The notes under the pieces were generated by a model, which had not been told where the DNA came from, did no database searches, and saw only the letters and a program-made list of their open reading frames with translations. Made by a program: the position numbers and the translations under genes. A stretch of 64,000 bases of DNA from Schizochytrium sp. TIO01 (taxonomy: Eukaryota; Sar; Bigyra; Thraustochytrida; Thraustochytriidae): contig SMSO01000004.1 in the NCBI GenBank assembly GCA_004764695.1, forward strand, positions 1,205,501 through 1,269,500, given 5' to 3'. This document shows, in pieces, positions 1 to 64,000 of this stretch (the first letter of the stretch is position 1; each line of letters opens with the position of its first letter).

Positions 1-3000
1 TTTTGAAATTAAAATTAAATTTTAATTAATTAATTAATTTATTGTTGTGATAATCATTCAAGTCATTCTATGTAACAAATGAATGAAATACACTGGCCTG
101 TATATGGATTAAAAGAAATGCTTATGCGCCATCGGCTCCTCCTCGGAGAAACGCTGCTTTAGACTTGTTAGTTTTGTATTTTCCCTCCTCATGAGTTTAC
201 CCGAGGAAGACCTGGGCGAAATGTCCCTCGAACAAAGTCATAGACCCAGAAGCCCAGGTTCTTGCTGTTTGCTTTTGGACCAAGGATTAAACGCAAAGAA
301 CGCCCCCTGGAATGTAAACCTTTGCCGAAACCTTTGCCAAGTCGGGTTGGCTTCACGTCGTACGAAATTCGAAATAGAGCCCAAACCTAGAGCTTACTCA
401 TTTTGTAAAGTTCCTCGGCGTTTCGTTGGTTGATTGATTAGGGTGCAATCTTCGTGGCAATCAGCGCAATCTGCGCGAATGACACTCAAATCACACTCAT
501 AATAATCGTCAAAGTACCAAGTGATTTTTTGCTTTCCCAAGATAGGAATACGAGCTTACTTAGGCAGCTCTGGAGCCGGGCTCCTTTTGCGGCTCGACTT
601 GAAGCACGTCATAATATCTTGACCTAACACCTGCGCGTACAGAGAAGCTTTCCTAGTTGGTGCTTCCTGCTCTCTGTCCACGGGTATCTTATGTCTTGTG
701 ATTCTGTCAAGAAGTTCGTGAACCCATACTCTGCTAGGTGTGCACTGTACCTCACGTTATGCTAACTCAATCAAGTTGTGCTGCAAAATATAGTTCAACG
801 ACGGTGAAAATGTTATTCTTAAAAGCTCGAACGACTGGTACGTATTTATCTACCTGGTCGTGTCACAGGCACACTTCCTATAGCCTATCTCTGGCTCAAG
901 GCAAACCAGAACATGTGAGAGATGACAAAACTGGAATTGAATTATTCCCAGCCAGGATGAGCTGCACAGGAGTCCACATGCAGATTTACATTATGTAGAA
1001 TTCAGGTTTGTAAGCGTTTACTGAGGTTTACCTTCGAACCATACTGTTCATAACTAGTGCCCTGCGACTCGACAATGATCCAAAACCCACACGACTAAAA
1101 TAGAGTTTCATTGACTAGGTAGGCAGCTATAACTTTTGTGCGAGAGTGATTTTGATGGAATGCAAGTTCTTTGCTTTAGGCAGTACGTAGACTTGCTGCT
1201 TAACACATTTTTTCACGGTAAATTCCTATTTTAAAGAGCATAAACGTGAATAGAAGCGAACATCTTAACGCCATCTGCCGATGCGCAAGTTCTTACCAAT
1301 TCATCCAAAACTTGATATTCCACAATTTCTATCAAAGTGCATTCTTATGATACTTCTCTAATGCTGCAAAATTAATTTCCCCTAAGCCATTGAGTTAATT
1401 ACCAAATCCCGTCATTTTTCCTTCACGGCGATAACAGAGCTCCAACAAATCCAGAACCCAAAACAATCTGTATAACGCTTTTGATTTCCAAGTTCAAGAG
1501 TTGCCAAGGTTCCCTAGGTACACTTTTTCTTGAGCGTATGTATGCATCTCTCGCAGCTATTTCCAAGATCATTCGCAGACATTCATAACCCAAACCTATT
1601 CGAAGCCGTCCGTCTCCATTATCAGCTACGAAGACCAAGGTTGCTAGAAACTACCTACTACAACTAGAAAAACGAAGTCAGCTCATTTTTGTTCTTACCC
1701 CTACGTAGGTACCTATTATTTCGTTGGTCATTCATTAGAAACAGCTCCTCCAGAGGTTCAACAGTATTAGGTAATGAGCAGTCTAAGTACAAGCTTGCAA
1801 ATTAAATGAAGGGCTCAATAAATTGGGAAAGCAGACCAAGGGGATGGTTGCTGTGAGGGATCTTCGCAATACTAGTCCTGTGTAACGTACAACGCTACGG
1901 GTAATTTGAGGCGAAGAAGGAGTGAATCAGCTTCCTCAGTCTAGGAAACGAATAATTCAACCTAGGAAACAAATCATCCCAAAGGGGGCTTTCTTTCATA
2001 CAAGTTTACCTCAACGTGACTATTAGGGGTTATGGGTATATTATATTAATGACACGGTAGGAAAAAAGATCACCTTTGATTCTTGTGAAAAGAAAGAAAC
2101 CATCAATTATAGTGCGCAGAAGCGGCAAAAGGGTAGATCGAAGAGTGCAATTGCAATGTGCTTATTATAGTTAGATACAAACTTAACAATATGAATGCCG
2201 TCTCACACGGCCAAGGAAAACGATCTCAGCAGCAGCCTGCAGTAGTATAAATCAGCCAGCAGCAAAAACAGGGTTGGGCTAACTCTCAGGTTGCCAAGGG
2301 CACCTTCTCTGCCTCTTGATCGTTATGCAGCTTCTGACGAAATCTTTGCGACCTGAGCCCGAGCTCGAAGTAAGTTATGGTCCAAAGAAACGAGTTGATC
2401 TGAACAAAACCAAATAGATAGATAGATACCCATTTTTTTCATTAACAAATTAAGATAAAAGCGGCTGACTTTCTATACAAGGTAGTATTTCCACCTATAC
2501 TACACTCTAAACGAGAGTGTACTATAGAGAATAGGTATAAGTCACAGTAAATTATACCATTAAAAGTCGATTTCGAATTCAAATCGTCGCCATCATCCGA
2601 GTTCACACAGCGCCAGCTGGCCGCGCAGAACCTCTTCGTAGAGGCCCATTGCTCCCTCTCGCGGCCTGGAGGACGTCGGGAGGAGCGCTAGATACTACAC
2701 ACTCCGGCCTCTCGCTGAGGGTGGCCTCACGGAGGCAGACTTTTGTTGCGCGGTGGCATCAGTCGAGCTAGCGTCGTGCCTGCGTCTCTGACGACTTGGG
2801 TATCTATTTCTCTATATACTTTCTATATCCATCGGTCAATCTTTATCAATCTGTATCTATCGGGGAGATTCAGAACATATAGACAGAATATTCGCACGAG
2901 AGAACTCTTGTCTAGAACGCTGCTGCAAAGAAATATTTGACTTGATTTGAATCGAGACGGCCTCCCGGTGATTCTTCATTCATCTTGAAGTTACGAACGA

Positions 3001-3183
3001 TATTTACTCGTGTTACTTTTGACCACGAATAAATCAACTTCACCTTCTAGGTTCTCCTTGCTCCAGTGATAGCCACGACAGAACTGTATCCTGGGAAGAG
3101 CTTTCAGTCTGTGCAATATCCAACTTTTGAGGTCATCGCAAGGCTGCAGGCAACAAAAGTCTTGACCGAGAAAATTTCCAACC
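1..3183. other. Intergenic region, no supported gene
   Basis: All open frames here are short and look like chance, and several begin at non-ATG codons. The stretch is AT-leaning with one GC-rich patch at about 2580-2780, just upstream of the ARF-GEF gene. I see no tRNA or rRNA signature in it. The last few hundred bases presumably contain the promoter and 5' UTR of the gene starting at 3184; I recognise no TATA-like element close to that start. Confidence 0.6.
2495..2527. repeat. Imperfect inverted repeat (hairpin)
   Basis: The arms 2495-2507 and 2515-2527 are reverse complements with a single mismatch (12 of 13 pairs) around a 7-base loop. The hairpin lies about 660 bases upstream of the ARF-GEF start codon. 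It could be a small foldback element remnant or an RNA structure; nothing in the sequence decides this. Confidence 0.6.
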
Positions 3184-6100
3184 ATGCGCGATCTTCTGGA
3201 GAGCACCTTGAAACGGCTTGTAAAAGATGCAGGTCGCAAACAAGTTGAACTGAAGGATGCAAGTACTGCTGCTCTGGAGCGCCTAGAGGCAGTTTCTGAC
3301 GATGCTTTGGAGGCTGAAGACTCTCCCGCAGATGCCTACCTTAAGCCGCTACTTATGGCGCTCTCATCCCCACAGCCCAAAACAATAGTTGCATCTCTGG
3401 ACTGTTTTCAAAAACTTATGTCCTATGGGTTTTTGCAGGGGCAAACGAAAGCCTCAGATGCAGGCTTACAATTTGAAGACCCTGAAGCTACTGTCATGGA
3501 TGTCGTAGTAAGGTCAATATGTGCCTGTGAAGACACTGACGGTCGCGGTGGTGTGGCAGATGACTCTGTGCAACTTCAGGTCATCAAAGCTTTGCTTACG
3601 GCGGTGACAAGTGCTGGTTGCGGTGTGCACGAAACTTCGCTTCTTAACTCAGTCCGTGCTTGCTACCACATCCATTTGTATTCCCGTAACCCGGTGAACA
3701 AAACCACTGCAAAGGCCACCTTAACTCAAATGATGAGCGCCATCTTTCAGCAAATGGAGGTTGCAGATGCTAAAATCTCTCATAAAGAGGAGACTCAGCA
3801 AGAGTCGACGAACGCCGATAATGAACCTAATACGTCTAGCACTGCTGAGGACGAGGATGAAGCCGCGGATGACCAAGATGATGATGATGACCAAGACGAT
3901 GACCAACATGATAACCTTCAGAAGTCAACAGCAGCATCGGAAGAGACATCAGCACCAGGCGAATCAGAAGCTGCAGCCGCAAAGGAAGCAGAAAAAAAGG
4001 TCGCTGAGTCCTTAGAAACCAAGGGCGCTGAAGAGGCTGTGCAAGAATGTGTTCATGACTTTGACGAATGTATGTATCCTGGAGTATCTAGCCAGCTTGG
4101 ACTGGAAGACATGGTGGTTTATACGCCGAGGTCACCACGTGATCTCATGCCTACAGCTGCCGCGACAACAGAGGATGAAGGACCGGTCCCAGTGAGCGTT
4201 TTGGAGGAGGCCAAAGAAGAGCAGAAAAAGCCAAAACAAAAGAAGAAACAGGCAACAAAGTCTGTCACACCATTCAAGTCTATTCAACACAAGGACGCAT
4301 ACTTACTCTTCCGTGCTCTTTGCAAACTGTCAATGAAGAATCAGAGCCTTATCGACGGTTCAGGAGAAGACTATACCCCGGATCCTATTGCTCTGCGATC
4401 CAAAATTCTCTCGCTAGACCTTGTTTTGAACATCCTTGAGTCAAGTGGACCTGCGTTCCGGAACAACAAGGACTTTGTGTACGCTATCAAGACCTATTTG
4501 ACTAGTTCACTCGTAAAGAACTCGGTTTCTAGCAATACACAAGTTGTTGGCTTGTCACTGCGCATTTTTGTGGCACTTCAAGCGCGCTTTTCGGAGCACC
4601 TGAAGGAAGAAATCGAACTCGTCATTTCCAAGATTTTTCTTCCTCTCCTGGAGTCGTCAAACTCTCCGCACGAACACAAAGTTCTTGTTCTCGAAGTTTT
4701 TGCTCAAATCGCCAAGGATGTTGAAACCTTAGTTAGCATCTTCCTCAATTACGATTGTGATTGGGATAGCATCGACCTCTACTCGCGAATTGTCAAGGTT
4801 CTTTCGAAGCTTGCTTCAGGAACCCGTCCTTCGGGTGCTACAGGGACTCTCTCACAGGAAGATCAGCAAAAGGTCGCCCTTCACGAGATGTCTTTAGTAT
4901 CAATCGTTTCTATTCTCGAGTCACTGGCTGAATTCACGCATGTGCAAGAGAACCTTCCGGGTAATAGGCGAATGAGTGTGGTAGAAAATAGCCATGACGA
5001 GAATGGGGATGGGCCTTACACCACAGATGTGGAACCTGTGACACCTATGTCTCCACCGACAGTTGACCTGAACAATACAGGTGAATACGATGATGACACA
5101 AACACAGGCAACGAGATGGGCTTATCTGCCATGTCCCGTCAGGGATCTATTGGAGGACCCGGCCGAGGCAGTGTCGGGGAGGACTCTGCTCCTCTTTTAT
5201 CAAACTTGCTTGGTAATCAAGATATGCGTAGGCTCAAGGTAGATTCCTTCCAACAGAAACAGAAGTACCGCCGTGATATTGAGAGTGCAGCATCAAAGTT
5301 CCTTATCAAGCCCAAACGAGGCATTGAGTTTCTTATTAAAGAAGGCTACATTGACCGTACTCCTGAGGATGTGGCAACTGCGCTCTTGCAATTCCAAGAT
5401 GTCTTTTCAAAGACAAAGATTGGAGAGTACCTTGGTGAGGACGACGATTTCAACGTCCAGACACTCTATTGCTATGTCGATGAGCTTGACTTTACGGACA
5501 CAGTAATTGATAACGCTTTGCGTTCCTTCCTAGCTGGTTTCCGTCTTCCTGGTGAGGCCCAAAAGATCGATCGCATTATTGAAAAATTTGCCGCGCGATA
5601 CTTTGAAACCAACCCAGAGAGTTTCCCAAGTGCTGATACTGCTTATGTCCTTGCTTTTGCCATTATTATGCTGCACACTGATTTACACAACCCAAACATT
5701 CCTGTGGAAAAGAAAATGACCGGCCAAGGCTTTATTGCAATGAATGGAGGTATTGCTGGTGGTCGCGACTTGGATCCTGATTTTCTCTTGGGTATTTATG
5801 AGCGCATCAAGACCCAAGAAATCTCCCTAAAGGAAGATGATGGTGATCGCGAGCGCGAGCGGCAGCGCAGTAAGGGTGGTCTTGCTGCGGCCGCATCGAT
5901 GGGATTCTTTGGCAACAGCCGAGAAGCTGTTTCCCGACGTCGTCGTGCAGCCTTTTCCAAGGAGCGCCAAGAGATGCTTGAATCTGCAACGCTCTTATTG
6001 CCTGCATCACGTGGACAACAAAACCAACAAAGCCAAACCACAAATGCAAAACCCGTCCAGCATACACCTACGGGTCGGCAGCCTCTCATGCGTGTTCGGT

Positions 6101-9100
6101 CTGCCGGCGCTATCCAGGCTGGCTTGAACCATGGCATCGGCGCTACAGCCACAACCCCAGCTGGCGAGGCATCAGAAGCTGCCAGCGAGACTAGCAGCCT
6201 TCATGCGGCCCAGGCCAATGGCCACAGCATGTCCGCGAAGGGTGACCCCGAGCATGACTCAGAAGACGGTAATGAAGCCTACTTCTATGACTCTAATGAT
6301 CATGTTCGCCCTATGTTTGCTGTAACGTGGGCCCCTTTCTGTGCGGTATTTTCTGTGAACATGCAAAACACATCTGAGTTCGTTATTGTGTATGCTTTGA
6401 TCAATGGTATGAAGGCTGCGCTACGCATTGCATGCCGCTTCAATATGGCTGATGAACGTCGCACTCTGTTTGATGCTTTAACAAAATTTACTCTTCTTAA
6501 CTCAACGCAAGAGATGAAGGCCAAACATATTGAATGTGTGCGCGCTTTGGTCGAAGTTGTACAGCTTGAAGGAAATTACCTGAGTTCTTCTTGGGAACCT
6601 GCACTTACGTGTTTTTCGCAGCTGTCTCGTCTCCAGCTTATTTATGCTGGTGCCACAGATGATCTCATATCTGATAATAAGACTAATACTACTAGTCCAG
6701 GCAATCGTCGCCGACTTTCTCTACGACGATCACAAACTCCAGGTCCTTCAGGAAACCATTCTGCACACAACACCCACTACCCGAGCAATTCAGGTGGAGC
6801 TGGAAGCGGCGAAGGTGGAATTTTTTCTTACTTCCAATCTGCTCCGTCGCCCGAGGAGCAAGCAAGAATGACTGACGAAGATAATGCGATGCGCGTCATC
6901 AAGGCGCTTGATATGATTCAAATTGACCGCATCTTTTTAGATTCAGTTAATTTGGGATCGAACGCTATCATTGATATGGTTGATGCGTTGTGCACAGTAT
7001 CTCGTATGGAATTGCAAATCAGCGAAGGAACTACTCTAGGCAAGTCTGCTTTAGATAACAAACCGCGCACCTTCTCTTTGCAGAAGATTGTTGAAGTGGC
7101 AGACTCCAACATGGATACCCGTCCGCGTTTTGTTTGGAGCAGAGTGTGGTCGATCCTTTCTGAGCACTTTACTTTCGCAGGTTGTCATAATGACGTACGC
7201 ATTTCTATGTATGCAATTGACTCCTTACGGCAGTTGACCGTGAAATTCCTCGAGAAAGATGAGTTGACTGGCTTCAGCTTCCAATTGCAATTCATGGCAC
7301 CTTTCGAGCAAATGATTGCACGGTCTAGCAGTGTTGAGTTACGTGATCTGGTTCTGCGTTGCTCCGAAAACATCATTCTCTCACGCAGCAAGCACATTAA
7401 ATCTGGTTGGCGGGTCCTTCTAAATGTTCTCACTGTAGGAGGTCATGATCCTACAAGTGAGGTGCATTCTCTTGCCTTCTCTATTCTTAACCGTCTTGTA
7501 AAGGAGCATGTAGATGCTCTTGATGCTCATTTCCCAGAGCTTGTCAAGTGCCTCCATTCATTTGCATCTAACCTATCCAACAACGACGGTGGTCTGGCTA
7601 GTAAAGCAATCGACTTGTTGGAGCAAGCCTTTCATAAGGTTCTTTCTGCGCCCAAAGCAACATTTTCGGATGAACGCCAGGGTGATCGCGAGCGCGTAGG
7701 TCGCCTATGGTCTCTTGTTCGAAGTTTTTCAATGCTTATGGGCGATGCCCGACTTCCTGTACGTCACCGTGCGATGGATATTTTGTTTAAAGAACTTAGC
7801 GACCACGCAACGCGAATTTCCCCTGCAGTATGGAGTATCCTATTGCGACATGTTGTGCTTGAATTATTTGGTGACCTGCGAGATAGTCTGCAACCGTTTT
7901 CAGCTCGGTCTGTGGAACGTATTCAGAAAGCACGTCTTGCTTTTCTCCACAAAGCCAAAGACGCAGACGCTGACCTCTTAAAAATCTTGCAGTCACTTCT
8001 AAAACCAGAAGTTCGCCCTATCTATCCGAAGGTTCTCCTTGAGCAAGGGAGCCAGCCTTTGGAAACCACATTGGGTAAGATTCTCTCGCAATTTACAAGC
8101 CTCCTTTCCAAGTTCCTCGATGGATCTATTATAGATGACCGAAATGAAAAAGAAGAACTCGAGAGTCCCGAGTGGACTGAAAGCTCCAAGGCGATGGTTC
8201 AAGGCCTTGTCCTGGAAGATTTGCTTACATTGTGTGAACGGCTAGCGCTGACAGATTCAAAGCAGGTTGCTCAAGTTGGTATCTCTATTCTCGCCAAGTT
8301 CCTTTCTCAATCTGGTAGGTACTTGGGAGCCACACAGTGGGATCTAATCACTGAATGTATTCATAACATCATGCTCGAGTCAACGCCCTTTTATTTGATT
8401 GAATCTAAAACACGACGCTGGCTAAAGCTAGATGATGAGGCGAATAACTCAAGCCCCAAGTCGAACGGCGAGGCAAAATCTCCCGGTTCATTTTCTAGGA
8501 AGTCAGTTCGTTCTGAGGATGAGATCGAGTCTCGCAGCGGTGAGCCTAATACTGCTGAGTCTGATGTTGTGGATAAGAGGGGGGTGCACTTTAAGTTCCA
8601 CGAACCTCGCCCAGGTGATTTGCTACCCTTCAACATCGGCACGACATTTACAATGTGTGCTGTTCAGCTTTCTCTGCTTGAAGTTCTCGGTCGGATTCTT
8701 CCTAACAACATTGGCTCGATGAGTGAAGGCAACTTGCTTCAGATGCTTGACTCAATCGAAGAGTCTATTTCTTTTTCAAATGAATTCAATGATGACCTTC
8801 AACTCCGTCAAGAGTTGCAGAAACGTGGATTCATGGCAGATGATGCCTCTTCCAATGTCCCGCCTTCTTTGCTGCGCCAGGAAACTCTTGCTTTAGGTAG
8901 ATACATTACACTTTTGTTCCGTTCGGATGGTGATGCAGAGAAAATCTCATTAAGTGCTGATGCTGTTTCAAGTATCTCAATGCGTCTTGAGAAAACTCTG
9001 CACACTCTATTCATGCACTACCTCTTTCAAGACCGTATGCGCACCGCAGAGCTCGAGCAGATGGATAACTCACTTGCTTCCCGAGACATATCTGTTCGCC

Positions 9101-9354
9101 GCCAGGCTCGCGGGGACTCCCTGACAAATTCAGATGCTGAAGTTGATATGCGTTACTTTACCCCTGTAGTTGCACAAAGTTTGCACGAAGTATTGCACTG
9201 GGATATCTCAAAGATGAAGCGTCAGCTCCCATGGTTATACCCCTTGTTGACAGCGCTCTTAGACTGTGGAAATCGTGAAGTACATGCTGCACTCCGCCAG
9301 ATCTTTGACCAGCAAATCTCCAAATTGTTAGGCCTTGATGCAAAAGAATCATAA
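3184..9354 (+). CDS. Sec7-domain ARF guanine nucleotide exchange factor, BIG type (large ARF-GEF)
   Basis: This 2056-residue protein should activate ARF GTPases by GDP/GTP exchange on trans-Golgi or endosomal membranes. The N-terminus resembles the DCB dimerisation domain (about residues 1-90). A strongly acidic linker follows at about 200-260, then a HUS domain at about 360-550 containing the HUS-box residues NYDCD. The Sec7 domain spans about 680-882 and keeps the glutamic finger in FRLPGEAQKIDR (E791) and the motif LHTDLHNP. After it, the HDS1-like stretch RPMFAVTWAPF and further helical HDS repeats reach the C-terminus. Length and domain order match animal, plant and fungal BIG/Sec7p proteins. 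The start is the first in-frame ATG, preceded by ACC. The gene is uninterrupted over 6.2 kb, so it has no introns. Brefeldin A sensitivity cannot be judged safely by eye. Confidence 0.95.
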   Translation: MRDLLESTLKRLVKDAGRKQVELKDASTAALERLEAVSDDALEAEDSPADAYLKPLLMALSSPQPKTIVASLDCFQKLMSYGFLQGQTKASDAGLQFEDPEATVMDVVVRSICACEDTDGRGGVADDSVQLQVIKALLTAVTSAGCGVHETSLLNSVRACYHIHLYSRNPVNKTTAKATLTQMMSAIFQQMEVADAKISHKEETQQESTNADNEPNTSSTAEDEDEAADDQDDDDDQDDDQHDNLQKSTAASEETSAPGESEAAAAKEAEKKVAESLETKGAEEAVQECVHDFDECMYPGVSSQLGLEDMVVYTPRSPRDLMPTAAATTEDEGPVPVSVLEEAKEEQKKPKQKKKQATKSVTPFKSIQHKDAYLLFRALCKLSMKNQSLIDGSGEDYTPDPIALRSKILSLDLVLNILESSGPAFRNNKDFVYAIKTYLTSSLVKNSVSSNTQVVGLSLRIFVALQARFSEHLKEEIELVISKIFLPLLESSNSPHEHKVLVLEVFAQIAKDVETLVSIFLNYDCDWDSIDLYSRIVKVLSKLASGTRPSGATGTLSQEDQQKVALHEMSLVSIVSILESLAEFTHVQENLPGNRRMSVVENSHDENGDGPYTTDVEPVTPMSPPTVDLNNTGEYDDDTNTGNEMGLSAMSRQGSIGGPGRGSVGEDSAPLLSNLLGNQDMRRLKVDSFQQKQKYRRDIESAASKFLIKPKRGIEFLIKEGYIDRTPEDVATALLQFQDVFSKTKIGEYLGEDDDFNVQTLYCYVDELDFTDTVIDNALRSFLAGFRLPGEAQKIDRIIEKFAARYFETNPESFPSADTAYVLAFAIIMLHTDLHNPNIPVEKKMTGQGFIAMNGGIAGGRDLDPDFLLGIYERIKTQEISLKEDDGDRERERQRSKGGLAAAASMGFFGNSREAVSRRRRAAFSKERQEMLESATLLLPASRGQQNQQSQTTNAKPVQHTPTGRQPLMRVRSAGAIQAGLNHGIGATATTPAGEASEAASETSSLHAAQANGHSMSAKGDPEHDSEDGNEAYFYDSNDHVRPMFAVTWAPFCAVFSVNMQNTSEFVIVYALINGMKAALRIACRFNMADERRTLFDALTKFTLLNSTQEMKAKHIECVRALVEVVQLEGNYLSSSWEPALTCFSQLSRLQLIYAGATDDLISDNKTNTTSPGNRRRLSLRRSQTPGPSGNHSAHNTHYPSNSGGAGSGEGGIFSYFQSAPSPEEQARMTDEDNAMRVIKALDMIQIDRIFLDSVNLGSNAIIDMVDALCTVSRMELQISEGTTLGKSALDNKPRTFSLQKIVEVADSNMDTRPRFVWSRVWSILSEHFTFAGCHNDVRISMYAIDSLRQLTVKFLEKDELTGFSFQLQFMAPFEQMIARSSSVELRDLVLRCSENIILSRSKHIKSGWRVLLNVLTVGGHDPTSEVHSLAFSILNRLVKEHVDALDAHFPELVKCLHSFASNLSNNDGGLASKAIDLLEQAFHKVLSAPKATFSDERQGDRERVGRLWSLVRSFSMLMGDARLPVRHRAMDILFKELSDHATRISPAVWSILLRHVVLELFGDLRDSLQPFSARSVERIQKARLAFLHKAKDADADLLKILQSLLKPEVRPIYPKVLLEQGSQPLETTLGKILSQFTSLLSKFLDGSIIDDRNEKEELESPEWTESSKAMVQGLVLEDLLTLCERLALTDSKQVAQVGISILAKFLSQSGRYLGATQWDLITECIHNIMLESTPFYLIESKTRRWLKLDDEANNSSPKSNGEAKSPGSFSRKSVRSEDEIESRSGEPNTAESDVVDKRGVHFKFHEPRPGDLLPFNIGTTFTMCAVQLSLLEVLGRILPNNIGSMSEGNLLQMLDSIEESISFSNEFNDDLQLRQELQKRGFMADDASSNVPPSLLRQETLALGRYITLLFRSDGDAEKISLSADAVSSISMRLEKTLHTLFMHYLFQDRMRTAELEQMDNSLASRDISVRRQARGDSLTNSDAEVDMRYFTPVVAQSLHEVLHWDISKMKRQLPWLYPLLTALLDCGNREVHAALRQIFDQQISKLLGLDAKES

Positions 9355-10053
9355 ACTGTCAATAAATCCTTCACTTCTTTCGCAACGCATCGTTGCCTCT
9401 CGTTTTTAGACTTACCAGAGAAGAACAAAAAGCATGATGATTAACATTTATTTCGCATAGCCTTACTTATCTACACGTCAACAGCTAGCAAAAGTGTCTC
9501 AAAGTATTTAACCAATCGTAGCATTTATGAACGTCAAGAAGCAAACTTAGAAGTTAATCAACACCCAACTTTGATTAAGAGTTTGGACCTCAACAGTTAA
9601 TAATAAATAAGCAAATAAAAAGATATCAAATAATCATGTACGCGACTCCATCTGGGTCAAATTTCTAATTAAAAATACAAGTTGGAATTTGAGACTGCCA
9701 TGATACTCATAGGCGGGGGAAATACTTTGGGGATGACAGAGAGCCGTATAAACATAAAACATAAAACATAAAATTCGCTACTGAATAAGCAAAGATTCCT
9801 AAATTGCGGTTCATCTTCCATTCTAGCTTTATAAAGGAATTCCCCATCTAGAGATAAGAGAAGCAGCCAAAATTTTGATAAGAAGGAGGAAGTATAGAGA
9901 TGAAATCAAACAATTTGAAATCACTAAGGTTACCCTTTGCTGGTCTTTTTCATTCTTCTGATCCCGAAAATTGAAAGACAACGGCGAGGGCTAGATGGTG
10001 CGAGAGTAAGCGCCGATGGAAATGGGCTTAAGATTTCGAAGATGCCCAATGGC
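9355..10053. other. Convergent intergenic region
   Basis: This separates the 3' ends of the ARF-GEF (+) and the RMDN-like gene (-). It is AT-rich and has no supported ORF. A short tandem repeat of ACATAAA units lies at about 9750-9772. Confidence 0.6.
9361..9366 (+). terminator. AATAAA polyadenylation signal of the ARF-GEF gene
   Basis: A canonical AATAAA hexamer begins only about six bases after the stop codon. That implies a very short 3' UTR, if it is used. Confidence 0.45.
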
Positions 10054-11574
10054 TTAGCCAAGCTCTGCCTCAAACTTCTTCGTTTTCGCGATAATTTCGT
10101 CGTACTCTGGGTTTGACTCTTCGCGCGGATATGAATACAGCTCCTGGATAGCGGCACGAGCTGCATCCTTATTTTTCAGCTTGTCTTGGCAGCGGGCAAT
10201 TTCAAAAAGTGACAATAAATCAGGATTCCGAAGCTTATGTGCACGTTGGAAGTAACTCAAGGCTTGCTCGAAAGTGGTTTTAGGAGGCTCTCGGCCAAAG
10301 ACAGCCTTAGCACCCATACGCTCAGCCCATGACAGCTTAGCAACTTCGAAACAGAACATACCGTACATAAAGTGAAGTGTAGGGTCATTGTCATTAAGTT
10401 CAATGGCGCGGAGCGTGTGTTTTTCAAAAGTAAATCCACCAATAATTTTCTCTTTGTTGCCTTGGTGGTTTGTCCATTCCTGGGCAATAAGTGCATAGTA
10501 TTTGTGAGTCTCAGAGCGATCCTCGAAGCGCTCAAGAAGGTCCTCGATGATGTCGAGCGCTCGCTTCAGTGTTGCAAGGCGTGTTGGGTCCGTGAGTCCA
10601 ATCTCAACCTTCATAATGTTCGCAACATAGTAGCCAGAGCGTGCCGCCCTCCATAGGACGTCATAACTCTGGAGCTGCACAGGCTTTTCCAGATAGTCCT
10701 GAACCCTAGACCATGCCTGGTTGTGTTGGTGCTCTGCGTCAAAATTATCAAGCTCTTCAACCAAAGCCTTATCGGCAGCAGCGGCAGCAGCAACCTCCTC
10801 TTCGGACAGACCTCCATCCTCACCTTCAGGGGCATACTTAGCCTCTACTTCGGCTTCAATAGCCTTAGTCATGAGTTTAAAATCAGTGTTATCGTCATTT
10901 GCATTAACAGCCTTACCCAAATGTTTGCACGCATCCTGGGCTGCTGTCTGAGCACTCTTGTATTCTTCTTGCAAGGTCACTTCATACGAAGCTGCCGTAG
11001 CGGCCATACCCAGCAGAGCTCCAAATAAAAGATTGCGAATTTGCATTCGTCGCATCCACGCAGCCAAAAGGCTGGCTACAAGAAGGGATCCGGCGGAGAT
11101 ACCAAGGGCCTGTCGAACTTTTTGCAGGACCGTATAGAGCTGCAAGAGCACCCTGGCTTTGAGGCGCTTCAGTAAGAACACGCGAGTTTTAGGCACAGAA
11201 AGTTTATTGGTTTTCTTTGCTGCAGGTCCTGGAATTCCGGGTAGATCCTGGACATCAAAGAAGTTACAGAGAAGATTACGGAGCTTCTCGTCGCCTCGAG
11301 CAACTTGAAGGGCCCGCATAAGTTCATTTGCAACTGCAGACCTCGCTTCGGTGTCAACAAGCATTCTTTTCAGTGCCGGGATTTGCATGGGTGCTTCTCC
11401 AGCAGCTAAAAGTTTGGCATTGAGCGCTGCAAGTTCATCTTGGCCCCTCCAAACTCCAAGCGTCGCAACTTCGTCCCCATCCTCGTGGACTTGCACAAAG
11501 AAGCTGATATACTCCGCAGCGCCTCGAGGCCTTACACGCTGCACCGACGGGATCTTGATCACCGTGGTAGACAT
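10054..11574 (-). CDS. RMDN/FAM82-family protein with N-terminal PX-like domain
   Basis: This 506-residue protein has a C-terminal half (about residues 290-500) that matches the regulator-of-microtubule-dynamics family. Recognisable parts are the TPR-like helices around ALSYFQRAHKLRNPD and the motif FMYGMFCFEVAKLSWAER. RMDN proteins sit on mitochondrial or ER membranes or microtubules. The N-terminus (about 1-115) looks like a divergent phosphoinositide-binding PX domain: beta strands, then WRGQDELAALNAKL, a proline-containing loop and paired helices. That assignment is weaker. One or two hydrophobic segments (about 155-200) would anchor it in a membrane. The ATG start is confirmed on the minus strand. 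A PX-plus-RMDN combination is not the usual animal architecture. Function beyond membrane-linked TPR scaffolding is inference. Confidence 0.75.
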   Translation of the reverse strand: MSTTVIKIPSVQRVRPRGAAEYISFFVQVHEDGDEVATLGVWRGQDELAALNAKLLAAGEAPMQIPALKRMLVDTEARSAVANELMRALQVARGDEKLRNLLCNFFDVQDLPGIPGPAAKKTNKLSVPKTRVFLLKRLKARVLLQLYTVLQKVRQALGISAGSLLVASLLAAWMRRMQIRNLLFGALLGMAATAASYEVTLQEEYKSAQTAAQDACKHLGKAVNANDDNTDFKLMTKAIEAEVEAKYAPEGEDGGLSEEEVAAAAAADKALVEELDNFDAEHQHNQAWSRVQDYLEKPVQLQSYDVLWRAARSGYYVANIMKVEIGLTDPTRLATLKRALDIIEDLLERFEDRSETHKYYALIAQEWTNHQGNKEKIIGGFTFEKHTLRAIELNDNDPTLHFMYGMFCFEVAKLSWAERMGAKAVFGREPPKTTFEQALSYFQRAHKLRNPDLLSLFEIARCQDKLKNKDAARAAIQELYSYPREESNPEYDEIIAKTKKFEAELG

Positions 11575-13372
11575 CGTTTACCCAAACCTGCTCCAGACAC
11601 ACGGCTTCTTTGCCGTCCAAATCGCAGAAGTAGTTGAAGATTTGTTCTGCTTCGTTGAGCATTAGTGCTTTGGTGCTTTTGCTTTATTTCATTGTGCCTT
11701 TAGAACTCTTAAGCTATGATATATGTAGATACGCAGTGAGTTGCAAACACACCAAAGAGTTCATCGCAAGGTTTCAGAAGCAAAGCCATCATTCTTCATT
11801 CTTCGTTCGTCACACAATTTGTCCTGTACCCATGCCAAGGTTAAGTAGCAGAAGCAGTAGCAGCGGCAGATCTTTCGCAGACCTTCGCAATTCCACCGTC
11901 TTGTCATACTCTCGCAGTGGAGCGGAGAATCCATTTCTTCTTTCTCGGCAGCGCTGAGTCTGCTAAGGGCTCATATACCATTTACTATAGACCTTTGGCT
12001 CGGCCAAGGTTTGCCAAACGTCAAGTGATTGAGCCTTCAAGTTCTTCCTGTCTCATTGAGCCTTCTAGACTTGATAAATGAAGCACGCTGCTCCATGACT
12101 TGTTGGAGTTTCCAGGCGTATTTATTCGCTATCTAGCCGAGGCATCTGCATATGGAGAGAGAGGCGGAAGAGCAAACTGACGAGGGTAGGTCGGCTTATT
12201 ATTTTTCGAAGTTCCTGCGAGGATGATGACCTCATCATCCGTCGATGCGCAAGCATGTGGAGCCTTAAGGTTTACAATAAGTGAGTCAATAAAGCGCTGA
12301 ATGCTACGAGGGACTCTGTTCCTCTCTTTATGATGGTTATTAAATGCTGTATCTAATATGTAGTACCTACCTATCTAGGAAGGCATCCTTTCCATAGCTG
12401 GAGGCAACACAACAACGCCAGCATTGTGTTCACTGCCACGGTGCGAGACATTTCGAGAGAAGAGATATCACAGGGCAGGAATTGAGACCCCCACTGAGCG
12501 TGGGTGGAACCAACTACTTGCACAAAAACAAAATCTGAAGCTGGCATACGGAAGCGGGCGACACAAGTTGAAGTACTTCGTAAAGTCTTGAGGACTTAGA
12601 TTGGAAGGTACACACAATCGCTGGTACACACTACCGAAGTAGAAAGGTAAAGCTATAAACTAGGTTTTCAGTTTGAGCGAGATCGCATGGTATGTAGACT
12701 TAAAGGAACTCAGCCAAACTAGATTATACAATTTCTCATATAACGTAACATGAGTACTTGACAGTTTAGTTAGGGGACACCTTCACCGAGCAAGCCTAAA
12801 GATTATATTGATGGGCATTGGGTTGTCTGAGTTGTGGAGCACTTCAGTATTCCATTAGAAGCCAACGAATCACAATGTTAAAATAGCATACGAAAAATTG
12901 GGAGGTAAAGAAAGTGATCTGTAATATGTCGTTCAAAGGTAAACACAAAGAACGATGGAAGTTTTGCGTGGAAAGTTACCTTGAATATTAAGATACGAGC
13001 AAACTCGAACAAGTCTTTCTCTGGCTGCGTCTATGCTCTTCTAACCTGCCCTGGATCGTTTAGTACAAAACCATATGTACATAGCTGGATTTCGTGTTAG
13101 GGCATTGCTTTGCTTATCTCAAACCATCATTATCTAAATTACGGAGTCTATTCTAGTGACACTATAAATTGAACATTAATTAATACTTCCACAAAGTGAA
13201 AAGGATAACATGCAAACGTATGCCGATCTTCAGACTAATCAAATGGAGCTCTTTATTAAGGTTGGTTTCGAGGGTCAGGGCATTTCAAGGTATTTTTGCT
13301 GTATGCAATAGAATCTTGCATATAAAAACTAACGTAGCACTAAAGTGTAAGCTAAAGATCTCATTGTTTGCT
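11575..13372. other. Intergenic region, no supported gene
   Basis: This 1.8-kb stretch lies upstream of the RMDN-like gene and downstream of the membrane-protein gene at 13373-14182. Its ORFs (longest 107 codons, non-ATG start) have compositions that look non-coding. It contains a short near-palindrome at 12221-12240. Confidence 0.55.
12221..12240. repeat. Perfect inverted repeat, 9-bp arms
   Basis: The arms GGATGATGA and TCATCATCC are separated by only CC. The centre TGACCTCA resembles a binding site for a dimeric transcription factor such as a bZIP protein. That reading is inference only. It lies about 650 bases upstream of the RMDN-like start. Confidence 0.5.
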
Positions 13373-14182
13373 CTAGAAAGATAATTTTAGACTCATTCCC
13401 AAGACAAAAAGTAGACTGCACACTCCAAGTTGTGTAATCTCCTTCTTTTTAGGACCTGGTGAATCTGGCAATTTCGTCAGAGCGCTTTCACCAGGAGTAT
13501 AAATCCTCAGTAGCTGACTTGCACGTAGGCCCATGTTGGTGAGGAGAGACCAAGCACGCGGAACAATCCAAATGGTGCTATCGAATCCAAGCAACGCGCA
13601 AATGACAATGGGTGGGATAAGCACAAGCTGCGTAGTGGGGCTGTAGCCAAAGCCTCTTGCGAAAGTTGCATTCCAAATCGAGTACATCACGACCCAGGCC
13701 CAAGGTGTATTGAAATGAAGAATACCAGACGTTGCATCAACATACTCAATTGGACTCGCAACTCGAGGCATTTTGCTCATCACAATGATACCAGCGAGGG
13801 CATTTGGGATGCCGTACCAGCCATGCTTCCCAACGTCTGTAACCACAGCTTCGGCCATATTAAACATTAGAACATAGTACAGGATGCGGTGATCAAAAGA
13901 TATAACGCCTAATTGCATGATACCTAAAGAAATTATCGCCATTAAGCCACCAATAAGTTTCCCAATTTCAAAAGGATTGATCCAAGACGCCTCAACTTTC
14001 TTAGTTCTAAACAGTACGATTGCCAATGCAGGAAAGAACAAACCAGCCGCAACGCGAGGTAGTAAAGTTGGGAAAAGTAAAACACCTGTAACAACAACGA
14101 TATAAATCGCAACATCTTGTAAAACTTCCTCGGGTGTAAAGTAAAGGGCCTTGCGCCTTTCCTTCGAATTGCGAATGGTCAT
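13373..14182 (-). CDS. Multi-pass membrane protein of unknown function
   Basis: I do not recognise this family. The frame is open from 14260, but the codon there is TTG. The first ATG is at 14182 and gives 269 residues starting MTIRNSKERRK. After a basic N-terminus, about six to eight hydrophobic segments follow, including DVAIYIVVVTGVLLF, GLMAIISLGIMQLGVISF and WVVMYSIWNATFARGFG. A conserved-looking loop reads FNMAEAVVTDVGKHGWYG. The C-terminus has a short lysine-rich loop (PGPKKKE) and one last hydrophobic segment. The internal aromatic and asparagine residues (YSIWNATF) suggest a defined integral membrane family, not a low-complexity chance ORF. Location and substrate are unknown. Confidence 0.7.
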   Translation of the reverse strand: MTIRNSKERRKALYFTPEEVLQDVAIYIVVVTGVLLFPTLLPRVAAGLFFPALAIVLFRTKKVEASWINPFEIGKLIGGLMAIISLGIMQLGVISFDHRILYYVLMFNMAEAVVTDVGKHGWYGIPNALAGIIVMSKMPRVASPIEYVDATSGILHFNTPWAWVVMYSIWNATFARGFGYSPTTQLVLIPPIVICALLGFDSTIWIVPRAWSLLTNMGLRASQLLRIYTPGESALTKLPDSPGPKKKEITQLGVCSLLFVLGMSLKLSF

Positions 14183-17100
14183 CTCGAATATGAGATAAGA
14201 CTTAGCTTTTAGAAGATATACACACAGCACCCAGCTTCGAGCTAGCTTTGGATAATACAAGGTTCTCTTTGGTATATTTGCCCAGGCTCTGGACCCTCGG
14301 CATTAAACTGCTTCACGCTTCTTATCTGATAGATTTCGCGAGCGACAAGAAAACTCCGCTCCGGTTACAAATAAAAGTTTCCAGCAGATCTCGCAAACTA
14401 TAGCCCACAAGATCCTTAGCTTAGTCGGGACCTTTGGGTGAAGGTTGCTTGGAAAGTCGCGTAGGGATGCCACTTGGTCGAAGCGGTCGAAGCGATTGAA
14501 GCTCCAGCTATGTCGAGGACCTCGGGAGCTGCGCTATGTTTGGTTTCTGTGAAATGCTTCTGATCTTGTCCAGCATGCACACAAAAGGTCATTCCTCATT
14601 TATAGTATAACCTAACCTTACTACTGTTCCCCTTACTACTGTTCCACTGTAAGTCACCTTTAGCACGAACACGAGTCTATCTAAATAAGCCACCTGCTAA
14701 CAATATTTGCAAGTAGTTAGTACGTAGGAGCTAATCTATTAGTAGCACATGTTTCTAATTAGTGAGTAAGTTATTTGGGTTTTTCATCTACGGAGTATGG
14801 AAATACCTGAATGAGGGTGTGACTCTGACAACACTGAGAATGCAAGCTTATAGCAGTAGCTTGTAGGTGCGTACAAATAGTGGTACGTACTTACTCGGAG
14901 GGGCTCGTAATAGAAGAGTAAGTAGGGGTAGAATAACTACCACCTACTATCCTACATAGTAGGTGCCTATCTGCTGATTTGGCTAACACTTTTACCTTAG
15001 AACCATAGATAAGTACTAGGTCGGTACTATTCTTGTGGAACTGGAATACCAACAGGTCCCAATGGCGCATGGTTATCCCGAAACGGGTACTACGCTAGGC
15101 CTATCTGCATTAAGAAACAGCAACAACGCTCGCTTTGACTTGAGCTCATAACCTAAAATACTGATTGTCTATATACGAAGCCTTGGACAATGAAAAGTTA
15201 GGGGTGTAATTGAGGCTGCTAAGTCTATCAGCACCATGAGATCCAAGCAAACGGGGCTTTTTGATCTATAAGACGATTACCTGGATGTTTTGAGTGGTGC
15301 TGGAAATATACAACTACTGCATTCCTAGTGCCATGGGGGTGTGCACGATGTCAGGAAAGCTATATGGTTGATCTGCTCTTTCATGTCGTAGAGTTATAGG
15401 CTTTTTCCAGTAATCAGAGGTCTAGAAGTTCCACTATTTGAGTAAATTCATATTGAGTGATTATTTTGTTTGGCTTGGGTTTCCCAAGTTTAAAAAACTT
15501 ATGTCATTTGTAATAATTGTAAAACTCAGTTTTTGCAAATCAGGAATACTACGACCTATACATTTTTGTCCAGCTTTTTGAGTAGGTGACTAGTCAGAGG
15601 TGATCAGTTTAAATCTCTTAGCTCCAAGTTAATTAAAAACCCGAGCCGAAACTCCATTACTGTTTGAAATTCTTTACCACTGGCATTTCTGACCCGAGGT
15701 TTTACCTAAGGAGAGGAATGAACTCAAAGGCATCTCCACTCTTTCTTGGCCTAATAATAGAAGCTTCCAGGGACTTACATTAAGATGCAAAAGCGTACCG
15801 CTACGCTTTTAAAGCTAGGAAATTATGTTCTAACTCCTGTAAGAACGCGGCTATAACTTCAATCACTAGCCTTTTAAAATGTGGAGTACAGTTTCGGTTT
15901 GTGCTGGACTTTTTCTTTTTTAATGAAATGCTTTTTAGAATTTTATTTTTTATTAAGAAAAGAAAAGAAAAGTATATATATATATTAGTTGTGCTCGCTC
16001 GCTCGTGACAAGTAATATATGGATATCGAATAACAGATGCTTACCATCAGAAGGGCCGCTGGGCACTCTCACTAGCCCAATCAATCCTTTGATTTGGTTC
16101 ATAAGTTAGACAATTACACATTGCTCAAGGATGAAATAACATCTATCCCAGATAGTACCAAGGTACCAGCCTAGCTGATACATACAACATAGGGTTTTTG
16201 AATATTGAAAAAGAAAAAAAATAGTAGTAGTGAGCTAAAGCTTATTACAATGCTGGTTTCTTTTAATTAAAGGCGAGCATATTCCTCTCTTTATTCAAAC
16301 TGTTTGAACCTGAAGGGAATGAGTTGTTGAGTGAGTTTTTACCCTGGTAGCTTAAAGGTTTTAAATTAATATTTCTAAGAGAGTGCCTCAAGGAAATGCA
16401 GATTAGAATTAGGAGCCAACCTACCTATGTACACATCATGTGTAAATTTGGGGTAGGCCTAGATAATATAAGAAAGTAAACTTGGCAATTGATCAAATAA
16501 TTTTACCAGTTGGAAGTTTGAGATTTTGTTAATCATCTTTGATCATTTTAAGTGCTCCAAGTAGGACGCCTGCAACCCTGTTACTATTTTGGGTGTCTAA
16601 TCTCTATAATTGCAAAATTGATTTTAGGGAATTCAAGATCTGGACTTAGCAACAACTGGACTGAGCCGAGGACTTGACATTTTCACTTTGCTGTACACGG
16701 ATGTGTGTGATAAAATGAGAAAAGACTGCGGCCGCCGTGTGACTTTCATTATATAGCGTGTTGTTACTTGGGATGACATTAAAAAGTGCACTTTCAAAAT
16801 GAGCTTCACATTTTAAGATTGTCTTTTTCTATAGATGGGATGACCCATATGGTAGTCAAGGTAAAGCAATGTTCTTATTTTAGGATAACTTTGAGGGTTG
16901 TTTAGACTGAGAATTGTATTCTTTGAATGGGCAGAACTCACTTAATTTTACAAATAGAATAAACAATCTTTATTCAAGCTTTCAAACAATGATTTTTTTC
17001 TACAGTAGCCAACATGTTGCAGAAGTTGTTGGCATACCTTTGAACGAAAACTTACCAAGATAGTGAAAGCAGAAATATAGTCATACTAGGTTTTTTATCA

Positions 17101-17959
17101 CTCTGCTACCCTACCAGTAATAAGAAGTACATCGCTGCTTTTACATTGCTGCTTTACTCTACTTGGGGGGGCAGTAAAACTCAACTTCAAGTTATAGTAA
17201 ACCCTGTTTTCCAAATAATGTCTTTTTTTTAATTTGCTTGTTCTAAGTAATGTAGCTAGATTGCACCAACTCTGATTTTAGAAGAACTCTAGTTGAAGGA
17301 AGAAATACACAGGGCTCGTTTTCGTTCAAGTTTCAAACCATAGAAGGCGTGAAAATATTAGCAATCATATAAATCTACGGTTGCACCGGCGTTTTTGTTC
17401 TTCACTTTTAAGCTCAATTGCTTTCATCATCATCCAGCTAGAAAAGAAGAAGCAGTTTGAGTTGCTTGTGCTACAAAATGTTTTCTTTGATGTTCAAATT
17501 TGAAGTTGTGCAGACTGGATGGTAGATTGGACTTAAAATGTCTGCGCACGCGCTTCTTTATTTCTTCCAATAACATAGAAAGATGCAGGGTGTGCGCGTA
17601 GCTATTAGTGGTATCTTAATCAGTGCACTAGTAGGTAGCTAGCTGCTGCACTTAAATAATAAAATAATTAAAAATAAAACTTGGGTGTGTCCTTATCCTA
17701 TTATTCAAACATAGGGATAACATGTAGTGTCTGCACCAAAAGGTCAACACAATGAGATCCCACGCCCAAGATGAAGAACGAACTAGGTAGTAGGTAACTA
17801 ATATTCTCGGATAACATTTACTTATGTTGTAATCGAAAGGATAGTTATGTTTTATGAAGGAAGAACTTCAACATTCGAAACTAGCAACACCAAAACCAGC
17901 AAGCAAATACCAATTGCAACACAGAAGATTTATGCGTGGGTGTAATTGCAGTGGCTCCC
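14183..17959. other. Gene-poor AT-rich intergenic region (3.8 kb)
   Basis: This is the longest gene-free stretch in the left half, between two divergently oriented membrane-protein genes. I found no supported ORF. It has a short tandem duplication of CTTACTACTGTTCC at about 14616-14645, a perfect hairpin at 14941-14965, and an (A/T)-rich patch with AAAAG repeats and a TA run at about 15900-15990. I see no RNA gene. Confidence 0.55.
14941..14965. repeat. Perfect hairpin, 10-bp stem and 5-base loop
   Basis: CACCTACTAT and ATAGTAGGTG flank the loop CCTAC. Related GTAGGT/ACCTAC words recur in nearby intergenic DNA, but their excess over chance looks mild. Confidence 0.6.
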
Positions 17960-18033
17960 ATGAATCGGATTATCAACTCAACACCCATATCGGCCAGCAC
18001 CCCGAAGGGGGGCGTAGGATCAGGCAATTATGA
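17932..18033 (+). other. Upstream ORF overlapping the start of the next gene
   Basis: An ATG at 17932 opens a frame that runs 33 codons to a TGA at 18031. It overlaps, out of frame, the ATG at 17960 that begins the membrane protein. If both are on the mRNA, ribosomes initiating here would miss the main start, so it could reduce translation. Alternatively the transcript begins downstream of 17932. Confidence 0.35.
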
Positions 18034-18736
18034 TGATGTATCTGTATGGCACGGTATGGATAGCGTCGAACATGAAATCACCATGGCCGTGACTGGAGAG
18101 AAAGTTAATGGCTGGGCTATAACAACTCTTTTCCAAGGGACCGAGACAGTGACAAACAGATTGATTGGACGCATGGAAACATACTCCATTGTCTCCGGTC
18201 TTCTCGTTGGCATGGGTGTAGCCTTGATGATTGACCCCACTGACCGTACCCTCTCTGAGTTGTCTGAGCGAACCGACTCGGCTCTTGATTTGACATACTT
18301 CGTTGGGTACACTTTCCTTGGCACAGCTACAATCATTCTTTATTTTTCTGTCATTGTCTTAGCAACACTATTCACATCGATTCTCCGTGCTACTGCTCGT
18401 GACGCTGATGTTTGGAGAGTGATTATTCGAAATGGTAGTATTCCAGGTATTGTAGATGGTTGTTTTGCAGCAGGCAATGTTGGAGTAACGCTTTTAATGG
18501 CTTTGTCTCTTGTTCCGGACTTCGGTCCAATTTCTTCTGCTGTCTTTGCTGGCGTGATCATTACTATCGTAGGATTTGCAATGCTTCTTTTCAACACGTT
18601 CAAGCTCCAATCAGCTGGTCACCCTGTTCATGGATGGAAGAAGTATCATCCAGAGGAATTTGATGTATCTGTGCCGTTAAGAAAGATCCATGCATTGGCT
18701 GAACTTGACCGTAGTAACCGTCTTGGTTCATCTTAA
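17960..18736 (+). CDS. Four-to-five-pass membrane protein of unknown function
   Basis: The open frame extends back to a GTG at 17936, but the first ATG is at 17960 and gives 258 residues. I do not recognise the family. A hydrophilic N-terminus of about 80 residues is followed by hydrophobic segments beginning YSIVSGLLVGMGVALMI. A long hydrophobic stretch LTYFVGYTFLGTATIIL continues into a second segment. The last two are GCFAAGNVGVTLLMALSLV and AVFAGVIITIVGFAMLLF. The C-terminus is a hydrophilic tail of about 45 residues. There are no obvious catalytic motifs. Codon use and the regular hydrophobic periodicity make it a convincing gene. A spliced N-terminal exon upstream cannot be excluded. 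Confidence 0.75.
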   Translation: MNRIINSTPISASTPKGGVGSGNYDDVSVWHGMDSVEHEITMAVTGEKVNGWAITTLFQGTETVTNRLIGRMETYSIVSGLLVGMGVALMIDPTDRTLSELSERTDSALDLTYFVGYTFLGTATIILYFSVIVLATLFTSILRATARDADVWRVIIRNGSIPGIVDGCFAAGNVGVTLLMALSLVPDFGPISSAVFAGVIITIVGFAMLLFNTFKLQSAGHPVHGWKKYHPEEFDVSVPLRKIHALAELDRSNRLGSS

Positions 18737-20255
18737 GTGCTACTTTGTTCAGTATTTTTGCTGATGAGACACACGCTTCTATCGGATTTATATGTTCATA
18801 CTTGAAAGGTATCTTGATTTCAGTTTTTCTATCTTGTCTCAAACAATCTGCAATTTCGCCCACCAATTTCGTATCTTGAGTCTTTCAAACAAACAGATCT
18901 GAGTTCTAGAGAACTCAAAACTGTCTGATTTCTTCATGTTTTTTGAAGGATTGTTTTGATAGTCGTTCTCTTGCTAACTTTATGAACGAAGGTTTTTTAC
19001 GTTGCAGAGTAGCTTGTGCTGTGAAGCGTGCAGAGGTAGTCTGACAAGGATGGCGAACTCAGGAGAAAGAGAAAGAGGATGATATATGAGTTATTGGGGT
19101 TTCGGGTTTGGATATAGGCAGGGATGAATGTATAATGTCAGTCCAATGAACAGGAGGTGTCGGACAGGAGAGCTAGGTTAGGTGAGGTGAAGTGAGGTTA
19201 GGCAGTAACTGTATATTACTTCAATAGGTTATAAAATTAATTGCGTGCTCATCTTGCTAAAGAGGTTCGATCCTTTGGACTTTGCTATCTGTTGATCTTC
19301 ATTGACCAGTTCTTAATTTGTGAGTATCTGCAATATCCGTTGAGGGAAAAAATACTTTTGGTCATATATTCCACTGTTGTGCACGTTTTACACAAACATT
19401 TGTCGTGGTTTCCTAGAGAGGACGGATAGTATCACTAGTACGACCTTGCAGCAAACCAGATCAGACGCGAAGAGACCCATAAACTGGCAGTGGTGGATCT
19501 GATGTCTCGTGTGACCTTTTTAGCCTATCATGTACGACGACTCTCCGTTCAATCTCACACTCCTGGCATTAACAAAGCAAGAAGACGCGGAGGCTCTTCG
19601 CAGTAGCTATGCTCCCATGTCGACGATGTCTCTGTGCCAAAACTCATTTCACGCTAATACTGCTCGGCGCGTGCACTCTTTTATCAAGTAGGTAGGTCTT
19701 AGCTAAATAATTAGATCAAAATATAATGTTAATTTGGTGTGCACCAGCAGAGACTGCGGAACCATTCTGAAGGAACTGGCCTACAATCTTCAAGCCCTAG
19801 GATCAACAGCAAAGGAGTCATTACCAGGTCCACTTGAAACAAGTCTAACCTACAGGCGCCTACCCTTGCTTTGCCTTAAACACGGCTCTTAATCCAGAAA
19901 TTGAAAGTATAAATCTTGAGGTCCGCAGAAGTTCTCCTATATTCGTAGTAATCCAGTAATATCAACATTAAGAGCCACTGTCTAGCTACATCTCTAACCT
20001 CGGGTACCACTTCTGTGTTAGTAGCCTGGCCATTATTAACTATAGCATATTACGTTTTCACCATCTGAGTGCGGCGAGTGCTTGCCACCATTTTATTTTG
20101 AGAGCTCCCAAACCCCGAATCCCGGGTCAGGCTCGAGCTCGAGGTCAAGAGTGAGCTCGATATTGGGGCGACACAGTGAGGACAAAATCAAGATCAAGGC
20201 CATTCGCGGCCTTGTGTGCAGCCTTCCTTCTACAACGCTGTAGCGAGGGTTCAAC
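18737..20255. other. Intergenic region, no supported gene
   Basis: This 1.5-kb stretch separates two plus-strand genes. The only notable frame is 62 codons (19241-19429) without recognisable features. A GAGGTTCGATCC-like word near 19262 resembles a tRNA B box, but no tRNA can be folded around it. Confidence 0.5.
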
Positions 20256-21104
20256 ATGAGTGAGGATGAGTGCTCCAGCGACGGTGCGGACGCCTACGAT
20301 CCTTTGGCAGAGGTGCTGGAGGCAGAGGACTTGGCGCTAGTGCGGAAGCAACGAAAAGGGGGAATTCTTCTGGTACTGTATCCACGCAAGGATACTGGAA
20401 CAGCTGTGAGGTTGACAAGATCTATTTCAGAATGCATGCTAGGCGCCCCTCTGCGTACGGCTACGCTCGAGGACGTGAAGGAGGACCTCATCAATAGCTC
20501 CCGATTTATCCTTGTTCTTGTCAGCTCAAACATAAATGTTTATGATAAGAAGACTCATGAAAAGTTGCGTGCGAAAGAAGGACTCTTAGTACCAGTTTTG
20601 ATTGATTCTTGCATGAGGAACCAAAAGTTGTGGAGAGGCTGGCTGGGAGAATTAATGGCAGACTTCAACTACTTCAGTTATGTGAACCCGATTACGGCGC
20701 ACGTGCCTGCGCTATTTACTGTCGTGCGCGCGCAAATTCAACCACAATTGAGTGGGCGCAAATGTATAAAGTCCTTGAATGTACACAGAAACAAGGACCT
20801 CGCCATTCAGACCCATATTCTGACTCAAATGCAGATGCAAATGCAACAGTACCACACGCAGCAACAAGCAGAAAGGCCTGGACCAAACGAGATTCGGGCA
20901 ATGGAGGAAATGAGAGAAATGAACAGGCAAATGTGTTTGCAGATGCAGAAGGACCAAATGGTACCTCAAAAGGAACGAGACGCGGTCATTTGTGCGCAAT
21001 CGCGAGAGGCTGAAAACTTAGCACAGTGTCACAACCAGAGAATACAAATGTTGAAGCTCGCAGAGAGGACAATGCGCCCTCAGCTGGCTGGCCACGTAAG
21101 CTAA
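20256..21104 (+). CDS. Protein with divergent TIR-like domain and Q/M-rich coiled-coil tail
   Basis: This 282-residue protein starts at an ATG and ends before an AATAAA signal. Residues about 35-165 show the alternating pattern of a TIR domain. A strand GGILLVLYP is followed by a helix ending CMLGAPL, then DVKEDLINSSRFILVLVSSN, then a loop and LLVPVLIDSC, then WRGWLGELMADFNYFSYVNP. These match the order betaA, alphaA, betaC/D and the later TIR helices in proteins such as SARM1. The glutamate used by NAD-cleaving TIRs cannot be placed with confidence; E102 or E108 are possible. The C-terminal third (about 175-282) is rich in Gln and Met and probably a coiled coil. The TIR call is by eye and could be wrong; another Rossmann-like fold would give a similar pattern. 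Confidence 0.5.
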   Translation: MSEDECSSDGADAYDPLAEVLEAEDLALVRKQRKGGILLVLYPRKDTGTAVRLTRSISECMLGAPLRTATLEDVKEDLINSSRFILVLVSSNINVYDKKTHEKLRAKEGLLVPVLIDSCMRNQKLWRGWLGELMADFNYFSYVNPITAHVPALFTVVRAQIQPQLSGRKCIKSLNVHRNKDLAIQTHILTQMQMQMQQYHTQQQAERPGPNEIRAMEEMREMNRQMCLQMQKDQMVPQKERDAVICAQSREAENLAQCHNQRIQMLKLAERTMRPQLAGHVS

Positions 21105-22073
21105 CGATCTTTCAAATGAACTGCAAGCCACTATTGCCTGCAGAACCTTTTCCGTGTATTCAATCGCTATTAATTGTCACGACAATAATAAATCCATAGA
21201 ACCCCCCTACAAATCGGGCAGCATTGGCTTACTCGAAATTCTCACCTCATACCATATCTTTTTCACCTTTCCTATATCATCTATTCTAACTTGCAACCAT
21301 GACCCGGAATTTTTAATGTTCTCATAACACTGAATCTCAAACTGATATCAACTTTTCTCAAACGTTTGTCTCCTTTTCTACTCTTCCCCAATGACTGAGT
21401 TTGTGGTGGTCTAAATGTTCAATGTTGGTGACAGAATCCTTACAGTATGCAAAGGGGGTAATTAGTTTTAGCTCAACAGCCCAATATTATGTCCTGTATT
21501 TGTTTTGGTCGATTATCTAAGGGTTGTTGTAGTTTTTAATAATCCTGTTTTTTAATTTTAAAAGTTGATGTAGGCATTTTTTTATCAATACTGTAAAATT
21601 ATGAATATTTTTGCAGACCTGCTCAAGATATCTGAAATTATCAGGAATAGTCTTAGCAAAGCAAGCTGACCGATGCTTTGGGGCACTTACTTGATTGAAA
21701 AAAATATCTGCAGGAGGGCACCCTTGCTGGGAATAGATATATAGTGTTAATGGTAAGAGTGTATCCTGAGATGGTCACGTTCTCAAATCGCACACCAGAG
21801 TGACTGTGCTTATCACACAAGACCTGTAACTCTAAATATATTGTATATATTTGTAAGCACGTTTGTTTGGTAATAAGCGCGCATCTGTCGCGGAGACTTT
21901 AAGCACGTGCACTATGAAGCGAGAACCCTGCTGGAATGAGCGGGAGATTGAAAATGAAAGCGAACCTTGCGAGCTGGCATTGCTATGAATATTGACGCTG
22001 GAGTTTGTTTGATGCGGGATTGATCAGTAAAGCTACTCTCAACCTGAAATTTTGGTAGTGGGGAGGTGCTAGA
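21105..22073. other. Intergenic region between the TIR-like and LRR genes
   Basis: This is about 970 bases of AT-rich DNA with no supported ORF. It contains the 3' UTR of the TIR-like gene and the promoter of the LRR gene. I see no clear regulatory motif. Confidence 0.55.
21187..21192 (+). terminator. AATAAA polyadenylation signal of the TIR-like gene
   Basis: A canonical hexamer lies about 80 bases after the stop codon, a normal distance for a short protist 3' UTR. Confidence 0.4.
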
Positions 22074-25000
22074 ATGCTGTCCGTGGCGTTAGCTAATGAG
22101 GAGCGCAAACGAGACCAAGAGGAAAAGAGAACAGCTAGAATCAAAGCGCAGGATGAAAGGCGGACACCTGACAAGACCATCTATAGACGGCCTGGGGTTC
22201 GAGTAGTAAAAAGCAAATCACCGTGGACATTTCCTGCAAGTAGGCACTTCCCTAGACGCGAAATTTGGAATTGGTCAGAAAGCCAAGAAAATGATGATCT
22301 GGCTAAATTCGAGGAAGAGTTTTGTAGGGCCGGCCAAGCTCAAGCGCAAGCCTCTGACAAAGATGCTACACCCCAAACCACCGAAGAAAGCGGGACGAAT
22401 TATAAAACACTTCGAAAAGCACCAAGTCTTCGAAACTCGGTTCATGAACAACTTATTTCTGTGGTGGAGGTGCGTCGGAACCAACGTGATGGAGCGAGTA
22501 AGAATCGCTCAAAGAAAACAAAGGGTGATGCTAGCCTTATGTCGGGATCACAGTCTGGAAAATCAAGTAACAATGCCAACAGCGAGGGAGGTAGACGCCA
22601 ACATCGCCCTTTCAGCATAGTAAAAAATTATCGGAAAAAAAACGTAGAGGAACGTAAAGCAGCCATGCTTAATGCTGAAGCACGTAAGACTGGAAACACA
22701 AAGAGACTTTCAAAAGGCGTAAAAGCTAATCAAGAAACTCAAGACTCAAACGAAATCGGCGAAGGAGAAGAAGATGATAATGAAGAAGACGGGGATGAGG
22801 AGGAAGACAGCGATGATGATCGTATGCCGACACCAACCTTGGAATCTCTTGGACTTGGAGATAGAGCCACTGGCAATATAGAAGTGGACCGCAGTCTTCT
22901 TGAGACAGCACCAGAAATGCTGATTGAAAAGCACGCATCATGCATAGCTGCTTCAAGCTCACAACAAGTTTTTGTAGATTCTTGTCGCAAGTCATGTGTT
23001 TTGCCTGAACCAATGCTCAACATCAGGGAAGACCATGATGAGACTATGGAGGCAAGTAAGATGTTTCAAAATTATAATGTACGAGTAAAGAAAGACCTCT
23101 TACAACTCGAAACTAGAGATGTAATTCTTTGGGATTGGAGGATTGTTGCCAAAGGACGTACGGTAGATGAACTGAAGCTTGAGCACTATGGAATCGGGGA
23201 TCTTTATACTAATGCACTTGCAGATGCGCTTGCTGCGGATGCTAAGCAGGCAAAACAAGGACGCCGCTCTTTTCGTCGAATAAATCTGAGCTCATGTCGA
23301 GTGTCAGCGAAAGGCGTTAAGAACCTTGCTCGAAGTTTGCGCGATCATCCTAGAGCTTTGCGCCTAGATCTGTCTCGAAATGCCCTTGGCCCATGGGCTG
23401 GCGAGCCGCTTTGTACTATCCTTCAACCTCAATCTCCGGCGTCGGCAACACTTTCAGTGCTTGATCTTAGCGATAATGGACTAGGTGATAACGCTGTTAT
23501 TGGATTGTGTCAAGCATTGCGCACTTCTGTGGTAGAATGGCTAAACCTTTCGAAAAATGATATATCCGCTCGCGGAGCAATTAGTCTTGCTACGTTTCTA
23601 AGAGAACAGCAACCACCTGAAGACAACTCCAACCTCATGAATAATAGTTCATTTGGTTCCACAGGACCTACACTCTTGGAAAAGGCTGGTAGTCAGTCCT
23701 TCTTCAATTACGTCAATGCTGGGAATTCATGGGACAATGCTTCGGAGAATGGGTCTGTAACCGAACACAATTCTCAAGATGTGACAGATCCTGTGCATTA
23801 TTCTCCTCTGTCAACTCTCCTTTTAGATTGGAATCGAATTCAAGGTGCAGAGGCTACCATCCTGTTACAAGCGGTGACTGAAAATAAAGTTTTGCTTGAG
23901 TTGTCACTGGCTTGGAATGGACTAGCCACATCGTCATCTACTCTCGATGCGCTTGTAGAAATGGTTAAGATGAACACTAGTCTAGTGAAACTAAGCGTAG
24001 GGCATAATCGAATAAGCGCTTCTTGTTGCTCGGCGCTTCTCGAACAACTCCCTTTCAGTGATTCCCTCCTGTCTGTTGATTTGAGCGGTAACGATGATCA
24101 CGAAGATATCTTTTCATCAGAATATGCACTCTCTAATTGTAGTCATAAGGTGTCTGAAAGTTGGTCTACACAATCAATCAATATTGAAGGAAAAAGTCTC
24201 ATCTATAGTCGTTATAGCACAGATCCTTGTCCAAAGCAACAAGCTCTGGTCAACCCCGAGGAATCTCTGGCAAATTCTGACGGTTTTGATGAAGAAAGTG
24301 CAAATGATCCCCAAGTAACTGGGAATACACAAGCATCTATTGCCCATATTTCTGACCACAATCTATGGAAACGTCGAGGGGTATGTTGGCTTTCGCGGCG
24401 GTGGGTCCCACACACAATTTGGTATTATCCTAATATTAGTGGACCACCATCTAGTGAAATTTTTATCGAGTTTCAGCTTCCAGGAGGATCAGCAATGTGT
24501 GTAAAGATGCACCCAGCTCCTGAACTGCAGTCGTGCGCCACTGAAGCAGAGGTGTCCCGACCAAGTCGTACATCAATGACCTCAAGCGTAGGGCAAACTG
24601 GGCCGCGACGAAACAAGAGTATTGCCATGTCTCGACACTCACTTAAGAAAAATAAACAGCGTGAATCTACGCTCATGTTCAAAGTTCAGAAAACCATGTC
24701 TGGAGCAAATAATGGAGCTGTCATGTTGAATAAGATGCAAATGTTGACACGGGGTTCGATCAATGCCGGTACTTTGCCCATACAAGAAAACGATGGGGCA
24801 TCAGCGATTATCCCTTCTCCTCCATCCAATGGCCAGAGCGATTCTAGTTCACCTAAAACAGCATTCTTAATGAATCGTTCGCGACGTTCACACCTCTTTG
24901 GCGCTTCACAAATGCAGCATTTGCAGTCTACAGGCCTTGCAAAATATGATTATCGAACATTGAAGGCGCATGCAATTGCAAGACCTTCTAATCTGAGCAG

Positions 25001-26609
25001 TGCTTTACTGCAAAGTATTCAAAACGGAGCGCAGGAAGATCTTGAGGTCGGGTCCAAAGAAATGCTCGAAGGCGTCTGTGACTTATCCCTTTCTAACTCT
25101 GAACCGATCTGTCCTGCGTATGCCACAATCATGCTTCCACCTGGACGAACATACTTTAAGTTCATTGTGCGTAGCCAAGAGATATTTGCACGGGACATTG
25201 ATACCTGTTGGACGATGTGGCCTTTGAGCTCTTATAAAAGCATGGGGTCTAGTCATGATCCGACAGATGCACTGGATGCCCAGCATGTCCCAACAATTTC
25301 AAATTTTGTTGACAACCCATGGCCGTTTTTCCCTGTTGGTGGACTTAGCAACCCCGATCCAGGTGCTGAGCGACCCCAACCTAAACAATCATGGTCAATT
25401 AAGCGTTCGATTTTCCGCCATCATGTGTGCGATAATGTTCGCAAGCTCGCAAGTGCATTCAACAGCGATTGGGAACAAGTGCTTGAGAATCATTATGTAA
25501 TTAAAGCCGCAGGAGATGAACTGCCTTACATTCGGGAACTTTTGTGGGCCCATTTCAGTGATATTTGTACCCTGTTCACTGTACAAGCTTGTGATGGCGT
25601 GAATAGTTTTGCGTTCGCATTCGATGAGGTAAAAGCCTGGTTAAGATCTAATGAAGGAAAACTCATTCCTGATAAGGTTCAAGACGAGATTCTATATGAC
25701 CTCTATGACAAAAGTGCTTTGCTTGAGGCGCGTCGTGCAACAAACCAATTCGGACGCCATTATACCTTTATGGTTAAACGAAGTGCTGAGACAGTTACTT
25801 CGGACCCAGGAATGATTCGGTACCAGCTACTTCAGTTCATTATCCTCCTCGCGACTCGAGTGTACTCGGATGTTCGCTTAACAACGGTTGTTGCAACCCA
25901 GCAAGACCAAGAAATCGCCCGTGCGCAACTTCGCCGGGTGGCCCCACGTCGGCGGAGCTCTCTAGAAACGACTCCTGAATCGCTGGAACGCAAGCGCACC
26001 TCTTTCTACACGCCCGCAGATGCATCTACGCTTTTTGGTGCTGATGGTATTCACCGTGAGTTTGGTACACCTTTTTTTAAAAGCGCTTATGCTGCAGTCC
26101 ACCATTTCCTGAAACTGTGCTTTCTTGAGTCAGGGCAAGTCTATATTCATCGAGATGTTTTCCGACGTGGGCATTTTTTCTTTCAAGATGTAGTCAATGT
26201 ATTTATGCGACATATCGATGATTTGCGGCGGATCTTTGACTCCAATTCTGTCAAAGGCCATGTGTTGCATGACTTCATTCCTGGGAATGCTTGGGAAGAT
26301 ATTTTTCTCAAGATTCACCCTGGTTACTCCAAAGTCCCTCTTCGGCGTATCTTTGCCCTAAGCAAAAGCACCTTTGTTGACTTTGAGGATCCTGACTTTG
26401 CCCCAGGCCTGTGCTTTTTAGAATTTCTGGAATGCCTTGCGCGGCTTGCACATCTTGATAATCTTGCTACAACAGTTCTGCAAGCCTTTGATAAATCGAA
26501 ACAATTGAAAGGCCTCTACTTAAAAGAATCAAAGACAGCTCCAGAAGATGCCCTAACAATCCGACTTGAAATGGTCATTCGTCAATTATCTGAAGCATAT
26601 AGAGTTTAA
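22074..26609 (+). CDS. Large leucine-rich-repeat protein (ribonuclease-inhibitor type LRRs), possibly axonemal
   Basis: This protein has 1511 residues and starts at an ATG. The N-terminal 220 residues are basic and disordered. An acidic Glu/Asp run lies at about 227-250. LRRs of the ribonuclease-inhibitor class span about 400-690, for example RRINLSSCRVSAKGVKNLA, LSVLDLSDNGLGDNAVIGL and VEWLNLSKNDISARGAISL. A large insertion sits between repeats. Beyond them are two beta-rich segments, one around SRRWVPHTIWYY and one around MLPPGRTYFKFIV (about 1022). A long helical C-terminal region (about 1080-1500) follows. The PPG-plus-FxF segment after RI-type LRRs recalls LRR proteins of flagellated protists. 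I therefore infer a ciliary or scaffolding role. No nucleotide-binding domain is visible, so it is not an NLR in the strict sense. Confidence 0.8.
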   Translation: MLSVALANEERKRDQEEKRTARIKAQDERRTPDKTIYRRPGVRVVKSKSPWTFPASRHFPRREIWNWSESQENDDLAKFEEEFCRAGQAQAQASDKDATPQTTEESGTNYKTLRKAPSLRNSVHEQLISVVEVRRNQRDGASKNRSKKTKGDASLMSGSQSGKSSNNANSEGGRRQHRPFSIVKNYRKKNVEERKAAMLNAEARKTGNTKRLSKGVKANQETQDSNEIGEGEEDDNEEDGDEEEDSDDDRMPTPTLESLGLGDRATGNIEVDRSLLETAPEMLIEKHASCIAASSSQQVFVDSCRKSCVLPEPMLNIREDHDETMEASKMFQNYNVRVKKDLLQLETRDVILWDWRIVAKGRTVDELKLEHYGIGDLYTNALADALAADAKQAKQGRRSFRRINLSSCRVSAKGVKNLARSLRDHPRALRLDLSRNALGPWAGEPLCTILQPQSPASATLSVLDLSDNGLGDNAVIGLCQALRTSVVEWLNLSKNDISARGAISLATFLREQQPPEDNSNLMNNSSFGSTGPTLLEKAGSQSFFNYVNAGNSWDNASENGSVTEHNSQDVTDPVHYSPLSTLLLDWNRIQGAEATILLQAVTENKVLLELSLAWNGLATSSSTLDALVEMVKMNTSLVKLSVGHNRISASCCSALLEQLPFSDSLLSVDLSGNDDHEDIFSSEYALSNCSHKVSESWSTQSINIEGKSLIYSRYSTDPCPKQQALVNPEESLANSDGFDEESANDPQVTGNTQASIAHISDHNLWKRRGVCWLSRRWVPHTIWYYPNISGPPSSEIFIEFQLPGGSAMCVKMHPAPELQSCATEAEVSRPSRTSMTSSVGQTGPRRNKSIAMSRHSLKKNKQRESTLMFKVQKTMSGANNGAVMLNKMQMLTRGSINAGTLPIQENDGASAIIPSPPSNGQSDSSSPKTAFLMNRSRRSHLFGASQMQHLQSTGLAKYDYRTLKAHAIARPSNLSSALLQSIQNGAQEDLEVGSKEMLEGVCDLSLSNSEPICPAYATIMLPPGRTYFKFIVRSQEIFARDIDTCWTMWPLSSYKSMGSSHDPTDALDAQHVPTISNFVDNPWPFFPVGGLSNPDPGAERPQPKQSWSIKRSIFRHHVCDNVRKLASAFNSDWEQVLENHYVIKAAGDELPYIRELLWAHFSDICTLFTVQACDGVNSFAFAFDEVKAWLRSNEGKLIPDKVQDEILYDLYDKSALLEARRATNQFGRHYTFMVKRSAETVTSDPGMIRYQLLQFIILLATRVYSDVRLTTVVATQQDQEIARAQLRRVAPRRRSSLETTPESLERKRTSFYTPADASTLFGADGIHREFGTPFFKSAYAAVHHFLKLCFLESGQVYIHRDVFRRGHFFFQDVVNVFMRHIDDLRRIFDSNSVKGHVLHDFIPGNAWEDIFLKIHPGYSKVPLRRIFALSKSTFVDFEDPDFAPGLCFLEFLECLARLAHLDNLATTVLQAFDKSKQLKGLYLKESKTAPEDALTIRLEMVIRQLSEAYRV

Positions 26610-26625
26610 CTAGCATATTATACTT

Positions 26626-26655
26626 TTTATTATTCATAAGGCTACCGAAAATAAA
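26626..26655. terminator. Overlapping polyadenylation signals of two convergent genes
   Basis: The plus-strand LRR gene has AATAAA at 26650-26655. The minus-strand TSNAXIP1-like gene has its AATAAA as TTTATT at 26626-26631. Each signal lies between the other signal and its own stop codon, so the two 3' UTRs should overlap in antisense. Confidence 0.45.
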
Positions 26656-26712
26656 TAGAATTTTCTTATGGTCACACAGGCACACGAGTATTGGAGCTTT
26701 GTTTCATTAACG

Positions 26713-27789
26713 TCATGACCTTTGTTGAAGCTTAAGGTGGTTGATTTCTTCATTTTTATGTTTGAGCTCTTGTAGTGCTTTATTTAGATCTGCGGTTACT
26801 TGTGAAAGACGAATTTGGAAAATTTGGAGCTGATGATGTGCTGTTGCTTCTGACTCTTCTTTTGCTTTCACTACAACTTGAAGCTCTTTAGCAATCTCTT
26901 CATGATCTTGTCGCATTCGATTATAGTTATCTCTAGAGCTTTCTGTAGAATGTACAAGACGCGCTAGAGTTTCTCTAGCTTCCTGGAGAGAGCGATCTCG
27001 CTCGCTAATTTGCGCACTTAAGCGCTGGAGGACAACTTCAGTATCTCGTCGTCTGGTCACTTCACTAGCAAGTTCTTTTCGTAAACGAGCGCGCTCTCCT
27101 AGCAGCTCCTCGATTTGGGCTTTGCAGTTGCCAACTATATTAAAAAAGGGTTGTTCACATAGCTTCGTTCGGCCTGGTGCTGGTTTGTCAAAGTCAGCAT
27201 ATAAGTGCAGTGCGAAATCTTCACGAAGCTCTGTAAGTAGGTGCCGGAAAGGGCCACACGCAGGCGCAAGTTCTCCAAGAACACGACAACACGTTGCGAT
27301 AAATTGAGCATTTGGCTTTCTAGAATTTGTGTCATCAACCTGCAAATCCAAAGCATTTTTAGCCTCTCTATAAGTCATCTCACAAGCGAGGGCAGTTGAT
27401 CGAAATTCAGAATTTTCAAGATTTACCACTGATGTTGCTGTCCTTCCTGGTATTGCATAAGTACCATGACCTACGTGTGGAAACCTTGGGTTGGACCCTA
27501 CGGTAATAAGTGGGGTTCGAGTGTCCTGGCGTGCGTCACACCAAGGTTCATCAGGTAGAAAACGCTGGCCTAGAACTGGGCCGTAATGCAGCTCGCGTCG
27601 ATTTCGTTTGTGACCGGGCTGACTCGCTCGTATGGGCTGCGTTGGCCTTCTTAATGCATACCATTTCTGAAGCTTGTAGTCAAATGAACCCGGGTGAGGG
27701 TGAGTCTCCCGAGAACTAAATATGCTTGTATCAGGCTGACCAGTGGTAGGGGGGCCTTGTTGCATTGATCCTGCCGTTTTCCTTCCCAT
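26713..27789 (-). CDS. TSNAXIP1-like coiled-coil protein
   Basis: The frame opens at 27810, but the codon there is TTG. The first ATG is at 27789, giving 358 residues. The N-terminal 150 residues are Pro/Arg-rich and probably disordered. Residues about 135-240 resemble the N-terminal domain of translin-associated factor X-interacting protein 1. The pattern is a helix pair ending in CGPFRHLLTELREDFALHL, then QPFFNIVGNCKAQIEELL. The last 120 residues form a continuous heptad-like coiled coil rich in Glu, Arg, Lys and Gln. In animals this family is linked to testis and cilia. A flagellar role here is inference. The gene converges tail-to-tail on the LRR gene with about 100 bases between stop codons. 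Confidence 0.6.
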   Translation of the reverse strand: MGRKTAGSMQQGPPTTGQPDTSIFSSRETHPHPGSFDYKLQKWYALRRPTQPIRASQPGHKRNRRELHYGPVLGQRFLPDEPWCDARQDTRTPLITVGSNPRFPHVGHGTYAIPGRTATSVVNLENSEFRSTALACEMTYREAKNALDLQVDDTNSRKPNAQFIATCCRVLGELAPACGPFRHLLTELREDFALHLYADFDKPAPGRTKLCEQPFFNIVGNCKAQIEELLGERARLRKELASEVTRRRDTEVVLQRLSAQISERDRSLQEARETLARLVHSTESSRDNYNRMRQDHEEIAKELQVVVKAKEESEATAHHQLQIFQIRLSQVTADLNKALQELKHKNEEINHLKLQQRS

Positions 27790-29472
27790 GATTGCGTCAC
27801 AGCTTGGCAAACTAAAATGCCTCAGATTTCGTGTTGCACACTACTTTACAAGCGTCAATTTTACAACCACGCTCCATCCTGATCTTGAAAGTTGTCAAGA
27901 CTACCCTTAACCTTTTAAAGTATAGATTCGTACTTAAAGATTAAGGTAAAGCATGGTACTATGATTCACTCTTAGTAGTTCTTCTAGTGAGCAACGGATA
28001 TCCTAAAGGTGTGTACTTCATTTTTAATGTTTTATAAGTGGATACAATAAGATTAAGCATTCCTCTTATTTTCTCGATAGAAGGCCCAAGGACAAACACA
28101 AGCCGGGCTATGGGCTGAAAGTATGTCTTGTGCTGCTTAACATTGATACTGTCGAATCTTTAGTTCAAGATATTCAGAGTTATGCTTATGTGTGCAACTA
28201 TCGTCTAATTTCAAATATCCATGTCTTTAGAGAATATTGTTGAGATAAATATAGTTGGCTCTTAGCAAACAGCTTTCCGAACTCCCACCGCCTACGTTGT
28301 GACCAGTCTCCTCATGAAGATGACTTGTTATACCATTGTTATACTTGCAGATGGCTCAGAGCCATCATGAGCCTCATCCAAAAAATGCCCCATCAAGCCT
28401 AAGCATTTAGAACACACCTTAGTAAATTCTTGATGATAAAATGTTTGCTTGATTTGTATCTGAGTCTACATATTGAGAGAATATATGCACGGTATTTACA
28501 CAAGTCCGAAAATCTTAGCATAAAATGATATCGCACGAAAGACTCTCCCCGAACTTTTCAAAATTAAGTTATGGAGATAGCAACCGAGTGAAATGCCCCA
28601 CCTTGCTGTGTTCAAGTTCAGAGGAATCCTCACACATGCCATTGAAAATGTTTATGTTATATGCCTCTCTAATGCCAGATAATCCATAAAAATATGACTT
28701 TCAATCTGTATAATACTGCCAACATTTCGATAAACGCAAGGTTTCAAAACAAATTAATGTACTTCTACTCCACGAAGCTGTTCAGGCTAGAATGGGAATG
28801 TGGTTTCAGTTTTTAAAATTAAAATAACTTTTCTTTGTGCAAATGATTGCGCCTTATCCAAGCCTATACACAGAGTTTGATAAGCTGGCATTATTTGCCC
28901 TTACAAACCCCTTTAGATCAAAAGTGCTTCTTGCTGCATGTCCAACTCAAAATTGCAAAATATTTCCAACTCAGAGTCACTAAAAGCCTTTCTGATAGGC
29001 AGTGTTGAGTCCATATGTGCGGGAGATGGAGATCTTGTTTTAGCATTTTCTTTTGGAAATTCCAGGAAGAAACTTACAAAATCTCTAGCTTGACTGGTGC
29101 ACTCTATTTAGCATGAATTGGTCGATCGTGGTGAAGATGAACTTCCAAATGTGCTTGATTGTGCTGAAATCCAAATTGATGGAACTCCTCGACAAGACAT
29201 CGTTTGAGTTCTTGGTTTTCCATTCTAAGACCTCAAAAATTCAGACTTCCAATGCAACAGCACGAGACAATCAGGTTTGCGTGGTTGTGGAGTCAAGACT
29301 GTGAAGTCAAGAGCAAAACATTTACAGACGCAATTGCTAAAATCAAATAAGGTGAAATCAGAACTGAGCCTTGAAAAGATGAGTTAACTTAATTACGTCG
29401 ATTGTGTCAAGCACAGATCAAATATAGTATCCTAACTAGGAAACACATTGGCCTGCTTCCAAAAATAGCAGA
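27790..29472. other. Intergenic region, possible decayed coding traces only
   Basis: This 1.7-kb AT-rich stretch has no supported gene. Between about 28935 and 29310 several short open segments in different frames have somewhat protein-like composition. No ATG-to-stop frame exceeds about 63 codons, and none is recognisable. Confidence 0.5.
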
Positions 29473-29790
29473 TCGCTAACTCTCAACGCCAAAGCTAATC
29501 AAGCTGTCCTAAGCCTCCATTGATCCTTTTGCTTTAATCTTCTTAGGAAACCTCCAGCTGATCAGATTCTTCTTTCAGCAGACTAGAGTTTACTCTCCGA
29601 AGCGACATTATTCAAGCAAGTTGACATCGCGTTTCTTTTTATTGCGTAAAGCAAGTAACTCGGTAGAGCCGCGTGATGCAGGCCTATAACATAAGTTGGT
29701 CTGCGCAATGGTCCACTCAGATAAAATTTCAGTTATAACGCCACTTTTTATTTTTCTTATTTCTTGTTAAAAGACTCCTTATGACATTGA

Positions 29791-31974
29791 TCAGGTTAAG
29801 GTGCACATTGTCCATCTTTTGTGCATGCACCAGTACATACAGATCCAGCCTACAAAGCCTTCCTGCTGAGCACATGCACCTGCACTGCATGGGTCCTCAT
29901 TGCGGGAACTCTGGCAAACTTTCCAATCATCAGATGTGAAAGCATCCATTAACGAATTCCAAAGGTTGCACTTTTGTCTGACAAAACGCGTATTGAAACG
30001 ACCGCATCGTACACTTTCCTTAGGTTTCTTTGCTGGTCGAGCGGTTCGCAAAGGGGTTGGTGCTGGCGTGGGTGCGTCAGTAACGCAGATTCCATCGGTA
30101 GTACAGCTACCAGTGCACTCAGAACCAGTGAAATCGCATGTGAGACCATCGGCACAAGGCTCAAGGCATTCGTCAAGGCCCAAGCTAGCCTGATTTTGCA
30201 GAGTCAAAGTTTGAAATTTGTACGAATCCCTGTAAGTCTCGAGCATGCTGACAAAGCTTGAGATATCAGCTTCCGCAACCAAGTTATTCTCGGAGTTAAA
30301 ATTAAATGAAGTGATTTCACCCTTGCTATTGCACATGACGAGACCGTTTTGAAGAGGGCATTTCGCGCTGCCACAAGGGTTTATATAACGTGCATTATTA
30401 GTGGTAATGCCGCATCTGGTCCAGCGGGCACCGCCAAAGTTGTCTTGGAGTGCAACCCAAAGTTTGCAAGCTTGTGGATTGGTGGTTCCTGAGCAGGCAG
30501 CCTTGCTAGTAGGCGAAAACGTAGGGGCAGGCGTAGGTGCGTCAGTGACGCAGATTCCATCGGTAGTACAGCTACCAGTGCACTCAGAACCGGTGAAATC
30601 GCATGTGAGACCATCGGCACAAGGCTCAAGGCATTCGTCAAGGCCCAAGCTAGCCTGATTTTGCAGAGTCAAAGTTTGAAAATTGTACGAATCCCTGTAA
30701 GTCTCGAGCATGCTGACAAAGCTTGAGATATCAGCTTCCGCAATCAAGTTATTCTCGGAGTTGAAATTAAATGAAGTGATTTCATTATTGCTATTGCACG
30801 TGACGAGACCGTTTTGGACAGGGCATTTCGCGCTGCTACATGGGTTTATATAACGTGAATTAACAGCGTTAATGCCGCATTGGGTCCAGCTGGCACCTCC
30901 AAAGTTGTCTTGGAGCGCACTCCAAAGTTCGCAAGCTTTTGGGTAAGCGGTTGTTGAGCAGTCAGCGTTGCGAGTAGGAGCAGACGTAGGGGCAGGCGTA
31001 GGTGCGTCAGTGACACAGATTCCATCGGTAGTACAGCTACCAGCGCACTCAGAACCGGTGAAATCGCATGTGAGACCATCGGCACAAGGCTCAAGGCATT
31101 CGTCGAGGCCCAAGCTAGCCTGATTTTGCAGAGTCAAAGTTTGAAAATTGTACGAAGCCTTGTAAGTCTCGAGCATGCTGACAAAGCTTGAGATATCAGC
31201 TTCCGCAACCAAGTTATTCTCGGAGTCGAAATTAAATGAAGTAATTTGACGATTGCCATTGCACGTGAGGAGACCGTTTTGAACAGGGCACTTGGCGTTG
31301 CCACAAGGGTTTATATAACGTGAATTAACAGCGTTACTGCCGCATTGGGTCCAGCTGGCACCGCCAAAGTTGTCTTGGAGCGCATTCCAAAGTTCGCAAG
31401 TTTTGGGGTTAGCGGTTCCTGAGCAGGCAGTATTGTAAGTAGGAGCAGACGTAGGGGCGGGCGTAGGTGCGCTAGGGGCAGGCGTAGGTGCGTCAGTGAC
31501 ACAGATTCCATCGGTAGTACAGCTACCAGTGCACTCAGAACCAGTGAAATCGCATGTGAGACCATCGGCACAAGGCTCAAGGCATTCGTCAAGGCCCAAG
31601 CTAGCCTGATTTTGCAGAGTCAAAGTTTGAAAATTGTACGAAGCCTTGTAAGTCTCGAGCATGCTGACAAAGCTTGAGATATCAGCTTCCGCAACCAAGT
31701 TATTCTCGGAGTCGAAATTAAATGAAGTAATTTGACTATTGCCATTGCACGTGAGGAGACCGTTTTGAACAGGGCACTTGGCGTTGCCACAAGGGTTTAT
31801 ATAACGTGAATTAACAGCGTTACTGCCGCATTGGGTCCAGCTGGCACCGCCAAAGTTGTCTTGGAGCGCATTCCAAAGTTCGCAAGTTTTGGGGTAAGCG
31901 GTTCCTGAGCAGTCAGCCTTGCCTTCGTGAACAAGAAGTGCTAAAGTTGTTACTAAAAAAAGTAAGCGTGACAT
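29791..31974 (-). CDS. Secreted cysteine-rich protein, four tandem 155-aa repeats, frameshifted C-terminus
   Basis: This 727-residue protein begins with a clear signal peptide (about 1-20, SRLLFLVTTLALLVHEGKA). Four tandem repeats start at C22 and are joined by Thr/Pro-rich linkers (PTPAPT). Each repeat has CELW-ALQDNFGGASW-C, NPC, a C-x4-NGL--C segment, FVSMLETY, the near-invariant LTLQNQASLGLDECLEPCADGLTC, and GSCTTDGICV. The first half resembles the N-terminal cap of LRR proteins; this similarity is weak. A fifth, divergent repeat is cut short. After GFVG the frame shifts and reads 18 unrelated residues to a TGA. Comparison with the neighbouring paralogue shows why: a 209-bp deletion. Function is unknown; an extracellular or cell-wall adhesion role is guesswork. 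Confidence 0.85.
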   Translation of the reverse strand: MSRLLFLVTTLALLVHEGKADCSGTAYPKTCELWNALQDNFGGASWTQCGSNAVNSRYINPCGNAKCPVQNGLLTCNGNSQITSFNFDSENNLVAEADISSFVSMLETYKASYNFQTLTLQNQASLGLDECLEPCADGLTCDFTGSECTGSCTTDGICVTDAPTPAPSAPTPAPTSAPTYNTACSGTANPKTCELWNALQDNFGGASWTQCGSNAVNSRYINPCGNAKCPVQNGLLTCNGNRQITSFNFDSENNLVAEADISSFVSMLETYKASYNFQTLTLQNQASLGLDECLEPCADGLTCDFTGSECAGSCTTDGICVTDAPTPAPTSAPTRNADCSTTAYPKACELWSALQDNFGGASWTQCGINAVNSRYINPCSSAKCPVQNGLVTCNSNNEITSFNFNSENNLIAEADISSFVSMLETYRDSYNFQTLTLQNQASLGLDECLEPCADGLTCDFTGSECTGSCTTDGICVTDAPTPAPTFSPTSKAACSGTTNPQACKLWVALQDNFGGARWTRCGITTNNARYINPCGSAKCPLQNGLVMCNSKGEITSFNFNSENNLVAEADISSFVSMLETYRDSYKFQTLTLQNQASLGLDECLEPCADGLTCDFTGSECTGSCTTDGICVTDAPTPAPTPLRTARPAKKPKESVRCGRFNTRFVRQKCNLWNSLMDAFTSDDWKVCQSSRNEDPCSAGACAQQEGFVGWICMYWCMHKRWTMCTLT
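30031..31911 (-). repeat. Four in-frame coding repeats (486 + 3 x 465 bp)
   Basis: The units start at 31911, 31425, 30960 and 30495, reading leftward on the minus strand. The first is 21 bp longer because its linker has seven extra residues. Units 1 and 2 differ at only about three amino acids outside the linker, so one was copied from the other very recently. Units 3 and 4 are more diverged. Confidence 0.9.
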
Positions 31975-32299
31975 AACTTCGACGAAACTTCAATCTGATT
32001 ATTAATTCGATATTATACGAAGCTCAGCTTTCTTCTTCACTACTAGGTTGCAGCTTATAGAGCACAGCTTGTCTCGGTCAAGCGGATTTCGAGAAGATTT
32101 GGTTACAGTCTGGGTTTTGCTTGTGTGCTGGGTGTTTCATTTTGATTTTGGATTCTAGTTTAAAATGACTTTGCACCGTTGCTACTATATTTCCATGTTA
32201 CAAATTCCTTTTTTAAATATGGAAAATAAATCGTTCCTTACACTTTTAGTACGTTTGATTATTATCGATAGATGTTTTAACTATTGTTGTAATATGCAA

Positions 32300-32343
32300 C
32301 AGTAATGATTGATCTTTAGGTCAGTCATGATTGATGTTTAGGT
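32300..32343. repeat. 22-bp tandem repeat, two copies (copy A upstream region)
   Basis: Two 22-base units around TGATTGAT(C/G)TTTAGGT lie about 330 bases upstream of the copy A start codon. The corresponding place in copy B has three units. Confidence 0.7.
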
Positions 32344-32567
32344 AGGTTAGAAGGCAAATAGCTCAAAATCTATTACCATCTTGTGAGCTGCGCTGATTGC
32401 CTTAAGTTCTGCTTTTGCGTGCCTGAGTTAAAAGAAAGGGCTAAACATTAATAAAATTCAGGGTCATTTTCACCAGATCAATGAGACTACCGTGGTACTG
32501 CGTAGCTTCGTACTAGGAAATATGCCTTGAATATGAGTGTTGAGGACTTGCTTGAGGCACATCCAGA

Positions 32568-32600
32568 AGTTCTATTAGCCTGGTTGCAGCTAATAGAACT
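32568..32600. repeat. Perfect hairpin, 12-bp stem and 9-base loop
   Basis: AGTTCTATTAGC and GCTAATAGAACT are separated by nine bases. It lies about 600 bases upstream of the copy A gene. The equivalent sequence in copy B has one substitution in each arm; they are not compensatory, one leaving a G-T pair and the other a mismatch. Confidence 0.6.
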
Positions 32601-32790
32601 CGTTAGTTGTTTAAGTTCAATAGGCCTGATGAGACAAAGTTGAGGGTGGTCGGTCAAAACCGAACACTCAGGAAAGAGGAAACAACGAGGAAAGCAACAA
32701 AGAGCACCCTTTCAGATATAATCGAAAGGTTACAATTTTCCAATGACGCAAAGTTCCACCCCCCTGGCATATGAACAGAAGGAAGGGACA

Positions 32791-33622
32791 AAGAAAAAAA
32801 GAAAAATACTCGGGTAGGGCAACCCCACAACCTAAAGTGCGCAAATACAAATAAATGTATAGGCCAGTTGGATAATTGAGTTAGACCACAAAATGAACAG
32901 AATTGAACATTGAAACGGGAAATCAGCAATCATTCTTTTGAATGACACTGTAGCTGTGCATTGGGACGAGAATAGCCTTCGCTTATGTTTATGTTAAATT
33001 TTAGTGAGTGCCGAATTTTGAGCGCAATGAGAACAGAACGCCTCAACAGAGCTATTCCGTAATTCGAGTGACTATAGATGATTTCTCGTAGTGAGGGTAC
33101 TCGTAAGTAAAATACATAAAGTTTAAGAAGAACATGAAGTTTAAGAAGAACAGTAGCAATGGGGTTATTAAGTAAAGCATAAAGTTTCAGAAGGACATTA
33201 GCAATAAGGTTAAATGAAAAAAAAAAACAGTATCAATAGAACGTTTAAATTTTAAAAGTAAATCAATAACATTAAGTTCAATAGGAAGAGCATGAATGAG
33301 TAGAACAAAGTCCGTAAGTAATAACGAAGCGTTAAAGAGGAGCAGTATGTATAAGTAGAACATAGTCCGTCACTAAGGGTACAGCTATTCAAGAAACACC
33401 AGTGGAACAGCTGCTATAGGGAGTTTCTTGTTGTGCTTTAGTTCGACTCAATATTTTGATTTTAACTATAGCTACAAGTTCAATCCAATGCATGTTAAAT
33501 GTACGATATCTTATATATCTTGTATTAATTAATTGTGTAATTTGTGGTAGTTTAAAGTGCAGGTGTAAAGTATATACGAAGCTTTGAAAATTGTATACTG
33601 ATTAAATACACCAAATCAATAT
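32791..33622. other. Spacer between the two duplicated segments
   Basis: This is about 830 bases of AT-rich, purine-biased DNA with loosely repeated AAGTTTAAGAAGAACA-like words around 33115-33230. No gene is visible. Confidence 0.55.
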
Positions 33623-33941
33623 CTCGTAACTCTCAACACCATAGCTAATCAAGCTGTCCTAAGCCTTTATTGATTTTGTTTTGATTTTCTTAGGAAACCT
33701 CCACCTGATCAGATTCGTCTTTCAGCAGATTGGAATTTACTCTCCAAAGTGACATTATTCAAGCAAGTTGACATCGCTTTTCTTTTTCGCGTAAAGCAAG
33801 TAACTCAGTAGAGCCGCGTGATAAAGGCCTATAACATAAGCTGGTCTGCGCAATGGTTTCACTCAGATAAAATTTCGGCTATGACGCCACTTTTTATTTT
33901 TCTTATTTCTTGTTGAAAGACTCCTTGTGACATTGATCAAG

Positions 33942-35378
33942 TTAAGGTGCACATTGTCCATCTTTTCTGCATGCACCAGTACATACAGATCCAGCCCTAA
34001 AGGCACAACTAATGGCTGAACACAAGCTAGGAAAGCATGTGTCGAGATCGAGCGAAGTCTGTCTGTTAATTGTCAGCCTCGTGAACAAGTCTGGGTTCGC
34101 TTCGAGCAAAGTTTCTTCGAAAGCAGTAACGTTAGTAAGAGGGTTCCATGTCAAACCAACGTCACGTACAAACTGGACTCTCGTGACGCGTCCAGCACTA
34201 CAACCTACAAAGCCTTGACGCCGAGCACATGCACCTGCACTGCATGGGTTCTCATTGCGGGAACTCTGGCAAACTTTCCAATCATCAGATGTGAAAGCAT
34301 CCATTAACGAATTCCAAAGTTTGCAGTTATTTCTGGCAAAGCGCGGCTTAAAACGATTGCATCCTAAACCTTCCGTAGGTTTCTTTGTTGGTCGAGCGGT
34401 TGGCAAAGGGGTTGGTGCTGGAGTAGGTGCGTCAGTGACGCAGATTCCATCAGTAGTACAGCTACCAGTGCACTCAGAACCAGTGAAATCGCATGTAAGA
34501 CCATCGGCACAAGGCGCAAGGCATTCGTCGAGGCCCAAGCTAGCCTGATTTTGCAGAGTCAAAGTTTGAAAATTGTACGAGTCCCTGTAAGTCTCGAGCA
34601 TGCTGACAAAGCTTGAGATATCAGCTCCCGCAACCAAGTTATTCTCGGAGTTGAAATTAAATGAAGTAATTTCATTATTGCCATTGCACGTGACGAGACC
34701 TTTTTGAACAGGGCACTTGGCGCTGCCACAAGGGTTTATAGACCGTGAATTAACAGCGTTAATGCCGCATTCGGTCCAGCTGGCACCGCCAAAGTTGTCT
34801 TGGAGCGCACTCCAAAGTTCGCAAGCTTTTGGGTAAGCGGTTCCTGAGCAGTCAGCCTTGCGAGTAGGAGCAGACGTAGGGGCAGGCGTAGGTGCGTCAG
34901 TGACACAGATTCCATCGGTAGTACAGCTACCAGTGCACTCAGAACCAGTGAAATCGCATGTGAGACCATCGGCACAAGGCTCAAGGCATTCGTCAAGGCC
35001 CAAGCTAGCCTGATTTTGCAGAGTCAAAGTTTGAAAATTGTACGAATCCCTGTAAGTCTCAAGCATGCTGACGAAGCTGGAGATATCAGCTTCCGCAACC
35101 AAGTTATTATCGGAGCCGAAATTAAATGAAGTAATTTGACTATTGCCATTGCACGTGACGAGACCGTTTTGAAAAGGGCACTTTTGAGGGCCACAAGGGT
35201 TTATATAACGTGAATTAGTAGCGGAAGTGCCGCATGCGGTCCAGCTGGCACCGCCAAAGTTGTCTTGGAGCGCACTCCAAAGTTCGCAAGCTAGTGGGTA
35301 AACGGTTCCTGAGCAGTCAGCCTTGCCTTCGTGAACGAAAAGTGCTAAAGTTGTTACTAAAAAAAGTAAGCGTGACAT
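33942..35378 (-). CDS. Secreted cysteine-rich protein, two full repeats plus intact divergent terminal repeat
   Basis: This 478-residue paralogue of the neighbouring 727-residue protein has the same signal peptide (about 1-20). Two 155-residue repeats begin at nucleotides 35315 and 34850. After a Pro/Thr/Lys linker, a third, divergent repeat begins near CNRFKPRF. It keeps the cysteine framework (CKLWNSLMDAF, NPCSAGAC, LTINRQTSLDLDTC, GSVCTGACRKDGQC) and ends in a normal stop. The protein therefore shows what the family's complete C-terminus looks like. It is probably secreted or on the cell surface. No enzyme motif is seen. Transcription is leftward and its upstream region is shared with the other copy. 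Confidence 0.85.
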   Translation of the reverse strand: MSRLLFLVTTLALFVHEGKADCSGTVYPLACELWSALQDNFGGASWTACGTSATNSRYINPCGPQKCPFQNGLVTCNGNSQITSFNFGSDNNLVAEADISSFVSMLETYRDSYNFQTLTLQNQASLGLDECLEPCADGLTCDFTGSECTGSCTTDGICVTDAPTPAPTSAPTRKADCSGTAYPKACELWSALQDNFGGASWTECGINAVNSRSINPCGSAKCPVQKGLVTCNGNNEITSFNFNSENNLVAGADISSFVSMLETYRDSYNFQTLTLQNQASLGLDECLAPCADGLTCDFTGSECTGSCTTDGICVTDAPTPAPTPLPTARPTKKPTEGLGCNRFKPRFARNNCKLWNSLMDAFTSDDWKVCQSSRNENPCSAGACARRQGFVGCSAGRVTRVQFVRDVGLTWNPLTNVTAFEETLLEANPDLFTRLTINRQTSLDLDTCFPSLCSAISCAFRAGSVCTGACRKDGQCAP

Positions 35379-35700
35379 AACTTCGACGAAACTTCGACCT
35401 GCTTATTAATTCGATATGGGAAGCTCAACTTTCTCCTTCACCACTTGGTTGCAGCTTATAGAGCACAGCTTGTCTCAGTTAAGCGGACTTCGAGATGACC
35501 TGGTTATAGTTTGAGTTTTGCTTGTGTGCTGGGTGTTGCGTTTTGATTTTGGATTCTAGTTTAAAATGACTTTGCACCGTTGCTATATTTTCATGTTACA
35601 TTTTTTTTTTAAATATGGAAAATAAATCGTTCCTCACACTTTTAGTACGTTTGATTAATTACCAATAGATTTTATTTATAACTGTTGTTGTAATATGCAT

Positions 35701-35766
35701 CAGTAATGATTGATGTTTAGGTCAGTAGTGATTGATGTTTAGGTCAGTAATGATTGATGTTTAGGT
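35701..35766. repeat. 22-bp tandem repeat, three copies (copy B upstream region)
   Basis: Three consecutive 22-base units, at 35701, 35723 and 35745, are nearly identical. They sit at the place in the copy B upstream region that has two units in copy A. Confidence 0.8.
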
Positions 35767-36349
35767 TAGAAGGCAAATAGCTCAAAATCTATTACCATCT
35801 TGTGAGCTGCGCTGATTGCCTTACTTCTGCTTTTGCGTCCCTGTGTTAGTAGAAAGGGCTAAACATTAGTAAAATCTAGGGTCATTTTCACCGGATTAAT
35901 GAGACTACTGTGGTACTGCATAGCTTCGTACTAGGAAATATACTTTGAATATGAGTGTTGAGGACTTGCTTGAGGCACATCCAGAAGTTCTGTTAGCCTG
36001 GTTGCAGCGAATAGAACTCGTTAGTTGTTTAGGTTCAATAGGCCTGATGAGACTAAGCTAAGGGTGGTCCGTCAAAACCGAACACTCAGGAAAGAGGAAA
36101 CAACGAGGAAAGCAACAAAGAGCACCCTTTAAGATATAATCGAAAGGTTTACAATTTTCAAATGACGCAAAGTTCCACCCCCCTGGCATATGAAGGAAGA
36201 AAAAAAAATTTAAAAAAAAATATATATATATAAAATCGTGTATTTGAAAAGAGATATTAAAATCAGTCAAGAAGCGGCAGTGTAGTTGTTTATAAGAGCA
36301 TGCATAGCTCTTTGTGTATTACAGAGACGAGACAAGAGTTGACGGCAGA

Positions 36350-37825
36350 TTAAGCCTTAGACTTCTTGTTACGGTTTCTGCGCCGCCGACGAGATGAAGA
36401 ACTGCTAGAAGACGCAGCGGTAGGGTGTGCAGCCTCCTGCTTAGATGCCGAAGCAGATGTCGGAGAAGATGAAGCAGATGCAGGAGAGGCCTCCTCTGGG
36501 GTAGAGCGCTCCTCTATTTCTGGCTCTTGAGGGTTCTCTGTTGACAAATCTTCAGTTTCAATAGGACTCTGATCCGTTGGGTCCATAGAAGATACACTCT
36601 TGATTACCTCAGCCATTTGGCGTAATTTATCGCGGGCTACATCAACAAAGGCGACGCCGTCTGGATGGACCTCATCAGCATCAACCAAATACATGAAGAT
36701 GGACTGCGTTGATGGTTCGAGGTCACTTTTGTTTGCTGCAAGAAATTCAATCACTGGCTCAAACTCTTCCACACACGCGTGCATACCTTGGTGGTACTTA
36801 ATGCGGGTATCCAAGTTGGCAACTTTGCGATCAATAATTTTATCGAGGTCAGCTGCGTCTTTCACCTTAATTAGGGATCCAAAGTTTTGCAAATCCTTGA
36901 GCAGAGATTCTTTGGCAGCGGCATCAACCTCTTGCGGTGAGGCCTTACGTGCCTCCTTAGCTTTTTTGAGCTCCACAAACTTTGGCAAAAGCTTCTTTGC
37001 TAATTGATCTTGAATCTTTTGTGGTGTCAAACCGTCAGCAGATTCTTTTGCCGACTCTTCTTTAGTGGTATCCTCATTGTCCGCCTGGGCGTTCTTCTCT
37101 GTAGCAGGAACAAGGTCTTTGTTTTGCCCAGTTGCAGGGGGCTCCGGTGAAGCCTTGTTTTCAGTCAGATTGTTCTCTTTTGCAGTGCTTTCTTTATTGG
37201 CAATTGATTCTTCATCCTTCTCCTTGATCTTTACGTCATCTTCTGCAAAGTTGACCTCGCCAGAAGTTGGCACCTCCTGGTCTGAGCCCTCATCAGATTC
37301 GGTAGATTGCGGCAGAGCATCGTCCTTGTCCTTGATCTCAGCACCCTTTGTCTCATCACTCTCATCTTCGATTTGGTCCTCGACGGCAGAGTCATTTTCC
37401 TCCTGAGTCCTCTCTTGTTCCTCAGAAGCGGACTGAGCCGGCGAGATTTGCTCCGTCTTCGCCTCGCTCCTCTCTGCTTGGTCAGCGTCAACGCTTGTAT
37501 CCACTTGAGATTCTGTATCATCCTTGATGACTTCCTCGCTTAAAGTGTCTTGTTTGGCTTCAGTCTTATCCTCAGTTTTGGCCTTTCCAGCCTCAACCTC
37601 GATCTGGGAATCCTCAGCTTTCCTGGCCTTCGACGACGCATTCCTCCCCAGGGTTGAACGCGGGGAGGTTGCTGCAGCTGCCTTGCGACGCTGTGTCTTC
37701 GTGAACTCCTTCTCAACTTCTTTGGGCGGGGATCCTCCAAGATAAATCGACGCTGTAGCCACCAAGGCGCACGCAAAGCCAACCGTGGCTAGGAACCTGC
37801 CCATATGCTTGGCCTCCCGCGCCAT
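36350..37825 (-). CDS. Membrane-anchored acidic protein of unknown function
   Basis: This 491-residue protein starts at an ATG, with a second Met at residue 8. One hydrophobic segment (about 9-30, FLATVGFACALVATASIYLGG) is a signal anchor or signal peptide. Residues about 35-265 are very rich in Glu, Asp, Lys, Ser and Ala and should be disordered. A helical, more conserved-looking domain spans about 270-420, from IQDQLAKKLLPKFVELKK through MHACVEEFEPVIEFL to DVARDKLRQMAEVI. A Ser/Ala/Pro-rich stretch and a strongly basic tail (RRRRRNRNKKSKA) end the protein. It may be an ER or Golgi type II membrane protein. I do not recognise the helical domain. The gene is divergent from the saposin-like gene. 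Confidence 0.75.
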   Translation of the reverse strand: MAREAKHMGRFLATVGFACALVATASIYLGGSPPKEVEKEFTKTQRRKAAAATSPRSTLGRNASSKARKAEDSQIEVEAGKAKTEDKTEAKQDTLSEEVIKDDTESQVDTSVDADQAERSEAKTEQISPAQSASEEQERTQEENDSAVEDQIEDESDETKGAEIKDKDDALPQSTESDEGSDQEVPTSGEVNFAEDDVKIKEKDEESIANKESTAKENNLTENKASPEPPATGQNKDLVPATEKNAQADNEDTTKEESAKESADGLTPQKIQDQLAKKLLPKFVELKKAKEARKASPQEVDAAAKESLLKDLQNFGSLIKVKDAADLDKIIDRKVANLDTRIKYHQGMHACVEEFEPVIEFLAANKSDLEPSTQSIFMYLVDADEVHPDGVAFVDVARDKLRQMAEVIKSVSSMDPTDQSPIETEDLSTENPQEPEIEERSTPEEASPASASSSPTSASASKQEAAHPTAASSSSSSSRRRRRNRNKKSKA

Positions 37826-38710
37826 CTTTCAGTCAAGATTTAAAGAAAAAACGCTACGACACGAGGCCCTCCTGAGTCGATCTCAAGCGACGACACTGCG
37901 CCAAGCGACGCCTTCGCAATAGCAAGGTGTTTTACAATTGCTCGTTTGCGAGAAGAAGAAGATGAAGTACTGCTACTTCGAGGTATGACTTTATGGGTTT
38001 ACTTTGATTTCACCTTTGTAAATTATATCTATATCTCCATCGATCCATCCCTTCGCTGACGACATCTGACGCAAGTCAACTTAAACGCTGCTGAAAGTCA
38101 CTTATACCGCTGCATAAATGAGTTATTCATTCGCGTACAATAGGCTATTCATCGTTAAAGCCTGGCTTTCAACTAAAAGAACTAAAAGAATAAGCGTCCG
38201 CAAGCCTCAGAGTGACTTATAGTTCCCCCACAAGTGAGCTATTTGCAGTCTCAAAATGAATTATACCAAAGATACAATGGAGAATCGGCCTCTCATGGAG
38301 CTTTTCACAAGTAGACAATGTTGCTTTGCAAAGTAGAACTTAACGGCGCATAAAGTGGAGTATTTGCCCCATAAATTAGGGTGTTCTAACAGGAATGATC
38401 TGAAGGCCATCTTGGACTATCTTGACAGCACCGATAGCATTAGAACGGGAATTCTGCGGCACGAAGAAGCGTTGTCGGCAGAACCTAACGAACGGCGGTG
38501 TAGCGTCAAGCAAGGCATTGGCAACCGAATAAGTGGCAGAGAGTTAACCGTCGTGTCTGCATATACTTTGTAGATACAGGCGCCTTGCTACAAGCCACGC
38601 TGGAAAACGATTTCGCCAAAAACGTCTCGAAGGAAAACAAACCTGGCACGTATATACTCTTCTAGAGAAAGCAGAGACAGTTGAATCGCTCTGATACTCT
38701 AGAGATCAAG
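37826..38710. promoter_or_regulatory. Divergent promoter region with three degenerate repeats
   Basis: This 885-base spacer separates two divergent genes of likely secretory-pathway proteins. A loosely conserved element of about 37 bases, with the pattern ACTTA...CATAAA(G)TGAGTTATT(T/C)GC, appears at about 38098-38135, 38212-38250 and 38336-38372. The copies are spaced about 115-125 bases apart. Confidence 0.4.
38651..38656 (+). promoter_or_regulatory. TATA-like element before the saposin-like gene
   Basis: TATATA lies 55-60 bases upstream of the ATG at 38711. The position fits a short 5' UTR, but the motif is common in AT-rich DNA. Confidence 0.3.
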
Positions 38711-39592
38711 ATGTTTGTAGGCAAGATGTGGGCTCTGCGTGCAAAATCACTCATGGTGGTGCTGCTCTTGGCAGCAGCGGTAGTGCCGAGCTTTGCATCC
38801 TTTGGAGGTCCCGGAGCCGGCGAGGATACGGAAGGTGGATTTGCACCGCCTGGAGATCTCACAGATGAGCAACTTCAAGAGCTTTTAAGTCAGCAGGGGC
38901 TTGGCGATGGCGGAGAAGGCGGTGGTATGGACTTTGGTGATATGGATTTTGCTGAAATGATGAAAAATATGGGCGGCGACATGATGGGCATGGAATCGCT
39001 CGGTGGCATGGGAGACATTGCCATGATGCGAGACACAGAACCAACCACTGGAGATATCAAATTCATTCTTTGTGATACATGCGAGAACCTCGTTGAGAAT
39101 GCATGGAACCAAATTGCTGCGCTGCGCGCCAAGTTCCCCAATACTAAGATCAGCGAGGACCGCATTGACGATGCATTGGAGAAAATTTGCAACAGTAAAG
39201 AAGAACCCGGCTTGTGGATTGGCAGAATGGATATGGTGGAGGATGGTGACCGTATTCATCTTGAGGACAAGGGCGTTGTTGGTCGTTGCATGGTTGAATG
39301 CAAGACTATAGAGGCTGCTTGCTCTAAAGTTAATGAAGAGATCAACACCGATCTTGTTGAGGCTTTGTACATGGGCAAGTCTGACCTTCAGACTTTGAAG
39401 AACCGCTTCTGTAGCAAGCAAATCCGCAGGATGAAGGGTGCATGTGGAAAGCCCTACCCGCCTGTACCAGCATCTCGCGAAGCTGGAGGCGAAAACTTCT
39501 ACCCAAAGACTGAAGAGGAGCTTGGAATGGACGAAATTAACCGTAAAATTCGTGCCTCCCCACAAGGAAATTTTGGAGTCCGTGAGCTGTAG
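38711..39592 (+). CDS. Secreted or ER-luminal saposin-like protein
   Basis: An in-frame TTG at 38681 precedes the first ATG at 38711, which gives 293 residues and a good signal peptide (about 1-30, with MVVLLLAAAVVPSFAS). A Gly/Met/Asp-rich stretch (about 65-105) follows. A cysteine-rich helical domain (about 115-250) begins ILCDTCENLVENAW, with C121, C124, C160, C193, C197, C204 and two further Cys in RFCS and KGAC. This spacing resembles saposin-B and canopy-type (CNPY) folds found in the ER lumen. The C-terminal residues VREL are only a weak KDEL-like signal. It is probably a secretory-pathway folding or lipid-interacting factor. The specific function is not decided. Confidence 0.75.
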   Translation: MFVGKMWALRAKSLMVVLLLAAAVVPSFASFGGPGAGEDTEGGFAPPGDLTDEQLQELLSQQGLGDGGEGGGMDFGDMDFAEMMKNMGGDMMGMESLGGMGDIAMMRDTEPTTGDIKFILCDTCENLVENAWNQIAALRAKFPNTKISEDRIDDALEKICNSKEEPGLWIGRMDMVEDGDRIHLEDKGVVGRCMVECKTIEAACSKVNEEINTDLVEALYMGKSDLQTLKNRFCSKQIRRMKGACGKPYPPVPASREAGGENFYPKTEEELGMDEINRKIRASPQGNFGVREL

Positions 39593-40109
39593 AAAGCTCT
39601 ACAACGATGAATCAACACCGAAAATGTGGTCATGATAATTGTAGTTCCCGTTGTTGCATAGAAACCACAATTATCGAAAGCATCACTACATTATAGTGGT
39701 ACTAAAACACTATTTTACCAATAGCCTATTACATTAGAAACAACCAAAAAACATGAAATTGGAATTTAATAGAAATTTCTCTGCCATTTATTAGAGAAAA
39801 TATAATTTTAAAACAAAAAACTAACGTGCATATACAGCGCATCATATAGCCTGCTAAACTAGCAAAATGATGCTTTAGATCACAATCTCTTGCTCCTCTT
39901 CTTCTTTTTCTATTTTGAAAAAACTTCGGAGCTAAAAAGAAATATGGTACTGTTAAACCTTTTCAAACAGGGACTCGTCTGGACGAAAGTGAAAAAGTCC
40001 ATGCAACAATGAAAGTTATAGGTATTATGTGTGAATCATAAGTGCAGGCACCACTGCTTCCTCACCAAGAAAGTTGCAACTTGCGCAACTGCTTCTAAAC
40101 TTAGATGAT
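39593..40109. other. Convergent intergenic region
   Basis: This is about 520 AT-rich bases between the 3' ends of the saposin-like and ORC3 genes. Nothing beyond the expected 3' UTRs is visible. Confidence 0.55.
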
Positions 40110-42386
40110 TCAGTCGAAGATAAGCTTGATTATATTGTTGGTTGAAGTCGTTGAAGGTTTACAAATACCAAGAAATCGAAGCTCAGTGCTTGCTTGCATG
40201 AAACGAGCACGCTGTTCAATATCGTCGTCAGCTTCGTTTGCAGCACAAAATTCCTCATACCATTCAAGCATACTCAACTGCTTTCTACGACCATGGCCTC
40301 GAAGAATCTGGTAGACAGTGCAGGTGTCATGGCTCTTGCGCTTCGTATTTACACTTATGTTCGTGAGCGCTGACAAGATACCATCTCTATGAGAAGGCAT
40401 CATCAGTTTATTCAGTGCTTTTGCACTGTGCAAGGCAAAAATCTCGTCTAATGGACGTTGAGTGCTGCAAACTATTTTTTCAACAAGCTCCTCCCAGCGT
40501 TTCAAGACAAACTTTCGTGCTGCTTTGGATTGAACAATTCTGTCCTCTGAATTCATACCCGCTTGCAGAAGCTCCATGCGCTTGTTCTTTTTCATGCTTG
40601 CATTACGCAAAGCATCACCTTGTAGAGTTCGCACAGATGGGGATGGCACCGAAGTACTTGTATCCTGGTCAGCAGAGCGTAGCTCCTGGAATTTCTGCAC
40701 ATCTTTAGGGTTCTTCCACGCAACAAGGAGCTGCTGAAGAGTATCGAGCGAGCATTTGTCAAGACGAGCACGCAGGTCTTTACATGTCCCTTTGGGGTCG
40801 CTCAGGAGTTCCACGTAGGCAGCACGCAAACTTCGTCGGAACCCACTATGTAAGTGAGGCTGGAGAATTCGATTCGTCTCAAAGAGGCGCATAAATGCCT
40901 CCGGGCGATGCTTGCGCGAGGATTCTTGGTAAGAAATGAGGTTTCCTACCATTGTAAGTTTGGCAGATTCGCTCATAGAGTCTAACTTTGGTGCAATCTC
41001 TTTGACTACACTCGGTAATGAAAGCAGATAATTGAGGTCTTCCTCCATCAGAAGTGGTACACCTTCTCCTTCACGACGGCAACAGAGATAGGCGCACCGT
41101 ACTTTGGAGAAGTGCACCATCGTTAAAAGCTTTAGTGATCGCATAAATGAGTGAAATGAGTATTCCTCTTGAAGAAATACTTGCGATAAGCGGTCAAGCA
41201 CACGAGGACCAAGGCGCAACGGCATACGGTCACTCATTAGTATGTCATCGGTGATCTTGTCTAAGAGTGCTCTACCCTGCTCAATTTTGAATCGTTGAAT
41301 TTGCAAGCGAGCTGTTTCTGCCCGTGTGAGAAGACCATGCACGCCTTGATAACTTGAGCTACGCAGGCCAAGAACAACACCAAAACGGAACACGCGGCGT
41401 TCAGGATCATTATGATATGACAAAAGAATCCTCATAATACCACGAAGTACTGCTACATCGATATTCTCAGCGTCATCAAAGACAACGAAGATGGTTCGTT
41501 GTTTCATAGACTCTGCTTCCAGCATAGCTTCCAGTTCAAGCAATGTCTTCGGTTGTTTTCTCACTCCTACGGCGTTTTTACGCCGCCTTTTAGCAGTGAC
41601 ATTCTTTTCCATGCGTTGTAGGAGCGTTGAGCTGCGAACACGCTTGCCTGCGCCTGTTCGAGAAACCGTGCTCAATTCCTCTTCGTCGCTATCCTCGTCT
41701 TGGGCTTCCTCATCATGTGTGTCGTCGATAGCTGATACAAGCTCGCGCACAATAGCTTCTACTCCAGTTTGAACAGATCCGCAAACGTCTGGCCCTATGA
41801 GTGCCAGATGAGGGGAAAGTGACTCTCGAATCATGGCACACAATTTGGCACAAGTAATTTCATGATCTCCAACATTAACACCAGTTGATAACGCAGCAAG
41901 ATGCATAAATTCTGCTTCTGCTGCGTGTTCAAGAAACTTGTGAATTCCTTGGAAGCTTTCTTCCATTGTTGACTCAATTACCTCATTGATGGCTTTTTCT
42001 GTACGCTTCCAGCATCTTGCAAAAGCTTCGTAATTCTCCTCTGTGATTTTCTCCTTGAACCAATCGCCAGTGACGACTGCTGCTCGTTGACCAGCTTTAA
42101 TTGCAGCATCAAGGGTCTCCTGGTTGGCGTTAATTGCGTCAGATTTGGATGATTTGCGGATCTTATTCACGGTTCGTCGTCGTGAGTTTCTGCGTTGTCG
42201 GAAATTGTTGCCTTCTTCGCCGTCCTCTTCGTCTTCACTGTCGTGCTTTACGTTTTCGTCCTCGCGGTCATCTTCGTCGTGGCCTTGCGCTGCACGATCT
42301 GCGTCAAGGTCGAAGGCCGCTTGCGCTGAGGAGTCAAAGCCATTCCGCATGAACAAACTGCCATCACTCGAAATAGTGCTCGTCAT
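40110..42386 (-). CDS. ORC3: Origin recognition complex subunit 3
   Basis: The open frame reaches a GTG at 42422. The first ATG is at 42386 and gives 758 residues, close to animal ORC3. ORC3 is part of the complex that marks replication origins and loads MCM. The N-terminal 90 residues are acidic then basic and low-complexity. The AAA+-like core includes TIFVVFDDAENIDVAVLRG (about 300) and the strongly ORC3-like stretch FLQEEYSFHSFMRSLKLL followed by HFSKVRCAYLCC. The C-terminal winged-helix region (about 690-758) reads SMLEWYEEFCAA then ELRFLGICKP, as in animal ORC3. As usual for ORC3, no intact Walker A motif is evident. The gene ends at TGA and lies on the same strand as the sirtuin. Confidence 0.92.
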   Translation of the reverse strand: MTSTISSDGSLFMRNGFDSSAQAAFDLDADRAAQGHDEDDREDENVKHDSEDEEDGEEGNNFRQRRNSRRRTVNKIRKSSKSDAINANQETLDAAIKAGQRAAVVTGDWFKEKITEENYEAFARCWKRTEKAINEVIESTMEESFQGIHKFLEHAAEAEFMHLAALSTGVNVGDHEITCAKLCAMIRESLSPHLALIGPDVCGSVQTGVEAIVRELVSAIDDTHDEEAQDEDSDEEELSTVSRTGAGKRVRSSTLLQRMEKNVTAKRRRKNAVGVRKQPKTLLELEAMLEAESMKQRTIFVVFDDAENIDVAVLRGIMRILLSYHNDPERRVFRFGVVLGLRSSSYQGVHGLLTRAETARLQIQRFKIEQGRALLDKITDDILMSDRMPLRLGPRVLDRLSQVFLQEEYSFHSFMRSLKLLTMVHFSKVRCAYLCCRREGEGVPLLMEEDLNYLLSLPSVVKEIAPKLDSMSESAKLTMVGNLISYQESSRKHRPEAFMRLFETNRILQPHLHSGFRRSLRAAYVELLSDPKGTCKDLRARLDKCSLDTLQQLLVAWKNPKDVQKFQELRSADQDTSTSVPSPSVRTLQGDALRNASMKKNKRMELLQAGMNSEDRIVQSKAARKFVLKRWEELVEKIVCSTQRPLDEIFALHSAKALNKLMMPSHRDGILSALTNISVNTKRKSHDTCTVYQILRGHGRRKQLSMLEWYEEFCAANEADDDIEQRARFMQASTELRFLGICKPSTTSTNNIIKLIFD

Positions 42387-43414
42387 TGTGTATGCGCAGC
42401 AGTCAAGGCCGCCGGAAGGCACAGCAGACTCGTCTTGATTGGGTTTTGATTGCTGAGCGACCTAACGACCAAGGAGAATATTTAGCTATGTATTTCTTCT
42501 AATTAGCACTAATCACAAAGTAATACTAGATAAAGGAAGTTCTTAAGAAGCAACCATCGGCGCTCTTAAAATGGGTTAGAGAAAAGTTGCTTTCATGAGC
42601 ACCATGTATCTTGAGCTTTGATAGTAAAATAGACCTTTTGGCAAGTGGAGTAATGCTCAATTCAAACCCAGTGATTAGAATTGATAAAGGCCTATGTATA
42701 TTTTTAAAAATGATTTTTGTTAAAAAGATAAATACCTGTAGAATTTTTTGAAAACGAAAATCTAAATGTTTAGTCCAAGAGCATGTACACAGCAAGAAAA
42801 GACCAAAATAATACAAGATGTATAAAAGGCTTCAAAATTGAGGAGTGAACACACTAAAGGTTCATTTACATTACAATGAGTGAATCAAATTACCTAGATT
42901 TCCGAGTAGAACATGCAGCACGCATGAGTGCCTGGAATTTTGTAAATGGAATGTAGGATGAAGTAAAGCATAAAGATGTGAACAACTTCGAGACTAGCAA
43001 CTATACTATTTGGCGAAGAGAGATCATCAATCCACGAATTCGAATGGAGGTTGCTGACCAAAGTGTTTGCTCTACCGAGGCACAAGCTTAATTTTAAGTT
43101 TGAAGTTTGTAGTTTCCTGGTAAAGCGAATAATAATAAAGCGATAAGATATGAGCAAAACCAAAAAGCAATTTTCACCTTCCCGTTTCCCATCTGAGACC
43201 TAACCCATGAGCAACCAACAAGCTTTGTGTATAAGTTGGATTCTTTGCTTTCATAAAAAAGAAATGTTAAAGAAGGAGGCAAAAGCAAATCAGACCAGGC
43301 AGTGTGTATCACACTTTGTCCTCAACCTGCTTTGTTCATTATCGACATGAGATAATGGGGGTTGCCCCTATGATACTTTAGCAATCTAAGCGATCTGAAC
43401 TATTTGTCCAGTAC
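42387..43414. other. Intergenic region between ORC3 and the sirtuin gene
   Basis: This is about 1 kb of AT-rich DNA with the 3' UTR of the sirtuin gene and the ORC3 promoter. Short frames of up to 96 codons have no recognisable content. Confidence 0.55.
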
Positions 43415-45712
43415 TTACGGGGATGAAGAGCAGACTAAGTCTGCGAGCTCAGGGAGGGATTTTTCAGACGGGCCTCCAATAAAGTTAGAGTGGACTCTAA
43501 CGCGGAAATGGTCAGGAACATTGTCGATCATGTTGAAGTTGAAGATTGGTGCTGGCTTTGTGGCGGCTGCAATGAAAGCGAGATTGGTGATCTGTACAGC
43601 AAAAGAGGTTCCGACAAAAACGAAGGCATCAGCCTGGCGAAACCATTTCTTCGCCTTTTTGAACTGGTAAGAATCATGATCAGTGTAATCCTCGTCAAAA
43701 AGAAGGCAGTTTGGGGCAAGGATTTGCGAGCACTCTGGACATTTAGGCAAGTCCTCTGTCGCACGAATTTCGGGCCTAGCGCCCTCCGGTCGGTGAATAC
43801 GATCACCAAGTTTTGCATAGTGCACTTGTTCTTTCTGGTAGATGCAATCATCTGTGTAACACTTATAGCCACCGGAGTATCCGTGAATCTCGATCAACTG
43901 ATCATCGTCAATCTTGCCTACAGTGTGTCGGTGCAAACGGTCAATGTTTTGGGTGATTAAATGAGCACTTTCCGGATAGTTTGCGCAGATGCGGGCAAGA
44001 GCAGCGTGTCCGGGGTTAGGAAAGTAGTTCACCGCCTTGCCTTCGTCAAAGTGACGTAGCCAGAAGGTATTGTACCAGGCAAGAGGGTTTTCTTCGAACT
44101 TCTCACGCGTGCCCCAGGTGTATACACTTTCCTCCCACACGGCATCATCCTGACCACGAAAGGGTGGGATACCACTTGCAACGGAAAGACCTGCACCAGT
44201 GATAAAGACAACGTGTTTGCCTTCAAGGATGAGACGTGCAAGCTTTGCCATCGGTGGCTCGCTTTCAGCTTCAAGGGTTTGGCTTTGGCCACGTTTAGGA
44301 CGACTGCGGCTGAATTCTGACATACGTTTGGGTTGCTTCCACTTCGCACGCAGACGGCGAGTTGCCTCGCGCTTCTTTGCGCGCATACGAGCTACAACTT
44401 TTTCCTCGTCGGTCATTTCTTCAAAGTTATCTTCATCATCATCGTACTGGCGATCCTCGCTACCAGTACCATTGGCACTGCCGGCATCTTGATCCCCAGA
44501 GTCATCTTCATCGTCATTAGCCTTGGCATCATCATTCCTGACCTGTGTTTTGTCCTCTTTTTCGGCTTTGACTCCTTCATTTTGCGACTTGTTTTCGGAC
44601 CCTGTCGCACGTGGTTGTGCACTCTCAATAGATGCTGTTTTATCATTCATTGATGTGGGTGCGGGTGCTGGTGCTGGTGCTGATTCAGGCGCAGAATCAG
44701 GTGCAGGCATGACGGGAATTGCAGTTGCGGTGGTGGAAGCAATTGCTAGCGCGGGGACAGGCTCTAGCGTTGGAGTAGGGCCATTCGAAGAGGAAGGGAT
44801 GGGTTCCTCATTCTTGACGATCTCCATTTTCTCTTCTACCTTCGGGGCATTATCTGAGGCAGATGCTGTCGTCGGAACGGCAATCGTTGTAGATGACTGC
44901 TCCTCAGCGGCTTGTTTGGCCTTTAGGGTCTCCAAGAGAGCTTTAGTGGCGTTAATTCCCTCAAGTTGTTGTTGCTGCATGCGCTCGAAGGCTGCAAAAA
45001 CAGATTCTTCCTCAGGATTGGAGTTGAGGTTAGACTGCTGTCCAAAGTTGCTGGAGAGCGATGGTTGCATGGTAAATGAGGGTTCCTGCTTCAGGATTGC
45101 ACTCGCAGCTTGCCCAATATGTGGTTGTTCCGCCAAACTTTGAATTGTCTCAGGTTTCAGAAGGCCGGCTAGTGGAAAACCTTGAGGTTGTTGGTGCAGT
45201 TGCTGTTGCTGTAAGTGCTGCAAATGCTGCAATGAAAAGGATCCATTGCCAAACAGAGCGTCTGCAAGTGATGCTTGGAGCTGTTGTTGTTGGAGTTGTT
45301 GCTCCTGCTGTTGGCTAATACCGTTCTGAAATAAGAGCTGGCGCTGCAACACTTCTTGTTCTGAAGTGGTACCTGAGCCTGACATGTTAACGAGGCCGTT
45401 GAGAAAAGAAAGATTACTCTCTCGCTGCAAAGACATGTTTTTCTGCTGTTGCTCTTGTTGCTCCTGTTCTCTTTGATGATGCTGTTGGACCGCCTGTCTC
45501 TGGGCTTGCTGGAGCAAGCTTGTCAGAGGCTGTTGTTGTTGTTGTTGTTGTTGCTGTTGTTGCTGTTGTTGCTGCTGCTGCTGCTGCGGCTGACTATCCT
45601 GACCATCTACACCATGCTGCTGCTGCTGATATTTCTGCAGAAGGTACAAATGGGCTGCCTTCGTAGCCGCTTCAATCGCAGCAGGGTCCAAGTTCAAATT
45701 ACTTGCGTCCAT
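43415..45712 (-). CDS. Sir2-family NAD-dependent protein deacylase with long Gln-rich N-terminus
   Basis: This 765-residue protein starts at an ATG. The C-terminal 290 residues are a sirtuin domain. NAD-binding GAGLS begins at G506, GIPPFRG follows, and QNIDRLH starts at Q588. The catalytic His is H610 in EIHGYSG, and the later NAD-site motif GTSFAVQ is present. The zinc site is unusual: the first pair is C-x4-C (KCYTDDC) and the second C-x2-C (CPEC), not two C-x2-C pairs. The usual FGE segment is replaced by LLFDEDY. The first 430 residues are low-complexity: a polyglutamine run near residues 42-61, further Q-rich blocks, Ala/Pro repeats and an acidic block. A basic stretch (about 435-470) may be a nuclear signal. 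A nuclear chromatin role is likely but inferred. Confidence 0.92.
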   Translation of the reverse strand: MDASNLNLDPAAIEAATKAAHLYLLQKYQQQQHGVDGQDSQPQQQQQQQQQQQQQQQQQQQPLTSLLQQAQRQAVQQHHQREQEQQEQQQKNMSLQRESNLSFLNGLVNMSGSGTTSEQEVLQRQLLFQNGISQQQEQQLQQQQLQASLADALFGNGSFSLQHLQHLQQQQLHQQPQGFPLAGLLKPETIQSLAEQPHIGQAASAILKQEPSFTMQPSLSSNFGQQSNLNSNPEEESVFAAFERMQQQQLEGINATKALLETLKAKQAAEEQSSTTIAVPTTASASDNAPKVEEKMEIVKNEEPIPSSSNGPTPTLEPVPALAIASTTATAIPVMPAPDSAPESAPAPAPAPTSMNDKTASIESAQPRATGSENKSQNEGVKAEKEDKTQVRNDDAKANDDEDDSGDQDAGSANGTGSEDRQYDDDEDNFEEMTDEEKVVARMRAKKREATRRLRAKWKQPKRMSEFSRSRPKRGQSQTLEAESEPPMAKLARLILEGKHVVFITGAGLSVASGIPPFRGQDDAVWEESVYTWGTREKFEENPLAWYNTFWLRHFDEGKAVNYFPNPGHAALARICANYPESAHLITQNIDRLHRHTVGKIDDDQLIEIHGYSGGYKCYTDDCIYQKEQVHYAKLGDRIHRPEGARPEIRATEDLPKCPECSQILAPNCLLFDEDYTDHDSYQFKKAKKWFRQADAFVFVGTSFAVQITNLAFIAAATKPAPIFNFNMIDNVPDHFRVRVHSNFIGGPSEKSLPELADLVCSSSP
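45530..45587 (-). repeat. CAG/CAA polyglutamine tract
   Basis: A mixed CAG/CAA run of about 19-20 codons encodes consecutive glutamines near the sirtuin N-terminus. The mixture of codons would slow slippage compared with a pure CAG run. Confidence 0.9.
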
Positions 45713-46660
45713 TTTATTCAGTCCAAATCAAGAGTTCTTTACTCCTCTCGTCGTCTACTTGAATTGAAAGTAGAGAGTCTGTTCCTGTCGAATTGCTCCC
45801 TCAAATTCGTGTATTCGCTTTTGAACTCCAGCAACCGGCGGAGCGCGTACAGAATTACTTACTCCTAACTCCCAGGCTAATTCAATTACTGATCAAGAAA
45901 TCAATCAGTTTCTTGCTCACAAAACACGTTAGCTTTGCAGAACCTGTCTCTGCACGCGGCTACCGACCCTTCTGAATAAGCAGAAGCCTCGTTTGCCTCT
46001 GATCGCGCTACTAGCAAGAGTTTGATGGCCTTGAGATCGCTGATGATTGCGATGGTCTCACAAAAATGCCTGTTTTTCTTTTTTCTTTTTCACACAACTA
46101 ACTAACTGGTAAGCCGTGAGAACCCTCCTTTCTCCTAAAATAAGCAAGATTCCTCCGATGTCGCTGCGAACAAGCACTTGCACTTTCGGCGCTACAGCTC
46201 GATGCTATTCTTTTGCAGAGTGCTCAATCAGGAAGCTACGCCTGCAACAGTTGCAGCAGTCGCGGCAGCAGTCTCGCGCGCCTGCCTTATCTTTCCCTCT
46301 CGGTCAACGTGCCGGGAACGAGAAAGCGCACAGTGAACCGAGCTAAATCAAACCACAACAAATCTAATGAAATCGAATCAGTCAACCAGCTCAGACCCTG
46401 AGACGGCACACCACCAGCCACGCGTTGTCTCCAGCCGCTCCTGCGATACTTCGAGTGGCCGCTTCAGTCGTTCCGACGGTTGGCTGCCTTGCAGTCGTCG
46501 TTGGCGCCCGGCAAGCTTGCTCCTCTGCTGTTTTGGTTTTGCTTATGGTTTTGATTGCTCTGCTCTTCTTCTCCTCTCTTAATCGTCGCTCGATTCTCTG
46601 TTATTTTTTCTCATATTCTCTCCTTCTTTCTTTTCTTGTTACCATTACTTATTTTTCTTC

Positions 46661-46694
46661 TTGTTTGTTTGTTTGTTTGTTTGTTTGTTTGTTT
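46661..46694. repeat. (TTTG)n microsatellite
   Basis: About eight consecutive TTTG units within a pyrimidine-rich stretch. Confidence 0.9.
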
Positions 46695-46848
46695 TAGTTT
46701 AGTTGACAAACCAAAAAACTTTATCAAAAAATAACCATCTTCTTCTCCTCAGCCCTATACAGGGATAGCCGACTCCTACGAATTAGCATTTTTTAGTCCA
46801 TCCTTTTCATTTCATCGCCTTCTTTCTCTTCTTCTGCTCTTCCTGCCA

Positions 46849-46869
46849 TATATATATATATATATATAC
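46849..46869. repeat. (TA)n microsatellite
   Basis: About ten uninterrupted TA units. Confidence 0.9.
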
Positions 46870-47100
46870 TTATATGATGGATGAGCTATTCTTTTCTCCT
46901 TTTCCCTTTTTCCTTTTTCTTTTTCTTTTGTTATATCATAACACAATATCATAATATCTACTTAGTTATTTAGCTCTGAGAATCAAAGTACAGAGTACAC
47001 TACGATTTACATCAAAAGGCGTCGTGCTAGAGGGGTCCTAGCTTTTAAGCTACGAGGCCTGGGTATCATGGCGACGAATGAGGGAAAGAAAGAAAGTAAA

Positions 47101-47120
47101 AGAGAGAGAGAGAGAGAGAG
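47101..47120. repeat. (AG)n microsatellite
   Basis: Ten AG units, flanked by GAAA-type repeats on both sides. Confidence 0.9.
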
Positions 47121-48274
47121 AAAGAAAGCTTTTTATTCTCCTCAATCAACTGTAAAAAGGTCGTTTTGGGTTAGTTTGTTTCTTTTCTTTTCTTTTGGGT
47201 TTCTCTAAATGAAAGAGAGAGCGAATGGATCGACAGGGACCGCACAGACCGCTGCCGCCCGCGATTCTGCTGCTGCCGTGCTGCCAAACTCGCGTGCGGC
47301 TCGTCCTAGCGGGAGCCTGGCCCTCCTGCCTCGAGCCGCTGCATCATCCAGGCGTCTCGGGGCTGCCTTGCCTCAGAGAAGAGGTCTGTCTCCGGGGCTG
47401 CGAGTTTGCTTCGATGGCCAGATTCTTTGCTGCTTGCTGTTCCTTTTCCCCTTGTTCCTGTTCTGTTCCAAGTCCTCCGTTAGTTCCATCATCATTATCC
47501 AAAACGTTCTTTTTCCCATCGCGGCATTACATAAATTCCTATAAATCCCACATTTCTTTAATTTTGAATTTACTTCGTTCTTTTTACTTTAAGTCAAATA
47601 CATATATACAAAACCTCTAGAACCTACCTATCGTATGAAAGGCCATCCGTCCCCCACTGCAGGCTTCGGCTACCGTTTCCGCTATACCTTCCTATGGACC
47701 CTCGCCCTCAGCTTTACCCACCGCCAGAGGGGACACCTTCGATCGGGCGCGGCCGAGGGTTTGCCTTTCTGCCCTTGGCCGATACGGCGATGGTCCTCAG
47801 AAGTCAGTCAGTCTTCCTGGCTCCAGGGCTCTCGAAGCTGCGCAGTAAGCGTGCGAGGGCCTTCTGCCTTGGTCTGTGGCGGCGGCGGCGCTGTTTCGAG
47901 CGTCCCTTCGCGCCGCAATGTGATGGGGTTCGCAGCGCTCATGGTTTCTTAGACCTCGTCAACAAACAAACAGACAGACACATAAACAAACAGAGAGGCA
48001 CTTCGTTCCCTGTTCTATTTCTGCCCACGGAGTCCTAAGATCACCTACCGCATGCTTAATGCGTTCCGTTTTTTTTGAGAGACTACAACAGAACATCACT
48101 CTTTGCTTTTCGTACATGACGACGAGAGATGTTTTTTAAAAAGTTCAATTAAAAAAGTAATAACAATAAATAGAAACTTTTAAGTTGTAAATTGAAAAGG
48201 ACTACTACTCGTACCCGTAGGCGGCCACTAGGGGTGGTGTAGGTGTATGAATGTATGTATGAATGCATTTCTTT

Positions 48275-48328
48275 CATTTTATTTTATTTTATTTTATCTC
48301 ATTTTATTTTATTTTATTTTATTTTATA
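48275..48328. repeat. (TTTTA)n microsatellite
   Basis: About ten TTTTA units with one interruption (CTC). Confidence 0.9.
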
Positions 48329-48420
48329 AAGGTCGCTCGTGATGTAGTACGTATATCCTCCGTAGTTCTACTGAATGCGTTAGTTCTGTTGCAGAGCGAA
48401 TGTTTTATTTTTAATCAATG

Positions 48421-48502
48421 AAATAAACAAACAAACAAACAAACAAATAAATAAATAAATAAATAAATGAATGAATGAATGAATGAATGAATAAATAAAT
48501 AA
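48421..48502. repeat. Compound (AAAC)n(AAAT)n(AATG)n microsatellite
   Basis: Three tetranucleotide blocks run directly into one another and return to AAAT at the end. This is typical of stepwise slippage with point mutations. Confidence 0.9.
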
Positions 48503-48850
48503 TATGATACATGATTTAATCATATACAAACACTATGGGTACTGAGATGCTATGTAAAATAGGGAGGAACCGGCACGTAAGGTCGTGACTATGGTAAACG
48601 GTAGCACTTGCAGGCAGGTGGTTTTATAGGTTAGAGGGAAAGGGTGAGACGAATGAACTTCGAGCAATCGATTATCGTGAGCTCGTTTGTCTTAGGCGTG
48701 GAAGAGGCGCTGGGAGTGGAGCTGATGGGCGCCTGAAGACAGACATGGCGCAGACGAGCAAGCGAGAGCCCTTCGCATGCAGCTTGCATGTAGATTCGAA
48801 GATGGTTGCCACCAGTATTCTTACTTTTCCTTTCTCCGTCTGTTTTCCAA

Positions 48851-48890
48851 AAGAAAGAGACAAAGAAAGAAAGAAAGAAAGAAAGAAGAG
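48851..48890. repeat. (AAAG)n microsatellite
   Basis: About eight GAAA units, the complementary type of the TTTC runs further right. Confidence 0.9.
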
Positions 48891-49123
48891 CATCGCGTGA
48901 GCCATGAATCGACAAGCTGCCAGACTGACAACGGCGCCAAGCCCGGCCAGGCGCGCAAACTCGCAGGATAGCCTGCAGCCGGGATGCCGCGGATCCTCTC
49001 GGGCCGGCCGCGTCTGAGTTCCTCACTCTGCCTACGCGATCGCGGGCTTGCTTGCTTGCTTCTTGCCTGCTTGCCGAGTTCGTGATCTTGGTTGGTTGAC
49101 TCTCTCACTCATCATTATTAATC

Positions 49124-49188
49124 CCTCTCTTTTCTCTTTTCTCTTTTCTCTTTTCTCTTTTCTTTCTTTCTCTCTTTCTTTCTTTTTT
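49124..49188. repeat. (TTTTC)n and (TTTC)n pyrimidine tract
   Basis: A pure pyrimidine run of TTTTC units passes into CTTT units. Confidence 0.9.
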
Positions 49189-49661
49189 GATGACAGAACA
49201 GTAATACTAAACTGAGCGAGTTTGACGAGGGCGATAACGATGGGTCTCAACAACGGCACGAACGGCCACAAAGGCGGCGCTCTCTTTAACTACAGGCGAT
49301 CGGTGCCGTTGCGGTGGTGCCTGATAGGCCGCCGACCACTTTCACGGTGCTTTACAGCGCAAGGAGCGCTTTCTGTTCGGCTTTGGGCGTTGTGAATGTG
49401 TTCAATTCTTCGTTTTTCGCTCTTAGCAGAGCCTCCTTATATACTCATATATGTGCGTATTTACAAACATTTGTTAATGAATCGTCGATTCTCTCGAGGC
49501 TTCGTTGGATTACTCTGCTGCAGGCCGAGCCTGAAGGGGTTCTCTGCCTCCCATTGTAGGCGCTTCCTCCGGCCTGCCTGAGGTCCGTGGGCCAAGCGTT
49601 GCTGTTGATTGCTTTGGTCGAGATGCGTATTTGCATTTGTTTGTTTGCGAATGATGGATGG

Positions 49662-49713
49662 ACATTCATTCATTCATTCATTCATTCATTCATTTTATTA
49701 TTTATTTATTTAA
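49662..49713. repeat. Compound (ATTC)n(ATTT)n microsatellite
   Basis: Seven or more ATTC units are followed by ATTT units. Confidence 0.9.
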
Positions 49714-50345
49714 GGTGGTTGACAGTTGACGGAGGTCGCACACAACTGCTAACGTTACGCTTAGTTGGGTGCTAGCGATGCCTTGCGAGGGAACAAAATC
49801 GAGGCAAAGAGAACTTTAGCCTCAATCTCCAAAGACCGGGCACATCTCGAGCCCCGCACGCCCTCCTCTCGGCCAGCGAGGCAGCGACCTTGGGGCGTCG
49901 CAGCGGCGCTTGGGGTCCACTGCTCCGCGAGGACCTGCCGCTGCGAGAGGCCGCAGACCTGCCTGGTCTTGGGCGAGTTTGATGGATTGTAGACCTGATG
50001 AGAGAAGGTCAACGCGTGAGAAGAACTGGACGAGTGCTACCGTTTCGCATAGCGCACCCCTCTAGCGCTCCGCTCTGCTGCTGCACGTGAACGAAGCTGC
50101 TGTCTCCTCGAGGTCCATACATAAGCTTGAAGAGACATCGTTTCGATCTTAAGCATGCAAGCAGCACCCTCTACGAAATGTTCGCACCTTGTGTAACACA
50201 TGCATGTATGTGCATCCGATGCTGCTCGCGACGGCCTTCGTGGCTCCACGGCGATAGGGATTCCCAGGGGGGAACTCGAGCGAGCAAATGCCGCGCAGCG
50301 AGAAGGCCATAAAACTCGTTGTTTCGTTTGATTTGGAACGGTTGT

Positions 50346-50378
50346 TCTCTCTCTTTCTTTCTTTCTTTCTTTCTTCTT
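50346..50378. repeat. (TTTC)n microsatellite
   Basis: About six TTTC units follow a CT run. Confidence 0.9.
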
Positions 50379-50715
50379 CGGATTCCTGAACAATAAAAGA
50401 AGGAGAAGAAGAAAGAAAAAAGAATGGAAAAGGAAGTGGCTTTCGTTTTCTTTGTAAGCTGCCTGCGTTGAGTTTATGTGGTTGTTTATTGGTGTAGCTG
50501 GTCCTGGGTGGCCCAGAAAGATAGGATAGCAGAAGCAGGTGACTGGGCATTTGTGTAATTTTCTATTCTAGACACGCAAACGAACGAAAGAAACGTTCGT
50601 ACCTTTTGCAACGTCGCATCAAATATTAATCTCTCAGAATTTATTCACTTTTAACCAAAACTAAAACATACTATACACATATATGTGAAGTGATAAACTT
50701 TTTTCCAGATTTAAA

Positions 50716-50748
50716 AACAAATAAAAATAAATAAATAAATAAATAGAT
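50716..50748. repeat. (AAAT)n microsatellite
   Basis: AAAT-type units with small interruptions. Confidence 0.85.
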
Positions 50749-51561
50749 CAAAAGAATAATTCAATTCCTCTCTCTTTCTTTGTGTATAGAGAAAAGAAGA
50801 ACAGCCATAGAAACGAATCATCGTCATTGCGCGATCACAGGAGCGACTGACTTCACGGCAGCGCCCTCGCTGCCAAGGCCGCGCCGCAGCCGCCGTCGCG
50901 AGGATGCCCGGGTGATAGCTTTCGCGCGCCCACTAGTGCCCCTCCACGCTCCGTCGCGGGTGCCGACGGCAGCGCGACGCTGACAAAGTTCTGGCGCATG
51001 AAGGATCCGCGAAGAACTAACTAAGTATGCATACTTTACATACCTTCTTCAGACCAGAAAGAAGTTGACCAAAAGTGGACAGAAGCCAGGCAAGGCCACG
51101 GGAGGAGGCAGCGACAGCCAGCAGGCACGGAGCGGCCCGCTGCAAGGGTGGAGGTGCCGCCTTCGCCTTGAGCCTGGCCTCGGGCTTGTCTGGAGCGTGG
51201 TATCGGGTTTTCAAGATGCGCGGCATTTTGAAGTACCTCGTTACCGTCGCTGCTTAGGCAGTAAGTAAACGAGCCGGCGCTCGTACGGAGAGCGGGGAGG
51301 GCCCGTGGACCATCCCAGCGAGCTGTGGCGGCCCCGAAACGGCGACTCTGCTCGAAGTCGGCCTCGAATTCGCAGCTGGTCTCGCTCCTCCCTCAGCGAC
51401 TTTGCAAATTCTGGTGCATTGCGAGTGAGTGAATGATTTTGATTACCTTTGATATCCTCGCAAATTTACATTTGCCAGTTATTCTTATTTGTTCTATACT
51501 TTTAGTTATTTACGTTTATTTTGGTACCACCCCATTAACCCTCAGTAGGAACTGCGCGGAT

Positions 51562-51750
51562 AGAGAAGTAGATAGAATGATAAATAGACTCATCTATAAA
51601 TAAATAGAGAAATGATAAATAGAGAAATAGATAGAATGATAAATAGATTCATCTATAAATAAATAGAGACACAAACAGAGAAATAAACAGATAAATAGAT
51701 AAATCCATACATAAGCAGAGAAATAAGAAATCAATAGAGAAATCAATAGA
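51562..51750. repeat. AAATAGA-rich tract with a 59-bp tandem duplication
   Basis: The word ATAGAATGATAAATAGA recurs 59 bases apart (starting near 51572 and 51631), with the intervening sequence almost unchanged. Looser AAATAGA and AATAGAGA units continue to about 51750. Confidence 0.8.
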
Positions 51751-52710
51751 TAAACCCTCTGTTCCTCAGTATGCGTTCTGTTCTCGTTCTAATTAAAATG
51801 TCCACGTAAGCACGAGAAGTGTTCTTCGAGTGCGCTTTGGTTTCCCGTACCGCACATCATCATCTCAGGCCCTCATATTTCATTCGCAAGGCGCCGGGCC
51901 CAGGGCCGCGGAGGCTCTGGGCCGTGCCGGAGGGAGGAGGCCGCCGCCTCTGCCGCCTCCGCCTCGCAGAGTGTCTTGGCAGCCGCGGCTGCGAGGGAGC
52001 GAGCCCTCCAGTCTGGCCCAAGGTGAGTGAATCCGCATTCGCCTTTGTTGCTTTGTTAGTTCTTCTTGGGTCTGCCATTTTAAGACAGCGAATTTTGGAC
52101 GGGGCTTGCGCGTATTTTATTGTGGGTAGGGGCGCATATGGGGGAAACGGTAGCAGTGGCAGGAACGGCACCCGTGGTTCTTGAGGGAGGAATTGGTCTG
52201 TGGGATCTGCTCGAAGGCCGCCATTGCAGATTGGCGTGCGGAGTGGAGCAGGGCACAGAGCCTGGGGGCGCGAGGCCGCTGGCGAGAGGTGACGCGGCAG
52301 GACGCCGAGGAAGGGTATCTGCGCTGCACGAGCTCACGTTTGAGGAGACCTGGGAACGAGAGGGCCGGATGATGATGTGACATCATGGGGCTTAGACAAA
52401 AGAAGGCGACAGACAGCGAAGCCCGAGTGAACAGGAGAAGGGAAGGCAACACGCAGACGTAGCGAGGAGGCGGGAAGGCAGGGGAAACGGACAATGCAGC
52501 AGACCCGGCCGACACGCTGCAGCGGAAGCGGCCTGGCGAAGAGGCAGAGTAAGCTTCGGCTCCTCGCAAATGAAGATGATAGACAGCCTCTGTTGAACAT
52601 TCTCACATCGTGAACAACTGAGCCTTTGATCCGCCAAAAAGAAAAAAGAAAGAGAGGAAGAGAGGAAGAGAGAAAGAGAGAAAGAGGCAGAGGCGTACAG
52701 GAAGAGAAGT

Positions 52711-52770
52711 GGAGATAGAAACGGAGACAGAAACGGAGACAGAAACAAAGACAGAAACGGAGACAGAAAC
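52711..52770. repeat. 12-bp minisatellite, five units
   Basis: Five units close to AGACAGAAACGG form a purine-rich array inside a longer GA-rich strand. Confidence 0.85.
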
Positions 52771-53001
52771 AGAAGCAGAGAAGGAAAAAGGAAAGGGAAC
52801 GATAACTCCGTTTTCAATTTTCAATTTTTATTTTTTTTAAGTTCTTTTTTCCAAGTCTATTTTGAAAAATACAAAACTTTTTTTTTTAAATAAAATAAAA
52901 AGTGAATCTTACTACTATTAATAAGTGTTATTATAACTTATAAATAAATAACTCTATCATCAATATGAATTAGATATAATAATCAAAAGTGACCATATTT
53001 C

Positions 53002-53624
53002 TCAACAACCCATTGCTACTAGCAGACAGTATATTGCTCTTATAGCAATTAGAGGGTTGGAAGAAGGGCCAGTTCCAAAGGTTCCTCTTAGCGCTCTCGG
53101 AATCGAAGAGTCCCAAACGAAGAAAACCAAGTCCACCTGAATATTAGTAAAACGAAACTGCACAAGTCTGGAGATTCGGCGCGCGATGAGACAGAGCTGC
53201 CTGGCGTCAGATCGATGTGTAGAAATCGCCGATCTGTCAGGAGCCCGCGTACGAAACTTGGCTTTATGATAAGGACGACCTCGCGATAGAAGGCTGGCTT
53301 CCTGGGCCTTTCTTGAGAACTCGCGTGAGAGAGCGGACATCATGCTTTGTTGGGAAAGACAAGTTGCCAATACAGAGTCGGATGATGGCTTGGCGATGGA
53401 CCGGAGCTAGGTGGGTGAGTACGGAATCCTCCGCTGCGTAGAGTTTGAAGCTGGAAGGTTAGGACAAAAACATCATGCGAAGGTATACCAAAATGCTTAT
53501 CTGTCAAAGAGCTTGAATCAGGCAGGAATTTTAATACGCTTTCAAGGTGCTCTACACTGCGGCAAGGGAAAGCAATGGTAGCATCTGTCAAGACCGCTTG
53601 GCTTGATTCCGCAGCTTGGGACAA
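53002..53624 (-). pseudogene. Possible remnant: two overlapping ORFs in different frames
   Basis: The frame 53624-53340 is open but has no ATG and reads about 95 protein-like residues (for example SVEHLESVLKFLPDSSSLTD). A second frame begins at an ATG at 53343 and gives 113 residues to 53002. They abut with a frame change, as a single gene broken by an indel would. I recognise neither. Chance ORFs are an equally good explanation. Confidence 0.2.
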
Positions 53625-54425
53625 AAGTCAGCTTCTAGTCGAGTAATGAACATGACAGGCCAAAGCATTCTTAGAGGCTATAGGACAAATGGTCGCTGAA
53701 ACAGTGCAAATAGTGTGGCCAGAGCCATGTAAAATACGCTACCCTCTATTTCAATGAATCGCCACTGGTTCTGTCAACAGGAGCTTCTTCGCGAGGCAAT
53801 CAAGGGTACAGTACACAGTCACCAAGTTTCCTAAGAGGAGGCACAGTAGTTTTTTTTTTGTTTTTTTTTTTGTATGTTTGAAGCGTGTGATCAAGAATTC
53901 TTTGGCCCCTCCTCGATGATTTATTTTCTCTTCCCTGCAGAATTTTAAACATTGAATATATTATTTTAAAAAAGCAATATGCTATAGTTTCCCAAAACGC
54001 GGTCATCAATTTAACTTTTAAGATATAATATAAAATAGATATTTTCACATTAGGCCGTTCATGAATGTTCAGTCTAAATAGCATAGAGAAAGCAAAGGGG
54101 ATAGAGACTTTGGGTAGATAGACACTATTGTTCTTCATGCCTTCAAGACTCTGGCAAATTCCAGGAGGCGAGGGGGGGGGGTAAATTGTGAATCCCCGGA
54201 CAGACCGCTATGCCTTGATACTTCTGGTCATAATGCCGGCATGCATCTAGCCTCTTTTATGGCGTTCCTCATTCTCATGTTTGCTTTCCCTTGTCCCTGC
54301 GCTACTAATACCAAAAAGTAGTATATAGTGAACAAAATTATCGGATTAAATTATCAAATTTTTGTAGAAGCAAATAAGGAGCACACTGTTTTCACTCAGT
54401 TTTATTACCTAAAGACCATCGTGGT

Positions 54426-57400
54426 CTATTCCGTGCCCTTTCCTGTTTGATGCTGCAAGCTGTATGAGTTTACAAAGTCCTGAAAACGAACTGTTCCAGA
54501 ACCACTCTTATCGTGCTTACGAATCCATTGGTAAAGTTCAGTGTCTGCGACATGTGATCGGCCCATCTCGTTGAAGGCAGCACGCAAGCTTAAAAATCGG
54601 ATAGCTCCATCTCGACCCCCGCCATACCGACAGAATGCGCGCCATAGTGCACGAAGCTTTTCGGTTTGCATAGACTGACGCAAATTCTTGGGTAAGAAAT
54701 TTCTGATAGCCTCATCAAACGATATTTGAGGACCGCTGCGTTGCGGGTTTAAGAGTTTGGGTGGCTGACGTGATGCAGCATGGAGCATCTTCTTTACCCC
54801 CGCTTCATCCTTCCCTTTCTGTGGTTGAGATGGAGATGCAATAAAAGATTCGTGTATCAGGGGTTGTGAACTTTTCACGAGTTGAACCAAATGCTGTGCT
54901 TGGATCCAATCAATTGATCCAGTAGACTCTCCAGTTTGAAGGGTTACCCAACCCTCTACTTCTGTTCGTGTGCATAACTTTTCGCTGTCTCCGCTCAGTG
55001 CTAAGCACTCCACTAAAAATGCATACACGCGGTTAGATCCGCTCAGCAAATTAGTTGTATCACTATAGGAAGAAAAGATGCTACGATATGCTTCTGCAAG
55101 ATTTACTACCTGATGCAAATCTTCGTAACTCTCCATATTAAGCCTTTCGTGACCTTGATCATATTGACTTCTCTGATGACCACCCTTTGTCTCCTGTAAA
55201 GCCTCTACAAGAAGTCGAAAGTCTTGCTTGGAGAATAAAGTTGTCACCGCCAAGCCTAGCGAACGGGCAAGTGTCTCCACTTCTCCATTCAATACTGCCC
55301 TCATTCCTGGGAGTGAACTTAGCGCGGCCTGAGCCTGACTTGCTGTGAGCTCACCGTGCCCACCAGCATCAAATCTATCAAATGTACCATCAGCAAAATC
55401 ATGCAACCTTCCCATAGCTTGCCTTGAGATGCTTGCAGAACTGCCAGTACTGGTTCCTCTCCTCAACTTATCCTTCACAGATGTAATTTCTCCTTCGGTT
55501 CCTACCTTACTACTTGAGAGAATTTGAATATTTCGTTTGAAAAATTCTAGATGCTTGGAATAGAATAGACAAAACTCCTCGAAATTAAGCTGTCCTATCC
55601 GATGGGATTGTCTCAATGCTTCTGCAGCTGCACGACGGATGCTAGCATCACCATGCAAAGAATTGATCAAGTTTTGCATCTCTACTTTGCCAAGGTTGTC
55701 ACCCCCTTGGCGTTGCTTGAACTTTCTTTTACCTTCTAATTGTGCCTGAAAAAGGGTTCTTGCATCTACGATATCATCCCCGAGTTGGTCCATCCAAGCT
55801 GACCCAGATGAAACATGAGCTGCCGACAACAGGCGCTCTTGTGGACTTCGCAAAGGAGCGTGCCCATGCGTTGCTGCTGCTGCGACATTGGTATAATGTA
55901 ATTCTTGATCTAAAGCAGAAACGCTGTTATCACAGACTTTCAGTTCATTTGAATAAACCCCATTTGACTTTGACTCATTTTCCTCATTGTAACTCCATAC
56001 TGTTTTTCCTCTAACAGAAGAAGATTGTCCAGTCAGCTCAGAAAATAGTGTTGATGATACAGAGCTGTCATTTTTGATAATTTCAAGAAGTTGACAATCT
56101 TGCGTAGAAAGCAAAGCAGTTAACACAAGGCGAGCTTGCCTCTCTTCACGAGTCATTGCTAAGGTATCCTTTCCGATAGGACATCTGTTTGTAAGCTTCG
56201 TAGCTTCACGTGCGACAACTCCATGACTTTTCACATGCGCTACAAATTCAGCCTTGAGAGCCGACAAGATGTCAAGTCTCTTACATAAAACTTGAATTAA
56301 ATACACAGCATCTGTGCGCAAAGCCATAGACCCATTCCAAGTTGCACCGAGAGTTTGTTGAAGACGAAGCTGATGTGATTTGGCACATAACACAGTTGTA
56401 TCGTTCAGACACTCTACCAAAATATATTCAATAACCCCAGAGCGCACAAGGTCATCTTGCAGCATTGAGGATCGTGAGCATGCCCCGATGAGGCTGTACC
56501 ATGCTTGGCGCAAGCTAGTACTTCGTTGGGGCCAAGTACTTAAGATGTCTTGGTACCGATCTGCGTCCCCATTGTTTCTGGCTTCGTGCAAAATAATAGC
56601 ATTAGTTCGCAAATATGTCAGGAAAAGCTCAGCCAAATTGGATGATAGCCGTAGTCCACCGAGGGCAGCTTGCAAAAGCTCGTCATTTCCAGTGAAACCA
56701 CAAAATAAAAAGTCTACAGCCTGGGTTTGAAAATCTAATACTTCGAAACTAGCATTAGCAAGATCGACGAAATCCTCTGAAATGATTTTTGCCATCACAG
56801 AAAAGCAACCAGATTCCTCAAGCAACTTCGAAGCTTTGCCTGGCCTGAGGGCTGGATTTTCAGAAAATATCATTTGATAGGCAAGTGAGAGGGCTATGCA
56901 CAGAACTGGAATCCTTTCTTGGGCTAGTGCAGGACTATCAAGAGAAGCTTCCCAAAAATTGACAGTCCAAACCTCAAACACAACCTTGAGTAGTTCAATA
57001 TATAGATCATCAAGATGGCGTGCTCCAACATAATCAGTGCTCACAGCAACACGCACCCTTACCAAGAGCTGAGTGACCTCTTTCACTAGACTTGCATCCC
57101 TTGCTTCTACTAATAGCCGCCCCAACTGCGTATCTGCGCCCGAGGGGTCCACAATTGCAATATTTGGCACTTCAATGCTAAATTCATCGTGTACTAGCGA
57201 GACAAGGGTAGGGTAAGAATGAAATAGACACATCAATGTTCGAGTTCCGTATGATGCGATAGAAGCACACATCGAAGCTGCTAAGGCGCAACGTGACTTT
57301 CGTAAAACATGCAGTAAAGCTGGGAAAACATCACAACTTTGCCAAGCAGCCGTCATGGTATCGCCAGCCTTTACATGAGTTTCTAAAATTTGAAGGGCCA

Positions 57401-60400
57401 GGTTGCGCGCTTTCTCATTCTCACCTAAGACATGTTGGACCAACATCGCAACACATGATACTGATGCAAAGGCACATGCCATTTCGCGCTGACCATTCCA
57501 GAGTATAGAATTACCTTGACTATTCGCATGATGCGCGCGCAGTCCTAAATGATGAAAGGAATTCAGCTTTGTTGTGCTTTCAAGAAGCGCTTTTGCGCAT
57601 TCCATTGCTAATTGACTCAGATCGTCGTCTTCGTCTCCAATCATGCTTGCTACTTGCTCTGCTACACACATATCTATGCACAGTAAGATGTGTCCAGTAT
57701 CTGTGGAACGAAGAAGTGAAAGGATTTGGCGTCCGGCAACAAACCTAGAACGAGACTTACGCTGGGTTGAGATCATTTGAGATAAACAGTGTCCAAGATT
57801 AAGCACCTCGCTATAGTATGTATGCGAACGGCAGAACACTGCAGTTGACGATTGGTTATCTACACGATTTTGATCTTCTTCATCTTCCCATGTTCCATGC
57901 TTACTGATGTATTCGCGGATCCCATGGTAGCGTGGATTTCCCCCGCCTTCTTCTGTAACAATTTGACGAATGAGAGGAGATACTAGACGCTCCAACTCAG
58001 GTGTCCAATGATTTGCACAGTCATTTCGGACGTTTGAAGAATTAAACGGAAATAGAGAGTTCTCTTCACCGCAATAAAGACACATCATAGAATGTAAAAG
58101 CGCACCAATATGGTTTGCCATAGGTAGAGATCCAGCATTTGTTAAAGTGGTTTTGCCGAATTCTGACGCGATCGTTTGAAAAGCAAACACTACACGCTGC
58201 ATGATCCTCACTCGTATTGGATCATCAGAATTGCCTTCAACAAAACCGAGATTTGTCAGACCACGGCCAGTCGTATCTGCCACGCCTCCACTGGAGAAGA
58301 AACGCAAAGAAAGTTTAACAATCGTCTGTAGAGCACCCATTCCAACTACCTCGTCACAAAGTGTTGGAAGTTTGGAGCCTACTTCCTCATCAGCCGTGGT
58401 ATTTGCAGGAGCACAGCAGCACTCCACAACAGCGTCAATTGCGTCTAAAAGCAACCGAGGATCAACTGCACCATTTCCCCATGGTTCTGCATCTCGTGAA
58501 TACGACTGTACAAGTAAAATATCCAAAGGCACTCTCACGCCCTCAGTAATATTCTTCGATATGCAAATTTGACCCACCCATTGCTTTGCAGCTTCTGAGG
58601 CTTGATGAAATGAATGTTCATCCATGTTTGCACAAACTATATCAAATGCACTTTCTGGTGTAATTCGTTTTGCAGGATCTGCTGAGAGAAATTGCATGGC
58701 AAGATCTATTACTGAGAATTTTCCTGTTTTGGAACCGGTTGCGTTGCATCCAAAGTAGCTTCCAAACTTAGCTGCGTTGGAAATAGCTATCAGTTCTGCC
58801 AGACTTCGGGTCTCATCAGCATTTGATTGTTCCTTTCGCTCCAAGTTCCTTGTCGCATCTGGAAATCCTTCAGCTGGACACAGCTGCAACTCGCCACGAG
58901 GACCAAGTACAAATGGTCCTTGCAAGGCGCTCTGACGTTTTGTCGTTGTAAGGCTCAGCTCAAAACAACCGTACGGGAAAGTCTTGCCACTTGCAGATGG
59001 CGGCCGCCCAGAGAGTAACTCCATAAGTAAACAACCGAGGCAATAAACATCATAGGACGCTGTTGGCCTTTGCCCTTCTTTGGTATCCTCGACTGGGTTA
59101 TAATCATATTCTTCTGGAGACAAAACCTCGCCAAGATCAGGGCCAGAAAGCATGGAGCCACGCAACTCGTCCTCCATAGAAAGTACTCCTGCAGTGGCAA
59201 AAGAAGCCAGGCGTAAGAACCTTCCACATGGCGACACAAGAATTTGTCGAGGCCGTGGACCACGTAAAATAACCCCTTTAGAATGCACTTTTTGCAAAAT
59301 GATTAAGAGTTGACAGACCCACAATTGCAAAAGGTGTACTGCAAACTCACCACCTAAATAACCATGTGCATCCAGACACTCGCGTAAGGTTCTCCAGCCA
59401 GGTAAGGCTCCTAATACAACATGTCGCGAGTTGGCCTTCTTTAGTTCTTCCGTGACGTCATTTGATTCTGTGGGTCGTACATTATCTATGACAATAGGGG
59501 CAATGTTGTCTTCTCCAAATAGTCGATACATTGCAACCTCGCGCTCCAGATGAGCTTCATAAGGTTGACCATCATAATTCTGAATTCGATCAAGTTTTTC
59601 GGCACTTACAACATTTACAAGAAGGTCTACATAACTCTCAGCAGATTGCATGTTGCGGAACCATCCCCGTGATCTATGAACTAGGCGTTGGGGCATGTTT
59701 AAAAAGGATAGTGAACTCTGTTCATTACTATCAATTCGATACGATACTGTAGCCTTTGATTGAAGTGCGGATAAAATTTTGGACTCATAAAATGCAGAGA
59801 CCTTTGATATTTCTTTCATGAGCGACCAGTCAGATACATTTGAAACAGTAACCTCTCGATCCTCTTCACTTTGGTGAACAATATCATCTGAGGCAGAAAG
59901 CTTGTCATTGATCAATCGAATTGCGTGGTTTTTGAGGCCATTTGAAAGGCTGATGAGACTGTTTTTACAGTTATTCACCTCCTTTTCGCATGTGTGTGCA
60001 GCAACCAAACTTGCTAATTCGTGTAATTTAGAGGAAGCACATGGATGGCCTGCTGAATATTTCTGACCCATCTCCCTTGCCTGGGCCATGGCATCCCGCA
60101 CTGACCAAAATGGGTCAACTCGGCTCGTAAGCATTGAAAATGTAGCTTCAGTAAAGCCAAATATCGTTTCGTCGGATTGGTAGCTTATATGTAACTTCTT
60201 GCACATATTGTGAATCCAATCTGGAGGATAGGCGTCACGTTCTAAAAAGTTGACCTTGGCAAGGACATCAAAGGCTTCTGCTGAGGTCAAAACTTTGCTA
60301 CGCGCCTCGTCAACGCAATATAGCAGCGTTTGTAGCGTCACAGTGGTTCGTTTTCCTCCACGAGTTAATTTCGCTGTAAAATCACTGAGAGTACTTCCGA

Positions 60401-63400
60401 GCCCATAGCGAAGCCCCAGCGTTGTAACTTCATCTCCACTTGCGAGATCGCATTGAATTGCCTCAACCAAATCTTCAGTAGAGCAAGTTGGCCCGCGAGC
60501 AACGCGAGCGAATAGTTCTTGAAAGCTGGTCAACATCAATGAGCGACACTCTCCCCATCTGGTTGGTAGGCAACAAGCTAAACGAAATGCTTTAGCAACG
60601 AGCCCCTGGGCATCTAGTTTCTCCGCTGCACTCAGCGAGCTCTCACGAAGATAAGCACCAATTTGAATAAGTAAACTAGTCTCTATTTCCTGCAGCGAGG
60701 TTTGTTGCAAACTGTTAAGTGTTGATTGTGCTCGGATACTTTGATGAGCCATTGCTCTCCAGCGCGACCTTGCCTTCAAAGCTTCGAGTCGGTGTTCACT
60801 CGAAACATATTGCGCAATGTCTCGAGCAGGGGTCATTATATTGATACGGTCAACCGACCATACTGCAACACCCATGCCGCCATCTGGCTTAATAAATAGC
60901 GCAGAGAGTAGCTCAATCACCTTGGAAGGTGATGAGCTCATTCCAGCACTAATATGTTGCAGAGAGTGAGAGCCCAGGTGTTGCTTGCTCACATCGTCAT
61001 TATCACCAATTTGATGAAGACGTACTTGTTCTCCGCTTCGCAAGTCTCGAGATTGAGCAGAATCTGAGAGTGGCTCTAGCATATGCCTAGGCAGTTTTAA
61101 AAGTCCACGCTGAGCATCATAGGCAACCTCGTACACAGATTTATTGATCCGCCTGGTTATAACACCTACTTGGTCCGCTACACAATCAAGGGACGTAGAA
61201 CGAGGATTCACTACAACATTATCGACACCGTCCCCTACCTGGTAGAATGGATAGATATAAACATGTGGACTTTCTAGAGCTCTTGACATTGACTCGAGAT
61301 CAAGCAATGCAAGACCTCCGCGCTCTAGCGAAGCTCTTACCTCGAGCACATTCCGAGCCTCAATAGAGACAAAATAAATGACCCGCAAAACCTCTCCACG
61401 TCGGCGATAGATCTCTCTCAAATTATCTGTTCCAGACTGCCAGCCTCCAACATGCGTCATAGCGCCAGCCATACCAAACAAGGCACGATCTTGAAGCTGA
61501 ACCATACGTTCATCAAAGCCTTCAGAAGGAACTACAATGACCTGGCCAGTAGTGAGAACATAGGCAAATCCTTGGAGAAGGTGATCATCACGAGCAAGAC
61601 CTTCTTTAAGTCGAATATCCGTGCGCCTAGCTGCCTCTGCTTGACCTAAATTCACAATGAAAGGTACATTCATATTCCTTGTTACAGAAGCAAAGTAGAC
61701 AGGAGCTAGCTGAGAGACCACAGCCGCATGAGGTACTTGAATTGAATGGACACATGCGTAAGCTTCGCTGGTTTGTGCGAATTCAGCCCCATACTCAGGA
61801 CTAAGCTCTGCGTACGCAGGGTGAGTCAATCGAAATCGACGTGCAAGAGGGTCCACTAGGTACAGGATACCATCAGCAGCAGCAGCACACACTAAACCAG
61901 CTTCGCGAAGGTACACTATTGAAGTGACTGTGGGATTTGCATTCGTCTTGACAGGTAATGATGTTGTGTAACGAGCACTAAGAACTCTTACAGTTCCCTT
62001 GCTGGATTGCATAATTGAAGGAGTCTTGAATTTATGGGTAGCAATCGCGCCAGAGAGCTCACGGAGAGAAACTTGCCCATCCTTATTTACATCAAGATAG
62101 TCATGAACTCGTGCAACATCTTCAGCATGCAGCCTCAGTTGGAGTTTGTGCAGCATGATGTTTCGAAGTTCATCAAGGGAAACTACACCATCTCCATTTT
62201 CATCAAGCTGATCAAAAAGAGTGCTTATGTCTACATATTTTGCGGGTAATGGAATCTCAACATGATCTCCCACTGCAACCTTTTCCAATGTGGGTGGTAA
62301 CTGTATTTCTGACCACGCCTCGCCAGTTGATTTTACTAGAACATCAGCATAACCCACTTGAGAAGGATATAGACGTGAAATAATAACCTCGATGGTACGA
62401 TGCCCAAGTACAATTACTTCACTCCCTATTTGAAAGTGATTCTCCAAATTTTTGCTCGCTGGAGAAATAACCCTCAATCTCTCAAAAAGAACATCAAGTT
62501 CTGAGCCACCTAGCGTATCCATATAGCGCACATTTACTGCGGTCGAAGAAACTGCAATAATTTTTGCACGGCGGCCAAGTTCTTCATTATCATCAATAGT
62601 AGCTTTAAATGCTAGCGCTGTGCGAAATTTAGAAAGCAATTTCTGTAAACTTCGTGAGCTGGAGTCGTTGTAAACTTGCCTCCACCGCATTTGCTCTGCT
62701 AAATCCCAAAAGTGAATTTGACCGTGACTATCTCCTGCAACAAGGAATTCTGCTTCAGAAACATACAATAGTCGTGGTGGCGTCAAAGGCATTTCTCCAG
62801 CTGACACGATTGCAATTGCATGCCCATATCTTGCACATAACACTTGGACGCTTGTGGATCCATTTGAAACAGAACAGAAAACCGTATCCCATCGAGAAGA
62901 ATACAAAGCCACCTCAATTGTGGCTTCAGTGAGAGCCTCGTCGCGGTTGAGGGGCAAAAGCTGCACATCACGAAGCACTCGAAGGCTTAGAGAGTCAAGC
63001 AAACGGAACCGGCCATCGATTGCGGCAGTACACACGCAGACAAGCGAGGAGAGTTTGTCGAATTGTAGAATACTCATTGTTCTTGCTCCAGAAGCTATGG
63101 CATGTCGCACCTTAGAGTCTTGTGGAAGCACAGCTGTGCATGCAAGTTGCCGGGTAGCGTTCATTGTCCAGGATTCCAAGTTGCCGTTGACAAAGAGAAT
63201 AAAAAGATGCTGAAGCTCTTCATCACATACAACTTCATACGCTCTTGCTTGATCAACATGTCCAATGGTATGTTCTTGTTCAGTAACTCCCCAGAACAAA
63301 TTAGAGCGTCCTGTGCTTGACTGGTCAGCAGTCAAAGGAATTTGCACGCACGCTGCAACATCAGCCCACACTATGCTTGATGTTCCTAGTCGCTGTGCAC

Positions 63401-63965
63401 TAAATCTATGAAGTCGAGTCTCTAGAGTTTCCATCGGTCCGTTCACATTTGATTCGCATAATGGAAAGTGCATGAGTTCCGCGAGTGCTGGATCGTCAAA
63501 ACAAGCCTGAATAAAAGTTGATTTAGTCACCAAATTAGAAGCTTGTTCTCCTAGTAATCCTTGATGGACTCGTCGGAGATTGCTTCTTACGCAGTTAATA
63601 ATGCCAAGCCCGCCATGTGCTGAAGCAATAAGTGGGTTGTGCACTGTACTAACAGTTCGACGAGCCAAGATTGCTCGGAGACGACAAAATTCTGCAAAGC
63701 TTATCAACCTCTGATCTGACCAAGCAGAGCTTCCATAGAAATCCCCCCTTTCGGTACTAAAATCTGTCGCTCTTACCGGAGCATCAGGCCAACCTTTGCA
63801 AGAGGGTCTAATTCCATCCATACTTTGACATGCTGCGAGCCATTCTTGAAAATTAAGCCGGCCATCTGCATCAGCGTCAAAGAGCGAAAATGATATGTGA
63901 ATCTCACGCATATCTTCGTCGCTCATACTCGCTGCCCATGCTTCCTCTCTGCAACGAGACACCAT
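54426..63965 (-). CDS. Giant EF-hand / beta-propeller / pseudokinase / helical-repeat protein (5' end possibly beyond window)
   Basis: The frame is open to the window edge. The first ATG inside is at 63965, giving 3179 residues, but the true start may lie outside. An EF-hand loop (D30, D32, D34, E41) opens the protein. A WD-repeat-like propeller covers about 200-480 (AGDSHGQIHFWDL), and two EF-hands lie at about 580-650 (DENGDGVVSLDE, DVNKDGQVSLRE). A protein-kinase fold spans about 1425-1740 but is catalytically dead: the beta3 Lys is N1451, the HRD Asp is G1569, the catalytic-loop Asn is Q1574 and the DFG Asp is S1588. SPEEY and the helix-F Asp (SYDVYCLGCLL) are kept. ARM/HEAT-like helices cover about 1800-2650. 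C-terminal EF-like units end with a good loop, DKSGSGTVRFQD. Pseudokinase plus ARM repeats recalls ULK4 and Fused; a ciliary scaffold is inference. Confidence 0.85.
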   Translation of the reverse strand: MVSRCREEAWAASMSDEDMREIHISFSLFDADADGRLNFQEWLAACQSMDGIRPSCKGWPDAPVRATDFSTERGDFYGSSAWSDQRLISFAEFCRLRAILARRTVSTVHNPLIASAHGGLGIINCVRSNLRRVHQGLLGEQASNLVTKSTFIQACFDDPALAELMHFPLCESNVNGPMETLETRLHRFSAQRLGTSSIVWADVAACVQIPLTADQSSTGRSNLFWGVTEQEHTIGHVDQARAYEVVCDEELQHLFILFVNGNLESWTMNATRQLACTAVLPQDSKVRHAIASGARTMSILQFDKLSSLVCVCTAAIDGRFRLLDSLSLRVLRDVQLLPLNRDEALTEATIEVALYSSRWDTVFCSVSNGSTSVQVLCARYGHAIAIVSAGEMPLTPPRLLYVSEAEFLVAGDSHGQIHFWDLAEQMRWRQVYNDSSSRSLQKLLSKFRTALAFKATIDDNEELGRRAKIIAVSSTAVNVRYMDTLGGSELDVLFERLRVISPASKNLENHFQIGSEVIVLGHRTIEVIISRLYPSQVGYADVLVKSTGEAWSEIQLPPTLEKVAVGDHVEIPLPAKYVDISTLFDQLDENGDGVVSLDELRNIMLHKLQLRLHAEDVARVHDYLDVNKDGQVSLRELSGAIATHKFKTPSIMQSSKGTVRVLSARYTTSLPVKTNANPTVTSIVYLREAGLVCAAAADGILYLVDPLARRFRLTHPAYAELSPEYGAEFAQTSEAYACVHSIQVPHAAVVSQLAPVYFASVTRNMNVPFIVNLGQAEAARRTDIRLKEGLARDDHLLQGFAYVLTTGQVIVVPSEGFDERMVQLQDRALFGMAGAMTHVGGWQSGTDNLREIYRRRGEVLRVIYFVSIEARNVLEVRASLERGGLALLDLESMSRALESPHVYIYPFYQVGDGVDNVVVNPRSTSLDCVADQVGVITRRINKSVYEVAYDAQRGLLKLPRHMLEPLSDSAQSRDLRSGEQVRLHQIGDNDDVSKQHLGSHSLQHISAGMSSSPSKVIELLSALFIKPDGGMGVAVWSVDRINIMTPARDIAQYVSSEHRLEALKARSRWRAMAHQSIRAQSTLNSLQQTSLQEIETSLLIQIGAYLRESSLSAAEKLDAQGLVAKAFRLACCLPTRWGECRSLMLTSFQELFARVARGPTCSTEDLVEAIQCDLASGDEVTTLGLRYGLGSTLSDFTAKLTRGGKRTTVTLQTLLYCVDEARSKVLTSAEAFDVLAKVNFLERDAYPPDWIHNMCKKLHISYQSDETIFGFTEATFSMLTSRVDPFWSVRDAMAQAREMGQKYSAGHPCASSKLHELASLVAAHTCEKEVNNCKNSLISLSNGLKNHAIRLINDKLSASDDIVHQSEEDREVTVSNVSDWSLMKEISKVSAFYESKILSALQSKATVSYRIDSNEQSSLSFLNMPQRLVHRSRGWFRNMQSAESYVDLLVNVVSAEKLDRIQNYDGQPYEAHLEREVAMYRLFGEDNIAPIVIDNVRPTESNDVTEELKKANSRHVVLGALPGWRTLRECLDAHGYLGGEFAVHLLQLWVCQLLIILQKVHSKGVILRGPRPRQILVSPCGRFLRLASFATAGVLSMEDELRGSMLSGPDLGEVLSPEEYDYNPVEDTKEGQRPTASYDVYCLGCLLMELLSGRPPSASGKTFPYGCFELSLTTTKRQSALQGPFVLGPRGELQLCPAEGFPDATRNLERKEQSNADETRSLAELIAISNAAKFGSYFGCNATGSKTGKFSVIDLAMQFLSADPAKRITPESAFDIVCANMDEHSFHQASEAAKQWVGQICISKNITEGVRVPLDILLVQSYSRDAEPWGNGAVDPRLLLDAIDAVVECCCAPANTTADEEVGSKLPTLCDEVVGMGALQTIVKLSLRFFSSGGVADTTGRGLTNLGFVEGNSDDPIRVRIMQRVVFAFQTIASEFGKTTLTNAGSLPMANHIGALLHSMMCLYCGEENSLFPFNSSNVRNDCANHWTPELERLVSPLIRQIVTEEGGGNPRYHGIREYISKHGTWEDEEDQNRVDNQSSTAVFCRSHTYYSEVLNLGHCLSQMISTQRKSRSRFVAGRQILSLLRSTDTGHILLCIDMCVAEQVASMIGDEDDDLSQLAMECAKALLESTTKLNSFHHLGLRAHHANSQGNSILWNGQREMACAFASVSCVAMLVQHVLGENEKARNLALQILETHVKAGDTMTAAWQSCDVFPALLHVLRKSRCALAASMCASIASYGTRTLMCLFHSYPTLVSLVHDEFSIEVPNIAIVDPSGADTQLGRLLVEARDASLVKEVTQLLVRVRVAVSTDYVGARHLDDLYIELLKVVFEVWTVNFWEASLDSPALAQERIPVLCIALSLAYQMIFSENPALRPGKASKLLEESGCFSVMAKIISEDFVDLANASFEVLDFQTQAVDFLFCGFTGNDELLQAALGGLRLSSNLAELFLTYLRTNAIILHEARNNGDADRYQDILSTWPQRSTSLRQAWYSLIGACSRSSMLQDDLVRSGVIEYILVECLNDTTVLCAKSHQLRLQQTLGATWNGSMALRTDAVYLIQVLCKRLDILSALKAEFVAHVKSHGVVAREATKLTNRCPIGKDTLAMTREERQARLVLTALLSTQDCQLLEIIKNDSSVSSTLFSELTGQSSSVRGKTVWSYNEENESKSNGVYSNELKVCDNSVSALDQELHYTNVAAAATHGHAPLRSPQERLLSAAHVSSGSAWMDQLGDDIVDARTLFQAQLEGKRKFKQRQGGDNLGKVEMQNLINSLHGDASIRRAAAEALRQSHRIGQLNFEEFCLFYSKHLEFFKRNIQILSSSKVGTEGEITSVKDKLRRGTSTGSSASISRQAMGRLHDFADGTFDRFDAGGHGELTASQAQAALSSLPGMRAVLNGEVETLARSLGLAVTTLFSKQDFRLLVEALQETKGGHQRSQYDQGHERLNMESYEDLHQVVNLAEAYRSIFSSYSDTTNLLSGSNRVYAFLVECLALSGDSEKLCTRTEVEGWVTLQTGESTGSIDWIQAQHLVQLVKSSQPLIHESFIASPSQPQKGKDEAGVKKMLHAASRQPPKLLNPQRSGPQISFDEAIRNFLPKNLRQSMQTEKLRALWRAFCRYGGGRDGAIRFLSLRAAFNEMGRSHVADTELYQWIRKHDKSGSGTVRFQDFVNSYSLQHQTGKGTE

Positions 63966-64000
63966 AGACCACCATGTAGATGTAGCCCGAAGTTGCGCTG

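Follow-up and report, generated by a model that had tools for sequence, protein, structure and literature searches.

At the edge of the DNA analysed here a very long open frame joins EF-hands to a kinase-like domain whose catalytic residues are largely replaced, and the question is what kind of protein such a gene encodes. The stretch, referred to throughout as the window, comprises 64 000 nucleotides (C3:1205501-1269500) of a genome of 64.06 Mb in 37 contigs. Positions within the window are given as plain numbers and positions outside it by contig. The first-pass annotation had proposed an intronless giant scaffold at 54426-63965 on the minus strand, in which a degenerate pseudokinase lies between calcium-binding and ARM/HEAT-like regions.

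Extent and continuity of the gene

An open frame of 3179 residues is present at 54426-63965 on the minus strand as annotated, and the residue numbers used below (N1451, G1569 and others) are those of this frame. Its extent had been misjudged: the window edge cuts the gene, the start ATG of the 3179-residue reading is internal and the open frame reaches C3:1271751, giving 3941 codons (the downstream frame) and not 3179.

54426..64000, minus strand: 3' part of what is most likely one giant gene; the frame runs past the window end

Directly upstream, on the same strand, another 3228 codons lie open in a different frame (C3:1281268-1271585; the upstream frame); this frame overlaps the downstream frame by 167 bases. 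Codon usage was scored along both frames after training on 10,097 codons taken from the window genes and the bodies of the two giant frames. Preference lay with the upstream frame as far as ∼C3:1271650 and with the downstream frame from ∼C3:1271600 onwards, and no non-coding gap intervened. One of the 39 steps (C3:1271520-1271461) was an exception, in which the third frame scored slightly higher than the downstream frame. Because codon usage crosses between the frames without a gap, they most likely form a single gene with a frame change; its length, taking the first Met in the upstream frame as the start, is ∼7,080 codons. The description as intronless fails as written, since the frame switches between the two halves of the gene. 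Many GT-AG pairs at the junction are able to restore the frame, and a very short intron or a one-base shift arising from a sequence or assembly error is possible. Longer introns were disfavoured, as they would cut out sequence that scores as coding.

Kinase-like domain

58596..59693, minus strand: pseudokinase domain, residues 1425-1790 (the piece tested), from Pfam, solved-structure and same-genome kinase profile matches

The HMM comparison of the kinase region that the first-pass annotation had proposed was carried out with residues 1425-1790. Against Pfam Pkinase this 366-residue piece scored 27.5 bits (E 2.5e-6), which falls short of the curated cut-off of 31.7; the match covers only positions 95-257 of the 263 in the profile. 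PDK1 was the top solved-structure match by sequence (E 1.9e-6; 60 of 394 matches listed). A profile of 30 kinases from the same genome, cut out of the 132 Pkinase matches listed for it, was aligned with the domain by hhalign (Prob 97.7, E 1.8e-12); the alignment runs from the alpha-C region through helix F (59567-58992, minus strand). When 36 windows spanning both frames were compared in the same way, only those overlapping the domain scored (Prob 97.7, 95.6 and 36.3); no window outside it exceeded Prob 1.22, and the highest value among 40 shuffles was 1.86. Judged by these profile comparisons, the kinase-like domain is real. It is absent from that list of 132 Pkinase matches (127 of 468 candidates scored), and a protein search of the same genome found five other places that match weakly (E 4.6e-6 to 7.8e-4) and no close paralogue. 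A single-sequence structure model of the domain, the other kind of evidence by which the annotation had said its claim could fail, had a mean pLDDT of 34.7, too low in confidence to be informative or to serve for a fold search.

The catalytic positions were assigned from 40 resampled alignments of 18 kinases each, using three query cuts and scoring a position only where the template motif was recognisable.

59613..59615, minus strand: N1451, probable VAIK Lys position (resampled alignments)
59259..59261, minus strand: G1569 at the HRD Asp position (33 of 33 scorable resamplings, same in three query cuts)
59244..59246, minus strand: Q1574 at the catalytic-loop Asn position (33 of 33 scorable resamplings, same in three query cuts)
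59202..59204, minus strand: S1588 at the DFG Asp position, sequence SFA (38 of 38 scorable resamplings, same in three query cuts)

The residue numbers annotated for these positions proved exact. All four had been described as replaced; for the HRD Asp, the loop Asn and the DFG Asp the sequence alignments make replacement firm, and for the VAIK Lys its loss to N1451 is probable. The latter position fell on N1451 in 24, 25 and 11 of 37 resamplings for the three query cuts, the main alternatives being E1456 (7, 7 and 11) and K1457 (1, 0 and 9). The annotation had named as evidence against its claim a profile alignment that finds the motif residues intact at other positions. In the resampled alignments this did not occur for HRD and DFG; for VAIK alone was a Lys, K1457, aligned in some resamplings. 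The alpha-C, SPE and helix-F motifs survive.

EF-hands

63843..63878, minus strand: EF-hand loop, residues 30-41 (loop pattern)
C3:1269717-1269682, minus strand: EF loop outside the window, codons 679-690 of the downstream frame (loop pattern)
62052..62228, minus strand: EF-hand pair with two canonical loops, residues 588 and 625 (Pfam and loop pattern)
55311..55382, minus strand: EF-hand, residues ∼2862-2885 (loop pattern and Pfam)
54462..54641, minus strand: C-terminal EF-hand pair, residues 3109-3168 (Pfam)

Canonical loop ligands are accompanied by profile matches over the cut-off, which lie in the N-terminal half of the downstream frame and near its C-terminus. The loop pattern occurs four times in the upstream frame and seven times in the downstream frame (shuffle means 0.87 and 0.65, maximum 4 each); one of the seven, at residue 1028, is probably due to chance. 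The loops are scattered across ∼4,600 codons. The annotated EF-hands are real, but their placement at both ends does not hold as it had been stated: the N-terminal part of the gene carries a C2 domain and Tudor repeats.

Propeller-like and helical regions

62586..63410, minus strand: weak WD40/beta-propeller-like stretch, residues 186-460 (four sub-threshold Pfam matches)
56046..58595, minus strand: region called ARM/HEAT-like (single-sequence model all helical, mean pLDDT 40.9; no family match)

For the propeller said to precede the kinase, the support found is sub-threshold and confined to residues 186-460, where all four Pfam families listed are propellers (E 0.008-0.16, far under the cut-off). 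The best of these matches (E 0.008) reached 16.1 bits against a cut-off of 80. None of the other pre-kinase pieces scanned gave such support: residues 641-1140 matched no Pfam family in the pieces scanned and residues 1141-1424 no propeller family. A whole-genome WD40 scan gave 744 candidates; 150 of them were scored, and no scored place lay in this gene.

The label ARM/HEAT-like is without sequence support. Neither family was matched in the Pfam scans of the gene, and a whole-genome Arm scan placed none of its 70 listed matches here (150 of 268 candidates scored). Ordinary ARM repeats after the kinase were dropped for want of any profile match; the helical prediction in this region fits many folds.

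C2, Tudor and PUB modules

Outside the window the gene carries further modules. A C2 domain in the upstream frame scored 33.6 bits against a cut-off of 22 when a 150-residue piece was scanned; a scan of the entire 2423-residue piece, with matches listed to E 1, did not show it. Tudor_5 matched the same frame in 19 stretches (E 2.2e-96), and EF-hand pairs and two PUB domains are also present in it. The Tudor array contains a recent tandem duplication at C3:1278115-1276688 (upstream-frame codons 1052-1527): ten consecutive 60-base steps are 97-100% identical, the next two are 47% and 28% identical, and identity over the 714-base block is 89.6%.

PUB was matched by Pfam in both frames (E 4.8e-19 upstream and 6.4e-17 downstream), and a whole-genome PUB scan placed three matches over the cut-off in this gene. 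The clear PUB of the downstream frame also matched the PNGase PUB (E 6.4e-8). At the start of the downstream frame there is a possible degenerate PUB (Prob 10.5; 60 shuffles gave at most 1.37), for which Pfam gave no match. The genome as a whole is rich in PUB domains: there are 14 matches, and in 12 cases the PUB stands alone in its open frame.

The passages of PMC6995525 drawn on here give YxxN(x)9Y, together with an Asn that binds the carboxylate, as the pocket that receives the p97 tail, and state that mutation of PNGase Arg55 in this pocket abolishes binding. In the clear downstream PUB the core reads YxxN(x)9F, Phe taking the place of the second Tyr; the carboxylate Asn is present, and the residue equivalent to Arg55 is Asn. 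On these residues it largely keeps a candidate p97-tail pocket. The YxxN(x)9[Y/F] core was found in three of the 12 PUB places cut out of the 14 genome matches, this one included. In the two upstream PUBs the Tyr/Asn/Tyr core is lost; each has Arg at the position of Arg55, and the carboxylate Asn is kept in one and replaced by Asp in the other. This Asp stands, by our own reading, at the position of the HOIP cornerstone residue, for which the passages of PMC4017264 drawn on here report that an Asn-to-Asp change abolished OTULIN binding.

Other observations in the window and the genome

Several further features were recorded during the scans. PfaA-type polyunsaturated fatty acid synthases are known in thraustochytrids, and a match of this type exceeds its cut-off in this genome (1157 bits with its neighbours in frame, cut-off 1010), as would be expected of such an organism. 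A 5651-codon open frame at C3:857186-871321 matches the PfaA synthase model partially at several places and has the appearance of a large polyketide-synthase-like gene. Within the window, the neighbouring frames 29791-31974 and 33942-35378 (minus strand) contain tandem cysteine-rich units of ∼150 residues with PTPAPT-type linkers and a signal-peptide-like start; the former gave no Pfam match over the cut-off. The frame 43415-45712 (minus strand) encodes a protein of the Sir2 family whose long N-terminal part is rich in glutamine. Kinase matches at C9:109514 and C33:3536035 agree in score, frame length and extent, as do those at C14:87084 and C31:41403; such pairs suggest that the assembly includes haplotype or duplicate contigs.

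Discussion

The locus is best read as coding for a catalytically dead scaffold that responds to calcium and may be linked to Cdc48/p97. It would be encoded by a single gene of ∼7,080 codons in a thraustochytrid-like protist. The chain would begin with a C2 domain, ∼19 Tudor-type repeats, an EF-hand pair, two PUB domains and another EF-hand pair; continue with the possible degenerate PUB, the pocket-keeping PUB, EF-hands and a weak beta-propeller followed by an EF-hand pair; and end with the pseudokinase, a helical region and EF-hands. In such a protein the C2 domain and Tudor array may anchor the chain to membrane, or to methylated or other partners, and calcium on the EF-hands may alter the spacing or exposure of modules. 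The pocket-bearing PUB may recruit Cdc48/p97 or another protein with a similar tail, and the kinase fold would serve as a binding surface and carry out no phosphotransfer. This whole explanation, one scaffold gene with its modules and the roles proposed for them, is placed slightly on the probable side of even. The first-pass annotation was right in placing a pseudokinase within an EF-hand-rich multi-domain chain, but the domain order that it gave covers only the C-terminal half. Of the calcium-responsive scaffold with a kinase fold kept for binding, the pseudokinase and the EF-hands are supported; the calcium response and the binding role we infer.

In a more specific form of the proposal, calcium would be coupled to Cdc48/p97: the EF-hands would gate access of the PUB to the p97 tail, and the Tudor array, the propeller-like part and the dead kinase would hold clients, making the protein a calcium-controlled remodelling platform. 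This form is considered unlikely, with a small chance of being right; among the matches listed from the open-licence literature nothing like such a platform was found.

That the two frames are two adjacent genes, one with C2, Tudor, EF-hand and PUB modules and the other with PUB, EF-hands and the pseudokinase, would agree with the difference in frame and with the stop that ends the upstream frame. The 167-base overlap, however, leaves no space for an intergenic region, codon usage is handed over directly from one frame to the other and the possible degenerate PUB, itself a weak match, starts right after the junction, so that two genes are regarded as quite improbable. The frame change could also be the sign of an inactivated gene. 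A gene in decay, whose function is lost, would account for halves in different frames, for the degenerate kinase and for the two PUB domains without a pocket; it fits poorly with uninterrupted frames of 3941 and 3228 codons, with canonical ligands kept in the EF loops and with coding-type codon usage on either side of the junction, which a short intron or an assembly error suffices to explain. Decay is accordingly rated very improbable.

Two other readings were weighed. Activity has been argued for some kinases that lack single canonical residues, and an atypical kinase that is active through other residues would draw on the retained alpha-C, SPE and helix-F motifs and on the VAIK Lys position, which is not fixed and falls on K1457 in nine of 37 resamplings for one of the three query cuts. 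Against this, no scorable alignment leaves the catalytic Asp or either metal-binding residue in place, and activity is held to be highly improbable. A ciliary or basal-body scaffold, in which calcium tunes zoospore flagella, would have a role like that of ULK4/STK36 or of EF-hand/WD40 axonemal proteins. The genome holds a Radial_spoke gene and thus at least one motile-cilium gene. According to the passages of PMC10565251 drawn on here, Fused/STK36-type kinases bear ARM or HEAT domains, and a ciliary function is reported both for them and for their pseudokinase paralogue ULK4. The likeness to these proteins lies in a kinase or pseudokinase fold; in STK36/Fused an ARM or HEAT region is attached to it, and in the present gene the pseudokinase is followed by a region predicted, with low confidence, to be helical. 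The domain order differs, however: the kinase-like domain is not N-terminal but lies ∼5,300 codons from the gene start, with more than 2,000 codons ahead of it in the same frame and more in the upstream frame, and it is accompanied by C2, Tudor, PUB and EF-hand modules. The helical region shows no ARM/HEAT match in either type of scan, and ULK4 is absent among the 60 listed of 394 solved-structure matches to the kinase domain. A ciliary role is therefore given a low, though not negligible, probability.

The proposed scaffold shares single features with several other known systems; its order of domains is not that of ULK4/STK36, STK31 or the EF-hand kinases. STK31 has a Tudor domain N-terminal to a kinase-like domain without the catalytic Asp (PMC2754085), as is found here; it has one Tudor, the present gene 19 Tudor_5 stretches, and the passages of that paper drawn on here name no EF-hand, C2 or PUB for STK31. 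The p97 adaptors PNGase and UBXD1 contain PUB domains, and the downstream PUB resembles them in its match to the PNGase PUB and in keeping YxxN(x)9F and the carboxylate Asn. It differs in having Asn as the Arg55 equivalent and Phe for the second Tyr; the PUBs here are part of a giant scaffold, and the upstream two are without the pocket. CDPKs and the oomycete kinase PITG_08008 likewise join EF-hands and a kinase fold in one chain (PMC3019232). In the passages of that source drawn on here neither Tudor nor PUB domains are named for any EF-hand kinase, and none of these kinases is called inactive, whereas the kinase here is degenerate and the EF loops are spread over ∼4,600 codons. Protist calpains carry C2, EF-hand or PUB modules in an unrelated family, as far as the passages of PMC3563603 drawn on here describe them; Pfam scans of the present gene found no calpain domain.

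Searches for homologues gave no confirmed match in collections of genome contigs (366- and 3179-residue queries), viral contigs (1790 and 762 residues) and plasmids (1790 residues); these collections are not meant for eukaryotes and have no bearing on the spread of the gene. The domain combination is not described among the matches listed from the open-licence literature, a body that mostly leaves out subscription journals.

The case illustrates that what is found at a window edge may be no more than a portion of the gene. Pseudokinase scaffolds have been described before, as have Tudor proteins and PUB adaptors, and the protein looks like an unusual scaffold made of known parts. If it is expressed as one protein, it would offer a protist example in which the control of a p97-type adaptor by calcium could be tested.
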